Assembly (NCBI GenBank): GCA_017161655.1
Contig: JADFCV010000004.1
Span: 139,378-203,377, forward strand
Length of the DNA stretch: 64,000 nt
Source: Candidatus Sumerlaeota bacterium
GTDB taxonomy: Bacteria > Sumerlaeota > Sumerlaeia > Sumerlaeales > Sumerlaeaceae
Direction: 5' to 3'
The position numbers and the translations under genes were made by a program. Every line of letters begins with the position of its first letter. The first letter of the stretch is position 1. The notes below the pieces were generated by a model. That model was not told the DNA's origin, searched no databases, and was given only the letters and a program-made list of their open reading frames with translations. Below, one piece after another: positions 1-64,000 of this stretch.

Positions 1-189
1 TCAGCCCGAGCCTCTCTCGCCAGGGAACGAGCGAGGGCATGGCCTCCAGATGATTTCTATTTTGAGGAGCGCGCCGACCTCGGCGCCGCCGTGACTGAGT
101 CACGGCATTTTTCGCTCTGGCTGCTGATTTCGTTTCCACTGCTTTCGAATGATTCACTGGTTGTTACGCTTCTTCAGAAATGGAAATAA
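1..189 (+). CDS. possible 3' end of an unidentified gene (partial)
   Basis: The forward frame beginning at base 1 is open up to a TAA at 187-189 and gives 62 residues with a charged start and a hydrophobic stretch near the C-terminus. It would overlap the converging foldase gene by 36 bases. A second forward frame is open to a TGA at 92-94, directly at a hairpin followed by T residues, and could equally be the end of the upstream gene. I cannot choose between the two and do not recognise either peptide. Confidence 0.25.
   Translation, partial: SARASLARERARAWPPDDFYFEERADLGAAVTESRHFSLWLLISFPLLSNDSLVVTLLQKWK
88..112 (+). terminator. possible rho-independent terminator of a gene entering from the left
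   Basis: GCCGTGA and TCACGGC form a 7-bp stem around the loop CTGAG, and ATTTTT follows at 107-112. The orientation fits a plus-strand transcript that starts outside the window. If the longer open frame through this point is coding, the structure would lie inside it and be fortuitous. Confidence 0.35.
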
Positions 190-2832
190 ACGTTTTCTGT
201 TTTCAGGGGTCTCTCGAGGGGTAGGCGTCTCTGCCGTGTTCGCCGAGGCCAAGGGGCGAGCAGGCGCTGGGGTGACCTTTGCCTGTGACCTCGGCTCGAT
301 ATTCTTCGAGGAAGAGCGAGCCCCTGTTGGTTTCTTTTCGGCACTCCCGACGGCTTGAGTTCCGGTCGGGACATCCGGATGCGGGAAGCGCGGGGTGAGC
401 CGCTTGTTGCGAAGTTTCACTTCATATCGCGCCATCGCTTCGTCGTAGGCCATGCCGATGATGCGATTGCGTACAGCCGCTTTCACCGCTTCCCGCGCTC
501 CTTCGAAACCAGGCTTTGGCTCTTCGATTTCCACAATTTTGAGCAGCTGGAACCCATCGCTAAGCTCGATAACGTCGCTCACGTCACCGGCTTTGAGATT
601 TGCCAGGGCTTCGGCTTGTCGGGGGGAAATAGGCTTCGACGCATCAATCCATCCAAGGTCTCCGTCGCGTTCGCGCGTGGACGAGTCGCTTTCGCGCCGA
701 GCCAGCTCCTCAAAGCTCGCCCCCTTCGCAATTTCCATCCGGATTTTCTCTAAGGCTTGACGGGCTTCCTGCTCACGTCCGGGTTGCTTTTCCTTGAATA
801 TTTCACGCAAGTGCAGGCGCCTTGAAGGGGCAAAACGCTCCGGGTTGGCCTCGTAAAGTTCCCGAAGCTTACTCTCGGGATAAGATTCTGCCATGGTCTT
901 TTCGACGAGTTTATCCACGAGCAGCGAATTGCGGATCTCTTCCATGATTTCTTCTTCGGTAAAACCTGCTTCACGCCAGGCCTTGGGCAAGTTTTGCGAG
1001 AAACGAGCCTTTCTCCGCTCCATTTCAGAAGCGACCTCATCGTCCGTCACGGAGAGTCCCCGTTCACGCGCTATAGCTGCCACGGCTGTTCGTTCCAGCC
1101 AATCCTGGGCAAGCATGTCCTCAACGGTCACGCGCTGATCCTCGTTCAATTTCACTCCACGCAGAATTTCGAATGCGCGCACGTGACGGTCTAGTGCCTC
1201 ACGTGTCAGCACCCGGTCGCCAACGCTCGCCGGAATAGCCTTGCTCACAAGCCTTTGCACAAGTTTCGCGTCAGTGCCGGACCGGGCGAGTTCCTGTAGC
1301 CGCTGCTCGACCACAGATTCGGTCTCTTTTTCTGGTTCGAATTTTGGAAGGCTCTCTGGCGGACGGGGAGTCGCTTCCGATGGCTGCTCTCCCGGCATGG
1401 CCGTGATTTTGGAGGCAGGGACAGTGGCAGGAAGCTCGGGGCTGTCTGTGACACTTCCGGTTGTGATCACCGACTGCGTGGCAACAGTCTCGACCGGAAC
1501 ATTGGAAAATGTGACAACCGCGCGTCCCTTGCGTACAGTAAACTCCCCTGTGGTGCGAATCTCCTTCTCGAAAAGCCTGGGCGTGGGCGGAGCCGTCCGC
1601 GCCTCTGCTGGAGCTCTTGCTTCCTCAGAAGCATTTTGCCGCTCTTCTTGCTTTTCCATGGCGGGAGCGCTTGGCGTGGAGGACGCTCTAGTGTTCTCGC
1701 TCGATGCGGAAGGCGTCTCGCGAACAGCAGTCGCAACCCCGGCGGAAGACCCCTCTGCTGGTGTAGGTTTGTTGGTTTCTCTGATTACTCCGGGGGGGCC
1801 CGACGCGAGGGCGGGGGAATCCATGGGACGCATGAGTTCATTCTGCTGCGGCCTGATGGTTTCTGTCGGGGCGGGACCAGATGGATTGCGAGGCGTCGCA
1901 CTGGGCCGCCGCGTTGCGAGGGCGGATTCTTCATATTGCGCTTGGGGCGTCCCTGAGGCCAGGGTGGGAATTGGCACAGTGCTACCCAGCATCTCTTTAA
2001 CAACCGGATGGTTAGGGTCGCTCCACTTCGGAGCTTTTCCAGCATCGGTAGCGAGGTTAGGGTCTGCTGCAGGTGAGGGCTCGTCCAGACCAGGAGAATT
2101 CGTAAGAATAGGATACGGTGTCTGAATGAGGTGCGTGGGAATATTTCGCACTCGCTGCATCACCGACGGCGTGCGTGTCGGCGCGGCTTGGGCCTGAGCT
2201 AGCTCACGTGGCACGGCAATCGGCGGTGGTGTGGGGACCGGCAATCCATTGTCGGAGCGCGTGCCTGCATTCTGCGGAACGATGTAGCGTTTGATCTCTT
2301 CAAGCGGATCCTTCTGGGCATCCCCCGACTCGTGGGTTGTAGCCCAGGCACTCTGGGCTCCGCTAGCGGGCGAAGCGCTCCGCTGAGATGGGGGAACCAC
2401 AGGAAGGTCCTGTGGTTCATTGCCGGTGGCGGAAGTTGCCAGCGTTGGCTTTTGGGACGTGTCACCGCTTGACTGCTGCTGCGGCGCACTTCCAGCACCG
2501 ATTTGCGCAGCGTGCGGCTGCGACAAGCTGCCCGCAAATGGCAGCTCACGCCGGGGAGCGGCATACGTAGCTTCGTCGGACGCAAGATCTGCATCGCCCA
2601 CAGGAGTTCGTAAGCTAGTCGCTTCCGCAGAGTGGCTGGACGCCTGCTTGTTTTTTTCAAGCTCACGTTGCACATCTGCAGGCAACGGAGGAGGTGTGCG
2701 CAACGACGTCTGGCCTTCCGAGCTGATCAAAAGCAGCGCTAGCATAAGCGCGCTGACAATAACCGCTATCGGCAACGGATTGCGCCACAAGTCTCGTGGC
2801 AAACGAAAACCTGTCGTTTTATCACTTTTCAT
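154..2832 (-). CDS. membrane-anchored SurA/PpiC-type peptidyl-prolyl isomerase with very long linker
   Basis: 892 residues. A short cytoplasmic N-terminus precedes one membrane segment at about 18-38. About 450 residues of Pro/Ser/Ala/Thr-rich low-complexity sequence follow. A SurA-like N-terminal chaperone region lies at about 535-670, with the pattern of a reading-frame-conserved DRVLTREALDRH start and helical ERRKARF segments. A parvulin (rotamase) domain at about 672-772 contains the family's typical GDLGWID and FQLLKIVEIEEP stretches. The tail is again Pro-rich and very basic at the end. By family it should isomerise prolyl bonds and chaperone unfolded proteins on the outer face of the inner membrane. 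The linker is far longer than in SurA or PrsA and could span the periplasm. No clear ribosome binding site precedes the ATG. The parvulin assignment is firm; the substrate is unknown. Confidence 0.85.
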   Translation of the reverse strand: MKSDKTTGFRLPRDLWRNPLPIAVIVSALMLALLLISSEGQTSLRTPPPLPADVQRELEKNKQASSHSAEATSLRTPVGDADLASDEATYAAPRRELPFAGSLSQPHAAQIGAGSAPQQQSSGDTSQKPTLATSATGNEPQDLPVVPPSQRSASPASGAQSAWATTHESGDAQKDPLEEIKRYIVPQNAGTRSDNGLPVPTPPPIAVPRELAQAQAAPTRTPSVMQRVRNIPTHLIQTPYPILTNSPGLDEPSPAADPNLATDAGKAPKWSDPNHPVVKEMLGSTVPIPTLASGTPQAQYEESALATRRPSATPRNPSGPAPTETIRPQQNELMRPMDSPALASGPPGVIRETNKPTPAEGSSAGVATAVRETPSASSENTRASSTPSAPAMEKQEERQNASEEARAPAEARTAPPTPRLFEKEIRTTGEFTVRKGRAVVTFSNVPVETVATQSVITTGSVTDSPELPATVPASKITAMPGEQPSEATPRPPESLPKFEPEKETESVVEQRLQELARSGTDAKLVQRLVSKAIPASVGDRVLTREALDRHVRAFEILRGVKLNEDQRVTVEDMLAQDWLERTAVAAIARERGLSVTDDEVASEMERRKARFSQNLPKAWREAGFTEEEIMEEIRNSLLVDKLVEKTMAESYPESKLRELYEANPERFAPSRRLHLREIFKEKQPGREQEARQALEKIRMEIAKGASFEELARRESDSSTRERDGDLGWIDASKPISPRQAEALANLKAGDVSDVIELSDGFQLLKIVEIEEPKPGFEGAREAVKAAVRNRIIGMAYDEAMARYEVKLRNKRLTPRFPHPDVPTGTQAVGSAEKKPTGARSSSKNIEPRSQAKVTPAPARPLASANTAETPTPRETPENRKRLFPFLKKRNNQ

Positions 2833-2971
2833 CGGTCATTTGGCTTCGAAGCGATGCTCGTACGTCATGCTGCGGAATCAAGCTGGATTCGCCTCGGCTT
2901 TTCGTGCAGTCTGGAAAATACGTTTTTTATTTTCCTTCGTTTTTGGCGCCTTGCTGAAAATCAGTTTCCTT

Positions 2972-4381
2972 TCAGTCCACGGCGCACACGTTGGTATCCG
3001 CCCCAAATGATGGGGGGTAGTGACCAACTTCATGCGGCATAGCCTGACGGGCATACCTTTTCAGCTTCGCCATATCTTCTGGGCGCATGGCTCCGCTTGC
3101 CCACCAGGAAATGGAATTGTTATGCAGCAACGGTTCCTCCGCCAGCGGCAGATGCGTGGTTTCCACGGCATGCTTCCACTCTGCAGTTCCTGGAATAGGC
3201 GAATACTCGGCAAGTCGCGGAGTGCCCCCTTCAGCCACAGCCAGATCCACCGACCGTTTCACTTCGTCCAGGGATTGTCCAGGTAACCCGCAAAGGATAT
3301 AAACTCCAATTTGTTCAGGCCGATAACCAACAGCCCGCAGGTTGCTCATGGCCTCGACAAAATGCTTCGGCCGGATCCGCCGGCCAAGTTTCTCCAGTCG
3401 CTCCTCACTTGCTGTTTCGAGACTCACTCGCACAGTCTCGAAACCAAGGCTACGCATTGCTTCAGCCACTTCACGCGAAATCATGTTCGCAAAAAGACTG
3501 TTCGGCGTATGGAACCGACATCGAATTCCTCGGCGATCCACTTCCTTCGCCCAAGCGAGGAAGTGTGACGCTGCATTGAGCAGTAACGCGTCATCAGCAA
3601 AAGCGATATCCTCTGCCCCCAACTCGCGCACGACAAATTCAATTTCATCGGCCACGCGAGTGGGAGATTTTGCGCGCCATCGCGGAAGAAGCTGCCCCGT
3701 CGCGCAATAAGCACAGCTGTAAGGACATCCGCGACTCGTCTCGATCATCACCGCTTTGTTCCAGCGCCGTAATTCCCAGGCCGGAAAGGGAAGCGAGTCG
3801 AGATTTGCCAGAGACGGTCTTTTCGCAGAACAAACCCGCGCCGCTTGCCCCGTGACACGTTCGACAAGCGGCAAGAGCGCTTCCTCAGCTTCTCCCCGAA
3901 AGACCACTGTCGCTCCTGTCGTAGCGCTCGCGTGTTCGTAACACAGCGTCGCGTACGTCCCTCCCAGGAGAACAGGAACATTTCCCCACAAACGCCGGAC
4001 AAGGCCGACGGCTTCCTGAACACCCGGATACCAATAAGTCATGCGCGAGGTGATCAAGACGACGTCAGGGCGCTCGCGGGCGCTCAGGTCAGCTTCAGCT
4101 ATTTTGGGGGGAATCCCGTAACGCTTGAAGCGCCGCGGAACCCACGAAATGGCGGGTGGCTTCTGGACCTCCTCAGCGTGATATTTGCCAGTATGGAAAC
4201 ATTTCTCTTTCGTGCACGGGGCAAGCGCAGGGTGATGCCGGTCAGTGAGGTCAAAGAACTCAACATGCCATCCAGCTGCTCTAAGCACCGCTCCCAGACT
4301 CAGCAATCCCACCGGACACGCCCAGAAGTCATAGGCGGCAAAGTCATAAATCCATGGGACCAGAAGCAGCGCGTGCGGCAT
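2972..4381 (-). CDS. B12-binding radical SAM protein
   Basis: 469 residues. The N-terminal 170 residues have the layout of a cobalamin-binding Rossmann domain (PVGLLSLGAVLRAAGW, later VPVLLGGTYATL). The radical SAM core carries CPYSCAYC with the cluster cysteines at 219, 223 and 226, and later the strand motifs IAFADDALL and VRVSLETASEE that are normal in this superfamily. The ATG is preceded by TAGGAG at a suitable distance. Members of this superfamily carry out methylations, ring contractions and other radical chemistry, and the substrate cannot be read from the sequence. The gene stands alone between a foldase and an amidotransferase, so context gives no further help. Confidence 0.85.
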   Translation of the reverse strand: MPHALLLVPWIYDFAAYDFWACPVGLLSLGAVLRAAGWHVEFFDLTDRHHPALAPCTKEKCFHTGKYHAEEVQKPPAISWVPRRFKRYGIPPKIAEADLSARERPDVVLITSRMTYWYPGVQEAVGLVRRLWGNVPVLLGGTYATLCYEHASATTGATVVFRGEAEEALLPLVERVTGQAARVCSAKRPSLANLDSLPFPAWELRRWNKAVMIETSRGCPYSCAYCATGQLLPRWRAKSPTRVADEIEFVVRELGAEDIAFADDALLLNAASHFLAWAKEVDRRGIRCRFHTPNSLFANMISREVAEAMRSLGFETVRVSLETASEERLEKLGRRIRPKHFVEAMSNLRAVGYRPEQIGVYILCGLPGQSLDEVKRSVDLAVAEGGTPRLAEYSPIPGTAEWKHAVETTHLPLAEEPLLHNNSISWWASGAMRPEDMAKLKRYARQAMPHEVGHYPPSFGADTNVCAVD

Positions 4382-4451
4382 AGGAGCTCCTATACAACAC
4401 CTCTAACCGCTCCCCAGGTGCACAATTCGTGAGTGCGTGGCGCACGTAGGG

Positions 4452-5180
4452 TCAAAGCGGCCGTCGTGTTGTGATTCGCCCCGTCTCGGCGACAAGAACA
4501 TCTTCCAGTAGATTCCCCACACCAAACCCAGTCAGCGGCTCCGTGCTCACAGCCGTGAGCTCACCTGTCTGGTGAACGTAAAGTGTGTAGTAATGTTGGT
4601 AATTCTGATCCACAGGTCCTTTCGCGGCGACAAGCTTCTTGTCGGAGAGCAGTAAAGCATTCAGCGAGCTAGCCTCGCATTCGTGCTTAACGGCCACTTT
4701 TATTGTTTCGGCGAGCGCAGCTTCCTCCGTGTCTCCATTGAAAATCCGATCCTGCACTAGCGCGAAGTAGTGCTCCGTGTCGATTGCGTTGGGTGGAAGC
4801 ATCACATGCCTCGGCTGAGGCAATCGATCACATCGCGTGATGCTGCCATTGTGACAGAATGCAAACGTGCGCCCGTCGAGAACAGCGCAGAATGGATGAA
4901 CTTTCACGAGATTAACGGGAGTATTTGGCGACGCCAGCCTTGCGTGAACGAGTCCGCTCGTGGCTTCGAGTTCTGCTATCGTCTCCAGCGGAAATTCCCA
5001 GATTGGGCGATTGCTGTGCGCCACAAACCAACCCGACGGAGTCAGGACAGCCAGTCCCCAGCCGTCGCCGTGCGGACGGCCCCACGGCCTGCATCCGTGC
5101 TGCGCCTGATGAGCAACAGCCCGCAGGAATGGTCCGATTTTCACCGGTTTCGCAGCACTAAATCCAACCATACGGCACAT
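4452..5180 (-). CDS. class II glutamine amidotransferase (YafJ/Gn-AT_II type)
   Basis: 242 residues from the ATG at 5180, which is preceded by GGAGAAG. An upstream ATG at 5219 would add 13 residues and bury the catalytic residue. With the chosen start the protein reads MCRMVGFSA, so Cys2 becomes the N-terminal nucleophile after Met removal, as in all Ntn-type amidotransferases. Further family motifs are HGDGWGLAV, LVHARLAS, HPFC and FCHNGSI, which bind and orient glutamine. The protein has only the amidotransferase domain, like YafJ and EgtC, so it should release ammonia from glutamine or a gamma-glutamyl compound. The acceptor is unknown. It is transcribed divergently from the FAD/Fe-S oxidoreductase gene. 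Confidence 0.88.
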   Translation of the reverse strand: MCRMVGFSAAKPVKIGPFLRAVAHQAQHGCRPWGRPHGDGWGLAVLTPSGWFVAHSNRPIWEFPLETIAELEATSGLVHARLASPNTPVNLVKVHPFCAVLDGRTFAFCHNGSITRCDRLPQPRHVMLPPNAIDTEHYFALVQDRIFNGDTEEAALAETIKVAVKHECEASSLNALLLSDKKLVAAKGPVDQNYQHYYTLYVHQTGELTAVSTEPLTGFGVGNLLEDVLVAETGRITTRRPL

Positions 5181-5317
5181 GATGTGTTCTCTTCTCCGCG
5201 AAAGATGCCCTAAACACATACCTAGGTTTCGATGGTCGTGTCATTCAAAGAGAACGTCAAGTAAGTGCGGATGCCTCGAACTCGAATAGTCCGCAAATGC
5301 CAGGCATAAGCTGAAAC

Positions 5318-8251
5318 ATGAGCGAACTAAAGCTGAATGCCGACGCCAAGGCACTAGAGGAAGCACTGCGACGAGAGGTGGTGGGGGAGGTGCGCTTTGA
5401 TCGCGCGACGCGCGCGATGTACGCCACCGATGCCTCGAATTACAGGCAAATCCCGATTGGAGTGGTGATTCCCCGTACCACGGAAGACGTGCTCGCCACG
5501 CTCGAGCTCTGCCGAAGCTTTGGGGCACCCGTTCTCAGTCGCGGTGGGGGCACAAGTCTTGCCGGCCAATGCTGCAATGTAGCTGTCGTTCTCGATTTCT
5601 CGAAGTATCTCAACCGCGTTGTAGAAGTAGATCCAGCCCGCCGCGTTGCAAGAGTTCAAGCAGGGACGATCCTCGATGACTTGCATCGTGCCACGGCTCC
5701 TTACGGCCTCACCTTCGGGCCTGATCCTGCCACACATGATCGCTGCACTGTTGGCGGGATGATTGGCAATAACTCCTGCGGCATTCATTCCGTAATGTCT
5801 GGCCGCACATCCGACAACGTGCAAGAGCTCGAAATCATCACCTACCGCGGCGACCGTATGCGGGTGGGGGCGGCCAGTGAGGAAGAGCTTGAGAAAATTA
5901 TCCAGGCCGTAGGGCCGCGTGGGGAAATCTATCGCCAGTTGCGTGACCTGCGCGATCGTTATGCTCATCTCATCCGCACAAGATTTCCACGGCTTCCACG
6001 CCGCGTGTCCGGTTTTAATCTCGACGAGCTTCTGCCAGAAAACGGTTTCAACGTAGCGCGCGCCCTTGTGGGCACCGAAGGCACATGTGTCACCATCCTT
6101 GAGGCCACGGTGCGCCTCATCGAAAGTCCGCCTTCGCGTTGTCTTGTCGTGCTCGGCTATCCCGATGTTTTTACGGCTGCCGAAGAGGTGCCGGAAATTC
6201 TCAGGTTCGGTCCTGTCGGTTTAGAAGGCATGGACGATTACCTTCGCCGTTTCCTGCGTCGCAAGAAGCGTCTTGGGCCAAACGATCATGACCCTCTGCC
6301 AGAAGGCACCGGTTGGCTTCTCGTGGAAATGCCTGGGGCGACTCCAGAGGAGGCGCGCGAACGAGCCGAAGCACTTATGGCCGCTCTTGAGCGTCGGCCA
6401 CATCGTCCTGCTGCGAAGATCCCAAACGAGCGCGAAGCAGCGCTTATCTGGGAAGTGCGCAAAAGTGGTCTTGGCGCGACGGCATTTTTACCTGACGGCC
6501 GTCACACGTGGCCAGGCTGGGAAGACGCTGCTGTCCCGCCAGAAAATCTCGCTGCCTACTTGCGGGATTTTGCGGCACTTCGTGATAGCTTCGGCTATGA
6601 AAGCGCACTCTATGGCCACTTCGGCGATGGGTGCGTCCATTTGCGCCTCGATTTCGATTTGCAGTCGCGGGAAGGCATCGAGAAATTCGTTCGCTTCCTC
6701 GATGCTGCGGGCGATCTCGTCGTGCGACATGGCGGATCAATGAGCGGTGAGCACGGCGACGGACAAGCTCGTGCACATCTTCTCCCGAAAATGTTTGGGC
6801 CGGAGCTTGTCGAAGCGTTCCGCGAGTTCAAAGCAATCTGGGATCCCGACAACAAAATGAATCCTGGCAAGGTCGTGGACGCCTTTGGACCTGCTGAAAA
6901 TTTAAGGCTGGGCGAGAACTATCGGCCATGGCAACCGCGCACGCATTTTCACTTCGCAGAGAGCTTCGGAAGTTTTGCACGTGCGACACTGCGCTGCGTC
7001 GGCGTAGGCCGCTGCCGGCGAATGGAAGGCGGCGCGATGTGCCCGAGTTTCATGGTTACTCGCGAAGAACTGCACTCCACCCGTGGCCGCGCACGAATGC
7101 TGCAAGAAATGATTCGGGGGGATTTCCTCACCAGCTCGTGGCGCAGCGAAGAGGTGAAAAAGGCGCTCGATCTTTGCCTCTCGTGCAAAGCGTGTAAAAG
7201 CGACTGCCCCGTCAACGTGGACATGGCTACGTATAAGTCCGAGTTTCTCTCACACTATTACGAAGGGCGATTACGCCCCGTAGAACATTATGCTCTAGGC
7301 CTCATTCATCTGTGGGCGCGGTGGGCAGAGCTTGCGCCTCACATTGCAAATTGGCTGGTACACGCACCTTTGCTGGGAACTCAGTTCAAGCGTCTAGCTG
7401 GCATTGCTCCGCAACGCGAATTGCCGCGGTTTGCGTCGCAAACCTTCACAAGGTGGTTTTTTGAACGTCGCCCCCTCGACGTGGCCGAAGGCGCGGCAAG
7501 ACGCGGGGCAGTGGCTGAACGGACAGTGATCCTCTGGCCTGATACGTTCAACAATCACTTCACTCCGGCGCCTTTGAAGGCTGCGGTAGAAGTGCTTGAA
7601 GCAGCTGGGTGGCGTGTGCTCGTGCCTCGAACCCCGCTGGCGTGTGGTCGTGCGCTCTATGACGCAGGCATGCTTTCTTTGGCCAAACAACTCCTGTGCC
7701 AGATTCTCTCAACACTTGGGCCGGAAATCGACGCAGGGGCACCATTTGTTGTCCTTGAACCCAGCAGTGCTGCTGTTTTTCGCGATGAGCTTTTGGGATT
7801 GTTTTCCGAAGACAAGCGCGCACAAGCGCTCGCTGCCCAAACCTATCTCCTCGCCGAATTTCTCGTGAAGAAAAGTCCTGAGTGGAAGCCCCCAGCCTAC
7901 GCACGTCGCGCTGTCTTCCACGCGCATTGCCACCACAAGGCTGTCATGCAGGTCAGTTATGACGAGCAGCTGATGTCTGCGATGGGGATCGAATTCAATG
8001 CGCCCGAGCCCGGGTGCTGTGGCATGGCTGGCAGTTTCGGTTTCAAGGTCGACAATTACGAGATTTCCATGAAGATTGGCGAGCGTGCTTTGCTGCCAGC
8101 TGTGCGACAGGCTGCTGCGGACGAGCTTGTTATTGCCGACGGCTTCAGTTGTCGCGAGCAAATTCGGCAGGCAACCGGCCGCATGCCGCAGCATCTTGCC
8201 GAGGTCATCCGCGATGCACTTCATGCCGCCTTCAACAGTCAACAAACGTGA
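5318..8251 (+). CDS. FAD-linked oxidase fused to Fe-S oxidoreductase (GlcD-GlcF / YdiJ type)
   Basis: 977 residues. An N-terminal FAD-binding (PCMH) domain carries SRGGGTSLAGQC and PDPATHDRCTVGGMIGNNS. An FAD-oxidase C-terminal domain with GHFGDGCVHLRLD and SGEHGDG extends to about residue 540. Next comes a cysteine cluster (CLSCKACKSDCP) at about 620-632 for a 4Fe-4S centre. The C-terminal half has CCG-type motifs HCHHK near 870 and PGCCGMAGSFGF near 896. Proteins of this build oxidise 2-hydroxyacids such as D-lactate, glycolate or D-2-hydroxyglutarate and pass electrons to quinone. The length fits the YdiJ type of about 1000 residues, which combines in one chain what GlcD and GlcF do in two. 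The exact substrate is not readable. Confidence 0.9.
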   Translation: MSELKLNADAKALEEALRREVVGEVRFDRATRAMYATDASNYRQIPIGVVIPRTTEDVLATLELCRSFGAPVLSRGGGTSLAGQCCNVAVVLDFSKYLNRVVEVDPARRVARVQAGTILDDLHRATAPYGLTFGPDPATHDRCTVGGMIGNNSCGIHSVMSGRTSDNVQELEIITYRGDRMRVGAASEEELEKIIQAVGPRGEIYRQLRDLRDRYAHLIRTRFPRLPRRVSGFNLDELLPENGFNVARALVGTEGTCVTILEATVRLIESPPSRCLVVLGYPDVFTAAEEVPEILRFGPVGLEGMDDYLRRFLRRKKRLGPNDHDPLPEGTGWLLVEMPGATPEEARERAEALMAALERRPHRPAAKIPNEREAALIWEVRKSGLGATAFLPDGRHTWPGWEDAAVPPENLAAYLRDFAALRDSFGYESALYGHFGDGCVHLRLDFDLQSREGIEKFVRFLDAAGDLVVRHGGSMSGEHGDGQARAHLLPKMFGPELVEAFREFKAIWDPDNKMNPGKVVDAFGPAENLRLGENYRPWQPRTHFHFAESFGSFARATLRCVGVGRCRRMEGGAMCPSFMVTREELHSTRGRARMLQEMIRGDFLTSSWRSEEVKKALDLCLSCKACKSDCPVNVDMATYKSEFLSHYYEGRLRPVEHYALGLIHLWARWAELAPHIANWLVHAPLLGTQFKRLAGIAPQRELPRFASQTFTRWFFERRPLDVAEGAARRGAVAERTVILWPDTFNNHFTPAPLKAAVEVLEAAGWRVLVPRTPLACGRALYDAGMLSLAKQLLCQILSTLGPEIDAGAPFVVLEPSSAAVFRDELLGLFSEDKRAQALAAQTYLLAEFLVKKSPEWKPPAYARRAVFHAHCHHKAVMQVSYDEQLMSAMGIEFNAPEPGCCGMAGSFGFKVDNYEISMKIGERALLPAVRQAAADELVIADGFSCREQIRQATGRMPQHLAEVIRDALHAAFNSQQT

Positions 8252-8333
8252 ATACATTCCGACCATGGAACATAGCAGCCCCTGATATTGAACTGCGGTG
8301 ATGCGAGAAACCTGCAGATTCCGGATGGCCGTA

Positions 8334-9476
8334 TTACACAAGATAGGTCACGACTGCATCAGCGCGGAGGAGTCCTCGTCGCGTAAGGCGCAAACGCCCC
8401 TCTTTGACCTCGAGAAGGTCTGCTTCAATCAAGTGAGCAAGGCGCTCCCCATACTGAACGAGAAGGTCAACGCCGAATCGTTCGCGGAATTCCTCTAAAT
8501 GGATTCCCTGCACAAGTCGAAGACCCATAAAAACGTTTTCGAGCAGGAAAATTTCTTGGTCCAGAGTGTCTGACAGATGCCTGGGCAAACGCCCACTTTC
8601 GATCGCTTCCTCGTAAATCTTTACATTTGTGGGATTGAAGTAGCGGTGCGGATAGACGAAAGAGTGCGCACCTGCGCCGAGGCCGATATAATTCCCTAGC
8701 AGCCAGTAATTTTCATTGTGACGCGAACGGCAGCCCGGCCTGGCGAAATTGGAAATTTCATAGTGCTCGTACCCCGCTGAAGCTAGGCGCTCGATGGTGT
8801 GTTCGAAAATTATCAAGCGGAGGTCTTCATCTGCCTGCCGAACCCTACCCTCTTCGAGCCACTTCCCGAGCCGCGTTTGATCATAATAAGTGAGCTCATA
8901 AACACTGATATGGTGGGGCTCGAATTCCAGGGTTTTTTCGAGATCGGCTTGCCATAGGGCAAGTGTTTGACCTGGCAGCGCCGCAATAAGATCGATGGAG
9001 AGTGCGCCAAAAAGGCGGGCATTTCGAATCAGCTGAATCGTTTCCTCCACCGAATGGCGACGCTCGAGGAGAGCGAGTAGTTCTGGCGTGAAGGTTTGAG
9101 CCCCGATCGAAAACCGGTTTACACCAGCTTGCGCGTAAGCATCCAGCTTGCGCAGGTCCGCTGTGCCGGGCTGCATCTCCACCGTGATCTCCACGTCGGG
9201 TGCGAGCTCTAGCCTCGAGCGAGCATAGTCCAGAAAACGCTGCATTGCTTGACCAGAAACAAGGCTCGGAGTGCCGCCACCAAAATAGATGGTGCCCACC
9301 GATTCAGAGGAAGAGAGATCACCGACCGCCAGCCAAAGATCAAGCTCGCGTGCGACGAGATCCAGCCACGAATCTGCTAGCGCCCCAGCTGCTGCGCCCT
9401 TTCCCAGGGTGAAAAAATCGCAATACGGGCAGCGCGCTTCGCAGAAAGGAATGTGGATATAGAGGAACTGTGCCAT
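8334..9476 (-). CDS. hemW: radical SAM heme chaperone HemW (coproporphyrinogen oxidase-like)
   Basis: 380 residues. The N-terminus reads YIHIPFCEARCPYCDF, giving the CX3CX2C cluster at Cys12, 16 and 19. It continues with the family motifs TIYFGGGTPS, RFSIGAQTF and ISVYELTYY, and a HemN-type C-terminal region (ENYWLLGNYIGLGAGAHS). Many annotations call this protein HemN. The motif set and the length of about 380 fit HemW, which binds heme and helps insert it, better than true oxygen-independent coproporphyrinogen oxidase. It lies 83 bases downstream of ruvC on the same strand and is probably co-transcribed with it. Confidence 0.88.
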   Translation of the reverse strand: MAQFLYIHIPFCEARCPYCDFFTLGKGAAAGALADSWLDLVARELDLWLAVGDLSSSESVGTIYFGGGTPSLVSGQAMQRFLDYARSRLELAPDVEITVEMQPGTADLRKLDAYAQAGVNRFSIGAQTFTPELLALLERRHSVEETIQLIRNARLFGALSIDLIAALPGQTLALWQADLEKTLEFEPHHISVYELTYYDQTRLGKWLEEGRVRQADEDLRLIIFEHTIERLASAGYEHYEISNFARPGCRSRHNENYWLLGNYIGLGAGAHSFVYPHRYFNPTNVKIYEEAIESGRLPRHLSDTLDQEIFLLENVFMGLRLVQGIHLEEFRERFGVDLLVQYGERLAHLIEADLLEVKEGRLRLTRRGLLRADAVVTYLV

Positions 9477-9559
9477 GCCGACTAGGTCTCTCTACAACTC
9501 CTTATGGGTGCGGAACATCGGCTAGCTCTGCAAATTTGGCGAGACAACAATCACTTTCG

Positions 9560-10063
9560 CTATTTCTTCTGCGACTGTTCGACGACTGCCTTGAAGCGTT
9601 GGGAATGAGCGTGGCACAGAGCCACGGCAAGAGCATCTGCGGCGTGGCTTGTGCGGGGTTCGTGATCCAGCCCCAGGATGGCTCGCACCATCTTCTGCAT
9701 TTGTTCTTTCCTAGCTTTTCCGGACCCAGCGACGGCCAGCTTGATCTCAAGCGGTGAGTACTCGAATAACGGAACGTTTGCTGTCGCTGTGGCGAGCAAG
9801 GCAACTCCGCGTGCTTGAGCCACGGCAATTGCCGTGCGAACATTCGTGCAGAAAAAAAGGCTTTCCACCGCGACTGCCTCTGGTTTCCACAAGTCAATCG
9901 TCTCGCGCAGCTGGTGATGAATGGCTTGTAAACGCTGGGCCAGTGACTCGTCCGCGCGAGTGACAATCTCACCCATCGCGAGCATCCGACTTTGGTTGCC
10001 ATGATACTCAATTACGCCATAACCCGTGTGCGCGAGCCCGGGATCTATCCCCATAATACGCAT
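9560..10063 (-). CDS. ruvC: Holliday junction resolvase RuvC
   Basis: 167 residues, the normal length. The RNase H-like fold motifs are present: MGIDPGLAHTGYGVI with Asp7, AVAVESLFF with Glu67, and SHAADALAVALCH with His140 and Asp143. These match the acidic metal-binding residues of E. coli RuvC. The enzyme cuts four-way junctions produced during recombination, normally with RuvAB. Neither ruvA nor ruvB is in the window. The start ATG at 10063 is about 115 bases from the divergent membrane-protein gene, if that gene starts at 10178. Confidence 0.93.
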   Translation of the reverse strand: MRIMGIDPGLAHTGYGVIEYHGNQSRMLAMGEIVTRADESLAQRLQAIHHQLRETIDLWKPEAVAVESLFFCTNVRTAIAVAQARGVALLATATANVPLFEYSPLEIKLAVAGSGKARKEQMQKMVRAILGLDHEPRTSHAADALAVALCHAHSQRFKAVVEQSQKK

Positions 10064-10177
10064 AGCACTGTTCTATACCGCAGCGCGCGCAGCCTTCGAG
10101 TAAAAAACTCACGCACCCAAGCGTCAGCAATTCCACGCGTGACAACTCCGGAGCGATCTCGGTTCTACTGTCCCACG

Positions 10178-11893
10178 ATGAGCGATAGTGGTTTCGCAAA
10201 AGCCCGCAGCTTCGTGATGCGCTACTGGCCCGAAGGGCTGGCCATATTGGCAGCGTTGATGTTTGCGTTAGGGATTATCGCCCATGTATGGTTTCTCCCC
10301 ACAACGCGAGTTTATCTAGGCTTTGTCCAGATTGACCAGCCAGTTTATTATGCCTGCGCGCGCGAGTTTTTTGAATCAGGCAACGGACTCTTTGCGGCCA
10401 ACCCCTATTCGAATTTGCCGGATAGCCCGCGGCACTACTCCCACCTGTACTTCCTGCTTGTTGGATGGCTGTGGCACCTTACAGGTCTCACATTTTCTGT
10501 CATCGATGGCGGCGTGCGCCTTCTCCTGGGCCCAGTCATGCTATGGCTTGCCGCACGAATTTTCCGCCGCGTGCATGGCTGGCGTCCTGCTTCCAATCCG
10601 ATGTTAGCTCTTATGCTTCTCGGAGGCGGACTTGCCTGGGCGACCGCCATCTTCGCGGCCGCCGTGAATTATTTCGTGGGGCAACTCAGCAAGAAGCCAA
10701 CTGACACATGGTTCAGTTTTCTCTGGTTTCTTTTCACGAGTGAATGGTTCACCGCCGAAGGAGGTTACGGGGATTGGCAAGTTCAGTTGTTCCGCAACCT
10801 TTTCTATTCCCCGGAAGTCTTTTATCACGTGCTGTTTTTCTCAGCGGTCTTGTTCTTCATGCACCGCCGATTCCTTTTGGGATGCGTGATGACCTTTCTT
10901 GCATGGTGGGCGCATCCTTACACCGGTTTGGAGCTATCCCTTATTCTGGGCGCGTGGTTGCTCGTCGAGTGGGGCAGAGGTGATCGTTCCGTCGTTTGGC
11001 CGCTCGGGGGACTGGTCACGACGACGGCGCTTTTTGCTACGTACTATGGTCTTGTTCTCGCTCGCGATCCCGAGCACCGCTCGGTATATCAGCAGATGCA
11101 GAATTTTCCTGCCGTTATGCTCCTTTCCCAGATTATTGCGGCGTACGGGCTGCTTGCGCCTCTGGCATTAGCTGCTTTTGTACGTCCCCACCTCTCTGCG
11201 CGATGGCAGCGCCCGGAATTTCGACTGGCGAGCGTGTGGGCCGCTGTGGCAGTGGCTCTCAATTTTCAGGACAAGATTTTGCCTGCAGGATATGGCATGC
11301 AGCCACTTCACTTTTCTCACGGCTATCTCTACGTTCCTCTCGCACTCCTGGCTGTGGACGGGCTTGAATCGGCTTTGCACCTTTGGAATCCCCAGCGAGT
11401 ACGGCGCTCCCTCACGCCGATCGCAGTCCTGCTCCTCTTCATTCACCTCCCGGACAATCTCATTTGGTGTATCCGCAACGTCACGCGTCTGCCGCGGGGT
11501 TGCATTGTCTTTGCCCCGCCGAAAGCAGATGTCGAATTGCTGGCGGCGCTAGAGTCGGTTCCTACAACGGAAACGATCGCCGTGGATCTCCTGCCGCCCG
11601 ATTTCAGTTTCGTTTCTCATCTTATTCCCGTGCTCACTCACCACCGAAGTGTTTACTCGCATTTGTTCAACACGCCCTTCGCTGAAGAAAAACGTCACAT
11701 GCTGGAGGAACTGCATACGAGCCCGACGCTCGAGATCATCCGCAAAATGCGCGCCACCGCTCTGCTGACTTCCCGCCAGCGGGCCACTGAGCTAAAGCGT
11801 AATCTTGGGGCATTCGTGGGTGATGAATTCCTCGAATTCCGCGAAGCTGTCTTGCTCAGGATCAGAACCGACGAAACGTCCTCGCCCAGGTAA
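10178..11893 (+). CDS. polytopic membrane protein, GT-C glycosyltransferase-like
   Basis: 571 residues from the ATG at 10178. The open frame runs further back to 9992, but that would overlap ruvC, and the sequence before 10178 has no hydrophobic or conserved character. The protein has about ten to twelve hydrophobic segments, the first at about 18-40. A periplasmic loop after the first helix contains acidic and aromatic residues (QIDQPVYYACAREFFESG), a layout shared with ArnT/PMT-like enzymes that use lipid-linked sugars. The C-terminal 110 residues are soluble. I cannot assign a family firmly. The next gene also encodes a multi-spanning membrane protein, so both may act on surface polymers. 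Confidence 0.65.
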   Translation: MSDSGFAKARSFVMRYWPEGLAILAALMFALGIIAHVWFLPTTRVYLGFVQIDQPVYYACAREFFESGNGLFAANPYSNLPDSPRHYSHLYFLLVGWLWHLTGLTFSVIDGGVRLLLGPVMLWLAARIFRRVHGWRPASNPMLALMLLGGGLAWATAIFAAAVNYFVGQLSKKPTDTWFSFLWFLFTSEWFTAEGGYGDWQVQLFRNLFYSPEVFYHVLFFSAVLFFMHRRFLLGCVMTFLAWWAHPYTGLELSLILGAWLLVEWGRGDRSVVWPLGGLVTTTALFATYYGLVLARDPEHRSVYQQMQNFPAVMLLSQIIAAYGLLAPLALAAFVRPHLSARWQRPEFRLASVWAAVAVALNFQDKILPAGYGMQPLHFSHGYLYVPLALLAVDGLESALHLWNPQRVRRSLTPIAVLLLFIHLPDNLIWCIRNVTRLPRGCIVFAPPKADVELLAALESVPTTETIAVDLLPPDFSFVSHLIPVLTHHRSVYSHLFNTPFAEEKRHMLEELHTSPTLEIIRKMRATALLTSRQRATELKRNLGAFVGDEFLEFREAVLLRIRTDETSSPR

Positions 11894-12097
11894 GTTATCC
11901 GAAAAAGGAGCAGCGGCAAAAAAACAGAAGGATCAGCCTTGATGATTTCAAAAGATATGCCGTGAGTTTGGAGCACGTGTGGAAACCGCTTGTTGTTCTT
12001 TCCGAAGCAGATTCGAGTTTCTTGGCAACAAAGGGAATGCCGCGTTAGTCTCGGTTTTGTGGGCAAGTCTTCCAGCCGAGAGAGATTCCGCAAAGGC

Positions 12098-13525
12098 ATG
12101 GGCGACGCGATGATGACCGTCACCGCCGGCAGACGAAACAAAGGATTAAGCGAGCGTTGCGCCTGGGTCTTTATTGCTCTTCTGGCGGCCGGATCATTGG
12201 CCTACATGGAATGGATTGCGCTGACCCAGTGGCTTACGGGCCGCTGGTATCTTGCAGACGTTGGCAATATCCATTATTGCCTTTTCAACACGCTCCACGG
12301 CCGCTTCATGGTCTCGCCCCTCATGGGTCATTTGAATCATTTCGCCTTTCATTTCACCCCTTTTTTGCTGCTTCTTGTGCCCCTCGCTGCTCTCAGCGCA
12401 TATCCCCTGCCTTTGGTCACCACCTATGTCATCGCTCTCGCCCTTTGCGTGCCGGCGGCACACCTTTTGGCACGGAGCTGCCGCGTCTCGCCCTTTGGGA
12501 GTCTGGCCATCGCATGGCTGTTCATCGCCAACCATTTTGTAGGATCGCTGCAGCTCTCCAACCATTTCGAAGTGTTCTACGTCCTTTTTGCGCTGGTGGC
12601 CATGGCGATGCGGAGGTCCCCTTCCCTCATTCCCTGGGCTCTCTTCGCCATGAGTGTAAAAGAAGATGCGGCCGTGTGGCTGGGGGGATGGGCGTTTGTC
12701 GAGGCACTGCTCACTCGGGACCGACTATGTCGGCGGCGCTTCGTGATTCTCGCCCTGATCGCGGCGGCCTACGCGGTTCTCGCAGCGAGCACGATTTGGT
12801 TTCTCCAGCAAAGGTTCGGACGCGGTGCGCTTACCGATTATGGGTCGCGATTCCACGGTTTTGGTCCTGGTGTTGACACGGCTCTGATCCTGGGTCTTCT
12901 TCTTGCATCATTTGCCGGACTCGCGCTGTTTGCCGGTTGGCGTCTGGCAATTCTGCTGATCCCTTTGCCGATGCTCCTAGCGAGTTTCCCCTTCATGCGC
13001 TCATTGCTGTATTATTATAGCTACCCCTTTCTTCCGTTTCTTGCCTACCTCAGCTGTCTTGGCTATCGGCGCCTGGAACTTGTTTCTTTGCGCCGCGGCT
13101 GGCAGCATTTCCGCCGCATCTTACCTATTTTCCTGTGGCTTGTTGGCGCGGTCCAGTGGGCGCTTCCGACGCGCACCGATGGCTACCGGCGGTTTCCCTT
13201 TCCAGTGACATCGCGTGATCGATATCGATTCGAACTCGCGCGAACTGTTCTTCCACCGCAAGCACCGCTCGCTTTGCAATTTGGTTTGTGGGGCATCACT
13301 CCTCATCGGCTTGGCACGCATCTTCTGTCCCCCAAAGAGCTTCGCCCCACCGATTGGGTCTTCATGGATCTGAACTCACCCCACGGCTTGCAACGCGAGG
13401 AATTCATCGCTGTGGCTCGTCAGGTGCTGGACGAGGTCCGCACTGGCCACCGTCGAGCCCTTCACTCTTCCTATGATATTTTCATTCTTGGACCGGTAGA
13501 GAAAACCGAGGTCTCAACACCGTGA
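12098..13525 (+). CDS. DUF2079-family polytopic membrane protein
   Basis: 475 residues from the ATG at 12098; ATGs at 12110 and 12113 are alternatives, and the frame is open back to 11990. It has about ten membrane segments. The stretch NHFEVFYVLFALVAMAMRR followed by a MSVKEDAAVWLGG motif is typical of DUF2079, a family related to GT-C membrane glycosyltransferases. No substrate is known. Its stop overlaps the GTG of the next gene (GTGA at 13522-13525), so the two are almost certainly translated together. Confidence 0.75.
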   Translation: MGDAMMTVTAGRRNKGLSERCAWVFIALLAAGSLAYMEWIALTQWLTGRWYLADVGNIHYCLFNTLHGRFMVSPLMGHLNHFAFHFTPFLLLLVPLAALSAYPLPLVTTYVIALALCVPAAHLLARSCRVSPFGSLAIAWLFIANHFVGSLQLSNHFEVFYVLFALVAMAMRRSPSLIPWALFAMSVKEDAAVWLGGWAFVEALLTRDRLCRRRFVILALIAAAYAVLAASTIWFLQQRFGRGALTDYGSRFHGFGPGVDTALILGLLLASFAGLALFAGWRLAILLIPLPMLLASFPFMRSLLYYYSYPFLPFLAYLSCLGYRRLELVSLRRGWQHFRRILPIFLWLVGAVQWALPTRTDGYRRFPFPVTSRDRYRFELARTVLPPQAPLALQFGLWGITPHRLGTHLLSPKELRPTDWVFMDLNSPHGLQREEFIAVARQVLDEVRTGHRRALHSSYDIFILGPVEKTEVSTP

Positions 13526-15231
13526 GTGCAGGCACAGCCATTCTTCAGACTCGCCTCATGATGGCGAGAAATCTCGCGCGTCAGATCAAGCGCTATGTCT
13601 GGATTCATATTGCCGCCGGCATCATCACCGTATTACTCATAGTTGGCATTGGTGGCGGCTTTTTTCATTTCCTGTTCCGATTTCTTGTCTCCCAGGAACC
13701 GTTTGGTCCTCCCCTCATGGAGCGCCTCATGGGCATCGTCCTTCTCACCTTCTTCTCGATGCTCATATTTTCCAATCTCATCATCACGCTGACCACCACC
13801 TACATCTCGCGTGAAACGGAGTTTCTCTGGGGGCTTCCCGTTCCTGCTACCACGATATTTGCTGTCAAACTTGCGGAAAGCATCTTCTTCAGCTCGTGGG
13901 CCTTCGTCGTCTTAAGCCTACCCCTTTTTGCCTCGTACGGTTTCGTGAAGCACGCTCCCTTATGGTTCTACCCCGCTGCCTTTGTTTTGGGTTTTCCTTA
14001 CCTTGTGATCCCCGCGTCGCTTGGTGCTGTGCTCACCATGCTCATTAGCGCCTACCTGCCAGCGCGCAAAGCACGCATATTTACCGTGGGGGTCCTTGTG
14101 GCGTCGCTGGGTGTCACGGCCATCATCGTGCGATTCATGGGGCTTCGCACGATGATTCAGCAGACGCAGGATTTCTCTCAGATCATGCAGCTGCTCTCGG
14201 CGGGGTCATCGCCTTGGTTGCCTAGCACCTGGCTAGCAAACGGGTTACGAGCCGCATCACAAGGCAACATTGCAGAGACGAGTTTTTGGTTTCTGTGTCT
14301 TCTTTCCACTGCGGTTGTGGCCGTCCAGGTTTGCCTATGGCTCGTCCCCGCACTTTACTATCGGGGGTGGACTCTCTCGCGAGAAAAGGCCAGTCCGCTG
14401 GAAGTCGCGAGGCGCCGTTCAGTTTTCACTCTCGTCGACCGCCTACTCGATGTGTTTCCCAGGCCATTCAAAGCATTGCTGGCGAAAGATATCCGAACGT
14501 TCTGGCGTGATCCTGCGCAGTGGTCCCAGCTCGTGATTCTCTTCGGACTTCTCGTTCTTTATCTTGCTAACATTCGTGGCGTTTCAAATCAGATGCGTGG
14601 CATTGAGGTCTTCTTCCGCCACTGGAAAGTCGTGCTCTCACTCTTTAACCTTGGCGCCACTGCATTTGTGCTTTCCATTCTCACCACTCGTTTCATCTTT
14701 CCCATGCTGAGTCTCGAAGGGAAGCAATACTGGGTGATTGGGCTGGCTCCGTTCCCGAAGCAAACACTTCTCTGGGAGAAATTTTTCCTTTGTCTCGTTG
14801 GCTGCTTAGTCACCTCGGTGCCCCTTATGATCCTGTCGAACGAAATGCTGGATGTCGTGCCGTTCATGAAGTGGTTAGGCATATTAACCGTCGTCGCGTT
14901 GTCTGTGGGACTCACAAGCCTTGCCGTGGGATTTGGGGCAACGTTTCCATCGTTCAAAGAGGATAATCCGGCCCGCATCGCGAACGGTTTCGGCGGCACG
15001 ATGACCATTGTCACGAGCCTTTTTTATGTTAGCGGCACCCTGGCGTTACTAATTCCTGTGAGTCTAGCATTTGCGGAAGCTCAGCACGTCGGTGGGCTTC
15101 CGGCTCTCCGCGCGGCGCTCCTGGCCTCAGCTCCTTTTGCTACGGCCTGCCTGATTTTGCAGGGGGTCGTCTGGTATCTCCCGATGGCTGTCGGTATCCG
15201 CCGGTGGCTTTCTCACGAATTCCATTTTTGA
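13522..15231 (+). CDS. multi-spanning ABC-2-type permease-like protein
   Basis: 569 residues from a GTG that overlaps the previous stop. About twelve hydrophobic segments are arranged as two similar halves, with a cytoplasmic middle region containing PFKALLAKDIRTFWRDPAQW. A KD-x-R-x-F-WRDP stretch of this kind is the usual coupling element of ABC-2 export permeases, and the pattern matches 'putative ABC exporter' proteins with two fused permease halves. No ATPase gene lies beside it, so either the ATPase is encoded elsewhere or the protein has another role. It is coupled to the DUF2079 gene upstream. Confidence 0.65.
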   Translation: MSAGTAILQTRLMMARNLARQIKRYVWIHIAAGIITVLLIVGIGGGFFHFLFRFLVSQEPFGPPLMERLMGIVLLTFFSMLIFSNLIITLTTTYISRETEFLWGLPVPATTIFAVKLAESIFFSSWAFVVLSLPLFASYGFVKHAPLWFYPAAFVLGFPYLVIPASLGAVLTMLISAYLPARKARIFTVGVLVASLGVTAIIVRFMGLRTMIQQTQDFSQIMQLLSAGSSPWLPSTWLANGLRAASQGNIAETSFWFLCLLSTAVVAVQVCLWLVPALYYRGWTLSREKASPLEVARRRSVFTLVDRLLDVFPRPFKALLAKDIRTFWRDPAQWSQLVILFGLLVLYLANIRGVSNQMRGIEVFFRHWKVVLSLFNLGATAFVLSILTTRFIFPMLSLEGKQYWVIGLAPFPKQTLLWEKFFLCLVGCLVTSVPLMILSNEMLDVVPFMKWLGILTVVALSVGLTSLAVGFGATFPSFKEDNPARIANGFGGTMTIVTSLFYVSGTLALLIPVSLAFAEAQHVGGLPALRAALLASAPFATACLILQGVVWYLPMAVGIRRWLSHEFHF

Positions 15232-15304
15232 GTGCTCGTTCGCGCTTGCAAAACAATGCGCGCGAGCCATAACCTACAAACACTTCAATGCGAGGAGAAA
15301 ACCC

Positions 15305-17080
15305 ATGATTTCTGGTTTAGGTCGTGTTTCCCGGCGACTGGTGTTTGCCATGGTGCTCTTGGTGGCCGCGGGCGTTGCCAGTGCGAAAGTTGTCGCTCCC
15401 AAGATCGTCCCTGGCAAAGCCAGTTCGGTCGTCTCCATTCCTGATACGAAAGCGCTGTGCGAAGCTTGGAAAGCGAGTCCGCTTGCCCCTACATTTCAGA
15501 AAGTTCTCGAAGCGGCGGGCTCTCGCGATCAACTTTCAGTTCTCAAGGCACTTCTTCCGGAAATAGAAAAAGAGCTAGGATTTCCCGTCAGTGCTGATTC
15601 CATGACGGCGATGATCACGGGGGTGGACCTGTTTATGATTCAGTCCCCCGATGACGATAAGCCTGCAGGCGGCATTGTGGCAAAAATCGGGGAAAGAGAC
15701 AAGTTCCAACGCTTCGTCTCTTACTGGGAGAAAGCTGCTATCAAGGCCGCCAAAGAAGCGGAACAGCAGGACTCCTCAACAACACCTACGGAGGAGCGTG
15801 CCTTCATCACCACCGATACCATCGCGGGTGTCATCGCCAAGCATTTCACGGCAGCAAATGGGATGGACGTGTATTATGGCGAGGTTGACACCTATTTGCT
15901 CATGGCCACCAGCAAAGCCCTCTTTGCGGGAATGGTTGAGCGGGCGAACGGCAAGGATACCACTGGGGGCATCGACTCGGTCACCGATTTCGATAAAGTC
16001 GAAAAAGCCCTCACTGCGTATTCAGGTGTCATCTATATGTATCAGAACCCCCGTGCTGCACTTGTGGCCGGCACCAAGAAGAACGACGAGCTGAGCAAGC
16101 TCATCAAGATCATGGAAGAACTCACTCCGGTTGCGATATCCGGCTCAGTGATCCAGCTCACCCCCAAAATGGTACGCACGTACAAATACGCGCCTTTCGC
16201 CGAAGGGACCGAGAACAACCTTTTGCGAAAGCTTCTCGAGCGGGCTTCCAGCGGGGGGAAGATGGAAGCGCTGGAGTTCGCTCCCGAACAGTGCATGCTG
16301 GCTGGGGCCACGAACGCTTTCGACGCGTTCTTCGTTTACGACATTCTGCGTGAAGCTGTCGAGGCAGTGGGGGGAAAGTCGAAGGATGCAAGTCTCGACA
16401 AGCAGCTCAAGGAGCTGGAGCCTGTAATCGGATTCTCAGTGAAAGAGGACCTGCTCCCCGCGATGGGCAAAAACATGGGGTTTCTCGTCAACTCATTGAA
16501 CTTCGGGGACATGTTCGCTGTCGATGCCGCAATCGTCATCGAAGTACGTGACAAGGATAAAATGTTGAAGGTGCTCAACGCCATTGAACGCCAGGTCAAC
16601 GACAAAATCAAGACGGCCATGACACCTCCAGGTGAGCAGGGGAAAAGCGCTGCCCCGGAGATCGGTTTTAAGGCGATCAAAGATGGAGACCTCACCATTC
16701 GATTCCTGGAAATCCCCCCTGTCCCGACGCTCACACCGGGTTACGCGATGGTTGGTGATTATCTCATTCTCGGGACAACAAAGGAAAGTCTCCAACGACT
16801 TGCCGCTGTGAAGGCTGGGAAGGAAAAGGGTCTGATGGCGAGCTCGGTCCTGGAACAGTTCGATACCGTTAAGCCCAAGGGCGTGAGCTACGCCTACATG
16901 AATTTCTCTGCGATGTGGGACATGGTTGAAACATTGGTCGGCAAGATGGGCGGAGGCAATGAGGACGCCCGGAAGGTGATCGATGCGCTGAGGTGCATCA
17001 AAGCTGGCGCTGGTTATGGCGCCGTAGAAAAACAAGCCATGGTGGGAGAAGCTGTGCTTTTGCTCGAGCCGGCGCATTGA
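15305..17080 (+). CDS. secreted protein of unknown function (DUF3352-like layout)
   Basis: 591 residues. A classic signal peptide (basic start, hydrophobic core, cleavage near AGVASA-KVV, residues 1-27) is followed by a soluble alpha/beta protein with repeated segments of the kind 'FMIQSPDDDKPAGGIVAKIG', 'YYGEVDTYLLMATSK' and 'YAMVGDYLILGTTKESLQRL'. Such repeats resemble DUF3352-like proteins of cyanobacteria and planctomycetes, but I make that link with reserve. An excellent ribosome binding site (GAGGAGA) precedes the ATG, which suggests strong expression, and a strong terminator follows. The substrate or role is unknown. Confidence 0.7.
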   Translation: MISGLGRVSRRLVFAMVLLVAAGVASAKVVAPKIVPGKASSVVSIPDTKALCEAWKASPLAPTFQKVLEAAGSRDQLSVLKALLPEIEKELGFPVSADSMTAMITGVDLFMIQSPDDDKPAGGIVAKIGERDKFQRFVSYWEKAAIKAAKEAEQQDSSTTPTEERAFITTDTIAGVIAKHFTAANGMDVYYGEVDTYLLMATSKALFAGMVERANGKDTTGGIDSVTDFDKVEKALTAYSGVIYMYQNPRAALVAGTKKNDELSKLIKIMEELTPVAISGSVIQLTPKMVRTYKYAPFAEGTENNLLRKLLERASSGGKMEALEFAPEQCMLAGATNAFDAFFVYDILREAVEAVGGKSKDASLDKQLKELEPVIGFSVKEDLLPAMGKNMGFLVNSLNFGDMFAVDAAIVIEVRDKDKMLKVLNAIERQVNDKIKTAMTPPGEQGKSAAPEIGFKAIKDGDLTIRFLEIPPVPTLTPGYAMVGDYLILGTTKESLQRLAAVKAGKEKGLMASSVLEQFDTVKPKGVSYAYMNFSAMWDMVETLVGKMGGGNEDARKVIDALRCIKAGAGYGAVEKQAMVGEAVLLLEPAH

Positions 17081-17117
17081 CCTCGTTTCTCCCTTCTCAC
17101 ATAGAACAAGATAAATC

Positions 17118-17147
17118 CCGGGCGCCATGGGCGCCCGGAACTTTTTT
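17118..17147 (+). terminator. strong rho-independent terminator
   Basis: CCGGGCGCC and GGCGCCCGG form a perfect 9-bp GC-rich stem with the loop ATG, followed by AAC and six T. It ends the transcript of the secreted-protein gene 38 bases after its stop and isolates it from hemC. Confidence 0.9.
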
Positions 17148-17185
17148 CTGGCAATCGAGTTTCCGCTATCATTCGTAAAAGCATT

Positions 17186-18139
17186 GTGAGTTGTCCCCAG
17201 ATCATTCGATTAGCTACTCGCGGCAGCGCCCTTGCGCTTGCTCAGGCTCGACGTGTGGCAGAAAAAATCGCTGCGCTCGCTCCCTCGGTTCGAGTGGAGC
17301 TTTTTCCTGTTCGCACTACCGCCGATCGAGACCCTGGCAAACCGCTTCGTGCGTTCGGCGACAAAGGAGTGTTCGTGCGCGAAGTCGAGGAAGCAGTCGC
17401 CTCCGGCCGCGCCGACGCCGCTGTTCACAGCCTGAAAGACCTTCCTGCCGTGCTACCGGAGAACTTTGTGTTGGCCGCCATTCCAGAGCGTGTCGCACCA
17501 TGCGATATTCTGATTGCCCGCAACGGCAGAGCCACCTTGGAGACGCTTCCACCAGGTACTCGCGTTGCCACATCAAGTCTGCGCCGCCGCGGCCAGCTTC
17601 TTCATCATCGCCCGGATCTGCAGATCGTGGACATTCGCGGTAATGTCGATACGCGTTTGCGTAAACTCGCCGCTGGGCAAGCGGACGCAATCATTCTGGC
17701 AAAGGCCGGCTTGCTGCGCCTCAACGCGCTTCCTGAACATGCGACAGAGTTGCCGATTGACGCAGTTCTCCCAGCGCCCTGCCAGGGGGCTATTGCCGTC
17801 GAGACCATGGCCGATTCTCCGCTGTTGTCACTTTTAGCCCAACTCGATCTCCCTGAAGCCCGACTCGCCTGTGAAACGGAACGAGCTTTCGTGCGTGCCA
17901 TCGGTGCCGACTGCCGCACGCCTGTCGGATGTTTGTGCGCTGTGGGTGAGACGAGTGTTCAATTTTCTGCAGTCATTTGCAGTGCGGACGGCAGCCGTGT
18001 GGTACGATTCGAAAAAGAAGTTCCGCTTGAAGCGGCTGCGGATCTGGCTCACGAAGCGGCTCAGGCGATGCTTGCCTGCGGAGCCAGGGCCATCATAGAA
18101 AAAGCCCGCTCTGCACCACCTTCAGGAGGAACATCGTGA
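17186..18139 (+). CDS. hemC: porphobilinogen deaminase (hydroxymethylbilane synthase)
   Basis: 317 residues from a GTG start. The N-terminus RLATRGSALALAQA, the central VHSLKDLPA, RRRGQLLHHRPDL with the substrate-binding arginines, and the RAIGADCRTPVG segment are all typical. Cys243 in the last segment carries the dipyrromethane cofactor (Cys242 in E. coli). The enzyme joins four porphobilinogens into hydroxymethylbilane in the tetrapyrrole pathway, in the cytoplasm. The stop overlaps the GTG of a UbiA-family gene, so the two products are made together. No other heme-synthesis gene is nearby apart from hemW 8 kb away. Confidence 0.95.
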   Translation: MSCPQIIRLATRGSALALAQARRVAEKIAALAPSVRVELFPVRTTADRDPGKPLRAFGDKGVFVREVEEAVASGRADAAVHSLKDLPAVLPENFVLAAIPERVAPCDILIARNGRATLETLPPGTRVATSSLRRRGQLLHHRPDLQIVDIRGNVDTRLRKLAAGQADAIILAKAGLLRLNALPEHATELPIDAVLPAPCQGAIAVETMADSPLLSLLAQLDLPEARLACETERAFVRAIGADCRTPVGCLCAVGETSVQFSAVICSADGSRVVRFEKEVPLEAAADLAHEAAQAMLACGARAIIEKARSAPPSGGTS

Positions 18140-19041
18140 ACTGGAGTGCATACTGGCTGCATCTCCGACCGCGCTCCTGGGCCATCGTCTTTGCCCACTA
18201 CCTTTGCGGTGCTTTGCTGCTTTTGTCGCACATCTCCCGAGAGATGTTCGCCCCTGCACTGTTGCGTGCTGTGTTTGGTGGCATTCTCTGGGCGATCTGC
18301 CTGAATGGTGGAACGCTCGCACTCAATAGCGCTTTTGACCGCGACGAAGGTGACGTCGGGTACCTCGACAATCCGCCGCCAGTTCCTCCTCATTTGGCAA
18401 GTTTCTCTCTCGCACTCATGGCGTTGGGGTGTGTGGGTGCATTCTTTCTTTTCTCGCGCCCTTTTTTCTGGATCATGGCCGTCTGCGTTTTTCTCTCGGT
18501 TCTTTATAGTGTCCCGCCGGTTCGTCTGAAGGCGGTCGGGGGAGCTGATCTCATCATTAATATGCTTGGGTATGGTGCTGCCACCATAGCTGCGGGAGCC
18601 CTGGCCACAGACCTCCTACGGGCGATGGAGCCCGCTTGGGTGGCACGAATCGCCCTTATTGCTGGCGGCTTTGCGTTTCTGTTTGGCGCGTTTTATCCCA
18701 TGACGCAAATCTATCAAATTCCTGAGGATTCTAGGCGCGGCGATCGGACTCTTGCGATTATGCTCGGGCCACGACGTTCGCTCTGGTTCGCTTTAGTGTT
18801 AGAGGTCTTGGCTCTGCTCTGTCATCTCATGGGGCTTCTTTGGAGAACGCCACTCGCTTCGCTCCCGCTTCTTTCAGTTTTTCTTGTATTGGCGAGCGCG
18901 TCGGCGTGGATTGTCTTCACGCTCGATTGGCTGCGCCGAATTGAAACTTATCCCTCAAAGCAGGGGATGTATCGTGCGCTCTGGCTGTGGGCGCTTTCCG
19001 ATGTGACTATTGTGCTTGCTTACGGTCCAGCGCTCGCCTAG
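18136..19041 (+). CDS. UbiA-family prenyltransferase, specificity unknown
   Basis: 301 residues with eight or nine membrane segments. The first aspartate-rich motif is NSAFDRDEGD and the second is EDSRRGDRT, with YSVPPVRLKAVGG between them. These bind Mg-prenyl diphosphate in UbiA enzymes. The start is a GTG overlapping the hemC stop. A partner role in heme modification (a heme O synthase-like step) is suggested by position only. The aspartate motifs differ from the NMWYDRDID form of CtaB, so a quinone or other aromatic acceptor is equally possible. Confidence 0.8.
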   Translation: MNWSAYWLHLRPRSWAIVFAHYLCGALLLLSHISREMFAPALLRAVFGGILWAICLNGGTLALNSAFDRDEGDVGYLDNPPPVPPHLASFSLALMALGCVGAFFLFSRPFFWIMAVCVFLSVLYSVPPVRLKAVGGADLIINMLGYGAATIAAGALATDLLRAMEPAWVARIALIAGGFAFLFGAFYPMTQIYQIPEDSRRGDRTLAIMLGPRRSLWFALVLEVLALLCHLMGLLWRTPLASLPLLSVFLVLASASAWIVFTLDWLRRIETYPSKQGMYRALWLWALSDVTIVLAYGPALA

Positions 19042-19107
19042 CTCGGGCGCGGGATTGAAAAAATCGTTTACTTTTATAGCACACCGTTTGGAGAGTAAGG
19101 ACCTGCA

Positions 19108-19992
19108 ATGACAGCCCGAATTATTGACGGAACAGCAATCGCTGCACGCATTCGCGAGCAGCTCTTGGTCGAAGCCCAGTCTTTTACCAAGCGCACCCGC
19201 GTGCGTCCCGGTCTTGTCGTCATTCTCGTCGGCGATAATCCCGCCTCTCAGGTCTACGTGCGGAGCAAGCGCAAGGCCTGCCTCGATTTAGGCTGGTATT
19301 CGGATGTGATCCATCTCCCCGCGGAGACCGAGCAGCGACGTGTTGAAGAGACAATCGACAAACTGAATGCCGACCCCCTCGTCCATGGCATCCTTCTTCA
19401 GCTTCCCCTCCCGGATCATCTCGATGAGCAGACTCTTCTTCAGCGGATCCGCCCAGAAAAAGACGTGGACGGCTTTCACCCGCTCAATGTGGGCAAGCTC
19501 GTGCTCGGCTTGCCGGCCCCCATTCCCTGCACGCCCCTGGGCATCCAGCGCCTCCTCATCGAAGAAGGGATTGAAACCTCCGGAAAGTTTGCTGTGGTGG
19601 TTGGACGCAGCAACATCGTTGGGAAACCGGTCGCTACGCTACTCATGCGCAAGGGACCTGGTGGCGATGCCACGGTCTGTGTGTGTCATTCAAGATCAGA
19701 GAATCTGCCACAAATCATCCGTCAGGCGGATATCCTCATAGCAGCAGTCGGCCGGCCACATTTTATTAAGGGTGGGTGGATAAAGCCCGGTGCTACAGTC
19801 ATTGATGTGGGTATCAACCGGGTTGATGACCCGGATGCACCTCGCGGCTATCGACTCGTCGGCGATGTCGATTTTGAAAATGCACGAGCCATCGCGGGAG
19901 CAATCACCCCTGTGCCGGGCGGCGTGGGGCCCATGACAATCGCCATGCTTCTTCACAACACCCTTTGGTGTGCGAAGAATCTCACCGCATGA
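19108..19992 (+). CDS. folD: bifunctional methylenetetrahydrofolate dehydrogenase/cyclohydrolase FolD
   Basis: 294 residues. The family signatures are VGDNPASQVYVRSKRKAC with the catalytic lysine in the YVRSK stretch, GILLQLPLPDHLD, the dinucleotide-binding VVGRSNIVGKPVA, and PVPGGVGPMTIAMLL near the end. The enzyme interconverts 5,10-methylene- and 10-formyl-tetrahydrofolate with NADP in the cytoplasm. The ATG has GAGAGTAAGGA upstream. The stop overlaps the lnt start (ATGA). Its product, 10-formyl-THF, is the donor used by Fmt, whose gene is 6 kb downstream. Confidence 0.96.
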   Translation: MTARIIDGTAIAARIREQLLVEAQSFTKRTRVRPGLVVILVGDNPASQVYVRSKRKACLDLGWYSDVIHLPAETEQRRVEETIDKLNADPLVHGILLQLPLPDHLDEQTLLQRIRPEKDVDGFHPLNVGKLVLGLPAPIPCTPLGIQRLLIEEGIETSGKFAVVVGRSNIVGKPVATLLMRKGPGGDATVCVCHSRSENLPQIIRQADILIAAVGRPHFIKGGWIKPGATVIDVGINRVDDPDAPRGYRLVGDVDFENARAIAGAITPVPGGVGPMTIAMLLHNTLWCAKNLTA

Positions 19993-21998
19993 CCTCCGTG
20001 GCATCCCAGGACGTCTCGGTTTCTTCACGACCTACGGATAGGGAAGAGCCTCATCGTGGCAAAAGCCAGGGCCACATCCCCCCCTCCTACTTCTGGGGTT
20101 TCTGTGTTCTGAGCGGACTTCTTGGGGGGCCAACATTTGCTCACGTGGTCCGAGGTGTCCAGTGGGAGACGGGTCTTGTCGGGCAGCTTCCGTCCTTCTG
20201 CTTTGGCACTTGGCCACTTGCTTGGATTGCGCTCATACCCTACTTCAGCACGCTCTACCTGGAGGAGCAGCGAAGGTGGATCTGGGGCACATTGCTCTTT
20301 GGTTTCCTGTGGCACTTGCTTTCGCTTGTCTGGCTCGCCACGCTGATTCCCTTCAATCCCTTCATCCCCTTTGGGGTTCTCCTTTTGCCACTTGCATTGG
20401 CAGGCTTCACGTTGATTTTTGCCGGAGCAGTACGCTCGCTTTCGCGGCGATGTTCGCCCTCGTGGTGGCCTGCGATCACAGCCAGCGCATGGGTAGGAGT
20501 CGAGTATGCCCGCACACTGGGGCCCTTTGCCTTTCCGTGGAACTTTCTCGGACACTCGCAGGCGATTGGCAACAGCTGGGGATCGCAGGTCGCAGATCTC
20601 TCCGGTGTGAGTGCTGTGAGCTGGCCCATCGCCTACGTCAACGCCGCGGGTGCCCTCTGCCTCGCGCAATTTGTGGCCAAGAAGCGCAACTGGAGAGTGC
20701 CGGCTCGTCAACCTCAGTACGCTGTTATCCTCACAATCGCAATCGCCCTCCTCGTCGGCCAATTTGGGGTTTATCCGGTCATGGTTCAGAGAGTTTGTAA
20801 CTGTAAAAGAGCGCACGAACTCAAAATTGCGGCGCTTCAGCCAAACATCCCCCAAGTGGAAAAATTGCGCTTTTACACTGCCACTGATCCTGACGAGGCC
20901 AATCTTCTTGATGAGCGAATGACACGTCACACTCTTGCCCTTATCGAGCAGACCTGTGGCACGACCTCATTGCCTTTGGATCTTCTTGTCCTCCCTGAGT
21001 CGGCGTTTAATTCGAATTATTTTGTTTACGACCGCGCCCTGCATAGAGAACTGGAACGATTGTCCCGAACTTCCTCGGTCGACATCCTTTTCGGCGCGGA
21101 CCGTCGGGAACCCGTAACCGCTTACACTGCCCGCCTGATGACCCCCTTTAGCGGGCACTCGGAGCGGAAGCTGCCTCAGCTCGCGGTCTGCGCCAACGCC
21201 GACGGGACCACGTATCCCTGCGAGGACCAGCCGATGGTTTCAACCGTTGCCGCTTACTTTGTGAATTCTCAGACGGGGCTTACCTCAACCGTGTACGACA
21301 AAATTCGCCTCGTTCCTTTCGGCGAGACAGCACCGGTTTTTGACAAGATCCCTTATTTCCAGGAGTGGGTGCTCATGGTTGGGAGCTATGCGCGAGGGAC
21401 GGAATACACCCTTTTCCACACTCGTGACGCGTCAATTGGGGTCATGATCTGTTTCGAATCAACGTTCGCGGATCTTGCCCGCTCGTATGCTCAGCGTGGA
21501 GCACAAATGCTTTGCATCATCACAAACGACGGCTGGTACGATAAAAACCACCTTCAAACCAAAGAGGATTTTTGGCGCTCATCCACAGCCCCTTCATCGA
21601 TTGGTTCGCGATGTGCTGCTCTTTGGAGTGGGGCATCTCGCCGAGTATTCAGCCTCCCGCCGCTCGTGCCGCTTCTCGACAAAGGTCCCATTCAGCATCT
21701 TGCGCACGCAGTCTTCCGAGCGATCGAGACCCGGCGTCCGGTGGTCCGCGCAGCCAACACGGGGATTAGTGCGGTCATTACCCCCGATGGGACAATTCAA
21801 AAATGGCTCCCATGGCGTCAAACCGGGAAAATCGTGGCCACGGTCGAAATCTGCCACGACGCACCGCGGACACTTGCTGTGAGATTTGGAGATTGGCTCG
21901 GGCAGCTCTGTTTTACCATATTGATCGCTGCCGTCTTGCTAACCGTGGGCGACGCCATTGCGCGCTGGCGCCCCCGGCAACCCTCCGCTGCTGCCTAA
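19989..21998 (+). CDS. lnt: apolipoprotein N-acyltransferase Lnt
   Basis: 669 residues from the ATG at 19989, which overlaps the folD stop. An open frame further upstream would only lengthen the overlap. Seven or so N-terminal membrane helices are followed by a carbon-nitrogen hydrolase domain from about 280. The catalytic triad is visible as Glu337 (VLPES), Lys438 (YDKIRLVPFGE) and Cys488 (MICFES), with a final membrane helix near the C-terminus. Lnt moves an acyl chain from phospholipid to the N-terminal cysteine of lipoproteins at the outer face of the inner membrane. The protein is longer than the usual 510 or so residues because of insertions between the catalytic strands, at about 395-425 and again after Cys488. 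Its stop overlaps that of the converging dehydrogenase gene by four bases. Confidence 0.92.
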   Translation: MTSVASQDVSVSSRPTDREEPHRGKSQGHIPPSYFWGFCVLSGLLGGPTFAHVVRGVQWETGLVGQLPSFCFGTWPLAWIALIPYFSTLYLEEQRRWIWGTLLFGFLWHLLSLVWLATLIPFNPFIPFGVLLLPLALAGFTLIFAGAVRSLSRRCSPSWWPAITASAWVGVEYARTLGPFAFPWNFLGHSQAIGNSWGSQVADLSGVSAVSWPIAYVNAAGALCLAQFVAKKRNWRVPARQPQYAVILTIAIALLVGQFGVYPVMVQRVCNCKRAHELKIAALQPNIPQVEKLRFYTATDPDEANLLDERMTRHTLALIEQTCGTTSLPLDLLVLPESAFNSNYFVYDRALHRELERLSRTSSVDILFGADRREPVTAYTARLMTPFSGHSERKLPQLAVCANADGTTYPCEDQPMVSTVAAYFVNSQTGLTSTVYDKIRLVPFGETAPVFDKIPYFQEWVLMVGSYARGTEYTLFHTRDASIGVMICFESTFADLARSYAQRGAQMLCIITNDGWYDKNHLQTKEDFWRSSTAPSSIGSRCAALWSGASRRVFSLPPLVPLLDKGPIQHLAHAVFRAIETRRPVVRAANTGISAVITPDGTIQKWLPWRQTGKIVATVEICHDAPRTLAVRFGDWLGQLCFTILIAAVLLTVGDAIARWRPRQPSAAA

Positions 21999-22993
21999 GC
22001 CTGGCGTGCGTGCTTTACATATTCTGGGTTGATGCAGGTTCTCGGAACTCGGCCGTCAAAGAAATCTAGGATGTTCAAAGCTGCAAGCTCGGCCATGGCC
22101 GCACGTGCTTCGTATGTTGCGCTTCCGATGTGAGGAAGAAGCACGACATTTGGAAGCTTGAGCAGTCGGGGCTCCACGGTCGGCTCGTTTTCGTAAACGT
22201 CCAACCCCGCTGCCGCCAGCCGCCCCTCGGCCAACGCCTCCGCCAATGCGGCTTCATCCACCACGGGACCGCGTCCGGTGTTAATCAAAATCGCGGTGGG
22301 TTTCATGAGTTGAAGTTTTTCTCTGTCAATCAGATGCCGAGTTTCGGGTGTAAGGGGCGTGTGAATCGAAACGAAATCACTCTCCCGCAAAAGTTCCTCT
22401 AGCCCTACGAATGTTGCGCCGATAGCGTCCATTTGGGGCGATGGCCCCGACCGTTTTGTGTAAAGGATTCGCATTTCGAAACCCACTGCGCGTTTCGCCA
22501 TCGCAGTGCCAATGCGCCCTGCGCCAATAATGCCGAGCGTCTTTCCCGCCACCTCATGACCCAGCAGGAGCAGGGGATCCCACCCGTGGAAACGTCCTTC
22601 GCGCACAAAACGATCTCCAGCGGCCACATGGCGGGCAGCAGCAAAAAGTAGTGCCCATGCAAGCTCAGCCGTCGCATTCGTGAGCACGTCGGGCGTGTTC
22701 GTAAGCGCAATCCCGCGCCGCGTAGCAGCCTCGACGTCAAGATTATCGAACCCCACAGCGTAGTTCGCAACAATTCGCAGACGCGTGGCCTCCTGGAGAA
22801 GGCTTGCGTCAATGCGATCACTCAGCAGGCAAATCATAGCATCATAGTTGCGGACGACGCGCCCTAGCTCCTCACGGCTAAGTGCGCGCGGTTCAGGATT
22901 CGTCCACACCTCGCAACCAGCTTGCTCCAGAACCTCTCGTGCTCGCTCATGAATGCGCCGTGTAATCGCCACACGCTTTGCATCGCTGCTCAT
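21995..22993 (-). CDS. D-2-hydroxyacid dehydrogenase (glyoxylate reductase/GyaR-like)
   Basis: 332 residues from the ATG at 22993, which is preceded by AGAGGAG and overlaps the stop of the regulator gene by one base. The frame could extend 12 residues further into that gene but lacks support. NAD-binding is shown by LGIIGAGRIGTAMAKRA. The active-site Arg lies in the family's NTGRGPVVDE neighbourhood and the catalytic His is in LLPHIGSAT. The enzyme should reduce glyoxylate, hydroxypyruvate or a related 2-oxoacid. Its coupling to a sigma-54-type regulator may be only genomic convenience. Confidence 0.88.
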   Translation of the reverse strand: MSSDAKRVAITRRIHERAREVLEQAGCEVWTNPEPRALSREELGRVVRNYDAMICLLSDRIDASLLQEATRLRIVANYAVGFDNLDVEAATRRGIALTNTPDVLTNATAELAWALLFAAARHVAAGDRFVREGRFHGWDPLLLLGHEVAGKTLGIIGAGRIGTAMAKRAVGFEMRILYTKRSGPSPQMDAIGATFVGLEELLRESDFVSIHTPLTPETRHLIDREKLQLMKPTAILINTGRGPVVDEAALAEALAEGRLAAAGLDVYENEPTVEPRLLKLPNVVLLPHIGSATYEARAAMAELAALNILDFFDGRVPRTCINPEYVKHARQA

Positions 22994-24435
22994 CACGAAT
23001 TCTCCTCTGTCGCTTTGTGGACGCGCCACGATGGATGCTTTAGACCGAATTTCTTCACTCGCGAGTGCATGCGGTCAACACTGATACGGAGTAAAGCAGC
23101 TGCCTCCTTTTGGTTCCACCCGGTACGCTCCAGCGCTTCGATCACAAGTTGGCGTTCGACCTCTTCGAGGTCCACCCCCTCTTCTGGCAGGGCGACGATG
23201 TTTTTTTTCGGCGCTGCATTTGGTGACATGACACCCAGGCCGATCTCTTCGACATCGCGACGCGTAATCACATCGCCACGCGCGCGGATCGCTAACCGCT
23301 CGATGATATTGCGAAGCTCCCGAATATTCCCTGGATAGGGGTACTCGCGAAGGAGCGCCATGGCTCGTTCCTCAAAGAAAAACGCCGGCTTGTTATATTT
23401 CCGGGCAAACTGATCTGCGAAAAACTTGGCCAGCAGGGGAATGTCCGATGGCCGTTCCCGCAGCGGTGGGACATGGATCAGGAAAACAGCGACGCGATAA
23501 TAAAGATCTTCGCGGAAATTTCCGGCGCGCACCTCGCCAAGGAGGTCTTTGTTGGTAGCAAAGATGAACCGACAGTTTACGGTAATGGGGCGCATGCCAC
23601 CCAGCCGCGTGAAAGTTTGCTGTTCCAGAGCCTTCAAAATCTTTGCCTGAGATTCGCGTGATAGTTCAGCAATCTCGTCCATGAAAAGCGTGCCGCCGTG
23701 AGCAAGCTCAAATTTCCCTTTTCGCAAATAGGTTGCATCGGTGAACGCTCCCTTCTCGTGCCCGAACACCTCGCTTTGGAAGAGATTGTCGTCGGGTAAT
23801 GCGGCGCAGTTCACGTCGACGAATGGCCCTTTGCCCCGCGGACTCGTGCGGTGAATCGCGCGGGCCACAAGTTCTTTCCCCACCCCTGTCTCGCCAGTGA
23901 TCAAAACCGTCACATCGCTTTGGGCGATCTGAACAATTTCCTCTTTGATGCGCTGGATCTGAGGGCTTTCGCCAATAATTTCGCGAAACTCATCGCGTTC
24001 GGCTAACTGGTCGCGCAGCAATCGGTTCTCTTTAGCAAGACGTGCTTGCTCCAGCACTTTCCCGATGCGAATCAGAATCTCCTGCCGCTCTGCTTCTTTC
24101 GTGATATAGTCAGACGCTCCTAGTTTCATAGCCTCCACGGCCGTGTCCACACTGCTCACACTGGTGAGCACAATGATCGGAACGTCTGGGTCAACGCCGA
24201 GGGTGGTGTCCACTTTCACTCGCCGGATGAGTTCAAGGCCACTTGCGCCCGGCAGACGGATGTCTGTCACGATAAGGTCGAAATCATGTTCGCGAAGCAG
24301 TGCCAGGGCTTTCTCCGTGCTCTCCGCAATGACAGTCGCATAGGAGCTTAGCTCGAGATTCTTCTTCAGCCGCTCAGCGAAAGCCCGGTCATCTTCGACC
24401 AGCAGTATCTTCGGTTCAGTTGTCACGTAAGTCAT
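22993..24435 (-). CDS. sigma-54-dependent response regulator, NtrC type
   Basis: 480 residues in the three-part build of the family. The receiver domain (1-120) has the acidic pair EDD near the start, the phosphoacceptor Asp58 in VTDIRLPG and the conserved Lys in SDYITK. The AAA+ domain has Walker A GETGVGKE at 181-188, the sigma-54-contacting GAFTDA loop at 229-234 and Walker B GGTLFMDEI near 248-256. The C-terminal Fis-type helix-turn-helix contains GWNQKEAAALLRISVDRM. No histidine kinase gene lies in the window. A good sigma-54 promoter match sits 22 kb away upstream of the prepilin genes, but nothing in the sequence links the two directly. Confidence 0.93.
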   Translation of the reverse strand: MTYVTTEPKILLVEDDRAFAERLKKNLELSSYATVIAESTEKALALLREHDFDLIVTDIRLPGASGLELIRRVKVDTTLGVDPDVPIIVLTSVSSVDTAVEAMKLGASDYITKEAERQEILIRIGKVLEQARLAKENRLLRDQLAERDEFREIIGESPQIQRIKEEIVQIAQSDVTVLITGETGVGKELVARAIHRTSPRGKGPFVDVNCAALPDDNLFQSEVFGHEKGAFTDATYLRKGKFELAHGGTLFMDEIAELSRESQAKILKALEQQTFTRLGGMRPITVNCRFIFATNKDLLGEVRAGNFREDLYYRVAVFLIHVPPLRERPSDIPLLAKFFADQFARKYNKPAFFFEERAMALLREYPYPGNIRELRNIIERLAIRARGDVITRRDVEEIGLGVMSPNAAPKKNIVALPEEGVDLEEVERQLVIEALERTGWNQKEAAALLRISVDRMHSRVKKFGLKHPSWRVHKATEENS

Positions 24436-24544
24436 TTACCGCTTTCGGAGTGCCAATGTTGTGCAGGAAAAAAGATTCCCCTCTGGCAACGACGCATTTC
24501 ATGGCCGGCACTCGAACGTGGGCGCAAGGCCCATTAGTCAGCGC

Positions 24545-25036
24545 CTAATCGTCTTCTTTTGGGGCCAGTTCGTCGAGGACATCGGGGGTGGGCTCTTCTG
24601 GAGGAGTCTCCACCGCTTCCCCCTCAGTCGAGGAACTCACGGCTGGAGCCTCCACGTCTTCTGCGGGCTTTTCTGTCTCGGAATTGTTCCGTGGGGGAGC
24701 GACACGGCCATACTGAGGGCGATTAGCCAGAGCGGCCTGTTTCGCCCGACACTCGTCGCACAAGCCCCCGGGCAAACTCACAAAGAACACGCCATGACAC
24801 ATGCGACAGACGTGTCGGCGCTTTTCCTCTTTGGGCTTATGAAGATGATTGAGTTCGCGGTAGAGAATCTGCACGTTTTCTTTCAGATTCTCTTCCACCA
24901 TCTTCGCCACATTGGGAGGGATCAGATAAGGATACTTCTCCCGAAACGACTTCATCCGCTCGATGCACTGGTTTTGCCAGCGGATAATCTCGCTCAGTTC
25001 GTTAAAGATGAGCAGCTGTTCGTAGTCTAGTCCCAT
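24545..25036 (-). CDS. small zinc-ribbon protein of unknown function
   Basis: 163 residues. The first 70 are predicted helical and charged. A CX2C...CX2C zinc-ribbon (Cys77, Cys80, Cys93, Cys96, within CRMCHGVFF and GLCDEC) follows, and the last 55 residues are acidic and Pro/Glu-rich, likely disordered. A GGGAGAAG ribosome binding site precedes the ATG. I do not recognise a family. It lies 44 bases downstream of the DUF177 gene in the same direction, where many bacteria have rpmF (ribosomal protein L32, itself a zinc-ribbon protein). A ribosome- or rRNA-linked role is therefore possible but unproven. Confidence 0.7.
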   Translation of the reverse strand: MGLDYEQLLIFNELSEIIRWQNQCIERMKSFREKYPYLIPPNVAKMVEENLKENVQILYRELNHLHKPKEEKRRHVCRMCHGVFFVSLPGGLCDECRAKQAALANRPQYGRVAPPRNNSETEKPAEDVEAPAVSSSTEGEAVETPPEEPTPDVLDELAPKEDD

Positions 25037-25080
25037 GTCTTTCTTCTTCTCCCACGCATGGCCCTACCATTGTTTGTGAA

Positions 25081-25635
25081 CTACGGCAGGCGAATTTTCT
25101 TGAGCTGCGCCTTCCAATCGGAAGCCTCATCAGCAACTTGTGAAGCCTCACTCTGAACCCGACACTGGCATGGCCCTTCATTGAGATCGGCGCCGCACTG
25201 CGCGCACAGCCCTTTGCAATCCGGTGCACACAAAGGCAGCATCGGTAGCTCGATCATAAGCGCTTCCCGCAATTGCTCCTCCGGACAGATGACCTCCCCA
25301 TCGAACCAGTAGAGGTTCTCATCGTCTCCTGCCCCTAATTGCGCCTCAGGAGTGAGAAGAGCAGGATTGTTTTCATAGAAAATATCGAGCAGCCCACGGA
25401 TCGGCACTTCCACAACCTTGAGGCATCGCACGCATTCCGCTTCAGCCACAGTCTCAACGTAACCCTTGGCGCGCACCCGATGTTCCACGAGAGAAAAATG
25501 CACAAGGCCTCCCACGCGCTTTCGGAACCGATACTCCCGGTCAACAAGGTCGAGCGCTTCGGGTAAGCAATCTATCTCGAGGTCAATTGGACCCTCGCGT
25601 AATTTGAGAACGTCAATTTTCATCCAGTTCATCAT
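25081..25635 (-). CDS. DUF177 (YceD-family) protein
   Basis: 184 residues. It has the family's central CVRCL motif and the C-terminal LCAPDCKGLCAQCGADLN with a final CQC, then a short tail ending in a WKAQLKKIRLP motif. YceD proteins are needed for normal 23S rRNA levels in some organisms and are usually encoded immediately before rpmF. Here no rpmF is found: only 44 bases separate it from the next, unrelated zinc-ribbon gene. Three ATGs close together (25635, 25632, 25623) make the exact start uncertain. Confidence 0.85.
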   Translation of the reverse strand: MMNWMKIDVLKLREGPIDLEIDCLPEALDLVDREYRFRKRVGGLVHFSLVEHRVRAKGYVETVAEAECVRCLKVVEVPIRGLLDIFYENNPALLTPEAQLGAGDDENLYWFDGEVICPEEQLREALMIELPMLPLCAPDCKGLCAQCGADLNEGPCQCRVQSEASQVADEASDWKAQLKKIRLP

Positions 25636-25920
25636 TGTTCATGGTCCCCATCGTGTAGTATATGGCGCCTGAACTACTGTACCAGCAGAAAGTGGCGCCA
25701 ACGCCCCACGGCGCGAATGCAAAAGCACGCCTATGGTTCAAAGGTTGTTATGATCCTGCCCCCGCGCTTCCGAACACGTAAACTGGTTTCTTCCACTTGC
25801 GAATTTCTGTGCCCCTGGCTGCGAATCAATTTGGATCATTCGTGGTTGCTCAAATTCACCATTTCAAAAAGAGTTCATTCACGAAAGATGCCCGAAGCTG
25901 GGAGCAAAAGGTGACGATCT
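25636..25920. other. intergenic region between the divergent DUF177 and fmt genes
   Basis: 285 bases with no convincing gene. It should hold the promoters of both flanking genes. A short open frame at 25717-25914 on the plus strand has no ribosome binding site and no recognisable product. I see no clear hairpin or operator here. Confidence 0.5.
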
Positions 25921-26949
25921 ATGCGAATCATTTTCATGGGAACGCCGTTTTTCGCAGTACCAACTTTGCAGCGGCTCTTGGATTCCAAACGCCATCAAGT
26001 GGCGGCAGTTGTTACTCAACCTGACAAGCCTGCCGGTCGCGGAAAGAAGCTCCAGCCGCCGCCGGTGAAAGAGTTGGCTCTCGAGCACAGCATCCCCGTT
26101 TTCCAGCCAGAGAAGTTGCGTGGGCAAAGATTTGACACGGTGCTTGCACCTTTCCAGCCCGACGCCATCGTTGTCGTCGCCTATGGCAAAATCCTCCCGC
26201 CGGAAATCCTTCAGCTCCCCAAATATGGTTGCATCAACCTTCACGCCTCTCTGCTACCCAAGTACCGTGGTGCGGCACCCGTGCAGTGGGCAATCATCAA
26301 CGGCGAACGTGTGACTGGTGTTACCATCATGCTGCTCGATGAGGGCATGGACACAGGCGATATTATTGCCACGGAAGAGGTCGAGATTCTTGAAGATGAC
26401 GACACAACGAGTCTGTCAAACATGCTAAGCGTCGTGGGGGCAAACCTCATGCTCCAGGTCCTCGATCGCATCGAAGAGACGGGCAAGGTGGAAAGCACGC
26501 CGCAGGATCACTCGCAAGCCACCTACGCGCCAATGCTAAAGAAAAGCGATGGTCTTCTGCCGTGGGAACTCCGTACCGACCAGATCCTTTGTCGCATTCG
26601 CGGACTTCAGCCCTGGCCCTCCGCTTTCAGCTTTCTCCATGGGCGCATGTGGAAGATCCTGAAAGCAGAACCATTCCCCGAAGCCGACAGCTTATTCCTG
26701 CGTGCACAGCGCGCAAAAGAGCCGGATTACAAGCCACTGCCGGGAACGGTGACATCGGTCGTGCGCGGTCGGGGATTCACAGTCGCCACGGGCGACGGCC
26801 ATATTCTCGTTCGCCTCGTTCAGCCCCAGGACAAGCAGCCGATGGAAGCAGCGGCCGCTGTCAACGGGCGTCAGGTCCAGGTCGGCGACGTGTTCGTCAG
26901 TGATCCGGCCTTCCTTGTAGGAGTGCCAGACGACAGCCCCCGCAGTTAA
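25921..26949 (+). CDS. fmt: methionyl-tRNA formyltransferase
   Basis: 342 residues. The N-terminal MRIIFMGTPFFAVP and TQPDKPAGRGKKL, the catalytic block INLHASLLPKYRGAAPVQWAI with the Asn-His pair, and LLDEGMDTGDII are all hallmarks. A C-terminal OB-fold domain from about 215 binds the tRNA acceptor stem. The enzyme formylates Met-tRNAi with 10-formyl-THF for translation initiation. AAAGGTGA lies upstream of the ATG. The usual neighbour def (peptide deformylase) is absent here. Two or three insertions around 245-265 are slightly longer than usual but do not touch motifs. Confidence 0.96.
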   Translation: MRIIFMGTPFFAVPTLQRLLDSKRHQVAAVVTQPDKPAGRGKKLQPPPVKELALEHSIPVFQPEKLRGQRFDTVLAPFQPDAIVVVAYGKILPPEILQLPKYGCINLHASLLPKYRGAAPVQWAIINGERVTGVTIMLLDEGMDTGDIIATEEVEILEDDDTTSLSNMLSVVGANLMLQVLDRIEETGKVESTPQDHSQATYAPMLKKSDGLLPWELRTDQILCRIRGLQPWPSAFSFLHGRMWKILKAEPFPEADSLFLRAQRAKEPDYKPLPGTVTSVVRGRGFTVATGDGHILVRLVQPQDKQPMEAAAAVNGRQVQVGDVFVSDPAFLVGVPDDSPRS

Positions 26950-27103
26950 TAGGAGGTTCTTAGTTCACTGTCGCCGTCATCGCGAGGCGAGAGGGATTCG
27001 CAAGGTCTTGCTTGTCTCGTTCCCTGCTTAGCACGGCATGCCGTACCACTGCCGGCTCGACATGCGTGTGCGTCTAGGAGCCCTCAATGAGCCTCGGCAG
27101 GCT

Positions 27104-27787
27104 TCAATACCTGTTTCCGATGGGACCCTCTTCGCGCAGGAACACGAAGAGTTTTGCGATCCCATCGATGAGCTGTTTGAGATCCACTCCGATGAGGTAT
27201 TCTGAGTCCATGGCAGTTTTGACACCCCAAATGAGTGCCCCACCTGGATGCATGCGCAAGTCGGCAAACTCGGCCATGACTTCGCCCGTGGCATTGTCAA
27301 TGAGTTTGCCTTCCACCTGAACCTTTGTTGCCCCTGCGCCAAACCCGATCAGCGCGCGCACAGGGGGACATCCTGGACTAAACTGCGTCACACGCATTTG
27401 CAATGTGAGCGTGCCATGTTTCGTCGTCGAGAAGTAGGGATCCGTCGAGACCACACGGAAGATCTCTGCCTCCTGCAGCGTGCGGTTCAAGGACTTCCGG
27501 AATGCCTCGACTAAACGTTGCGCCATTTCGCGAGTACTATCGCCCCGGTTGCGCAGCGCACGTTGATCGACTTGTACTGGCGCGATATACAGCGTTTGGT
27601 AAGCGCGAATATCGAATTCTGGATTCACCCACACCTGCTCAAGTGGAACACCGCCAATGTGCTCGAGCCGGTGGTAATCTTCCAGCCAGCCAGATGGCTG
27701 AACCTGTGAGAATCCCACAAGCAGCGTCATTGCAATCGCTGCCACGAAAATTGCTTTGAGTTTGCGTTTGCTCAGCATGGCATTCAT
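27104..27787 (-). CDS. exported DUF3313-family protein
   Basis: 227 residues from the ATG at 27787, with GGGAG four bases upstream. The open frame extends another 174 codons, but that part has no conserved character and runs under the divergent aminotransferase gene. A signal peptide (KRKLKAIFVAAIAMTLLVGFS) is present without a lipobox cysteine, which is odd because most DUF3313 members are lipoproteins. The mature part begins SGWLEDYHRLEHIGG and contains DIRAYQTLYIAPVQV, both typical of the family. Function is unknown; the family is likely periplasmic. Confidence 0.72.
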   Translation of the reverse strand: MNAMLSKRKLKAIFVAAIAMTLLVGFSQVQPSGWLEDYHRLEHIGGVPLEQVWVNPEFDIRAYQTLYIAPVQVDQRALRNRGDSTREMAQRLVEAFRKSLNRTLQEAEIFRVVSTDPYFSTTKHGTLTLQMRVTQFSPGCPPVRALIGFGAGATKVQVEGKLIDNATGEVMAEFADLRMHPGGALIWGVKTAMDSEYLIGVDLKQLIDGIAKLFVFLREEGPIGNRY

Positions 27788-27892
27788 CTGCTCCCATGAG
27801 CAGCATCCGAATACAAGAAAAAATCGCGACTTGTCTCTCATCCCATAGCAATTTCGGTTGCCACACAAGGTCTTTCTCCAAAACTGGGCGCC

Positions 27893-29029
27893 ATGGCATC
27901 GGGCGAACTTAGGGTGCGTTTCAACGACATCTTGGCAACGTATTACGAAGCGGCGCCAGAGACTCTTGCGGCGATTGCCCGTGTTATCGAAAAGGGGGAT
28001 TTCATTGGTGGGCGCGCCGTTACCGAATTCGAGCAGGACTTCGCGAAATTCTGTGGTGCGCGCTTTGCTGTGGGGTGTGCAAGCGGGACGGCAGCTCTCC
28101 ACGTGGCTCTCCTGGCAGCGGGAATCGGCGATGGCGACGAAGTGATTACAACCCCGATGACCTTCATCGCCACGGCGGAGGCGATCGGCCATGCGCGGGC
28201 GAAAGTCGTGTTTGCTGACATTGATGCCCGCACGCTTAATCTTGATCCCACAGCTGTTGAGGCCGCGATCACTCCGCGTACCCGTGCGGTGATCTTTGTT
28301 CATCTTCACGGCAATCCGAGCGGGCTAAAAGAGATAGCTGAGATTTGTCGGCGTCATGATCTTGTCCTTATTGAAGACTGTGCGCAAGCGCATGGTGGTT
28401 TTTTAAAGGTCGACATGAATGCGCCGCTTCAACATGCCGGCACAGTGGGAGCAGTCGGTTGCTTCAGTTTCTTTCCGGCGAAAAACCTTGGGTCCTTTGG
28501 TGATGCAGGCGCTGTGATCACGGACCACGAGGGGATGGCGGAACACATCCGGCGGCTTGTCAATCATGGCCGGCGCGACAAGTATCTTCATCTGTGCGAA
28601 GGATTCAACTATCGCCTCGACACACTTCAAGCGGCTGTTCTGCAGGTACGCTTGCGCAAACTTTCCACCGCTGTCGAAAAACGCAACAGCATCTGCACTC
28701 GCTACGAAAATGGGCTAGCGAACCTTCCTCTAGCTTTTCAGGAAATGACCGTGGAGGGCATCCATGCACGGCATTTGTTTGCCATTGGGACCGATTCTCG
28801 TGATGATCTCCAGAAATTCCTGGCAAGTCGTGGCATTGAGACAGGCATCCACTATCCGATTCCCCTCCATCTTCAGCCAGCCTATGCGAACCGTGGCTTC
28901 AAGGAAGGGCAGTTTCCCGTCGCCGAAAAAGTGGCACGCACAACACTCTCTTTGCCCTTATATTCGCAATTGCCCATGGACCATGTGGACTATGTGATAG
29001 AGAGCATCCACAAGTTTTTCGGCCAGTGA
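27893..29029 (+). CDS. DegT/DnrJ/EryC1/StrS-type PLP aminotransferase
   Basis: 378 residues. It has SGTAALHVALLAAGIGDGDEV, the PLP phosphate region, IEDCAQAHG and the catalytic Lys197 in FFPAKNLGSFGDAG. The C-terminal domain ends with the IHYPIPLHLQPAY motif. Enzymes of this family transfer an amino group to keto-sugars for surface polysaccharides or natural products. No sugar dehydratase gene is adjacent, so the sugar is unknown. Several glycosyltransferase genes occur further downstream in the window. Confidence 0.9.
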   Translation: MASGELRVRFNDILATYYEAAPETLAAIARVIEKGDFIGGRAVTEFEQDFAKFCGARFAVGCASGTAALHVALLAAGIGDGDEVITTPMTFIATAEAIGHARAKVVFADIDARTLNLDPTAVEAAITPRTRAVIFVHLHGNPSGLKEIAEICRRHDLVLIEDCAQAHGGFLKVDMNAPLQHAGTVGAVGCFSFFPAKNLGSFGDAGAVITDHEGMAEHIRRLVNHGRRDKYLHLCEGFNYRLDTLQAAVLQVRLRKLSTAVEKRNSICTRYENGLANLPLAFQEMTVEGIHARHLFAIGTDSRDDLQKFLASRGIETGIHYPIPLHLQPAYANRGFKEGQFPVAEKVARTTLSLPLYSQLPMDHVDYVIESIHKFFGQ

Positions 29030-29050
29030 GCTTTTCGCAGCGATGGAAAA

Positions 29051-30277
29051 CTAATCGGTCTCAACTTGCTCCGCACGTGCCAAGAGCGTGTGCACCATGT
29101 CCTGACGCAGAATGACGTATCCAATCGCCCCGACCACTGAAACAGCGGCAGCCACGTAGCACGCGTAAACGTACGATCCCGAAAGCTCGTAAATCTTCCC
29201 GCCGATGTACGGTCCCGTAAGACCAGCGACTCCATACGCTAAGAACACCCAGGGATAAACGATAGGGAAGGCGCGATTGCCAAACTGCGTGGCCAGGTCT
29301 GCCGCATACAGCACAAAGGCGGCCCCGAAAAGGAAGCCGCACGCAACAGCGATCGGCGTGAATAAAACCGCTTCCTGGGCATGCCCCATGGCCATGAGAA
29401 AAATGCCTTGAATCACCAGAGCAAGCACAAGAGTCCAGCGCCCCCATTTGTCATAAACTCCGCCCCAAAGAAGCCGCCCCGCTGAATTCCCGATCGCAAA
29501 AAAACCAACAGCAGTGGCAGCAATGCCAGCTGGAATTCCATACGAAAGCCCAATGGACTTGAGGTTGCCGATAACAAGCAAACCACCAAAAGTTGCGGAA
29601 AACATCCCGACTACGCTTGCCCAAAACTCGCGTCGCCGGAAGAAGTGTTTTGTGGAAATCCTCTCAGGTCGCATCCCCTCTGCAACTTCATCTTTCGCTT
29701 GCTTCGGCGTCACCAAAAATAGTCCCCCCAGAAGCACACCTGTGCCATTGATTGCAGCGATCATCCGCAGGACGTGGTGAACATCCCAGCCGCGATTCAG
29801 GAGCCACTCAGCCCATTGCGACAAGAGAAGTGCTCCGCCGCCAAAACCAGCGACTGCCAGTCCTGTGATCAACCCCTTACGCTGCGGGAACCACGCCAAG
29901 CACGCTGTGATAGGCGCTGTGTAGCCACAGCCAATGCCTGCTCCCACAAGCACACCTGCACCAAGGAGGAGAACAACATAATGGCCGTTTGCCAGCGAAC
30001 TGAGCAAGTATCCCGACGCAAAAAGTGCTGCGCTGATCACTGTCATCACGCGTGGACCGAAACGTGCGACACCTTGTCCGCCGAATATCATCACGACTGT
30101 GAAAGTGAGAATTGCAACACCAACAACCGAGGAAGCCTTGGAAGGCTCGACATGATATTGCTGCTGTAAAGCAGCGGCCAGCGTACTCCAAGCGTAAAGC
30201 GCTCCGAGCGCAAGCTGAACAACGAGCCCAGCCACAAGTACAACAACACCCCGTCGTAACATTGATCTCGTCACCAT
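29051..30277 (-). CDS. MFS transporter, oxalate/formate antiporter (OFA) type
   Basis: 408 residues with twelve membrane helices. The family-specific start VQLALGALYAWSTLAAAL and the loop ACLAWFPQRKGLITGLAVAGFG after helix four mark the OFA branch of the major facilitators. Members carry small monocarboxylates and dicarboxylates, with oxalate/formate exchange the best known case. GGGGAG precedes the ATG. It lies 59 bases downstream of the bicarbonate-transporter gene on the same strand, so co-transcription is plausible and would tie it to C1 or organic-acid transport. The substrate is not determined by the sequence. Confidence 0.85.
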   Translation of the reverse strand: MVTRSMLRRGVVVLVAGLVVQLALGALYAWSTLAAALQQQYHVEPSKASSVVGVAILTFTVVMIFGGQGVARFGPRVMTVISAALFASGYLLSSLANGHYVVLLLGAGVLVGAGIGCGYTAPITACLAWFPQRKGLITGLAVAGFGGGALLLSQWAEWLLNRGWDVHHVLRMIAAINGTGVLLGGLFLVTPKQAKDEVAEGMRPERISTKHFFRRREFWASVVGMFSATFGGLLVIGNLKSIGLSYGIPAGIAATAVGFFAIGNSAGRLLWGGVYDKWGRWTLVLALVIQGIFLMAMGHAQEAVLFTPIAVACGFLFGAAFVLYAADLATQFGNRAFPIVYPWVFLAYGVAGLTGPYIGGKIYELSGSYVYACYVAAAVSVVGAIGYVILRQDMVHTLLARAEQVETD

Positions 30278-30336
30278 TTCTCCCCTCTCATCAGCTTATC
30301 TTTATCACGACCAATTAAGTCATTAAGTTAACATTG

Positions 30337-31296
30337 CTATGCTAGCATTCGCGAAAAGGTGAAATAAATAGGGATTCCAAGCGTCAGATTGAACGGAAAG
30401 GTTATTCCCAAGGAACAACCCAGATACAGACTAGGATTCGCCTCCGGAAGAGCGATGCGGACAGCAGCAGGAGCGGCAATGTAAGACGCACTTGCCGCCA
30501 TGGCTCCAAGAACTCCACAGCCACCCTCCGAAAGACCGATGATTCTCCCGGCAACAACACCGAGCAGACCGTGCAACAGTGGGACCATAGTCGCAAAGAT
30601 ACCGAGTCTAACTCCTTGGCCGAGAAGCACCGGTAGTTCTTCCGCAGCCACCATTCCTAATTCAAAAAGAAACAACACGAGTGCGCCTGGAAAACCGCTG
30701 ACATAGAAAGGCTCGATTGGCTTAAGCCGCTCCGGTCCAGCCGCAAAGCCTATAACCACGCCGCTGATCATAAGGAGAACACTTGGTCCTGTCACAACCT
30801 CATGCACAACGGTTCTCAGCGAACAGGGGCCGCCAGTTCTCAATCTGACAACAGTCAGTGCAATGATAATTGCTGGAACCTCTAGCAGAGGGATGAGCGA
30901 AGGCATGAAACCTTCGCACGGTACGCTGAGACTTTTACAAAACTGCTGCGCAGCGAGGAACGTGACAGCCGAAACCGATCCATAATGTGCAGCAAGCGCC
31001 GCTGCATTGATCCGATCAAGCTTTGCCAGGCGTCGGGCTATCACGTAAGACGTGAGTGGCGTCACAATGCCCAACAAAAGTGTTGCCAATGAGGGCAGGA
31101 GAATAGCTAGCAGTCCTGCGTGGCGGAGTTCTCCACCGCCTTTGATGCCAATAGCCAAAAGCAAATAAATAGAAATAGCAGTATAAACTGGCTGAGGGAC
31201 ACGGAAATTCGTGCGCAGTAAAGTCGCGATTGCCCCCATCCAGAACGCAAGAACCATCGGCGATAACATGTTGTTCAGCAAAGCTGATGAAATCAC
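30337..31296 (-). CDS. sbtA: SbtA-type sodium-dependent bicarbonate transporter
   Basis: 319 residues from the GTG at 31296, chosen because AAAGGAG lies seven bases before it. An earlier GTG at 31314 would place that ribosome binding site inside the gene. The protein has ten hydrophobic helices in two inverted halves. It carries the SbtA-typical AHYGSVSAVTFLAAQQ and AMAASASYIAAPAAVRIALPEANPSLYL with its conserved serines and prolines. SbtA imports bicarbonate with sodium in cyanobacteria. Homologues are widespread in heterotrophs, where the role is less clear. The usual SbtB (PII-like) partner is not adjacent. Instead a DUF4914 gene lies directly upstream. Confidence 0.85.
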   Translation of the reverse strand: MISSALLNNMLSPMVLAFWMGAIATLLRTNFRVPQPVYTAISIYLLLAIGIKGGGELRHAGLLAILLPSLATLLLGIVTPLTSYVIARRLAKLDRINAAALAAHYGSVSAVTFLAAQQFCKSLSVPCEGFMPSLIPLLEVPAIIIALTVVRLRTGGPCSLRTVVHEVVTGPSVLLMISGVVIGFAAGPERLKPIEPFYVSGFPGALVLFLFELGMVAAEELPVLLGQGVRLGIFATMVPLLHGLLGVVAGRIIGLSEGGCGVLGAMAASASYIAAPAAVRIALPEANPSLYLGCSLGITFPFNLTLGIPIYFTFSRMLA

Positions 31297-31348
31297 ACCT
31301 TGGCTCCTTTGCACTCTAACGTTTCGTACCTAAAAAGAGAAAGGTTCG

Positions 31349-31497
31349 AAAAAAAGGATGCTTTTGCTCCTATGGGAAAAAGGGAACGTTGTCACAGCAA
31401 AGTATGGCTTGAATGCCCGTCGCCCATTAGCTCTTCACAGCAAGTTAGCAGCAAAAGAGCCTTTGGCTCGATTCCCTTTTCCCGTTAGGCATCCTTT
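31349..31497 (-). terminator. long inverted repeat ending in a T run (terminator or attenuator)
   Basis: Two pairs of complementary arms face each other: AAAGGATGC (31353-31361) with GCATCCTTT (31489-31497), and GGGAAAAAGGGAA (31374-31386) with TTCCCTTTTCCC (31472-31483), which differ by one A. On the minus strand the outer arm ends in seven T (31349-31355), like an intrinsic terminator. It sits between the DUF4914 gene and sbtA, 53 bases after the DUF4914 stop. A small inner hairpin (GAGCC TTT GGCTC, 31457-31469) and a 10-base direct repeat CCTTTGGCTC add structure. Confidence 0.45.
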
Positions 31498-31549
31498 GGC
31501 TCATAGCAGCACACGGCGCACAGCAACCAGAGACAATGTCTCATTTCTG

Positions 31550-33472
31550 TTAACTCGAAAACTTTTTATAATCTTCCACACTCCCGCCATCCAGGCAGCA
31601 CTCGATGATTTCGTGGCCTAATTGGTCGAGCTGAGGAACGCGGTACTTGCGCAATTCACGACGGAAAAAGTCCTCGAGAATTTTTGCGCCTTCATCATAG
31701 CCCATCGTGCCAACCTCTGGTTGGGACTCCACACACAGGAACCACGAACTAATTGAGGTTCCCTCGATGTGGATGTTGCGGAGGCTATAGCCGAGCAGTG
31801 AGCACCGAGATGGAACAATTTGGTCGGAGCGGAACGGGGCATAGCCACGACGTGCCAGGTACTCGCGGCAAAGCCATTGCGGCATAAACCCGACCTTCCA
31901 GGCACCGATGTGCTGGTTCGGAATCAGCACGAACAGAGTGTCGGTGGTAGCCATGATTTGCCGCAGCAACAAGTTTGCAAGCTCCACGCGTTGTCCTGGT
32001 GCAAAAGGCCAGAAGCTGCCGACGCCTTCGCTCTCCAGCTGACCGCTTCCGACAATGCTTGGATTATCATGCCCGCGTGGAGAGACGAGCCGCCACAGCC
32101 AGGCCAAAGCCGGCGGAAGAACGTGAAATAATCCAAGAATCCCATACGATGGTTTCTCTGCTGTGCAAGGTGGTGTGCGTACACCAAAGCTGCGAACGTC
32201 CACCGTGACGTTGTCATCTACAATTCCAGGGACGATCGAACGCGGCAAAATGACACGGGGGTTAGGACACGGTTTTCCAGGTGCGTCCTCGATGTGCTCC
32301 CACAGGAGTGCTGTTGCCCCAGGCCTCGCATCAATACTAAGGAAGACAAGTGGCGCCTTGGGATGAATGGTCAGCTCTTCCAGAGTGGGATCAGTTCCAT
32401 ATCGGCGGATGTGGTTGACCCGCACAAACCACGCTTGCTCAGCATCGCGCAAACGTAATTTCTTCGCATGCGGATCGAGCGTGCGGTGGCATAACGCCAT
32501 GTCGTCTGTCACTGGTTGCAAGGCGCAGCCTCGTGGCAAGGTGAGATAGCGCGCCTCGCCTGTCACCAAATTGCGTCCGATGAGCAGCCGACCATCACTT
32601 TCGCGGTGGGGGTACTGCAGCATTTCTGATTTGCCACCACCGCTTGCCCCTTCGTGCATGAAGACGACGTGATTGTCGTAAGGCGTCACGACTCGCACCG
32701 TCGAGCAATGCGCCGTCACCCATCCCTCGCTTTCGCCGCGACTCAGCAGCATGCCGTAAACGCCTTTCTTGGCGCTTGGTCCGGGGTAAAGATTGAAACT
32801 GAACAATTCATGGCGCTGGGGCAACCGGTTGTGTACCACCACCTGTCGGCCGTTGAAATGCGTGTGTCGAAAAGGGGGCGCGACGAGGATGAAAGCCGTT
32901 GGAGAAAAATCCTCTGGCAGGTTGTCCACAGGCAAGATCCCCTGAATCATTGCGAGCGATAGAGCGAAGAACCCCGCGTTCGCTGGACAGATGGCCACGG
33001 CATCGAAACTCTTTGGCTCTTTGCCAGAGCGAAAAACAAAGACCGCAAGATCCTGCTTTGCTAGCCAGGCAAAAGTCTCGTCGCGCACCGGCCCGAATGG
33101 TTTGCCGAAGCGTTCTTCGAATCGCGGTTGGTCCGTTGGCCCCTCATCCCCAACAAACATGCAATCGGGATCTCGACGCCGCATGTACGGCTCTGGGTAA
33201 TTTACAGAAATGCCATTTCGAACTCGACAGACTCTTGCTTCAACGATGCGTCCCTTGCCTTCCACATCATAGGCAACTTCATACCACCCGCTGCATGACG
33301 TCTCCGGCACGGCAAGCTCGAGGAGCTCCTCTATACTACTGGCAAAGCGAACACTCGGGGCAGATTTCAGTAACCCACTGATTTCAACTGGCAAATCTGA
33401 AATGGGAATTCTGCGATCCTCTACAGATAGCGACGAAGTCACGCTCTCATTGTTTTGCTTTTCTTTGTCCAT
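31550..33472 (-). CDS. DUF4914 family protein, PEPCK-like P-loop phosphotransferase candidate
   Basis: 640 residues. The best landmark is HEGASGGGKSEML at about 273-285, the glycine-rich phosphate-binding loop of PEP carboxykinase and HPr kinase. VTDDMAL follows at about 321-327, matching the second metal-binding (DD) motif. PGKPCPNPRVILPRS, near 398-413, resembles the substrate Arg region of PEPCK. The N-terminal 200 residues and the last 130 are peculiar to the family. By fold it should bind ATP or GTP and transfer phosphate, but no reaction is known for DUF4914. It is encoded just upstream of sbtA and divergently from a LysR-type regulator, so bicarbonate or C1 metabolism is a reasonable guess. 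Function is inferred from motif only. Confidence 0.75.
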   Translation of the reverse strand: MDKEKQNNESVTSSLSVEDRRIPISDLPVEISGLLKSAPSVRFASSIEELLELAVPETSCSGWYEVAYDVEGKGRIVEARVCRVRNGISVNYPEPYMRRRDPDCMFVGDEGPTDQPRFEERFGKPFGPVRDETFAWLAKQDLAVFVFRSGKEPKSFDAVAICPANAGFFALSLAMIQGILPVDNLPEDFSPTAFILVAPPFRHTHFNGRQVVVHNRLPQRHELFSFNLYPGPSAKKGVYGMLLSRGESEGWVTAHCSTVRVVTPYDNHVVFMHEGASGGGKSEMLQYPHRESDGRLLIGRNLVTGEARYLTLPRGCALQPVTDDMALCHRTLDPHAKKLRLRDAEQAWFVRVNHIRRYGTDPTLEELTIHPKAPLVFLSIDARPGATALLWEHIEDAPGKPCPNPRVILPRSIVPGIVDDNVTVDVRSFGVRTPPCTAEKPSYGILGLFHVLPPALAWLWRLVSPRGHDNPSIVGSGQLESEGVGSFWPFAPGQRVELANLLLRQIMATTDTLFVLIPNQHIGAWKVGFMPQWLCREYLARRGYAPFRSDQIVPSRCSLLGYSLRNIHIEGTSISSWFLCVESQPEVGTMGYDEGAKILEDFFRRELRKYRVPQLDQLGHEIIECCLDGGSVEDYKKFSS

Positions 33473-33505
33473 TCTCGTTCACCCGTGGAATGTTTTAGAG
33501 AATAT

Positions 33506-33516
33506 GTTCAATGAAC
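33506..33516. promoter_or_regulatory. possible LysR-type operator between divergent genes
   Basis: GTTCA-A-TGAAC is a perfect 11-base inverted repeat in the AT-rich 91-base gap between the DUF4914 and LysR genes. Such dyads in the gap between a LysR gene and its divergent target are typical binding sites. No experimental motif is known for this regulator. Confidence 0.35.
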
Positions 33517-33563
33517 TCATAGAATTTCATAAATAATCTGTATTCTGTCCATTGATAAAATCT

Positions 33564-34514
33564 ATGGACCTACATTCCCTAAACTTTCACCACCTTTTCT
33601 GCTTCTGGATGATTGCCCGAGAGGGCACCGTCGGTGGAGCTGCAAAGCGTCTTCGCCTGAGCCAACCCACCCTATCGGCACATCTACGCGAGTTAGAGGA
33701 ACGTCTCGGAACCCCGCTTTTTGTTCGCTCTGCGCGACGTCTGGTGCTGACCGATGCAGGTCGCCTGGCTTTTGCCTATGCACAGAAGATTTTCTCGGCC
33801 GCTCAGGAATTCATTGACGCGTTAGGCGCTGTATCCACCTTTGCGCCCGTACTCCGCGTTGGTGTTGTCGAGAACTTCCCCCATCTTGTTGCTCTGCGCT
33901 TTTTTGATCGGGTTTTGAAACAGGCTCCCCGGATTCGACTCCTCACCGTCAGCGCTTCAGCGGAGCAGCTCTTTTCTAATCTTCTAGCTGGTGAGCTCGC
34001 ACTTGTGCTTATTGATTCATCCGCCCAGCGCGAGTTTTCTCGTCAGCTCCAGTGGTTGATACTGGAGGACTCCCCTTTGGCCGTCTACGCACCGGCGCCA
34101 CTCGCAGCGAGAATTCCATTCGGGAATCTGGAGGCACTTGCCAATCAGCCGTTTTTACTCCCAGGGCCATCAAGTCCCCTGCGGCCGAAGGTCCAGGAGT
34201 GGCTCAACAGGCTGCCGAGTCCCCCTCAAATCGTTGGCGAGATAGACAATTCTGCTCTTCTTAAGGCTCTTGCTATTTCCAAAGGCGCATTCTTTGTGAT
34301 GCCTTACGTCGAAGCCAATGAGCTGCAAAAACTCTACCACGTTCGATCTGTGTATGTCATTGCGGAGCTTCACCAGCATTACTACGCCGTAGCGCTACGA
34401 AGAGTTTCGCAGCATTCGACGACCGCTGTAATCCTATCGCTGTTACGCAATGAACCTCCTGCGCCCCGTTCCGGAAAACGGATTGCTTCCTCTTCAAAGA
34501 GTGCGAAATCTTAG
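33564..34514 (+). CDS. LysR-family transcriptional regulator (NhaR-like N-terminus)
   Basis: 316 residues from the ATG at 33564; a TTG twelve bases earlier is the alternative. The N-terminal winged helix-turn-helix reads LNFHHLFCFWMIAREGTVGGAAKRLRLSQPTLS, a form close to the NhaR branch. A co-inducer domain with two Rossmann-like lobes follows (VGVVENFPHLVALRFF, then a second lobe near 190-290). It is transcribed divergently from DUF4914 and sbtA, the classic arrangement for a regulator of its neighbours. NhaR-type regulators respond to sodium in E. coli, which would fit a sodium-driven bicarbonate transporter. That is suggestion only. Confidence 0.88.
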   Translation: MDLHSLNFHHLFCFWMIAREGTVGGAAKRLRLSQPTLSAHLRELEERLGTPLFVRSARRLVLTDAGRLAFAYAQKIFSAAQEFIDALGAVSTFAPVLRVGVVENFPHLVALRFFDRVLKQAPRIRLLTVSASAEQLFSNLLAGELALVLIDSSAQREFSRQLQWLILEDSPLAVYAPAPLAARIPFGNLEALANQPFLLPGPSSPLRPKVQEWLNRLPSPPQIVGEIDNSALLKALAISKGAFFVMPYVEANELQKLYHVRSVYVIAELHQHYYAVALRRVSQHSTTAVILSLLRNEPPAPRSGKRIASSSKSAKS

Positions 34515-34653
34515 CCCTTGCTCCTGCTCGCCGGTCGGACGAACAGCGAATCCTGACCTCAAAACCTTACGAAATGGCCGAGCGCCAGAAAGAAAACTCG
34601 TTCTCTGCCTGCAATCGAAACGCTCGCTGACGCACCTCTGCTTCAACTGATGA

Positions 34654-34947
34654 CTATGACTCGCTCGGCGTCGACTTTTCCACTTCTTTCCGGAATTTCT
34701 TGCCCGGCCTGAAAATGACCACAGCTTTGGGCGGCACCATAAATTGCTCGCCTGTCGAAGGTTTCCGTGCTCTGCGGGCGCGACGCGCTTTCAGAAGGAA
34801 TGTCCCAAAATTCACGATCGAAACCTTTTCCCCAGCCTTTAGCGCGTCCTTGATTGCCGCCAGGAAAATCTCAACAGCTTCGACCGCTTGTTTCTGACTC
34901 AACCCAGTTTTTTCACGAAGCAGATTGGCCACTTCCTGTTTTGTCAT
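34654..34947 (-). CDS. HU/IHF-family DNA-binding protein
   Basis: 97 residues, the normal size. It starts MTKQEVANLLREKTGLS, has the VSIVNFGTFLLKARRARR strand segment that forms the DNA-bending arm base, and continues with FRPGKKFRKEVE. It is a small basic nucleoid protein that bends DNA and can support sigma-54-dependent promoters by looping. It is a single gene with no operon partner, and I see no clear promoter. Confidence 0.93.
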   Translation of the reverse strand: MTKQEVANLLREKTGLSQKQAVEAVEIFLAAIKDALKAGEKVSIVNFGTFLLKARRARRARKPSTGEQFMVPPKAVVIFRPGKKFRKEVEKSTPSES

Positions 34948-35090
34948 CGCAGGCGACCGCCTCTCTCTTATAATCGTTCCCTCGTCAATGCACCGTGCTT
35001 GTATCTTGTGGACTTTGTCAAAAGTAAATGTGGGGCAGAGTCGGGTATGGCGACGCGGTCAGTCCTCGGATTATGTCGTCGCACAACTTG

Positions 35091-35405
35091 TTATTCCAAT
35101 CGCTTCAAAGGTTTCCCGACAAGTCGCTCCACGCTTTCAACTTTGCCTCGGAGCCGGCCTGATCGCCCTCGGGCGTCGTCAATCTTGATCGTCACACTCA
35201 CCCGTGGATACCGTTCGATCATGTAACGGTAACACCGTTCGATGACCTGCATGACCTCGCTCCACTCTCCTTCAACAATTGTGCCCATCGCGTGGAGTTC
35301 GTACGGTAAGCCGCTTGCATCCACAATCTTGAGCATTTCGGCAACAGGTCCTGACAAATGTTCTTCTGCACCAAGCAGCGGAGCGATCGAGAATTCTGCC
35401 AACAT
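35091..35405 (-). CDS. MTH1187-family thiamine-binding protein
   Basis: 104 residues. The start MLAEFSIAPLLG, the central LPYELHAMGTIVEGEWSEVMQVIERC and the VTIKIDDARGR segment are those of the MTH1187/YkoF-type fold, a ferredoxin-like tetramer that binds thiamine or its precursors. It is cytoplasmic and of unclear physiological role. It is encoded alone. The window's thiS gene is 25 kb away, so there is no direct linkage. Confidence 0.85.
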   Translation of the reverse strand: MLAEFSIAPLLGAEEHLSGPVAEMLKIVDASGLPYELHAMGTIVEGEWSEVMQVIERCYRYMIERYPRVSVTIKIDDARGRSGRLRGKVESVERLVGKPLKRLE

Positions 35406-35500
35406 CGCCTGTTACCTCCGTTCAATTGGCACTTTCCTTGGTGTCTGTGTTCTCATCCAAATTTACCCCGCCCTATGCTCGATTTTCTTTGGTGAGACAA

Positions 35501-36679
35501 TCAGACATCGCTATTCCGGGGAGAGGGCGCCTTGCTACGAAGCAATCTCTCATAAATTTCCTGGGTCTTGCCCACCATGGATTCGATGGAAAACTCACTC
35601 TCCGCGCGCGCTTTCGCGTTGGTAGCAAGCCGCATGGCCAAGTCGCGGTCCTGTGCTAACCGGCAAATCGCTTGTGCCAGTTCGGCCGGCTTCGCAGGTG
35701 GGATGAGAATCGCTTCTTGCTCATGGCGAACAAGTTCAGGGATACCGCCCACGTGGGTTGTCACGATGGGTAGCCCCGCATGCATCGCCTCGAGCACGGA
35801 CGCAGGGAGTCCTTCCCAATGGCTGGGCAAGCAGAAAATGTCCATGGCTGCAAGCAGGCTCGGAGTGTCTTCCACATAGCCAAGGAAACGGATCGCGTGA
35901 GCCACGCCCCCTTCCTGAGCCTCTCGCGCTATGGCGCCCTCGCTGTCGTCGCGTCCCGCAAAGAGAAAAGCGGTTGTCGGAAATTGGGCCAAAATCTCAG
36001 GCAGCGCCTGAATCACGTCGCGATGCCCTTTCATTTCCCGTAAATTTGCTAAAATACCAACAACCGGATAGCTTTCCGGTGAAATACCCAGGCTTTTGCG
36101 AATGTCCTCCCGTCGGTCGTACGGGATGTGGCGCGCCGGAATGCCACTGTAAACAACCTCGATGCGGTCAGGAGCAAACTTTTCCCGGCGAATGGTGGCT
36201 AAGCGGCCTGCCTCGCTATTAGAAATGAACTTGTCAACGAACGGGGATGTAAGGCGGTCGAGCCACACATGCCACCACCGTCGCCACGGATCAATCGACC
36301 GAATGCTCGATACGACAACAGGAGCGCCCCCGAGTTTTGCCGCAAGCCGGCCCACGGTGTCTGCTCGCAAACCATAGGTTTGAACGAGATCTATTTTTTC
36401 GCGCCGGATGACCCTTATGAGTTCCAGAACACCGTGTGCTGATAGTCCGCCTTCGTGCCCAAAATGAAATGTAGGCACCCCTAGAGCGTTTGCTCGGCGA
36501 AGCAATTCCCCTTTGCCCTGGAGGCATCCCACAAACGGCTCGAAACGTTGGCGATCCAGGTGTTCAACGAGGAACAGAATCATCCGTTCTGTCCCCCCCA
36601 TATCCGAAGTGGAAGCAAGCTCAAGCACTCGCCACGGCCGCGAGCTCCCTCCTGATTTCACTGACGGCATGGTGCTCAC
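35501..36679 (-). CDS. family 4 (GT4) glycosyltransferase
   Basis: 392 residues from a GTG directly after the proS stop; an ATG nine bases further in is possible. The protein has two Rossmann lobes in the GT-B fold. The donor-binding stretch HWEGLPASVLEAMHAGLPIVTTHVGGIPELV carries the conserved Glu, and a first-lobe glycine-rich motif (DMGGTERMIL) is also present. Such enzymes transfer a sugar from a nucleotide donor with retention, commonly in lipopolysaccharide or polysaccharide assembly at the cytoplasmic membrane face. The acceptor is unknown. The position behind proS makes co-transcription with it likely. Confidence 0.9.
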   Translation of the reverse strand: MSTMPSVKSGGSSRPWRVLELASTSDMGGTERMILFLVEHLDRQRFEPFVGCLQGKGELLRRANALGVPTFHFGHEGGLSAHGVLELIRVIRREKIDLVQTYGLRADTVGRLAAKLGGAPVVVSSIRSIDPWRRWWHVWLDRLTSPFVDKFISNSEAGRLATIRREKFAPDRIEVVYSGIPARHIPYDRREDIRKSLGISPESYPVVGILANLREMKGHRDVIQALPEILAQFPTTAFLFAGRDDSEGAIAREAQEGGVAHAIRFLGYVEDTPSLLAAMDIFCLPSHWEGLPASVLEAMHAGLPIVTTHVGGIPELVRHEQEAILIPPAKPAELAQAICRLAQDRDLAMRLATNAKARAESEFSIESMVGKTQEIYERLLRSKAPSPRNSDV

Positions 36680-38140
36680 TCAGTAAGCACGGGCAAAGTA
36701 GACATTGTACTTAGCCGGTGCCCCACATCGCACGCATACGCCCTCGCGGGCTTCGATGACGCGATTCTCGTTGTCGAGCGGCAAACAGCGAATCGTTGCT
36801 TTTGTGTCTTCTTTTACCTTCAGTTCGCATTCGCCGTTGCCGCACCACGGCGCAAAAATAAACCCGCGTTTCTCCTCCATGACTTGCCGAAATTCGTCGT
36901 AATTGGCGACAGTCCGCGTGTTCTCTTCACGGTAGGCACGAGCACGAGCCAACATGTCTTTCTGAATCTGCTCCAAAAGCGCGGGAATGCGGTTTTCCAG
37001 TTCCGTCAAGGGGCAAAAGATCTTTTCTCGCGTATCTCGGCGAACCAGAACACACTGCTCTTTTGCTAGATCCTTCGGCCCAAGCTCCAGACGAACCGGG
37101 ACGCCTCGCAGCTCGTATTCGTTGAATTTCCATCCCGGCGTATACTGATCGCGTGCATCGATCTCGCAGCGGCAAATTTTTGCCAGATGCTCTTTCAGCT
37201 CACCAGCCTTAGCCACCACAGCCTCACGCGTCGCGGCTTGAAATATGGGAACGACGATCACCTGTGTCGGCGCAATGCGAGGAGGTAAGATCAGCCCATG
37301 ATCATCGCCGTGTGTCATGATCACACCGCCGACAAGCCGCGTGCTCACTCCCCAGGACGTCTGCCACACGTACTTTCTCACGTGATCTTCGTCCTCGAAC
37401 ATAATCTCAAACATTTTCGAGAAATGCTGTCCGAGGTTGTGCGACGTTCCGGCCTGCAAAGCTTTGCCGTCGCCCATCATCGCCTCAATGGTGTAAGTGT
37501 AGAGTGCGCCAGGGAACTTTTCGTTGTCTGTTTTCTGGCCCGGAATCACCGGCATTGCCAGTTCGGTCTCTGCGAACTCCTGATAAACGCGCAGCATTTT
37601 CAATGTCTCTTCCTGCGCTTCGTCCATGGTCCGGTGGCACGTGTGCCCCTCCTGCCAGAGAAACTCCGTCGTGCGCAAAAAGAGCCGAGTGACCTTCTCC
37701 CAGCGTACCACGTTGGCCCACTGATTGATGAGAATTGGCAGATCGCGGTAGCTCTGCACCCATTTCGCGTAGATCGAACAAATAATAGCTTCTGAGGTGG
37801 GCCGGATGGCGAGCCGCTCTTCAAGTGGCTCGTTCCCGCCATGTGTCACCCAGGCCACTTCCGGCGCAAACCCTTCAACGTGCGCGGCTTCTTTCTTCAG
37901 TAAAGATTCGGGGACGAAAAGAGGAAAATAAGCATTCTGGTGGCCCGTGGCTTTGATCCGCTTATCTAGAGCGTCGCGAATGTTTTCCCACAGCGCAAAT
38001 CCATAAGGCTTGATCACCATGCAGCCTTTGATTGTCGTATAGTCTGCCAATTCGGCCTTGCGGACGACATCCACGTACCACTCGGAGAAATCCTGAGATT
38101 TCGGCGTGATTTCCTGTACAAACTGTTTTTCGTTTCCCAC
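36680..38140 (-). CDS. proS: prolyl-tRNA synthetase, archaeal/eukaryotic type (ProS type 3)
   Basis: 486 residues. It lacks the editing insertion of the classical bacterial form and has a short build with a C-terminal zinc-like domain (CRCEIDARDQYTPGW, later WCGNGECELK and CVRCGAPAKYNV). Class II motifs are visible: VPESLLKKEAAHVEGFAPEV, a motif 2 arginine region (RLFLRTTEFLWQEGHT) and a motif 3 with GVSTRLVGGVIMTHGDD. It charges tRNA-Pro. The archaeal-like form occurs in scattered bacteria such as Thermus and Mycoplasma. The start is a GTG with AGGAG upstream. Confidence 0.95.
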   Translation of the reverse strand: MGNEKQFVQEITPKSQDFSEWYVDVVRKAELADYTTIKGCMVIKPYGFALWENIRDALDKRIKATGHQNAYFPLFVPESLLKKEAAHVEGFAPEVAWVTHGGNEPLEERLAIRPTSEAIICSIYAKWVQSYRDLPILINQWANVVRWEKVTRLFLRTTEFLWQEGHTCHRTMDEAQEETLKMLRVYQEFAETELAMPVIPGQKTDNEKFPGALYTYTIEAMMGDGKALQAGTSHNLGQHFSKMFEIMFEDEDHVRKYVWQTSWGVSTRLVGGVIMTHGDDHGLILPPRIAPTQVIVVPIFQAATREAVVAKAGELKEHLAKICRCEIDARDQYTPGWKFNEYELRGVPVRLELGPKDLAKEQCVLVRRDTREKIFCPLTELENRIPALLEQIQKDMLARARAYREENTRTVANYDEFRQVMEEKRGFIFAPWCGNGECELKVKEDTKATIRCLPLDNENRVIEAREGVCVRCGAPAKYNVYFARAY

Positions 38141-38387
38141 CGTTGGCGTCTTCTCCTGAAAAACACATGTTTCGCTTTCCGCGAAAAGTTTCCTTGGCTT
38201 TTGCTAAATCCAACGAGCCACGCGAATTCTGTGCTGGACTCAAGGAATTTTCACTCTTTAGTTTATGCCACACGGAACAAACGCGCTTCCTAGCAAACTT
38301 TCTGTTTGCTTCGCAAGCAACGGTTCCGGCAATCATGGCAAACAAACGCGGTTTCATCATCGTGGGAAAGGTATTTCCTCTGTGAAG

Positions 38388-39704
38388 ATGTCAGCAAGAA
38401 GGTTGGCAACAATCGGTGCTACTGTGGCGATCATGTCACTTCTGGCAGGATGCGTCATGCTGGGGGACCGGCTTGATCAGTTCCGGTGGCACTTTGGCAC
38501 GATCCCCTTCTTTGTATTCGATAATGCGCCAGGCTATAAGCGGCCCCCACAGCCGTCGATCATGCACAAGCCAGTAAATGTATGCATTGCCATCAGTGGC
38601 GGCGGCACTCGCTCTGCGGTTTTTGCGGCAGGAGCGATGGAGCAATTGGCCTATCTGCCGCGCCCTGAGGCTCACTCCGTTCTCGAGCGCGCTCAGGTCA
38701 TATCCGGCGTTTCTGCCGGAAGCATGGCTGCTGCCTATTATGCGCTCTATAAACCGCCCAAATTTCGCAATGCTCAGGAAAAGGAAGCTTTCTTCAGGCA
38801 ATTCAAATCCCACATGACCGTCGATTTTTGGATGCGAGGCTGGGCTCACTACTTGAGTCATCCGTGGGAAGGCGTGCTCAAGTATTACACGCGTTACCGC
38901 TTTGCTCAAACGCTCGCTAACACATTCGACGAGCATCTGTTCCTTGGCCAGACATTTGCCGATTTATCACGGCGGGAAACGGCGGGAGAAGCACCGGTTA
39001 CACTCATTAATGGGACAGTGCTCGACACCGGAGAACGGTTCGTTTTCACCAATCTGGAGGTCGCAAAAAACTTTAGCGTGAAGCCTGAGCTTTTCCAGGG
39101 GGATCCCATCCTTGGAATCCTTGCGACAGCTATGACCTCACCCAGTTACCGCGCGCTTGGTTTCGACGGCATCAATTCCGACATCTCAAGTTTCCGCATC
39201 GCCAGCGCGGTAGCAGCTTCTTGTGCTTTCCCGGTTCTTCCTGGCCCCCTCACGATTCGCAACTATGCCACTGGCGGATATGTCCACATTGCCGATGGCG
39301 GTGTGTCGGATAACAGTGGAGTAGACAGCCTCGTACAGCTTTTCATGGCGCGAGCTGAGCGTGAGAATTCCCGCCTTGTTGTCATAGCTCTTGATGCGTC
39401 AGCACCTCTGGTCCCTAAGCGCCTGAAAGACCCCAATGGCTACGTTGGGTCGGCGAAATACGCGGAAAATGCAAATTTCATCCAAGGTAGTCGGTCGCAG
39501 ACTCTGGCCTTTTTAATGTACAACGCCACGCCTCGCATCCGCGTTGTTCGCTTGCCACTTTGGGAGTCGCCTCATGCCCAGACTCTCGACCCCATGCCGC
39601 AGCTTTACATCTCGGAAATGGACTGGTATCGAGTGCTCTGCGCGGCTGAAGAAGTCGTCAAAGCCCATCGGTCCGAAATCATTGAGGCTGTGTTTGGCGA
39701 GTGA
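38388..39704 (+). CDS. patatin-like phospholipase lipoprotein
   Basis: 438 residues from the ATG at 38388. The open frame extends back to 38265 but lacks signal-sequence logic. The N-terminus has a lipoprotein signal with lipobox LLAGC (cleaved before Cys21). The patatin domain shows the oxyanion ISGGGTRSAVFAAGA, the nucleophile Ser109 in GVSAGS, and the catalytic Asp303 in IADGGVSDNSG. It should hydrolyse acyl esters of lipids at the membrane surface. Its start codon region also has a GTG alternative at 38382. The stop overlaps the next gene's GTG by four bases, so translation is coupled to the GT2 gene. Confidence 0.88.
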   Translation: MSARRLATIGATVAIMSLLAGCVMLGDRLDQFRWHFGTIPFFVFDNAPGYKRPPQPSIMHKPVNVCIAISGGGTRSAVFAAGAMEQLAYLPRPEAHSVLERAQVISGVSAGSMAAAYYALYKPPKFRNAQEKEAFFRQFKSHMTVDFWMRGWAHYLSHPWEGVLKYYTRYRFAQTLANTFDEHLFLGQTFADLSRRETAGEAPVTLINGTVLDTGERFVFTNLEVAKNFSVKPELFQGDPILGILATAMTSPSYRALGFDGINSDISSFRIASAVAASCAFPVLPGPLTIRNYATGGYVHIADGGVSDNSGVDSLVQLFMARAERENSRLVVIALDASAPLVPKRLKDPNGYVGSAKYAENANFIQGSRSQTLAFLMYNATPRIRVVRLPLWESPHAQTLDPMPQLYISEMDWYRVLCAAEEVVKAHRSEIIEAVFGE

Positions 39705-40486
39705 AGTCCATCGAGCGGCCGGTACAACAGCCCCTGAACAGGGAGCCCAATCCGCAGGTCATTTTAGCTCTGCCTGCATTCAATGAAGGCGAGAATCTTC
39801 GCCCCCTCGTGGAGTCGGCTGCCGCCACGTTTGAGTCCCACGGCCTGAGTTACCGCATTGTGGTAGTAGATGACGGCTCGACTGACCATACCGCTCAGGT
39901 GCTGCAGGAGTTGCAGGAAACATATCCTCTTGAGCGCATCGCGCATGAACGCAACCGGGGCCTGGGGGCTGCCATACGCACACTCATCGGCGCCACACTT
40001 GAGCGAACGCTTACCCCCAACGATGCCATCGTGTTTATGGACGCTGACAACACCCATGACCCAGCTTACATTCCGCAGATGGTGGAGAAGCTGTGGCAAG
40101 GGCCGTACGACGTTGTCATCGCCTCGCGATTCCGCGATGGGAGCAAGGAGGTGGGAGTGCCCTGGCAGCGACGCCTACTTAGCCGGGGCGCTCGCTGGCT
40201 GTTCCGCCTTTTTCTTCGATTGCCTGATGTGACCGACTACACCTGCGGTTATCGTGCCTATCGCGCAGAGTTACTGCGTGCAGCCCGGGAGAAATATGGC
40301 GAGCGCATCATTACTCGAGAAGGCTTTGCCTGTACCGACGAACTTCTCGTCCACCTCAGCACACTTACTAAGCGCATGACCGAAGTGCCCTTTGTTTTGC
40401 GTTATGACCGCAAACGTGGAAGAAGTAAACTCCCACTTCTTCGCACCGTGTACGAGACTCTGAGAATGCTTCTCTTCCGCGACTAG
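39701..40486 (+). CDS. family 2 glycosyltransferase (dolichyl-P-mannose synthase-like)
   Basis: 261 residues from a GTG overlapping the patatin stop. The GT-A fold is shown by LALPAFNEGENLRPLV, VVVDDGSTDHT and FMDADNTHDP with the DXD metal site. A soluble form without membrane helices, it resembles DPM1-type enzymes that load a sugar onto polyprenyl phosphate. That would supply the GT-C enzymes encoded immediately downstream on the other strand. The stop codons of this gene and its neighbour share the palindrome CTAG. Confidence 0.88.
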   Translation: MKSIERPVQQPLNREPNPQVILALPAFNEGENLRPLVESAAATFESHGLSYRIVVVDDGSTDHTAQVLQELQETYPLERIAHERNRGLGAAIRTLIGATLERTLTPNDAIVFMDADNTHDPAYIPQMVEKLWQGPYDVVIASRFRDGSKEVGVPWQRRLLSRGARWLFRLFLRLPDVTDYTCGYRAYRAELLRAAREKYGERIITREGFACTDELLVHLSTLTKRMTEVPFVLRYDRKRGRSKLPLLRTVYETLRMLLFRD

Positions 40487-42132
40487 TTCCCCGAACGTTC
40501 GGAAACGGTCCCCGTTGTGATCTCGCCACGCAAAATCCTCAGCGCGAGTTGTTGCTGAGGGTCCAGTTCAAGCGCGCGTTGAGCAGCTTCTTGAGCTTGT
40601 CTGGTCAGCCCTTTGGCGGCGAGCGAAGCTGCACGCACGGCCCAGCACATCGCATGTTTCGGTGTGGTGGAGAGCACTGCAGAGGTTTCCACCAAAGCCG
40701 AGTCGAGATCGCCAAGTTGCCAGCTGACCACGGCGAGGTTCGCGCGAGCTGCCGTTTCTTCCGGAGAGAGTTCCGTCGCCTTTCGAAAATGTTCGGCCGC
40801 CTCCAAAAGTTGGCCGCGTTGAGCCAGCATGGCCCCCAACATGACACGGAAGTTTGCCGACTGGGGATTGTGGCGTAAAGTGTGACGGAGAAGATTGATC
40901 GGCTGGGAGTACAGGGCTGCGTGCATCAGACTCATTGACCCAAAGATAGTCAAAATGACCGCTGCTCCACCGGCAAGCAAAAGCCGCTTCAGGCGCTGAA
41001 GTGCCATTTGTTCCCAGAGGTAAGAAAGACCCACACTCAGCAAGGCACATGGTCCCAGGGAGGCAAGGTAGAGATAACGATCCGCGACAAAGGAATGAAT
41101 CATAAAGCTGTGGGGCACGCCCCCCAATGTTGGAAGGAGCAGTAAGAGGAACCATAACAACCACACGACCACTGTACGGCCAGCGTTTGAGCGGAGCCCC
41201 CAAAGAACCGCCACAAGGACGGCGCAAATCATCGCGAAAGTGGGAAGAAAGCGTGAGATTCCCCCGGCTCCAAGCTCCCACCGCGGGTAAAGAGCGAGTA
41301 ACGGCGCCGGCCAGATCAATTTCGCTACGTACCACCAGAAGGCGCGCCCCACGAGTTCGAGCCGCTCGCCAATTGATAGGAAAACTTGAGCGTGGGCTGT
41401 ACGAGCAACGACCTGCAGATCAAGCCACAGGAGTAACGCCCCTAACCCGGCATACAACAAGAACACCGGAAAGTCCTTTTTGAGACGAGTTGCGTCATAG
41501 CCCCACAAAAGAATCGCCAGCACAAGAGGCCAGCTAATCGCGACGGTCTTGCTCCACACAGCGAGGGCGTAAAGAATGCCGGCCGCCGCCATGGTAAGGG
41601 CGCGCCGGGGATGCGACTCAGTAGCCGACTTTCGCAGGTAAAGGAGCGTCGCCGAAAGAAACAAGAACCCAGAAAGCACATCTTTTAGTTCGATGATCCA
41701 TGCCACGCTTTCGACGTGCGTGGGATGTACTGCAAAAAGCGCGGCCCCAAACCACGCACACCGCACACCAAGCCGGCGGAGAAGCGCAAGAGCTAAGAGA
41801 GTGTTTGCCGCATGAAGAAGGACGTTGGCGAGCCGAAACGTAAAGGGATCAAATCCGCTGAGCTTGTGAAGGCTCCAGAACACAGTGTAGGTGACAGGCC
41901 AGTAGTGTTCTTCAAGAGCCAGTCGCGGCGGATACCGCCAGAACTCGTGGAGTGGTCGCTCGAGCAACTGTCCCTGAGCCAAGCTGTAGTCGTCCCAAAA
42001 AAAGCCCCCACCAAGCGACGGAAAATACACACCTACGGCTAGCACGATGAGAGACAATGCCGGCAGGATTTCTTGCACCACACTGCGCGGAACTTTCCGC
42101 TCACTCGTTGATAGGGGAGTGGTTTCGCTCAT
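40483..42132 (-). CDS. GT-C membrane glycosyltransferase with C-terminal TPRs (copy A)
   Basis: 549 residues. Ten or so membrane helices form a PMT/TMTC-like domain. The first luminal loop carries FFWDDYSLAQG, with two acidic residues that in this fold bind the lipid-linked donor, and HVESVAWIIELKDVL follows. The last 130 residues are tetratricopeptide repeats (ANLAVVSWQLGDLDSALVE). It overlaps the next copy (ATGA) and shares its architecture, so the two are a duplicated pair. It probably glycosylates secreted proteins or lipids outside the inner membrane. Confidence 0.82.
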   Translation of the reverse strand: MSETTPLSTSERKVPRSVVQEILPALSLIVLAVGVYFPSLGGGFFWDDYSLAQGQLLERPLHEFWRYPPRLALEEHYWPVTYTVFWSLHKLSGFDPFTFRLANVLLHAANTLLALALLRRLGVRCAWFGAALFAVHPTHVESVAWIIELKDVLSGFLFLSATLLYLRKSATESHPRRALTMAAAGILYALAVWSKTVAISWPLVLAILLWGYDATRLKKDFPVFLLYAGLGALLLWLDLQVVARTAHAQVFLSIGERLELVGRAFWWYVAKLIWPAPLLALYPRWELGAGGISRFLPTFAMICAVLVAVLWGLRSNAGRTVVVWLLWFLLLLLPTLGGVPHSFMIHSFVADRYLYLASLGPCALLSVGLSYLWEQMALQRLKRLLLAGGAAVILTIFGSMSLMHAALYSQPINLLRHTLRHNPQSANFRVMLGAMLAQRGQLLEAAEHFRKATELSPEETAARANLAVVSWQLGDLDSALVETSAVLSTTPKHAMCWAVRAASLAAKGLTRQAQEAAQRALELDPQQQLALRILRGEITTGTVSERSGN

Positions 42133-43817
42133 TTCGCCACCCCGTCGTAAAGCTCGCGAATGCGTTGAAGGGCTTGGGAGGTCTCACCTTCGCGGAGTTC
42201 AATTGCCGCGATAGCAAGTGTCGCTTGGCCGCGCAAGCGCGGTATAGCGGTCGCTTTCTCGAAACAGGCTTTTGCCACTTTCGGTTCTCCGCGCAAAGCT
42301 GCTAACAGCCCACGGTTGAAGTCCATTCCCGCGTCTGAGGATCCCGAGGCGGTTGCCCTTGCAAGCTGCTGTTCGAGCATCACCACGTCGTTGGGTGTGA
42401 AGTTATCGAGCGTTCCCCAAAAGACCCATGCAAATTCGTCGGCAGCGCGGTGCCATTCTCCCCTTCGCGCAAGCGAGTCGGCCAAATAATATCGCGCAGT
42501 CCACGCCCGTGGATTTTTCTCCACGGTGTCCTGTGCCAACGTCTCCACGCTGCTGTAGAGACGCGATCGCTGAAACGTCAAAATTGTTAGAGTGCCGACG
42601 ATGACAAACCAGATAATCCGCTGCGCACGAGCAGATATTCGCAATCTTTCAAGTAACTCTGAGAGAAGAGCAACGACACCGGGCAGAAATATCGCGCTCG
42701 CATGATAAGCAAAGCGATCCGCGACGAAAGACTGACGCAAATAGCTAAAGGGGATGAATCCCAGCGTAGGGGCCAGGAGGGTGATTGTCGCAATCAACCA
42801 TGTAAGACCCAGTCTTCCAGCGGGGGATGTCTTTGCTCGGTGGTAGAGACTTACAACGCCCGCCACTGCCACGAGCCACACGGCTGCTGCCACCATAACC
42901 GTGCCCGCGGAAAGCGACCATTTGGCGTAGGTGGAAGTCAACCCTGCCGGCCAGAGCAGGCAACGTAAGTAATGCAGGAGGGATGTCCCAGAGATTGCGA
43001 GCCTCTCCCAGAGTTCGAAACGGGGAACCGCGCTTTTCGTCTTTGCCGCGTACCACACATCCAAGCTGCCAAGTAGAAAAGCAATCGCGACCAATCCGCC
43101 AACAAAAGCCATCCTGGTTTTCGTGAGTCCTTTCGGCAAACACCAAAGAAGAAGCGCCACGCAAATAGGCCAGGGGAGCACAGCACTTTTCGAAAGCATT
43201 GCAGCAGCAAAAAGCAACCAACCCACCGCTAAGCCAAGCCGGCTCGCCTCTTTCTTTTCGCACCGCAAAAACACGGCGAATGAGGCTGCCGCAAAAAAGA
43301 ATGATAGCACATTCTTGAGCTCAATGATCCATGCGACAGATTCTACTTGGATCGGATGAACTGCGAAAATCATGGCACCCAAGAGTGCGTAACGGGATAT
43401 TAGGCGCCGACTTATCGCAAACACGAGCGAGGCGTTTGCCGCGTGCAAAAGTGCGTTTGCCACATGAAATGCTGGCGGATGGGCCCCTGCGATCCGACGG
43501 ATAAGGAATGCTACAGTGTAGGTGAATGGCCAATAGTGCTCTTCGAACGTGTTAGCACGGGGATTCAGCCATAGCTCAATGACCCCTCTGAAGCTTTGCA
43601 GAAGAGGGGTCGCAAGAAAGGCCTCATCGTCCCAGATCGCCTGAGCACGAAATACGGGCACGTAGGCTCCGAGAACCAACAACCACAAAAGGGAATGCCC
43701 CCGCAGAGAATCGTTGATAAAATGGGGAGGCACAATAGGTGTGGATGACGAAACTGGCGAGACGGACGCGTTCGCCGACCTGCCAGTCCCTTCTCTTTCT
43801 ATGCTCCTCTGCGGCAC
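42129..43817 (-). CDS. GT-C membrane glycosyltransferase with C-terminal TPRs (copy B)
   Basis: 562 residues, parallel to copy A over its whole length. The acidic first loop reads AIWDDEAFLATP, the central segment QVESVAWIIELKNVL is nearly the same, and the C-terminal part is TPR-like (YYLADSLARRGEWHRAADEFAW). The first 40 residues are a charged extension. The pair arose by tandem duplication and has diverged. The gene overlaps copy A by four bases and lies upstream of it. Function is as for copy A, with unknown sugar and acceptor. Confidence 0.82.
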   Translation of the reverse strand: MPQRSIEREGTGRSANASVSPVSSSTPIVPPHFINDSLRGHSLLWLLVLGAYVPVFRAQAIWDDEAFLATPLLQSFRGVIELWLNPRANTFEEHYWPFTYTVAFLIRRIAGAHPPAFHVANALLHAANASLVFAISRRLISRYALLGAMIFAVHPIQVESVAWIIELKNVLSFFFAAASFAVFLRCEKKEASRLGLAVGWLLFAAAMLSKSAVLPWPICVALLLWCLPKGLTKTRMAFVGGLVAIAFLLGSLDVWYAAKTKSAVPRFELWERLAISGTSLLHYLRCLLWPAGLTSTYAKWSLSAGTVMVAAAVWLVAVAGVVSLYHRAKTSPAGRLGLTWLIATITLLAPTLGFIPFSYLRQSFVADRFAYHASAIFLPGVVALLSELLERLRISARAQRIIWFVIVGTLTILTFQRSRLYSSVETLAQDTVEKNPRAWTARYYLADSLARRGEWHRAADEFAWVFWGTLDNFTPNDVVMLEQQLARATASGSSDAGMDFNRGLLAALRGEPKVAKACFEKATAIPRLRGQATLAIAAIELREGETSQALQRIRELYDGVAK

Positions 43818-44162
43818 TGTTCTGCACCATCGTATCAGTGTGCTAAACCTGTCAAGAAACAGGCGAGCCTTGCTTGCCCCAAAAGCAGGTCATTCACTGC
43901 AGTTTTGGCCCCGCACACACTCACCTTCACAATCTTGTCTTTGGTGGGGCGATTTTCAGTGAGCCTCAATCCCTTGCACGCCGAGTTATCGATGATAGCA
44001 TCTCTTAACGGCCGACTGCCCTTTTACCTCGTCACTCCCATGAAGGTGCCCCCCTTGGATTTTCTTGTCGCATGAAAGCCAACTGGTAACGCGGTTGCTG
44101 AGGAACTTTCGGCTGCTGGAGAACACGTGAAAAGCAAATGAAAGCGGACAATATACGCTCTA
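43818..44162. other. intergenic region between pilin and GT-C genes
   Basis: 345 bases between the stop of the second prepilin gene and the start of GT-C copy B, both on the minus strand. It should hold the promoter for the GT-C pair. I see no gene, clear terminator or repeat in it. Confidence 0.4.
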
Positions 44163-44567
44163 TTAGTGCGGCATTATGTGCGGCTCATAAGGAGCCACGG
44201 AGCTACCAATCGAACAGGTAGGATGAACGCCAATGGGATTGGCGGTGTAGGAGCCGTCGGCAGGGCAGCGCGGAACAACTTTGAGAAAACCTTGATTCGG
44301 TCCGGTGGTCCCGGGCGGGTTCACCAAATCATCGGGATAGACCAGATTTCCCCCGTTCGAAAGCCGAAACTCCATCGCATATTGCTCCTTTGCATGAGCA
44401 ATCTTTGCGAGGTTTTCCTGACAGGCTACACCCCGTGCATTCTCACGCTGCCGTATCCAGGTGGGAGCCGCAATCGCCACGATGATGGCAATGATTGCCA
44501 GCACAATCACCACCTCGATGAGAGTCATGCCTTGAACCACCCGAGATTTTAGCCTGTTGTCCACCAC
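44163..44567 (-). CDS. prepilin-type protein (second copy)
   Basis: 134 residues from a GTG preceded by GAGGGAGA. It has a short leader ending in a glycine followed by MTLIEVVIVLAIIAIIVAIA, i.e. the class III signal with the invariant Glu at position +5. The mature part has the alpha-helical spine and a C-terminal disulfide-rich segment (PRCPADG, HPTCSIGSS). It is about half identical to its upstream neighbour and probably derived from it. Such proteins form type IV pili or the pseudopili of type II secretion. It is likely co-transcribed with the first copy. Confidence 0.88.
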   Translation of the reverse strand: MVDNRLKSRVVQGMTLIEVVIVLAIIAIIVAIAAPTWIRQRENARGVACQENLAKIAHAKEQYAMEFRLSNGGNLVYPDDLVNPPGTTGPNQGFLKVVPRCPADGSYTANPIGVHPTCSIGSSVAPYEPHIMPH

Positions 44568-44689
44568 CGTTGTCTCCCTCGATTCGAAAGAGAAGGCGGC
44601 AGAGGGACATTTGCCCCTCCACCGCCATGTTTTCCACCCCCACGAGCAACTACGAGGACCTTCGAAAGTTGCCCACTGTCACGTTCACA

Positions 44690-45079
44690 TTACGGCAGAA
44701 CGTGTGGTGTAAACGGTGCATTGCTCGAGCCGATCGAGCAGGTCGGATTGGTTCCGATCGGGTTCACGGTGTAGGTGCCACTCGAGGGGCATTTGGGTTC
44801 GGCTTTCAGATAGCCTTCTTTGTTTCCAGGTGTTGCGCCAGGAGGATCGATCAACTGTGCCATTGTTACTGTGCCGCCGTTCGACAGACGGAACTCGAGA
44901 GCATATTGCTCTTTTGCACCGTCGATCTTCGACAGGTTTTCCTGGCAAGCCTGACCACGCGAATTTTCACGGGCGCGGAGGAAGGCCGGGACCGCAATCG
45001 CGATAATGATACCGATGATCGCGACCACGATCATGATTTCCACGAGGGTGAATCCCTTACGGGCCGAGTACTTCATCAT
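44690..45079 (-). CDS. prepilin-type protein (first copy)
   Basis: 129 residues from the ATG at 45079, chosen because AAAGGAGT lies five bases before it. The class III leader ends in KG, and the N-methylation motif FTLVEIMIVVAIIGIIIAIA follows with Glu5. The head domain has ACQENLSKIDGAKEQYALE and, near the end, PKCPSSGTYTVNPIG and PTCSIGSS, all shared with copy two. It is the better conserved of the pair and probably a major pilin or pseudopilin. A sigma-54 promoter match lies upstream, the usual control for pilin genes via PilR-type activators. Confidence 0.92.
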   Translation of the reverse strand: MMKYSARKGFTLVEIMIVVAIIGIIIAIAVPAFLRARENSRGQACQENLSKIDGAKEQYALEFRLSNGGTVTMAQLIDPPGATPGNKEGYLKAEPKCPSSGTYTVNPIGTNPTCSIGSSNAPFTPHVLP

Positions 45080-45126
45080 TGTGACTCCTTTCATAAATGT
45101 TTTTTGAAATACTCTGCCTGACCTTT

Positions 45127-45142
45127 AGCCAGTGCTGTGCCA
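45127..45142 (-). promoter_or_regulatory. sigma-54 promoter of the prepilin genes
   Basis: On the minus strand this reads TGGCAC-AGCAC-TGGCT. It matches the -24/-12 consensus TGGCAC-N5-TTGCW with one mismatch and with the invariant GG and GC pairs exactly 12 bases apart. The predicted transcription start falls near 45116, which leaves a leader of about 37 bases containing the AAAGGAGT site. Pilin genes are classic sigma-54 targets, which supports the call. Confidence 0.65.
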
Positions 45143-45250
45143 TTCGAATATCATTGGTTGCTATCTATCTAAGTGACATATTAGCAAGGATTAAGACGTT
45201 CTTGTATCGCCTTTTTTGCTGCTAGGAAGCCTGAACAACTTGTGTGAAAT

Positions 45251-45266
45251 GTGTAACCGGTTACAC
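45251..45266. promoter_or_regulatory. perfect 16-bp palindrome, candidate operator
   Basis: GTGTAACC-GGTTACAC is a perfect inverted repeat between the divergent prepilin and kdsD promoters. The central CG and TAACCGGTTA form are like operators of LacI/GntR-type regulators. Two looser TGTGAA/TTTACAC half-sites surround it. Its regulator is not in the window. Confidence 0.5.
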
Positions 45267-45396
45267 GCGGAATGTGAAGGACTTTACACTCGTTGAGGAC
45301 TTCGGCTCAGGCACGTCCACGCATTTTAGAAAACCCCGTATGCCAGATTTGGGTAATACTTGACGGTGTTGTTTCGCGGTTACGAGCTTTGGAACT

Positions 45397-46404
45397 ATGA
45401 ATCTAGAAAGAGAAGTTGCAAAACCGCACCTTCGCGGGAAAGCGGTCTTGGGCGAAGAGGCCCAAGCTCTGCTTGCCGTCGCCGATCGTCTCGACCACCG
45501 CTTCGATGAGGCTGTTGAGCGCATTCTTGCATGTCGCGGTCGTGTTGTGCTCACCGGAATGGGCAAGCACGGCATTGTCGCACGAAAAATCGCAGCGACT
45601 TTAGCAAGCACTGGAACACCTGCCTTTTTTATGCATCCGGCTGAGGGTCGGCATGGTGACCTCGGCATGATTAGTCCCGATGATCTTGTGATCGCCGTGA
45701 GCAACAGTGGCAATACGGACGAAGTGCTCGGCTGCCTGCCCTATTTCAAACGCAACCACAATTACCTTATCGCAATGACAGGGAACCTCCAAAGCGAACT
45801 CGCACGCCACGCTGATCTGGTGCTCGACATCGGTGTCGAACGCGAGGTGTGCCCCCTCAACCTCGCTCCTACGACGAGCACAACCGTCGCGATGGCTGTG
45901 GGCGATGCCCTTGCCGTGGTTTTGCTTGAGCGTCGCGGATTCCACGCGGAGGATTTTGCCCTACGTCATCCTAGTGGCACGCTTGGAAAACGCCTCCTAC
46001 TGAAAGTCACCGACGTCATAAAGCAAGATCGCAATCCCGTGATTCATTACGGGGCGAGGTTCGAGGAAGCCATTGCGGAAATCACCTCAAAGCAATGCGG
46101 GGCCGTAAGCGTGGTGGACGATGAAGGACGTCTTGTCGGCATTATCACTGACGGCGATTTGCGTCGTATTTTTCAGCGCGAAGCTCAGCAAGGCACCCCC
46201 ACAGTTGCCGAGGTTCTGAACCGCAAAGTTGAGACCCTGATGACGCGCAATCCCATGTACGTTTTTGCGGATACCCTTGCAGCACAAGCCCTCAGCATGA
46301 TGGAAGACGGTCCTCGCAAAATCTTTGTGCTTCCTGTGCTCGATGACGAGCGACGCCCCATAGGGATGGTTCACCTGCACGATTTGGTAAGCGCCGGGCT
46401 TTAA
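45397..46404 (+). CDS. kdsD: arabinose-5-phosphate isomerase KdsD
   Basis: 335 residues. An SIS domain carries VLTGMGKHGIVARKIA, HPAEGRHGDLGMI, SNSGNTDEVL and the family's TSTTVAMAVGDALAVVLL with the HPSGTLGKRLL box. Two CBS domains follow (GAVSVVDDEGRLVGIITDGDLRR and the MTRNPMYVFADTLAAQAL region). It converts ribulose-5-phosphate to arabinose-5-phosphate, the first step to Kdo for lipopolysaccharide, so the organism makes a Kdo-containing outer membrane. kdsA, B and C are not here, which is not unusual for phyla outside Proteobacteria. Confidence 0.93.
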   Translation: MNLEREVAKPHLRGKAVLGEEAQALLAVADRLDHRFDEAVERILACRGRVVLTGMGKHGIVARKIAATLASTGTPAFFMHPAEGRHGDLGMISPDDLVIAVSNSGNTDEVLGCLPYFKRNHNYLIAMTGNLQSELARHADLVLDIGVEREVCPLNLAPTTSTTVAMAVGDALAVVLLERRGFHAEDFALRHPSGTLGKRLLLKVTDVIKQDRNPVIHYGARFEEAIAEITSKQCGAVSVVDDEGRLVGIITDGDLRRIFQREAQQGTPTVAEVLNRKVETLMTRNPMYVFADTLAAQALSMMEDGPRKIFVLPVLDDERRPIGMVHLHDLVSAGL

Positions 46405-46558
46405 TCGAAGGCTTGTGGGAAAGCCTTGATCCGGCTTTTGCGTTTAGCGGATGACATACGTCGCCCGCTGTTGCGGCAGCGCAGCTTGCACGAGACAATT
46501 CTGCACCTGGGACGAACGGGGACAAGGCGATAGCCTACCTGCAGCGTGGAGGTCAACT

Positions 46559-47092
46559 TCACTTGATTCGTCCGATTCTGCTCCAGGGCCAGTAGCGAAA
46601 AAAAACGACTCCTACAATCCGATCGGCAGGAACCGGGCCGTAGTCGAGACTGTCCACGCTATTGCCGCGATTGTCGCCGAGCACAAACACGTGTCCTTGT
46701 GGCACGACAAGGGCCTTAAAAAGTGCGCTGCGTACCCGTTTCCACGGCACAGGGTAGGCAGTTTTATTAATGATGACCTGAGGACCGGCCACAATAACGC
46801 TATCCCCAGGCAAGCCCACGACGCGCTTTGTGACAATTTCCCCTTGGTGTGTCGGATCGTCAAAAGCAATCACGCGGCCACGAAGTTTCTCCGTCGGTGC
46901 AACAGATCGCGTCAGCACGTAGTCGCCAACGCGTAGGGTCGGCTCCATGCTGGCCGAGATCACCTTGAAACTTTTCAGGTCTCCCCGAAGAAAAAGCGCC
47001 CATATCCAAACAAGGAACACAACCAGGATCGTGGTGAGGACCCAGCGTACTGCCGAGATGCGCTTACGATATGGAGTGAATATGCTGGCCAT
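46559..47092 (-). CDS. lepB: signal peptidase I
   Basis: 177 residues from the ATG at 47092; a GTG at 47122 is an alternative. One N-terminal membrane helix (about 17-35) is followed by the periplasmic catalytic domain with Ser48 in ISASMEPTL and Lys89 in IVTKRVVGLPGD, the Ser-Lys dyad of the family. VFVLGDNRGNSVDSLDYGPV is box E. It cleaves signal peptides of exported proteins at the outer face of the membrane. It is a single-helix, small form, as in Gram-positives, rather than the two-helix E. coli type. It lies between kdsD and lptB and faces away from both. Confidence 0.93.
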   Translation of the reverse strand: MASIFTPYRKRISAVRWVLTTILVVFLVWIWALFLRGDLKSFKVISASMEPTLRVGDYVLTRSVAPTEKLRGRVIAFDDPTHQGEIVTKRVVGLPGDSVIVAGPQVIINKTAYPVPWKRVRSALFKALVVPQGHVFVLGDNRGNSVDSLDYGPVPADRIVGVVFFRYWPWSRIGRIK

Positions 47093-47206
47093 CAAGTGCG
47101 TTCGTTTTTCCGTGGACAGCACCAGTGAATCAACATTTCAATGTGCAGTGTTGGCCAAAAATCAGTTCAACTCTTTCCGTGTTGTTCGGAGGAAGGAAAT
47201 CGGAAA

Positions 47207-48037
47207 TTGCCTCATCTTCGGACGAAGGACCTGGTAAAAGAATTCAGCGGTCGCCGGGTGGTTGACGGCGTATCAATTGAGTTGCGCAAAGGCGAAATTG
47301 TCGGCCTCCTGGGGGCTAACGGGGCTGGCAAATCCACGACGTTCAACATGATTGTTGGATTTCTCCGGCCGACGTCTGGCCGCATCTACCTCGGCGATCA
47401 GGACATCACCGAGTTGCCCATGCATCGGCGCGCCCGTCTTGGCATCGGCTACCTGGCGCAGGATATGTCCATCTTTCGCAAGCTCACGGTTGAGGAAAAC
47501 ATTGCCGCCATACTTGAGACGACCAATCTCACACGGGCACAGCAAAAGGAGCGATTGCAATTGCTTCTCGAGGAGTTGGGCATCGCCCACCTGGCGAAAA
47601 GCCGCGCCTACACGCTCTCCGGCGGCGAACGTCGCCGTGTTGAAATCGCCCGTGCTCTCGTCCATGAACCTGATTTCATCTTGCTCGATGAGCCGTTCTC
47701 CGGAGTGGACCCCAAAGCCGTGGAAGAGCTCCAGGATATCATCTTTCACATGCAGGCACGCGGTCTGGGTGTGCTCATCACAGATCACAACGTACGTGAG
47801 ACACTGAGCGTGACGGACCGCTCATACATTATTTTCGAGGGACGAGTCATGCTCTCAGGAAGCGCAGAGGAGCTCGTCAATAGTCCTGAGGCGAGGAAAT
47901 ACTACCTCGGCGAGCGCTTCTACATCGACACCTCGCACGTGGAAGCGCGCAAACGCGAGCTAACCAAGAAGGCGCAGTTGCCGCCGCTCGAAAACGAATC
48001 TGCAGGTGCGGCAAACACTCATGCAGAGCAACGCTGA
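47207..48037 (+). CDS. lptB: lipopolysaccharide export ATP-binding protein LptB
   Basis: 276 residues from a TTG at 47207. This start gives the usual N-terminus PHLRTKDLVKEF, while the open frame's first ATG (47141) would add an unusual 22 residues. GGAGGAAGG lies upstream. Walker A GANGAGKST, signature LSGGERRRVEIARAL, Walker B FILLDEPFSGVDP and the H-loop TDHNVRETL are all present, and the family's typical GLLGANGAGKSTTFNMIVG is intact. LptB powers extraction of lipopolysaccharide from the inner membrane together with LptFG and LptC, whose genes are not here. A 30-residue charged C-terminal tail is longer than in E. coli. Confidence 0.92.
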   Translation: MPHLRTKDLVKEFSGRRVVDGVSIELRKGEIVGLLGANGAGKSTTFNMIVGFLRPTSGRIYLGDQDITELPMHRRARLGIGYLAQDMSIFRKLTVEENIAAILETTNLTRAQQKERLQLLLEELGIAHLAKSRAYTLSGGERRRVEIARALVHEPDFILLDEPFSGVDPKAVEELQDIIFHMQARGLGVLITDHNVRETLSVTDRSYIIFEGRVMLSGSAEELVNSPEARKYYLGERFYIDTSHVEARKRELTKKAQLPPLENESAGAANTHAEQR

Positions 48038-48803
48038 GGCCGTCTGTGCCCCCAAAAAGGTGGACTTCTTGGGTGTTCCCCTTTGTGCTATTTCCACCCA
48101 AGAGTTCATCGAACTCACTCTTCGCGAGACCTTAAAACGCCGCCAAGACGCCAGCCTGGATCCGTTTTTCATCACTTACCTGAACGCCTATTGCTCAAAC
48201 CTTTCAGCGAAACTTGCTGATTACCGCGGAATCCTTCAGCAGTCCGATGTGGTCTACGCCGACGGGCAGGCCATTGTTTGGGCTTCGCGCTGGTTAAGGC
48301 GCCCCGTACCCGAACGCGTAAATGCCGCCGACTTTTTCATTCCGTTTTGCCGTCGCATTGCAGACGCTCATCTTCGCGTTTTCCTGCTGGGATCGCCGCC
48401 TGGCGTGGCGGCTGGCGCTTCAGCACGTGTGAAAACAGAAGTCCCCGAGCTCGACGTCTGCGGCGTCCACCATGGCTACTTTTCTCCTGCAGAAGAGGAG
48501 CGGGTTATTGCGGCTATCCGCAACGCCGCACCTGACATCTTGATTGTTGGCATGGGTGTGCCGCGTCAGGAGCGGTGGGCATGGCACCACAAGCACGAGC
48601 TCAACGCCCGAACCATCTGGTGCGTCGGCGCCCTTTTCGAATACTACTCCGGCTATCGGTGGCGTGCCCCTGTGTGGATGCGTCGCGCCGGGCTGGAGTG
48701 GTTCTTTCGCCTCATACTTGAGCCACGTCGTCTTTGGCGCCGCTATATCATTGGGAATGCTGTGTTTCTATGGCGCGTAGCCCGGGCGCTGGTCCACCAG
48801 TGA
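48021..48803 (+). CDS. WecG/TagA/CpsF-family glycosyltransferase
   Basis: 260 residues from the ATG at 48021, overlapping the lptB stop by 17 bases; GTG 48006 is an alternative. GT26-family features are YADGQAIVWASRWL, the glycine-rich HLRVFLLGSPPG, DILIVGMGVPRQERW and a basic C-terminal RLILEPRRLWRRY that docks on the membrane. Members add N-acetylmannosamine-type sugars to polyprenyl-linked intermediates of teichoic acid, ECA or capsule. Together with lptB and kdsD it marks an envelope-polysaccharide cluster. The sugar is not specified by the sequence. Confidence 0.88.
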   Translation: MQSNAEAVCAPKKVDFLGVPLCAISTQEFIELTLRETLKRRQDASLDPFFITYLNAYCSNLSAKLADYRGILQQSDVVYADGQAIVWASRWLRRPVPERVNAADFFIPFCRRIADAHLRVFLLGSPPGVAAGASARVKTEVPELDVCGVHHGYFSPAEEERVIAAIRNAAPDILIVGMGVPRQERWAWHHKHELNARTIWCVGALFEYYSGYRWRAPVWMRRAGLEWFFRLILEPRRLWRRYIIGNAVFLWRVARALVHQ

Positions 48804-48846
48804 TGTCTTCCTAACTTTATTAGAGGTGCGCTAGCGAGTTTCGCAC

Positions 48847-49113
48847 TCATCGCTGAGGTGCGAAGTAGAGTTTGGCCTCGTAGCCTTTCCCCTGATCTTC
48901 CCACACATAAATGATGTTTCCGTTCTGGTTCGTCGTTATCACGTAACGAGGTAAAAGTGACACTCCAATAATCGGTGACTGTGCTGCAGCTTGGGAAATC
49001 AGTTCGATGCTTCGGGGCGATTCAACCGATAAGCCTGCGCCAACGAGCCGAATCGCCACATCCAGGATCCCGACACAAACCGCCACGAGAAGCAACTTTT
49101 CTAGACGAGACAT
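48847..49113 (-). CDS. small membrane-anchored hypothetical protein
   Basis: 88 residues from the ATG at 49113, with GGGAAAGAG seven bases before it. The open frame continues to 49188 without support. One membrane helix (LLLVAVCVGILDVAIRLVGAG) is followed by about 60 exported residues rich in Ile, Val and Tyr, including IIYVWEDQGKGYEAKLYF. I do not recognise a family. The gene converges with the WecG-type gene and is divergent from the acetolactate synthase gene. Confidence 0.55.
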   Translation of the reverse strand: MSRLEKLLLVAVCVGILDVAIRLVGAGLSVESPRSIELISQAAAQSPIIGVSLLPRYVITTNQNGNIIYVWEDQGKGYEAKLYFAPQR

Positions 49114-49295
49114 AGCTCTTTCCCTTCTTTGCGCATGATTGCCTTTCGACCTCAGGCGAATGCTTTCGCAGCAGCGGTAGAAATTCAAGTTGAAGTCCCC
49201 TGTTCGCTCCGGAGTAATCCTTCAGACAATATGATGCTGCGTTTTTATACCGCAGCTCAGTGGTGTATGAGACATTCACGACAAGTGAGTTCAAA

Positions 49296-51149
49296 ATGAT
49301 GACAACAAAGCCCCGAGCCAAAAAGCATCCTCTTGCCGGCAAGACTATGACGGGCGCGGAAATGATCGCCCAAATACTTGCCGATGAAGGTGTCGATACC
49401 GTTTTCGGCTATAGCGGCGGTGCGATCCTGCCAACCTATGATGCCATTTTCCGCTACAACGCCGAGCATTCGAAAAGGGGGAAAGACGCCATACAATTCA
49501 TCGTTCCAGCTAACGAGCAGGGCGCGGGATTTATGGCGGCTGGTTATGCACGGTCGAGCGGAAAGGTAGGAGTCTTTATCGTCACATCGGGGCCAGGCGC
49601 CACAAATACAGTTACGCCCATTCGTGACTGCATGGCAGACTCCGTGCCTGTGGTCATGATCAGTGGCCAGGTGCCACGAAGTGCGATCGGAACCGACGCT
49701 TTCCAAGAGGCGCCTGTCTTCAACATCATGAGCGCATGCGCCAAACACGTCTTTTTGATTAAAGATCCAGAAGAGCTCGAAGCCACAGTACGCACAGCGT
49801 TTGAAATTGCGCGCTCAGGGCGCCCAGGTCCCGTTGTGATTGATGTGCCGAAGGATGTTCAGAATTGGACCGGAATCTTCAAAGGCGAGGGATTGCTTGA
49901 GCTTCGTGGCTACCGCGAACGTATCGCTGAACTCCAGCAAGCGCGTATCACCAAAGAGCAAGCAAAAGAATTTTTTAAAATGTTAGCCCGCTCTGAGCGG
50001 CCACTCATTTATGCAGGCGGTGGAGTTATCAATGGTAATGCGGCAGCTGAGCTACGCCGCTTTAGCGAACGTTTCGGCATTCCCGTCACTACCACACTCA
50101 TGGGGATTGGGGCCGTCGATACTCGCTCTGAACTTTCTCTCAAAATGCTCGGAATGCACGGCACGGCCTATGCAAACTACGCGGTGGAGGATTGTGATTT
50201 TCTTATCGCCGTAGGGGCACGATTCGATGACCGCGTTGCCGGCAAGGTTTCCGAGTTTGCTCCAAATGCGCGTGACATAGCGCACTTGGATATTGACCCT
50301 GCCGAGATCGGGAAAGTCAAGGCCGTCACCTGGAGTCATGTGGGTCCACTGAAGCGGGCGTTAGCCGATCTGGTCGAGTATGGTCGGCATTTCCGCAAAG
50401 ACCTGCACCGGTGGCATGAGCACATCGCCATGCTCAAGCGCGACTATGCGATGAACTACGATCGCACCTCGCCACTGATCCAACCTCACTATGTCATGGA
50501 GGTTCTCAACGACATAGTCCAAGGCAACGCCATTATCACAACGGGTGTCGGACAGCATCAGATGTGGGCTGCGCAATATCTCGACTTCCACACGCCACGC
50601 ACATGGCTGACGTCTGGTAGCATGGGAACTATGGGCTTTGGTTTGCCTGCCGCCATCGGTGCCCAGTTCGCAAATCCCGACAAACTTGTGATTGATGTGG
50701 ACGGCGATGGGAGCCTCCGAATGAACCTTGGTGAGCTCGAGACCGTCACGAGCTATGGGTTGCCCGTCAAAGTCCTTTTGCTGAACAACTACGGCGACGG
50801 CATGGTGCGTCAATGGCAGCGCCTCTATTTTGGTAAGCGCTTCATGGCGAGTGACAAGTCGCTGCGAAAGAAGGATTTCGTGGCAGCAGCTCTGGCCGAT
50901 GGTTTCGAGTTTGCGAAGCGCGTCACCCAGAAAGACGAAGTTCCCAAGATGCTTCGGGAGTTCCTTGAGTACGAGGGACCGGCGTTCCTCGAAGTCATCA
51001 TTGATCCCGAAGCGAACGTGTTCCCGATGGTCGGCCCTGGTGCCAGCTACAAGGAGATGGTTACGGGACCGTTTATCAAATCACGGCCGGTTCCACCACG
51101 GCCAGATGAAATCGAAGTGGATATGACTAAAATCCCTGATCTTTTCTGA
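49296..51149 (+). CDS. ilvB: acetolactate synthase, large (catalytic) subunit
   Basis: 617 residues from the ATG at 49296; a GTG at 49260 and an ATG at 49299 are alternatives. Three thiamine-diphosphate-enzyme domains are present: the PYR domain with the catalytic Glu in VPANEQGAGFMAAGYARS, the central domain with GARFDDRVAGK, and the PP domain with QHQMWAAQYL and the cofactor motif GDGSLRMNLGELETV ending in LLLNN. It condenses two pyruvates (or pyruvate and 2-oxobutyrate) in branched-chain amino-acid synthesis. No regulatory subunit gene (ilvN) or ilvC follows, as would be usual. An inserted segment of about 10 residues before the Glu motif is also unusual. Confidence 0.92.
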   Translation: MMTTKPRAKKHPLAGKTMTGAEMIAQILADEGVDTVFGYSGGAILPTYDAIFRYNAEHSKRGKDAIQFIVPANEQGAGFMAAGYARSSGKVGVFIVTSGPGATNTVTPIRDCMADSVPVVMISGQVPRSAIGTDAFQEAPVFNIMSACAKHVFLIKDPEELEATVRTAFEIARSGRPGPVVIDVPKDVQNWTGIFKGEGLLELRGYRERIAELQQARITKEQAKEFFKMLARSERPLIYAGGGVINGNAAAELRRFSERFGIPVTTTLMGIGAVDTRSELSLKMLGMHGTAYANYAVEDCDFLIAVGARFDDRVAGKVSEFAPNARDIAHLDIDPAEIGKVKAVTWSHVGPLKRALADLVEYGRHFRKDLHRWHEHIAMLKRDYAMNYDRTSPLIQPHYVMEVLNDIVQGNAIITTGVGQHQMWAAQYLDFHTPRTWLTSGSMGTMGFGLPAAIGAQFANPDKLVIDVDGDGSLRMNLGELETVTSYGLPVKVLLLNNYGDGMVRQWQRLYFGKRFMASDKSLRKKDFVAAALADGFEFAKRVTQKDEVPKMLREFLEYEGPAFLEVIIDPEANVFPMVGPGASYKEMVTGPFIKSRPVPPRPDEIEVDMTKIPDLF

Positions 51150-51152
51150 GGA

Positions 51153-51172
51153 CTAATTTCTTAAGAAGTTAG
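51153..51172. repeat. 20-base near-palindrome after ilvB
   Basis: The eight bases at 51153-51160 (CTAATTTC) and 51165-51172 (GAAGTTAG) pair around the loop TTAA, with one T-G pair. It lies four bases after the ilvB stop. No T run follows, so it is either a weak terminator or a protein-binding site. Confidence 0.35.
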
Positions 51173-51207
51173 CTTCAGTTAAAGGTCGCCGAGCGGGGAA
51201 GACCGTG

Positions 51208-53139
51208 ATGGAGACTTTCATTCTTCTGCTCGCCTACCTTGCAAAAGCGGTTCTTCTCATCGCGGCGGCTTTCGGCATTGGGCGCCTGTTCAGTGCGCGG
51301 AATTCAGGAGGGATTCCTCTTTCTATTGGCGCAGTTCAGGCTGTCGTGCACGGGTTCGGTGCCCTGGGACTAATCGGACTCATTCTTAGCCTTGTTGGGT
51401 TCCTCACCCCGACAGCTTTGCGTGTGGTGCTTGCCGTTGCCGTAGTGATGTCCGTTTGGCACCTGTGGCGCGATCGCTTCCCTACTTCGCAGTTTGCACC
51501 AAAGTTTTCCACACCACGCCACCATATTGCCTCACACCACTTCGTCCTGATTTTTGTCAGCGTTCTTATCGCGGTCAATGTGACCATTGGAGCCCTGGCC
51601 CCTGATGCCTCACAGGATAGTCTCTGGTACCATCTTTCCTGCGCTCGGGCGTGGCTCCACTGGCATGTCCCTCAGGCCTGGCCCACCGTCTATCCCTCCG
51701 GCTATAATCTCCACGGCTCCGTGATTTATGCTTTTGCTCTGGCGATCGGTGATGAAGTAGATTGTTCTGTCCTCTATGCGGTGTTTGGATTTCTCACCTT
51801 GCTGGGCAGCGCACTCTATGCTCGCGAATTCTTTGGTGCGCGAGCGGCGCTTTGGACCTGGTTTCTTTGCGCCACGGCCTACGGCACCTACGTTTGGTTT
51901 GTTCCAATCAACACCGGCTCCGATCTCACAGCTGCCATGTTTGCCACTATGGGAATGCTGTCTGCGCTGGATTCGCTGCGCTTTGAGCACGGCTCGCCTC
52001 GACAACGCGCCCAACTGCACTCAGCTGGCTGGTTCTTGGGGTGGGGAGTTGTCACAAAATTGACAGTACTAGGCTATGCGGTTTTCCCGATAGCTACACT
52101 TCTCGCGGCAGGGAGTTTTGCACAGTTCTTGCGGTTGCTCAAAAACGGACGCTCCACATGGCCACAGGCACGGCGTTCAATGACACAACTGCTCGTCTTT
52201 CTCTGTCTGATTGCCATTCCCATGCTTTTTTGGGGTGTACGCAGCCTCGTTTATGGAGCGGGCAATCCGCTGTTTCCACTCTTTCGCGATCTTCTTCCTC
52301 TGAAGCCAGAATTTGATATCGCGCGCCGCAATCTGGGCATCAACACAATGTATCCATTGACGCTTCGAGGATTGTCCCTAGCACTTCAAAGCATTCCAAA
52401 CAAGCTCACCTTCGCGATCATGGCACGCTCGCCAGGGTTTTTGCTCCATGCGGCACTCATGGCTACTGTGTTTTTCTCCCGGCAGAAGCTTTGGCGGGAG
52501 ATCGGGGTTATTGCAGCTCTTCAATGGTTAGTCTTTTTCTGGAGTGCCGGGTATTATGAAACCGTGAAGTACTTTTCTGTCTCATTCCCTTCCGCCTTTG
52601 TGTTCGTCGCTGCCGCTCTTGTGCGTTTTGAGGACACTCCAAAAGTCGCCCCACGACTCAAGCATTTTGCCCTGCTCGGCTTCGTTGCGGTTCTGTCCTG
52701 GGTCTATGCCGCCCGCCAGTTCGAGTGGGGAAATTACGAAACGGTCAATTGGCCTTATCGCCCCATTCTTCGTCAGGCAGACAGATTGGCTTATCTCGCG
52801 ACAAAGCCTTATCAGCTCGAGAATATCTATCTCTACGATGCCGCCAATCGCTATCTTCCCTCTGACGCCGTCGTTTTGTTTCCAGACAATGCTTATCCTT
52901 TCTACCTGGATAGAACATATCTCTGGGTGGATGACGATCTCGATTTGTTCCAGTATCTTTCCTCGCTTAGCGTCTCGTCAGCGGAAGACGTACGACTCTA
53001 TCTATCCGACCGGCGAGTGACACACGTCATCATGTCTCCGCAAAGACTGGCTCAATTGCCTATTTGGCAGGGAGTGTTGGAGCCTGTTCCGCTTGCAGCA
53101 CCGCGCGCGTCCATGCGCCTCTATAAGGTAAAGCAGTAG
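51208..53139 (+). CDS. large polytopic membrane protein, GT-C-like
   Basis: 643 residues from the ATG at 51208 (the frame also has a GTG directly before it), with GGGGAAG upstream. It has about eleven membrane helices. A first large loop after helix three has the acidic and aromatic stretch PDASQDSLWYHLSCARAW, comparable to the donor-binding loop of PMT/ArnT-like glycosyltransferases. The last 120 residues are a soluble domain. No closer family is evident. The product probably acts in surface glycosylation like the other GT-C genes of the window. Confidence 0.65.
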   Translation: METFILLLAYLAKAVLLIAAAFGIGRLFSARNSGGIPLSIGAVQAVVHGFGALGLIGLILSLVGFLTPTALRVVLAVAVVMSVWHLWRDRFPTSQFAPKFSTPRHHIASHHFVLIFVSVLIAVNVTIGALAPDASQDSLWYHLSCARAWLHWHVPQAWPTVYPSGYNLHGSVIYAFALAIGDEVDCSVLYAVFGFLTLLGSALYAREFFGARAALWTWFLCATAYGTYVWFVPINTGSDLTAAMFATMGMLSALDSLRFEHGSPRQRAQLHSAGWFLGWGVVTKLTVLGYAVFPIATLLAAGSFAQFLRLLKNGRSTWPQARRSMTQLLVFLCLIAIPMLFWGVRSLVYGAGNPLFPLFRDLLPLKPEFDIARRNLGINTMYPLTLRGLSLALQSIPNKLTFAIMARSPGFLLHAALMATVFFSRQKLWREIGVIAALQWLVFFWSAGYYETVKYFSVSFPSAFVFVAAALVRFEDTPKVAPRLKHFALLGFVAVLSWVYAARQFEWGNYETVNWPYRPILRQADRLAYLATKPYQLENIYLYDAANRYLPSDAVVLFPDNAYPFYLDRTYLWVDDDLDLFQYLSSLSVSSAEDVRLYLSDRRVTHVIMSPQRLAQLPIWQGVLEPVPLAAPRASMRLYKVKQ

Positions 53140-53232
53140 GACCGCTTGTCGAAGGATTGACCGCAATAAATCTTGGCAGGCGATCGTTGCCATAAGAAAG
53201 AGGTTCCAAGGCGACTGCACAGCTTTGTCCGC

Positions 53233-53571
53233 TCAGAACATGAGGCGAAAGTCGTTATAAAGCTTTTCCCACATTTTGGCCGGATCAAGGGTTCCGAGCC
53301 ACCAATAGAGCACCCCGGCGATGAATGCCATGAGGAGTGACGCAACCAGCAGGTGTTTGATAAGCGCGACAATCGAAAAACGACGCCGCCGACCTTTCTG
53401 GTCGATGATGCGCTCGCGTATTTCCAGGTACTCGCGGTGGCAGCTATCGCTACAAAAAATTCCGTTAGCCAAAAGCAGCCGGCAATCCACACACAAAGGA
53501 ACGCCGCACTGTTTGCAGTGCTCGACCGCCTTTTTTGTCGGGTGGTTGACACAAAATTCCTGAAGTTTCAT
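53233..53571 (-). CDS. B-box-like zinc-finger protein with one membrane helix
   Basis: 112 residues. The first 50 carry Cys/His pairs in the order C-X-H, C-X2-C, C-X2-C, C-X3-C and a terminal H (FCVNHPTKKAVEHCKQCG, LCVDCRLLLANGIFC, then DSCHREY), a pattern like a B-box zinc finger. A basic stretch (KGRRRR) precedes a hydrophobic helix at about 72-92, so the zinc domain is cytoplasmic and the short C-terminus is outside. Bacterial proteins of this type are mostly uncharacterised. It lies downstream of the secreted P60-type gene on the same strand. Confidence 0.6.
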   Translation of the reverse strand: MKLQEFCVNHPTKKAVEHCKQCGVPLCVDCRLLLANGIFCSDSCHREYLEIRERIIDQKGRRRRFSIVALIKHLLVASLLMAFIAGVLYWWLGTLDPAKMWEKLYNDFRLMF

Positions 53572-53626
53572 CGCCTGCGTGGGGCCTCCCTACCAACGCG
53601 GCCTCAGGGGGTCGTTGGGGTCTTCG

Positions 53627-55237
53627 TTAATAGTTTTGCCACCCACCGACCTCGGCTGGGGCAAAAAAGAAATTGGTGACTCTCCGGGCGAAATCGAGAC
53701 GAACCGCTTCGCTCGTAATCGTCTCAAACGGAAAACCAACGACACAAATCTTGGCTGGAACAGAGCCACTTCCTACTGTCCCGATGTATTGGATTCCCGC
53801 TGTACCCCCCGTGGCATACTGTAAAGTGCTGACGGCGCCACCGAGCGGTGTCAGCACGTCAGGATAGTAGACATTGAACGTTCCGCTACTGCCGTTGTCG
53901 AAACTGCCACTCAGCCCCTGAAACACAGTCCCAGGCAACCCTGTAAAGCTGTAGCCATTGCCGGCACTGCCATCGCTTACGTATCCGCATCTCAGATAGT
54001 TTTGAGTGAACGGAAGGTCATTGATGGTGTTAGCCTTTGCGACGAGATCATAAAGAACTTCTGAGCCGGAAATGAAAAGCTTGCCTCCCGCCGCGAGATA
54101 GTCCTGCAAGACGAGTTGTTCTTGGTAACTCAGCGCGTCGTCAACACTGGATTCATCTCCAAGCAGCCACCACACCGCATCGTAAGAACCGAGTGAAACG
54201 CTGCGATCCAGTACGCGCAGGTTGTCCACGCTGTCGAAAGCAAAGCCAAGTTGCGCGAGCGGATTCGCATCACGTGCGAGGAAAGCATGAGCGTTGCCGC
54301 CCGATTCCGTTTTCCGAGTCCAACGATCGTAACCATTGACGAGCAGCACTTTTTTGGCGGATGGCGCTATGCGCACCGCCAGAACGGGTGACAGTGACGT
54401 CTCAGCGGCACCATTGACTGCTGCCACCCGCACATAATACGTGGTGTTCGACTGGAGCCCCGTGAGTGAACATTGCTGGCTTTGTGGTCCCAGCGAGCTT
54501 TCACTCACAGCCAGCATCCACGTCACCAGATCCGTAGATGTGTACACCCGGAAACCTGTCGTTGCCGCGCCAAGAAATTCCACCGTGGCTGTGCCATTGC
54601 TGCCCGCAATAACCTTCGTCAGCGACGGCCAGGGCACCACGTAGTTGTAACGCAACGGAACATAATTAGAATCCGTCGAAAGCACGCGCCGAGTCACCCG
54701 TCCCGGTGAAACACCAGTCGTGCATTCTAGCAGCATCGTGAGGTTGGTGCCCGTATATTTCTCAAAGATTCTCACGTGGGAGCTAGCCTTATTCATGAGG
54801 TCGCCGGGCGCAATGGTCGCGTAGGTCACTTGCGTGCAAATCGTAGGGAAAGAACTCGTTGTATAGCGTCCAGAGCGAAGGCAATTTGATGCGTAACCCG
54901 AGCAATCATCCCCGTAGGTTCCGCTCACGATAGCTGCGCTATTAATGTCTCCAGCCCAGCCATGATTCGTCACAACGTTTTTCCAAAAACTATCGCGGGT
55001 GTCAGTTCCGCCCCACTTATAGGAGATGCCCTGTTGCCAGCCCGGGGCCGAATAGGGGCACGTCGCATTTGGGACGCCCGAGTAGATGTTATAGGTGTCG
55101 CAATACCACTCTAATAGGTGAGCTTCGTAAGCAATTTCGAGAATCTGATCCCGCGCCATCGTATCAGGCACAGCAGCCACCTGCGCCACGAACGCTGTCA
55201 TTCCTATTGTAACGGCGAAGCGCAGAAGCTTTGTCAT
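53627..55237 (-). CDS. secreted NlpC/P60-like, FnIII and class I amidotransferase-like protein
   Basis: 536 residues. A signal peptide (1-23) is followed by a papain-like NlpC/P60-type domain with ISYKWGG, Cys112 in DDCSGYASNC and His154 in ASSHVRIFE. A fibronectin type III domain (about 205-290) and a C-terminal domain come next. The last starts KVLLVNGYDRW and contains YDAVWWLLGDES and GGKLFISGSEVLYDL, the strand-glycine pattern of ThuA/class I glutamine amidotransferase folds. By family the first part would cut peptide bonds of peptidoglycan or related substrates. The role of the last is unknown. It is translationally coupled (ATGA) to an upstream exported beta-propeller protein. Confidence 0.7.
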   Translation of the reverse strand: MTKLLRFAVTIGMTAFVAQVAAVPDTMARDQILEIAYEAHLLEWYCDTYNIYSGVPNATCPYSAPGWQQGISYKWGGTDTRDSFWKNVVTNHGWAGDINSAAIVSGTYGDDCSGYASNCLRSGRYTTSSFPTICTQVTYATIAPGDLMNKASSHVRIFEKYTGTNLTMLLECTTGVSPGRVTRRVLSTDSNYVPLRYNYVVPWPSLTKVIAGSNGTATVEFLGAATTGFRVYTSTDLVTWMLAVSESSLGPQSQQCSLTGLQSNTTYYVRVAAVNGAAETSLSPVLAVRIAPSAKKVLLVNGYDRWTRKTESGGNAHAFLARDANPLAQLGFAFDSVDNLRVLDRSVSLGSYDAVWWLLGDESSVDDALSYQEQLVLQDYLAAGGKLFISGSEVLYDLVAKANTINDLPFTQNYLRCGYVSDGSAGNGYSFTGLPGTVFQGLSGSFDNGSSGTFNVYYPDVLTPLGGAVSTLQYATGGTAGIQYIGTVGSGSVPAKICVVGFPFETITSEAVRLDFARRVTNFFFAPAEVGGWQNY

Positions 55238-56208
55238 GGAGCCAACTCCCAGCGCAGAAACTTTACCCCATCCTTCGTAGGCATCATTTGCCAGACGGTG
55301 CCGTCAGGCGCAACTTCGACCTTCTTGTATATTGTGGTATAAGACTCGTTCGGCAGCTCGAGAGAGGTCACAACTTTCCCGTCCCGAACACCTTTCAACA
55401 GCAGGTGCACATCGCGCCCCACAATTTCTTCAGTCTCGAATATGAGAAGGTTTTGGTTTGCCAGGAAACCCCGGAACAGCACTGCGCCCACCTGCGCATT
55501 GCTGAAGCGCCGAGCTGAGGTTGCGTTCATCACAATCTCCCCGACGCGCTTTGCAGCCACTACCGGCGCGGGCGCATTGCTCTCGGAGGGCGTGAGTTGC
55601 TTAGCCTGGATTCCCTTCTCCCCACGATAAACAAGAATGCGTCGTCCCTTTCCTGCCGGCCTTCCAGCCAGCACTCGTGTCGCAGTCGTGGGGCGTGCAT
55701 TTCCCATTTCGAAGCAATAGACGGTTTCATCGGGATCGTTCATGCAGAGAAGCCCATCTTCGTCCCACACGTCTTGTCCGACCCCTTCCACTAGCGGTAC
55801 CTCTCTTGGCACGCTGACATCGAACATCCGCTGGCCACCAGGACCGTAGACCTCCGCACCATTCTCCGTCCGCAAAAGCAATAGTCCGTCAGAATCGAAA
55901 CGCATAGCCGTTGGGCGCACTCCATCCACCACCACGCCCTGGAAGGTCCCATCTGGTTGCCACCGCTTGATTTGGCGATGCACTGTGTCTGCCACGTAAA
56001 GTTCGCCCTGGGGCGAGACCGCAAAAGTTAGTGGCCCAACGTTTTCTTGCTCCAAGCCAGTGCTTAGCCCAAGCTGATCAGGTTGGTCTCCCCACATGAC
56101 AATAAACGACGATAGGGGAGCTGTGGTCGCCGCGGCGAGATTGCTCCACAGCAAAGCTAGGAAAGTGATGGGCATGACCACAAAGGGGAATTTGCACCGA
56201 CGTCTCAT
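55234..56208 (-). CDS. exported beta-propeller-like protein
   Basis: 324 residues. A signal peptide (about 1-27) is followed by repeated blades of the NHL/SMP-30 type, for instance GPLTFAVSPQGELYVADTVHRQIKRWQPDG and then a similar stretch with RPTAMRFDSDGLLLLRTENG. Such propellers usually bind partner proteins or sugars. The ribosome binding site AAAGGAGG lies an unusual 17 bases before the only in-frame ATG, because a TAA in frame blocks any earlier start. It is coupled to the P60-type gene, so the two products probably work together outside the cell. Confidence 0.65.
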   Translation of the reverse strand: MRRRCKFPFVVMPITFLALLWSNLAAATTAPLSSFIVMWGDQPDQLGLSTGLEQENVGPLTFAVSPQGELYVADTVHRQIKRWQPDGTFQGVVVDGVRPTAMRFDSDGLLLLRTENGAEVYGPGGQRMFDVSVPREVPLVEGVGQDVWDEDGLLCMNDPDETVYCFEMGNARPTTATRVLAGRPAGKGRRILVYRGEKGIQAKQLTPSESNAPAPVVAAKRVGEIVMNATSARRFSNAQVGAVLFRGFLANQNLLIFETEEIVGRDVHLLLKGVRDGKVVTSLELPNESYTTIYKKVEVAPDGTVWQMMPTKDGVKFLRWELAP

Positions 56209-56244
56209 GGCTGCTTACTGGTAGCCTCCTTTAGATCACGACTC

Positions 56245-57891
56245 TCAGTCAATGCGCGGAGGTGTTTTTGTGGGGTCAATCCGAACGTAAATGCGAAGCT
56301 CCGTTTTTTCAGCCTCACTGAGCGTCCATTTTTTATCTGTATCCCACTTATCCTTCCGGACACCAAACCATTCTCTCACCAACGAGCGATCCGATTTCCC
56401 AATCCGGCGGAAATCGTCGTGGTAGAGCACAAAGGCGCGCTGCTTGCCGTTTGTCTTCTCCTGGAGCTGCTTGTCGCAAGCATCTGGATTCGAGGGCGGC
56501 CGCATCTCGGTGAAAGCTAGTCCTTCCATGTAGCGTGCCAACCCACGTTCCAGTCCGCCCGGACTCACCACGAGAAACGCATCACTCTGCGCGGTGTAAT
56601 CAGCATTCCGAATGCGCTTTACCGCTTCCTTAAGGCCGTAGCCGGGATCGCTAAGGCCCAAGAAATTATAGGTTGTCATGAAAAGCACAAAGAGTAGTCC
56701 CATCACAATGGTGCCTGGCCGACCGGGGGCAGCATCGATTCCGCACGCCAACAGCACCAGCAGTGGTGGCAGGCTCACGATGAAAAATTCCGGGCGCAGA
56801 GGATGCCCTGACGAAAAGCCACCAACCAGCATGATTGCTATGGCCGGGACGAGAAAAGTCACCCATTGGTAAAGCAGGAACGAAGCTAAGCTGAGTCGCC
56901 GCCAATGACCCAACACATCCTGCGTTTCATCCACCCACATCACATGCTCGGGCAAAGCTTCGGCCTCTGCCTGGCGGATACGATAATAGACCCAGCTCAA
57001 AACCAACGCTGCCAGAACGAAAAGGTAGAGGATAGCGCGCACAAAAACTCGCTCACCATACCGATAGCGCGGGAACTCCCCAACCGTTGCGGACACCAGC
57101 CCGCGGGCAAGATCAGCTACCGAAGGAGCATCAACATCAAATCCACTAAAATGCTTCTTCGCATAAACCACACCAAAAAGCATCAGCGCGATAATCACAA
57201 GTGTGCCGGTGGCCGCCACGATCACAAAGCTGCGGGGCGTTTTCTTCGGACGGATGAGTGCAAAGAAGAACTGACCAAGCAGGACGAACCAAAAAAACGG
57301 ATGGGTGAGAGCACCGAGCGCGCTCACAAGTGACCAGCTGACCCAGTGCCGTTGCTCATTTTCATCCAAGGCCCGTATGGCGTAATAATGCGATCCGACA
57401 ACGAAGAGACTCAGAAGCGCGTAAGATGAAACCTCATTAGCTGAATGGACCAGAGCGGGGTTCAAAGCAAACCCAACGAGACACAGGACAAACGCAAGTC
57501 CTCGCAGGAACCGAGAGGCAAATACAGTAAAAGCCACGCAGGCAGCGAGAGCAAACACCGCAGAAGGCGCGCGCAGCAAAGCGTCGTTTGCCGTGCCAAC
57601 AATTTTTCCCCAGCCCCGCAAAATCTCGTAATACAAAGGCAGGTGCCCATGAAAGATTTCGTGGAAAAGGTTCGGCCGCGGGTTTGTGATGTAATCGAGT
57701 CCGAAGTACTCGTCGCCGTACAAATCACGCCGGCCAAGTGCGACAAAACGTAAGAGAGCAGATACTCCCAGACACACCAGAATGATTAGGAGCGTTTCGC
57801 GCCCAATTTTCCGCGGAGTAGGCGCAAAAAGATCAACGGACGAACCGTCCGCGCACGTATTCACTGTGGCCGTGTTTTTCTGGTTTCCCAC
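56245..57891 (-). CDS. GT39/ArnT-like membrane glycosyltransferase
   Basis: 548 residues with about eleven membrane helices. The first luminal loop has the acidic motif GRRDLYGDEYFGLDYI, followed by HGHLPLYYEILRGW, both usual for PMT/ArnT-type enzymes that take a sugar from polyprenyl phosphate. The C-terminal 130 residues are soluble. The N-terminal 25 residues are a hydrophilic extension. The gene is likely first of the operon that continues with the beta-propeller and P60-type genes. The donor sugar is unknown. Confidence 0.8.
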   Translation of the reverse strand: MGNQKNTATVNTCADGSSVDLFAPTPRKIGRETLLIILVCLGVSALLRFVALGRRDLYGDEYFGLDYITNPRPNLFHEIFHGHLPLYYEILRGWGKIVGTANDALLRAPSAVFALAACVAFTVFASRFLRGLAFVLCLVGFALNPALVHSANEVSSYALLSLFVVGSHYYAIRALDENEQRHWVSWSLVSALGALTHPFFWFVLLGQFFFALIRPKKTPRSFVIVAATGTLVIIALMLFGVVYAKKHFSGFDVDAPSVADLARGLVSATVGEFPRYRYGERVFVRAILYLFVLAALVLSWVYYRIRQAEAEALPEHVMWVDETQDVLGHWRRLSLASFLLYQWVTFLVPAIAIMLVGGFSSGHPLRPEFFIVSLPPLLVLLACGIDAAPGRPGTIVMGLLFVLFMTTYNFLGLSDPGYGLKEAVKRIRNADYTAQSDAFLVVSPGGLERGLARYMEGLAFTEMRPPSNPDACDKQLQEKTNGKQRAFVLYHDDFRRIGKSDRSLVREWFGVRKDKWDTDKKWTLSEAEKTELRIYVRIDPTKTPPRID

Positions 57892-58009
57892 TTTGCTGCT
57901 AACCAGTGTGCTTGCTTGAAACTCACACGCAAGAATAACTCGATGCCTTTTCCAGCCTCACGGAGAATTCACAACACTGCCAATTCTAATCCGCTGTCTA
58001 CCGTGGAAA

Positions 58010-58891
58010 TCAGCGACTCGTCTCTGCGAGAAGTTGTCGATCTACCACCGACTTTCCGCGTCGCGCAGCCTCAAAGAGCGCCGTGTGGCACAAGCGGTTA
58101 ATGTCACGAGGGATTCCCGCCGAAAGCTCGTGCAGAAGCGAATAAGCATCTGGGGCAAACACCGTTGGGCGCCCCCCACTCACCAAACAGCGGAATTTCA
58201 CGTATTGCTCGGTTTCTTCGGCAGTCAGAGGTCTCAAACGTGCCCGGATGAACATGCGGTTGGCAATGGAAGCGTACTCAGGTCTCGCCAGTTTCTGGAC
58301 AAAGAACTCCTCGCCAAACAGCAAAAGCGTCACCAGTTTGCGTTCGGGAACTTCGATGTTTGAGAGCGTGCGAATCACCTGTAGGGCGTCAAGGCCAAGA
58401 AAATGGCACTCATCCACTACAATAACGAGCTGTTTGCCATCGGCGTAGAGCGCCATAATCCGTTCTTGAACAGTGCTCATGAGTTGGTGAAATGGAGCCC
58501 GCGCCGGGAGCGAATCAGCTCCCAACTCGACTGCTACCTCCCGCAGCAAACCCGTGCGTGTCATGCCCGGATAGGCCAGAACAAGAATTGTTTCATAGCG
58601 CCCCGGATCAAGCTCGGAGATGAGAATCTGCGTCAGGAGCGTCTTCCCGGTCCCACTCAGCGCGGTCGTCAATCCCACGGCCACATGTTCCTCGATGCAA
58701 CGTTTCATCTTAATGTAGGCATCTTCGTGGGCTTCCGTCCTGAAGAAGAACTTCGGGTTCACGTTGTCGCCGAACGGATGTTCCTGAAAACGAAAATGCC
58801 GAAGAACATAAGCCGTTCGTTCCTCGAACTGCACTGCCCCGCGGCTCGCGTCATGATCTACAAGATCAACGATGTTGTAGGTTTCTCCCAT
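58010..58891 (-). CDS. ExeA/GspA-like AAA ATPase
   Basis: 293 residues. The start LRHFRFQEHPFGDNVNPKFFF is the ExeA-family hallmark (FxxxPFxxxPDPxFF). Walker A is LSGTGKT at about 78-84 with the first glycine replaced by alanine. Walker B is VIVVDECH. Sensor-like IRTLSNIEVPERKLVTLLLFG and the C-terminal IPRDINRLCHTALFEA match the family. ExeA/GspA/MshM proteins use ATP to help assemble secretin-type secretion or pilus machines through the peptidoglycan, although here the usual peptidoglycan-binding domain is absent. It lies downstream of a 40-residue membrane protein and a MinD-type gene. Confidence 0.85.
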   Translation of the reverse strand: MGETYNIVDLVDHDASRGAVQFEERTAYVLRHFRFQEHPFGDNVNPKFFFRTEAHEDAYIKMKRCIEEHVAVGLTTALSGTGKTLLTQILISELDPGRYETILVLAYPGMTRTGLLREVAVELGADSLPARAPFHQLMSTVQERIMALYADGKQLVIVVDECHFLGLDALQVIRTLSNIEVPERKLVTLLLFGEEFFVQKLARPEYASIANRMFIRARLRPLTAEETEQYVKFRCLVSGGRPTVFAPDAYSLLHELSAGIPRDINRLCHTALFEAARRGKSVVDRQLLAETSR

Positions 58892-58950
58892 CCCTTCTCA
58901 CTCCTGCTTCAGTCCCGGGATCATTTCCTATCCTTGCTTCCCCTCTTTGG

Positions 58951-58992
58951 GCGGATGCCTGCTTATGGTTGTGGGCGTCAGCAGGCATCCGC
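58951..58992. repeat. perfect 13-bp inverted repeat upstream of the ExeA-like gene
   Basis: GCGGATGCCTGCT (58951-58963) pairs perfectly with AGCAGGCATCCGC (58980-58992) around a 16-base loop. It lies in the leader of the ExeA-like gene, 35 bases after the small membrane ORF. No T run follows on either strand, so it is more likely an RNA-stability, translation-control or protein-binding element than a terminator. Confidence 0.6.
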
Positions 58993-59027
58993 GAAGGGCG
59001 GCCTTATCCTGTTGCCGCGGGCAAGAC

Positions 59028-59150
59028 TCATACGTGCACGATGTCTTTCAGCGAAACGTAAACGGCCACAAGCAGCGAGCAGATCCCCGCTGTCCCTACA
59101 AGGAGCCGTGCGATCCACCGCTCCGACGTTGTCATCGATCTGTAAATCAT
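59028..59150 (-). CDS. 40-residue single-pass membrane protein
   Basis: A short gene found by reading the gap between the ExeA-like and MinD-like genes. The ATG at 59150 is preceded by AAAGGAG ten bases upstream, a near-ideal ribosome binding site, and the frame ends in TGA at 59028-59030. The peptide starts MIYRSMTTSERWIARLL, has one hydrophobic helix at about 15-33 (rich in Leu, Val, Gly and Ala), and ends in SLKDIVHV. The basic N-terminus predicts that the C-terminus is outside. No family is recognised. It may tether one of the neighbouring ATPases to the membrane. Confidence 0.6.
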   Translation of the reverse strand: MIYRSMTTSERWIARLLVGTAGICSLLVAVYVSLKDIVHV

Positions 59151-59185
59151 GCGGGTTCTCCTTTACGAACCTTCGGTTAGCAATT

Positions 59186-60295
59186 TTAGATAGCGACAGC
59201 TCGAGGCGAGCTTGTCATACTGCGTTTCAAGGCACCCATAAGATCAGCAAAACTCGATTCCTTACGTTCGTTCACAAACACGCGCGTGTTGAAGATCGTA
59301 TCCACAATATCTCGAAAATTGCGCGTAATTTCCGAATGCGGATAGGCAAACACGACAGGCCTTCTCTGCTCCGTTGCCACGCGCATTTGTTCGCTATTCA
59401 CGAGATAGCCCAGGTCATTCAGCTCATAATTGAGAACCTTGCGCACGGCGGCCTGCAACTTATTGAAAACATTCTTCGCTTCGTAGCAGTCGCTGGCCAT
59501 ATTGGTCAGCAGGCCGATTTTTGAGTTTGGTTCCATCTCCAGCAATATCTTGATGATCGAAAAACAGTCGGCATTAGCTGCAATGTTCGGGGTGGTCACC
59601 GCGATGACCTCGTCGGCGAATGCTGCAAAGCGCAGAACGTTCTCGCTGATACCCGCCCCCGTATCCACCAGAAGCACATCCACGTCTTGCTCAAGCTTGT
59701 CGAGCTGACGTAGCAAGATACGCCGCTGCTCATCGGTTAAGTTTGCCAACTCGCGTATACCTTGCCCTCCGCTGATGATTTGAATTCCCAGAGGACCTCG
59801 TGTGATGATATCCTCGAGCGGAAAATCGTTTTGAATGAGGTGTGCCAGATTGAATCGCGGCTTAATCCCCATAAGGATGTGAACGTTAGCCAGGCCGAGA
59901 TCCGCGTCGAAGATAGCCACCTTGCGTCCTGTTTGAGCAATTGTCACGGCAAGGTTCACCACGATGCTTGTTTTCCCCACTCCGCCCTTCCCACTTGTGA
60001 TAGCAATGACCCGTGCGTAGTTGCTTCCACGCACTGGTACCGGGATTTTCGCGCGAATATCGCTGATGGTAGCCTTGAGCTCGCGTTTGACCTCTTCGAT
60101 CGTGAACCCGCGCTTGTAGATGAGCTCCTTGATCCGTGTCAGAATGGCGATGTGATCCTCGGTAAAGTCATTCTTATCGAGTCCCATCTCAGTGAAGGTG
60201 AGGAACTCTCGGAAGGCATTTTCATAGTACCGAATTTCGGCCTCTTCTAAACCTGTCCGTTCGGCCACCTGCTTGATCGAAAATCTCCGGATCAT
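59186..60295 (-). CDS. MerR-type HTH fused to a MinD/FlhG-like ATPase
   Basis: 369 residues. The first 75 have the MerR fold: RRFSIKQVAERTGLEEAEIRYYENAF gives the helix-turn-helix with the R-Y-Y-E hallmark, followed by the wing and helix. From about 93 a deviant-Walker ParA/MinD ATPase follows, with SGKGGVGKTS at 101-110, the switch aspartates in FDADLGLANVHILMG and VLLVDTGAG. Its closest layout is FlhG (YlxH), which places flagella or pili at cell poles. A C-terminal amphipathic membrane-targeting helix is possible (SSFADLMGALKRSM). Such a fusion could link DNA binding to positioning. No flagellar genes are in the window. Confidence 0.85.
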   Translation of the reverse strand: MIRRFSIKQVAERTGLEEAEIRYYENAFREFLTFTEMGLDKNDFTEDHIAILTRIKELIYKRGFTIEEVKRELKATISDIRAKIPVPVRGSNYARVIAITSGKGGVGKTSIVVNLAVTIAQTGRKVAIFDADLGLANVHILMGIKPRFNLAHLIQNDFPLEDIITRGPLGIQIISGGQGIRELANLTDEQRRILLRQLDKLEQDVDVLLVDTGAGISENVLRFAAFADEVIAVTTPNIAANADCFSIIKILLEMEPNSKIGLLTNMASDCYEAKNVFNKLQAAVRKVLNYELNDLGYLVNSEQMRVATEQRRPVVFAYPHSEITRNFRDIVDTIFNTRVFVNERKESSFADLMGALKRSMTSSPRAVAI

Positions 60296-60599
60296 TCGCA
60301 GCCTCTACCTCCGCAGTCCACATGTGTTACCGATGGATTTGCCATCGGCCCGATCAGCATCGGTTATCGCTTCTACCTGTCCAGCCGCCGCCTCTGCGCT
60401 TCTGGATCCGTCACTCAGCTAACAATTTTCACAAAATGTAGTCCCGATAATTCGCCAATTCTTGTATGCCTCCTAGTCCACAGAACTTTTCTTGTCAATA
60501 AAAAGTCACAAAAAACTCCGCTGGCGCTGCTGTTAGGGCTTTGAATGCAATTCTTTGCAGCTCGATACTAATTCCACCGAAAAGGTTGCGGAGCACAAC
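60296..60599. other. intergenic region between the MerR-MinD and thiS genes
   Basis: 304 bases with no gene. CCGATGG (60330-60336) pairs with CCATCGG (60342-60348) around ATTTG, and CCGAT-CAGC-ATCGG follows at 60350-60363, so a structured leader is possible. The AT-rich stretch at 60420-60520 probably holds the thiS and divergent promoters. I searched for a TPP riboswitch and did not see its conserved CTGAGA box. Confidence 0.4.
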
Positions 60600-60806
60600 A
60601 TGATCTCACTCACAGTAAATGGAAAGCCCCAGACGTTTGAAAACGTATCAAATGTCATCGAATTGCTCGACGCGCTAAGCATTCAGCGCGACCAGGTGGC
60701 TGTCATGGTCAACGGCGACGTCATCCGCCGTGCCGACCATCCCACGACAATCCTGCACGATGGCGACTCCGTCGAGGTCATCACCATTGTCGGTGGCGGC
60801 TGTTGA
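60600..60806 (+). CDS. thiS: sulfur carrier ThiS-like protein with extra C-terminal Cys
   Basis: 68 residues from the ATG at 60600 (GGAG eight bases before); an upstream in-frame ATG would add 15 unsupported residues. It is a beta-grasp protein starting ISLTVNGKPQTFE with the family's VMVNGDVIRRADH and the C-terminal HDGDSVEVITIVGGG. ThiS normally ends in Gly-Gly, which is adenylated by ThiF and carries sulfur for the thiazole ring. Here a cysteine follows the glycines. That residue would need removal, or may be used directly. No thiG, thiF or thiH is adjacent. Confidence 0.85.
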   Translation: MISLTVNGKPQTFENVSNVIELLDALSIQRDQVAVMVNGDVIRRADHPTTILHDGDSVEVITIVGGGC

Positions 60807-60814
60807 GTAGCGTC

Positions 60815-61327
60815 TTAGGGGCGCTTGAGAATTGCATCGAATTTGTCCGCGGTCAGCCTGAAGAAATACCATTCCGCCAGGTGCTGAGCTCCGTAGCGTT
60901 TGAAGAAATTCTGAGCCGTCACGTTCCAATCCAGCGTTACCCATTCGATCCGCCCGCAGCCCCGTTCTTTCGCAAGTTCCACACACTTGCGGAAAAGCGC
61001 ATGGCCGACTCCTGACCCACGGTAGTCTGGTAGAACAAAAATGTCCTCGATGTAGAGTGTTGGCCGGGCCAGAAAGGTGGAGTACGTCTCAAGTAGGAAA
61101 GCATAGCCGACCGCTTGTCCGTCAACTTCTGCAAGCCAGACCTCAAATCGTGGCTTCTCGCAGAAGGCATCTTTTACCAGTCGTTCTTCTGCGTCGCGAT
61201 CTGGCGGCTCCAGTTTTTCATATTCAGCCAGCGCGCGGATCAATCGCAGCATCGTGGCTGCGTCGTCCGGCGTTGCACGTCGAACAACAACATTAGCTGA
61301 TTTGGGGCGAGAAACTTGGTCAGTCAT
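60815..61327 (-). CDS. GNAT-family N-acetyltransferase (SSAT-like)
   Basis: 170 residues from the ATG at 61327; a GTG twelve bases upstream is the alternative. The core is VRRATPDDAATMLRLIRALAEYEK and later LYIEDIFVLPDYRGSGVGHALFRKCVELA with the acetyl-CoA pyrophosphate loop RGSGVG. This layout is that of spermidine/diamine acetyltransferases. The C-terminal WVTLDWNVTAQNFFKRYGAQ also fits. The substrate is probably a small amine or amino acid. The gene converges with thiS with only eight bases between the stops. Confidence 0.9.
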   Translation of the reverse strand: MTDQVSRPKSANVVVRRATPDDAATMLRLIRALAEYEKLEPPDRDAEERLVKDAFCEKPRFEVWLAEVDGQAVGYAFLLETYSTFLARPTLYIEDIFVLPDYRGSGVGHALFRKCVELAKERGCGRIEWVTLDWNVTAQNFFKRYGAQHLAEWYFFRLTADKFDAILKRP

Positions 61328-61363
61328 GATGAGTCCCACGCCTGCCGGGAGTTGAATGGCGTG

Positions 61364-62167
61364 TCAACCCTGTCGCGGCATATTCTGCTTTTCTAAGCCG
61401 AAGGTGCGCAGCATCTCCATCGGAAACGGGAATACGATCGTGGAGCTCTTTTCCGCGCTGATTTCTACAAGTGTCTGCAAATAGCGCATTTGCATGGCCA
61501 TCGGATGAGCTGCCATCATGTCCGCAGCTGCGACAAGTTTCTCGGCCGCTTGGAATTCTCCCTCCGCGCTGATTACTTTCGCGCGCCGCTCGCGCTCCGC
61601 TTCGGCTTGGCGCGCCATAGCACGTTGCATCTCCTGCGGCAGGTCCACTTTCTTGATTTCCACCGCCGTGACCTTAACGCCCCAGGCATCGGTTTGCCGA
61701 TCCAGAATTCCCTGCAGCTCAAGGTTCAGCTTTTCTCGCTCAGCAAGAAGTTCATCCAGCTCGACCTGGCCAAGCACGCTTCGCAGGGTAGTTTGGGCCA
61801 TCTGCGAGGTGGCAAACAGGTAGTCCTCCACTGACACGATAGCCTTTGACGGATCAACAACCTGGAAGTAGACCACTGCGTTGACATGAACCGACACGTT
61901 GTCGCGTGTGATCACATCTTGCGGGGGAACATCCAGTGTTACGATTCGCAAACTTACCCGGACCATCCGATCAATGGGCCAAAAGATGAGCACAAGGCCG
62001 GGGCCCTTCGGTTGCGGTAACAAACGTCCCAGGCGGAACACGACGCCGCGCTCATACTCGTTCAGTACGTTGATGCATTTCGCCAGGTAGATGACGACGA
62101 TGAGAATAACCGGGACGATTGGCCCACTCAACAAAGACGTTAAAAAATTGACATCTGGCTGCGCCAT
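61364..62167 (-). CDS. slipin/stomatin-type SPFH protein
   Basis: 267 residues. An N-terminal membrane helix (about 15-35) is followed by the SPFH domain ([33 protein letters not shown]) and a charged helical C-terminus ([23 protein letters not shown]). GGGAGG precedes the ATG by ten bases. Slipins form ring- or cage-like assemblies on the membrane and act with an NfeD-type partner, often coupled to protease control. No nfeD gene is adjacent here, which is unusual. Role by family only. Confidence 0.92.
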
Positions 62168-62264
62168 GTTTTCTGACCTCCCTGACTTTGCTAACTAGCT
62201 CATAACCTTTGCGTGTTGCGGAATCTATAGAAAAGCGCCATTGCTTAGACAGAATCTCTTTTTC

Positions 62265-63962
62265 ATGGAATTGGTGACCACAAGTCTGGCACGAAATCCC
62301 CCAATGAATGAGTTGCAACAGTCTGAATGGGCGGTCGAGATGCTCGACATCACGCGCTCCTTTGCGCGTGTGGTAGCCAATGATCGTGTGACGTTTCGCG
62401 TTCGACGGGGCGAGGTGCACGCCCTCGTGGGGGAGAATGGGGCTGGGAAATCTACCCTTATGAAGATCCTTTATGGTCTTTATCGCCCCGATTCTGGCGA
62501 AATCCGTGTGCACGGAAGGACAGTCAATTTTCGCTCGCCTGCTGATGCCATTGCTGCTGGCATTGGCATGGTTCACCAGCACTTCATGCTCGTGCCGCCT
62601 TTTACTGTGACGGAAAACGTGATTCTCGGCGACGAACGCCTCCGTTTAGGAATCTATCGGCCGAGAGAGGCCGCCGTGCGGGTTGCTGAGCTCATTCAGC
62701 GATATGGTATGGCAATCGATCCCTTCGCTGTCGTCGACAACCTTAGCGTGGGGGAGCAGCAGCGCGTTGAGATTCTCAAGATTCTTTACCGCGACGCCTC
62801 CATTGTGATCCTCGATGAGCCAACCGCGGTGCTTACGCCGCAGGAAGTCGAGACCCTCTTCGGCACGATAAGGACCCTCGCTGATGGCGGAAAAACTGTC
62901 ATTATCATCACGCACAAACTTCACGAGGTCATGTCCGTTTCACATCGTCTCACGGTCCTCCGCAGCGGCCGTGTTGTAGCCACTCTCGACACAGCTTCAA
63001 CCACTCCCGAAGAAATTGCGCGTCTGATGGTGGGACGCGACGTCATTCTCCCAACGCTCGCCCGTGACATCGAAAAAGCTCGCGGCAAGTGTGTGGAGAG
63101 CGCAGATGGTGAAACGCCGTCAGCAAATAGAAACGCGCCGCGCATCGAGACTTCGGTAGCCGGTGAGCAGGGAGGCGAAGTGAAAGGACTCGAGCCACTT
63201 CGGCTCGAACGAGTGTCGCTCCGTCGTGGGCGCGGACGCGCCCTTCTCAGCGAGATCTCTTTCAACGTTAAGTCTGGCGAGATTGTTGGAATTGCGGGCG
63301 TCGAGGGTAATGGCCAGAAGGAACTCCTTGAAGTGATCACTGGCCTGCGCTTCCCCTCAGAGGGCAGGATTTATATCAATCAGCGCGATGTAACCCTTTT
63401 GCCGCCACGGGAGAGGTTCTCTGCGGGGATGGCCTGCATTCCTGAAGATCGTCACCGCCAAGGGCTCATTCTCGACTTCGACTTGCGGGAGAATCTCGTG
63501 CTTGGTCGTCACCACAATTGGCGTTGGGTAAGAAAATTCGACCGCGCCGCCGCTGCCTGTTTGTTAGAGGATTTCGACGTACGTCCCGCTGATCCGCGAT
63601 TGCGGGCCAGCCAGCTAAGTGGGGGGAATCAGCAAAAGCTCATTGTTGCCCGCGAATTTACCCGTGGCGCGAACCTTCTCGTCGCCGCACATCCCACACG
63701 TGGCATTGACCTTGGCGCGATCGAGTTCATCCATCGCAAGCTTTTAGAACTGCGTGCCGCTGGGGTAGGAATTCTTCTCATTTCCGCCGAGCTGAGTGAA
63801 ATTCTTGCGCTCAGCGACCGTGTGCTCGTCATCTATGGCGGCAGCATTGTCTTTGAGGCCCCCAATCGAAATCTCGAAGAGAAAGATCTCGGAGTCTACA
63901 TGGCAGGTGGACATTCCATCTCCGTCCAATCTGAACTTGCACGAGAGGAGCCGCGGAAATGA
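62265..63962 (+). CDS. sugar/nucleoside ABC transporter, fused ATP-binding protein (YufO type)
   Basis: 565 residues from the ATG at 62265; an ATG at 62304 and a TTG at 62241 are alternatives. It has two ABC domains in one chain. The first has Walker A GENGAGKS, LSVGEQQRVEIL and VILDEPTAVLTP. The second has the degenerate VEGNGQKE that is usual here, LSGGNQQKLIVAREF and LLVAAHPTRGIDLG. This build belongs to the BmpA-type nucleoside transporter group (YufO), since the first P-loop is preceded by VVANDRVTFRVRRGEVHALVGENGAGKS. A linker of about 55 residues between domains is longer than usual. A permease gene follows with an ATGA overlap. Confidence 0.88.
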   Translation: MELVTTSLARNPPMNELQQSEWAVEMLDITRSFARVVANDRVTFRVRRGEVHALVGENGAGKSTLMKILYGLYRPDSGEIRVHGRTVNFRSPADAIAAGIGMVHQHFMLVPPFTVTENVILGDERLRLGIYRPREAAVRVAELIQRYGMAIDPFAVVDNLSVGEQQRVEILKILYRDASIVILDEPTAVLTPQEVETLFGTIRTLADGGKTVIIITHKLHEVMSVSHRLTVLRSGRVVATLDTASTTPEEIARLMVGRDVILPTLARDIEKARGKCVESADGETPSANRNAPRIETSVAGEQGGEVKGLEPLRLERVSLRRGRGRALLSEISFNVKSGEIVGIAGVEGNGQKELLEVITGLRFPSEGRIYINQRDVTLLPPRERFSAGMACIPEDRHRQGLILDFDLRENLVLGRHHNWRWVRKFDRAAAACLLEDFDVRPADPRLRASQLSGGNQQKLIVAREFTRGANLLVAAHPTRGIDLGAIEFIHRKLLELRAAGVGILLISAELSEILALSDRVLVIYGGSIVFEAPNRNLEEKDLGVYMAGGHSISVQSELAREEPRK

Positions 63963-64000
63963 AACAGTGGTTTGTTCGTGCCATCCTTGCCCCTACTATC
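63959..64000 (+). CDS. start of ABC transporter permease (partial)
   Basis: An ATG overlapping the stop of the ATP-binding protein gene (ATGA), preceded by GAGGAG, begins MKQWFVRAILAPTI and runs off the window. Position and start suggest a membrane permease of the same BmpA-type transporter. Confidence 0.6.
   Translation, partial: MKQWFVRAILAPTI

Follow-up and report, generated by a model that had tools for sequence, protein, structure and literature searches.

The DUF4914 protein encoded in the stretch of Candidatus Sumerlaeota DNA considered here (64,000 nucleotides, referred to as the window) belongs to the phosphoenolpyruvate carboxykinase (PEPCK) superfamily, distant from the known members yet complete, and forms a separate family within it. 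PEPCK interconverts phosphoenolpyruvate (PEP) plus CO2 and oxaloacetate, and I consider it rather probable that DUF4914 catalyzes a reaction of this type at the PEP-oxaloacetate-CO2 node. This view is drawn from homology, from the fold of the whole protein, from residues that do not vary, and from a genomic neighborhood that is not random. The unit that DUF4914 forms in the window with an SbtA-type transporter is a local arrangement. What has lasting value is that DUF4914 is a previously unrecognized enzyme of the PEPCK superfamily, whose active site is intact and whose gene is found repeatedly in a context of inorganic carbon.

Genes of the Window

The window comes from a genome of 3.1 Mb in 17 contigs, and the features of interest are given in Table 1. 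The four genes and their families lie as an earlier note on this DNA had placed them, including an OFA-type carrier 59 bases beyond sbtA on the same strand. Two of its details, a dyad in the divergent gap and the position of sbtA directly downstream of DUF4914, fared less well (see below). The DUF4914 protein matches PF16260 with an E-value of about 0 over residues 1-611/612. The best models for the MFS protein are L-lactate MFS (1.3e-72) and oxalate/formate (1.8e-51), both under cut-off. The LysR protein has the helix-turn-helix and substrate domains, and its best NCBIfam match, NhaR (2.6e-42), is also under cut-off, reaching 145 bits as against the 219 of the curated equivalog. Its start is probably the ATG at 33564 rather than the TTG at 33552, since the former aligns with the start in a relative of the same genus.

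Table 1. Features around the DUF4914 gene, in coordinates of the window.
Feature	Position	Strand	Evidence or remark
OFA/monocarboxylate-type MFS transporter	29051-30277	-	PF07690, E 5e-31
Sbt_1 family transporter (SbtA type)	30337-31314	-	PF05982, E 3e-103
DUF4914-sbtA gap, 235 bases	31315-31549	-	long-stem folding, unique in genome
DUF4914, PEPCK-superfamily enzyme, 640 aa	31550-33472	-	PF16260, profile, structure, residues
Divergent promoter gap	33473-33563		conserved block ATAGAATTTCATAAATAAT at 33519-33537, possible LysR site
LysR-type regulator, NhaR-like	33564-34514	+	PF00126, PF03466, NhaR model

Relationship of DUF4914 to PEP Carboxykinases

The homology rests on comparisons of profiles and of structures, since an HMM search of the PDB that used the DUF4914 sequence alone matched no PEPCK; likewise, hmmscan of the protein returns DUF4914 only and not the curated model of ATP-PEPCK. 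When a profile of 33 DUF4914 sequences was aligned by hhalign to one of eight ATP-PEPCKs, the match extended over 401 columns (Prob 93.6, E 2e-7). The same test applied as a control to ATP-PEPCK and GTP-PEPCK gave a weaker match (E 2.1e-5). DUF4914 and GTP-PEPCK profiles matched with an E-value of 0.013, yet the KK, H, P-loop, DD, and NPR elements were paired. The AlphaFold2 model of DUF4914 (pLDDT 88, pTM 0.88) was compared by Foldseek with the PDB, and all 50 matches listed were PEPCKs (E 7e-22 to 7e-19). TM-scores normalized to the query were about 0.62 for the ATP type and 0.70-0.73 for the PPi type, the latter giving the best cover among the matches listed.

The E. coli residues R65, K212, K213, H232, S250, K254, D269, and R333 correspond to R98, K235, K236, H255, S277, K281, D324, and R406 of DUF4914. 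The pairing at D323/D324 was taken from the alignment with GTP-PEPCK and from the motif, the ATP-PEPCK alignment being gapped at that point. None of these catalytic equivalents varies among the 91 DUF4914 sequences compared, an invariance that speaks for constraint within the sampled group only, because the sequences were collected by similarity (at least 58% identity). By eye, the motifs of DUF4914 and E. coli Pck can be set beside each other: PSAKKG and GEMKKG, TAHCST and SMHCSA, GASGGGKS and GLSGTGKT, TDD and GDD, NPRVILPR and NTRVSYPI. What the earlier note had seen as a PEPCK-type P-loop is thus part of a real homology over the whole length, with all catalytic positions present. None of the papers in the collection searched mentions DUF4914 or PF16260.

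Gene Neighborhoods across Phyla

A two-pattern scan for DUF4914 gave at least 586 confirmed loci in many phyla; no plasmid-borne copy was found. The surroundings of 90 loci were screened for 13 enzyme families that act on PEP, oxaloacetate, or bicarbonate. One or more such genes lie near DUF4914 in 14 of these loci, as against none in 40 stretches (784 kb) drawn from the genomes that supplied the loci. This difference (Fisher P 0.004) is indicative only, since the list of enzymes was settled partly once loci had been inspected and the loci are in part related to one another. The remaining 76 loci have none of the PEP or bicarbonate genes tested.

The genes found near DUF4914 above chance are sbtA/sbtB, purE/purK, ppc, PPDK, pckA, carAB, and accC. 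In locus L090, ppc, DUF4914, purK, purE, sbtA, and sbtB follow in order on one strand, and L051 reads DUF4914-PPDK-ppc-purK-purE-sbtA, with, as seen in L124, a beta-carbonic anhydrase beside the sbtA of this cluster. Elsewhere are found accC-purE-carA-carB-DUF4914 with a carbonic-anhydrase-like gene (L097), DUF4914-pckA-phosphofructokinase (L095 and L101), and a malate/lactate dehydrogenase adjoining DUF4914 (L015). HCO3 is a substrate of PurK (PMC10880623) and of PEP carboxylase, and CO2 one of PEPCK (both PMC8100219), so that the common theme of the clusters is the supply of inorganic carbon. A count of PYC/OadA domains in two upstream neighbors was put to no use, as the genes carrying these domains were not found among ten candidates each.

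Two further observations concern the neighborhoods. In verrucomicrobial genomes, at least six of the 30 sbtA loci sampled have purK and/or purE beside sbtA (L117, L112, L134, L124, L126, L115), often together with an SbtB-like gene, an arrangement in which a bicarbonate transporter is coupled to purine synthesis. In L032, L034, L042, and L079, from Chromatiaceae, Akkermansiaceae, and Alphaproteobacteria, DUF4914 is followed at -72 to 15 bases by the gene for an unnamed protein, at least about 290 residues long.

The SbtA-Type Transporter and Its Place beside DUF4914

The sbtA of the window, the only copy in the genome, encodes a protein that matches Slr1512, the cyanobacterial SbtA, with an E-value of 5e-28 and, like most SbtA-type proteins sampled, has the motif ASASYIAxPA. 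Of the four residues of Slr1512 to which bicarbonate was docked, Ser114, Tyr140, Ser324, and Ser327 (PMC8352866), two (Ser114 and Ser324) are kept, whereas Tyr140 is replaced by Ile and Ser327 by Ala. To judge from its family and neighbors, the transporter likely carries bicarbonate.

The earlier note had joined DUF4914 and sbtA as a tight pair, which the relatives do not bear out. Two genomes, the genus relative G029 (locus L018) and the closed G035 (L020), keep LysR divergent from DUF4914-MFS but lack sbtA; they also keep the flanking genes for a glycosyltransferase, a prolyl-tRNA synthetase-like protein, and an aminotransferase. No sbtA was found anywhere in the assemblies G029 (80% complete), G030, G033, and G035. 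In G030 (L016), DUF4914 and the MFS gene are separated by 5 bases according to the ORF call, and the MFS gene, adjoining DUF4914 in all three of these loci, is the conserved downstream partner in Sumerlaeota relatives; related MFS genes also lie near DUF4914 in the Chromatiaceae loci L028 and L042. Within the phylum, sbtA occurs in three of the 12 genomes with DUF4914: the window genome (adjacent), that of L015 (7.4 kb away), and one with the gene on another contig. Since the closest relatives keep LysR-DUF4914-MFS without it, sbtA in the window looks like an insertion or the survivor of a loss, seemingly outside the ancestral unit.

There is close to an even chance, then, that the adjacency has no function at all and that sbtA was merely inserted between DUF4914 and the MFS gene, a possibility compatible with any view of the enzyme. 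The absence of sbtA from G029 and the closed G035 with the other genes in order speaks for this, as does the structured gap of 235 bases. Against it, three of 50 other genomes have sbtA no more than about 10 kb from DUF4914, where 0.12 would be expected (P about 3e-4); to these can be added L015 as well as L098, in which what looks like a remnant of sbtA immediately follows DUF4914. The three genomes are all Verrucomicrobiota, and because the Verrucomicrobia involved are related, the events are not independent. The link does recur elsewhere, though sparsely (L090, L051, L029, L015, L098), so that the finding named in the earlier note as its refutation, no repeated association with sbtA, did not come about. 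The remnant in L098 (2629-2850) is a short ORF in which a purC-like start is joined to an SbtA-like fragment, by its sequence a probable decayed sbtA; 10 kb beyond it lies purK-purE-sbtA.

In L090 the cluster that contains DUF4914 has both sbtA and sbtB, which contradicts the suggestion that DUF4914 takes the place of SbtB. A weak search of the window genome did not find SbtB.

Intergenic Regions and Possible Control

Folding of the 235 bases between DUF4914 and sbtA predicts a long stem (-73 kcal/mol, z -1.9) with a small terminator-like hairpin (GAGCC-AAA-GGCTC-TTTT) in it, features that leave a single transcript for the two genes unsecured. Terminator-like sites in the gap are no more numerous than in shuffled sequences. 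The gene sbtA does follow DUF4914 in order and on the same strand, but not directly as had been claimed, given the foldable gap between them. Nested inverted repeats, with GAGCCAAAGG repeated, occupy 31353-31497. That the gap is a mobile repeat was ruled out by its single occurrence in the genome.

In the divergent gap, the reported 11-base dyad comes down to a weak one, GTCCATTGAT/ATCTATGGAC at 33547-33569, with 10-base arms matching at 90%. It overlaps the LysR start codon, is not kept in the genus relative, and was rejected as a regulator site on grounds of weakness and lack of conservation. The 19-base block listed in Table 1 emerged from an alignment with L018 and L020 and is identical in the window and L018; it is a candidate for the LysR site. 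A divergent LysR gene is found near DUF4914 also in L018, L020, L039, and L078. In L060 (1025-1921) and at least 12 other verrucomicrobial loci, the regulators divergent from DUF4914 or near it are of the PocR-AraC kind, in the position taken by LysR in Sumerlaeota.

Ordinary PEPCK in the Same Genomes

The idea that DUF4914 stands in for a missing PEPCK in the window genome was rejected, a separate PEPCK_ATP gene being present. Of the 12 genomes in the phylum that encode DUF4914, 11 have an ordinary PEPCK as well, so DUF4914 usually fills no gap, which argues for a specialized role (in direction, donor, or condition) and not for that of a substitute. The ordinary enzyme in the phylum is of the ATP type in ten genomes and the GTP type in one when DUF4914 is present, as against 10 and 16 when it is not (P 0.004, kinship ignored). 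Among 50 other DUF4914 genomes, 30 have a GTP-type PEPCK. The genome of Thermotoga maritima, included as a control, encodes DUF4914 but gave no match to either ATP-PEPCK or GTP-PEPCK.

Proposed Function and Alternatives

If DUF4914 is an enzyme of the PEPCK type, it would carry out a reversible phosphoryl transfer coupled to carboxylation or decarboxylation (PEP + CO2 <-> oxaloacetate). The catalytic metal (Mn) would sit at K236, H255, and D324; the phosphoryl donor or product, a nucleotide or pyrophosphate, on the P-loop G275-S282; and the organic acid would be held by R98, S277, and R406. LysR probably controls DUF4914 and the carboxylic-acid transporter of the window, and the intervening SbtA-type transporter could supply bicarbonate and hence CO2. 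In the earlier note's interpretation, it is the CO2-linked phosphotransfer of PEPCK type that is favored, by the homology, the retained catalytic residues, and the bicarbonate and PEP genes nearby, while the tight pairing with sbtA and the replacement of SbtB fall away.

Three classes of PEPCK are recognized according to donor: ATP, GTP, and PPi (PMC8100219). On the reading preferred here, DUF4914 would be a fourth enzyme of PEPCK type beside them. I offer only tentatively, and with more doubt than belief, the more specific proposal that it is a fourth class, possibly pyrophosphate-linked, acting in the carboxylating direction in a response to bicarbonate/CO2 limitation in many phyla, and the only PEPCK-type enzyme in some organisms, such as Thermotoga maritima.

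It strikes me as unlikely that DUF4914 is a kinase or decarboxylase of PEPCK fold that acts on some other acid (e.g., one derived from lactate, malate, or oxalate), with its phosphoryl and metal sites kept, induced through LysR or PocR-AraC and fed by an OFA-type transporter. The conserved partners in the phylum, the OFA-type carrier and LysR, would suit such an enzyme, as would the PocR-AraC genes by DUF4914 in many verrucomicrobial loci, the DASS/citrate-type transporters upstream in L095 and L101, and the usual presence of a canonical PEPCK in the same genome; all the PEPCK residues for PEP/oxaloacetate and CO2 are invariant, however, and pckA, ppc, and PPDK are among the direct neighbors. 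More improbable still is a regulatory protein, either an HPr kinase-like P-loop kinase or a sensor of CO2, bicarbonate, or PEP apart from metabolic flux, as might be imagined from the end of the P-loop GASGGGKSE, which I take to resemble that of HPr kinase, and from the frequency of single DUF4914 genes beside a regulator, for the match to metabolic PEPCKs is full-length, extending beyond the kinase core, and every PEPCK substrate residue is kept.

How carbon flows in any cell is set at the PEP-pyruvate-oxaloacetate node. To find that a widespread unnamed family has the full active site of PEPCK would alter metabolic reconstructions in Planctomycetota, Verrucomicrobiota, Chloroflexota, Sumerlaeota, and Thermotogota, and the ties of DUF4914 to bicarbonate uptake and bicarbonate-consuming biosynthesis suggest a CO2-limitation regulon in heterotrophs.

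Comparison with Known Systems

With the SbtA/SbtB system of cyanobacteria, the window has the Sbt_1 transporter in common, one difference being SbtB, which the weak search did not detect. GTP-PEPCK (EC 4.1.1.32, PF00821) matches only weakly by profile, and DUF4914 has no recognizable guanine pocket, yet the two share a fold and the order of motifs GKK..EGW..EH..P-loop..DD..NPR. The strongest profile match is to ATP-PEPCK (EC 4.1.1.49, PF01293), with which DUF4914 shares the whole fold and the catalytic residues. It differs in having only about 12-16% identity in structural alignments, 100 additional residues, the P-loop GASGGGKSE instead of GLSGTGKTT, and an insertion between the P-loop and the DD motif, and the Pfam model misses it. 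PPi-PEPCK (EC 4.1.1.38; PDB 6k31, 8e1u), compared by structure only, has the highest TM-score over the DUF4914 model, which should be read simply as a lead to the donor, since the higher score may come in part from greater length. DUF4914, at 640 aa, is much shorter than the approximately 1,100 of the PPi class (Foldseek targets 1,108-1,126 aa) and so falls outside that class by length. PPi-PEPCK occurs beside an ordinary PEPCK in most of its hosts (PMC8100219), and DUF4914 does likewise.
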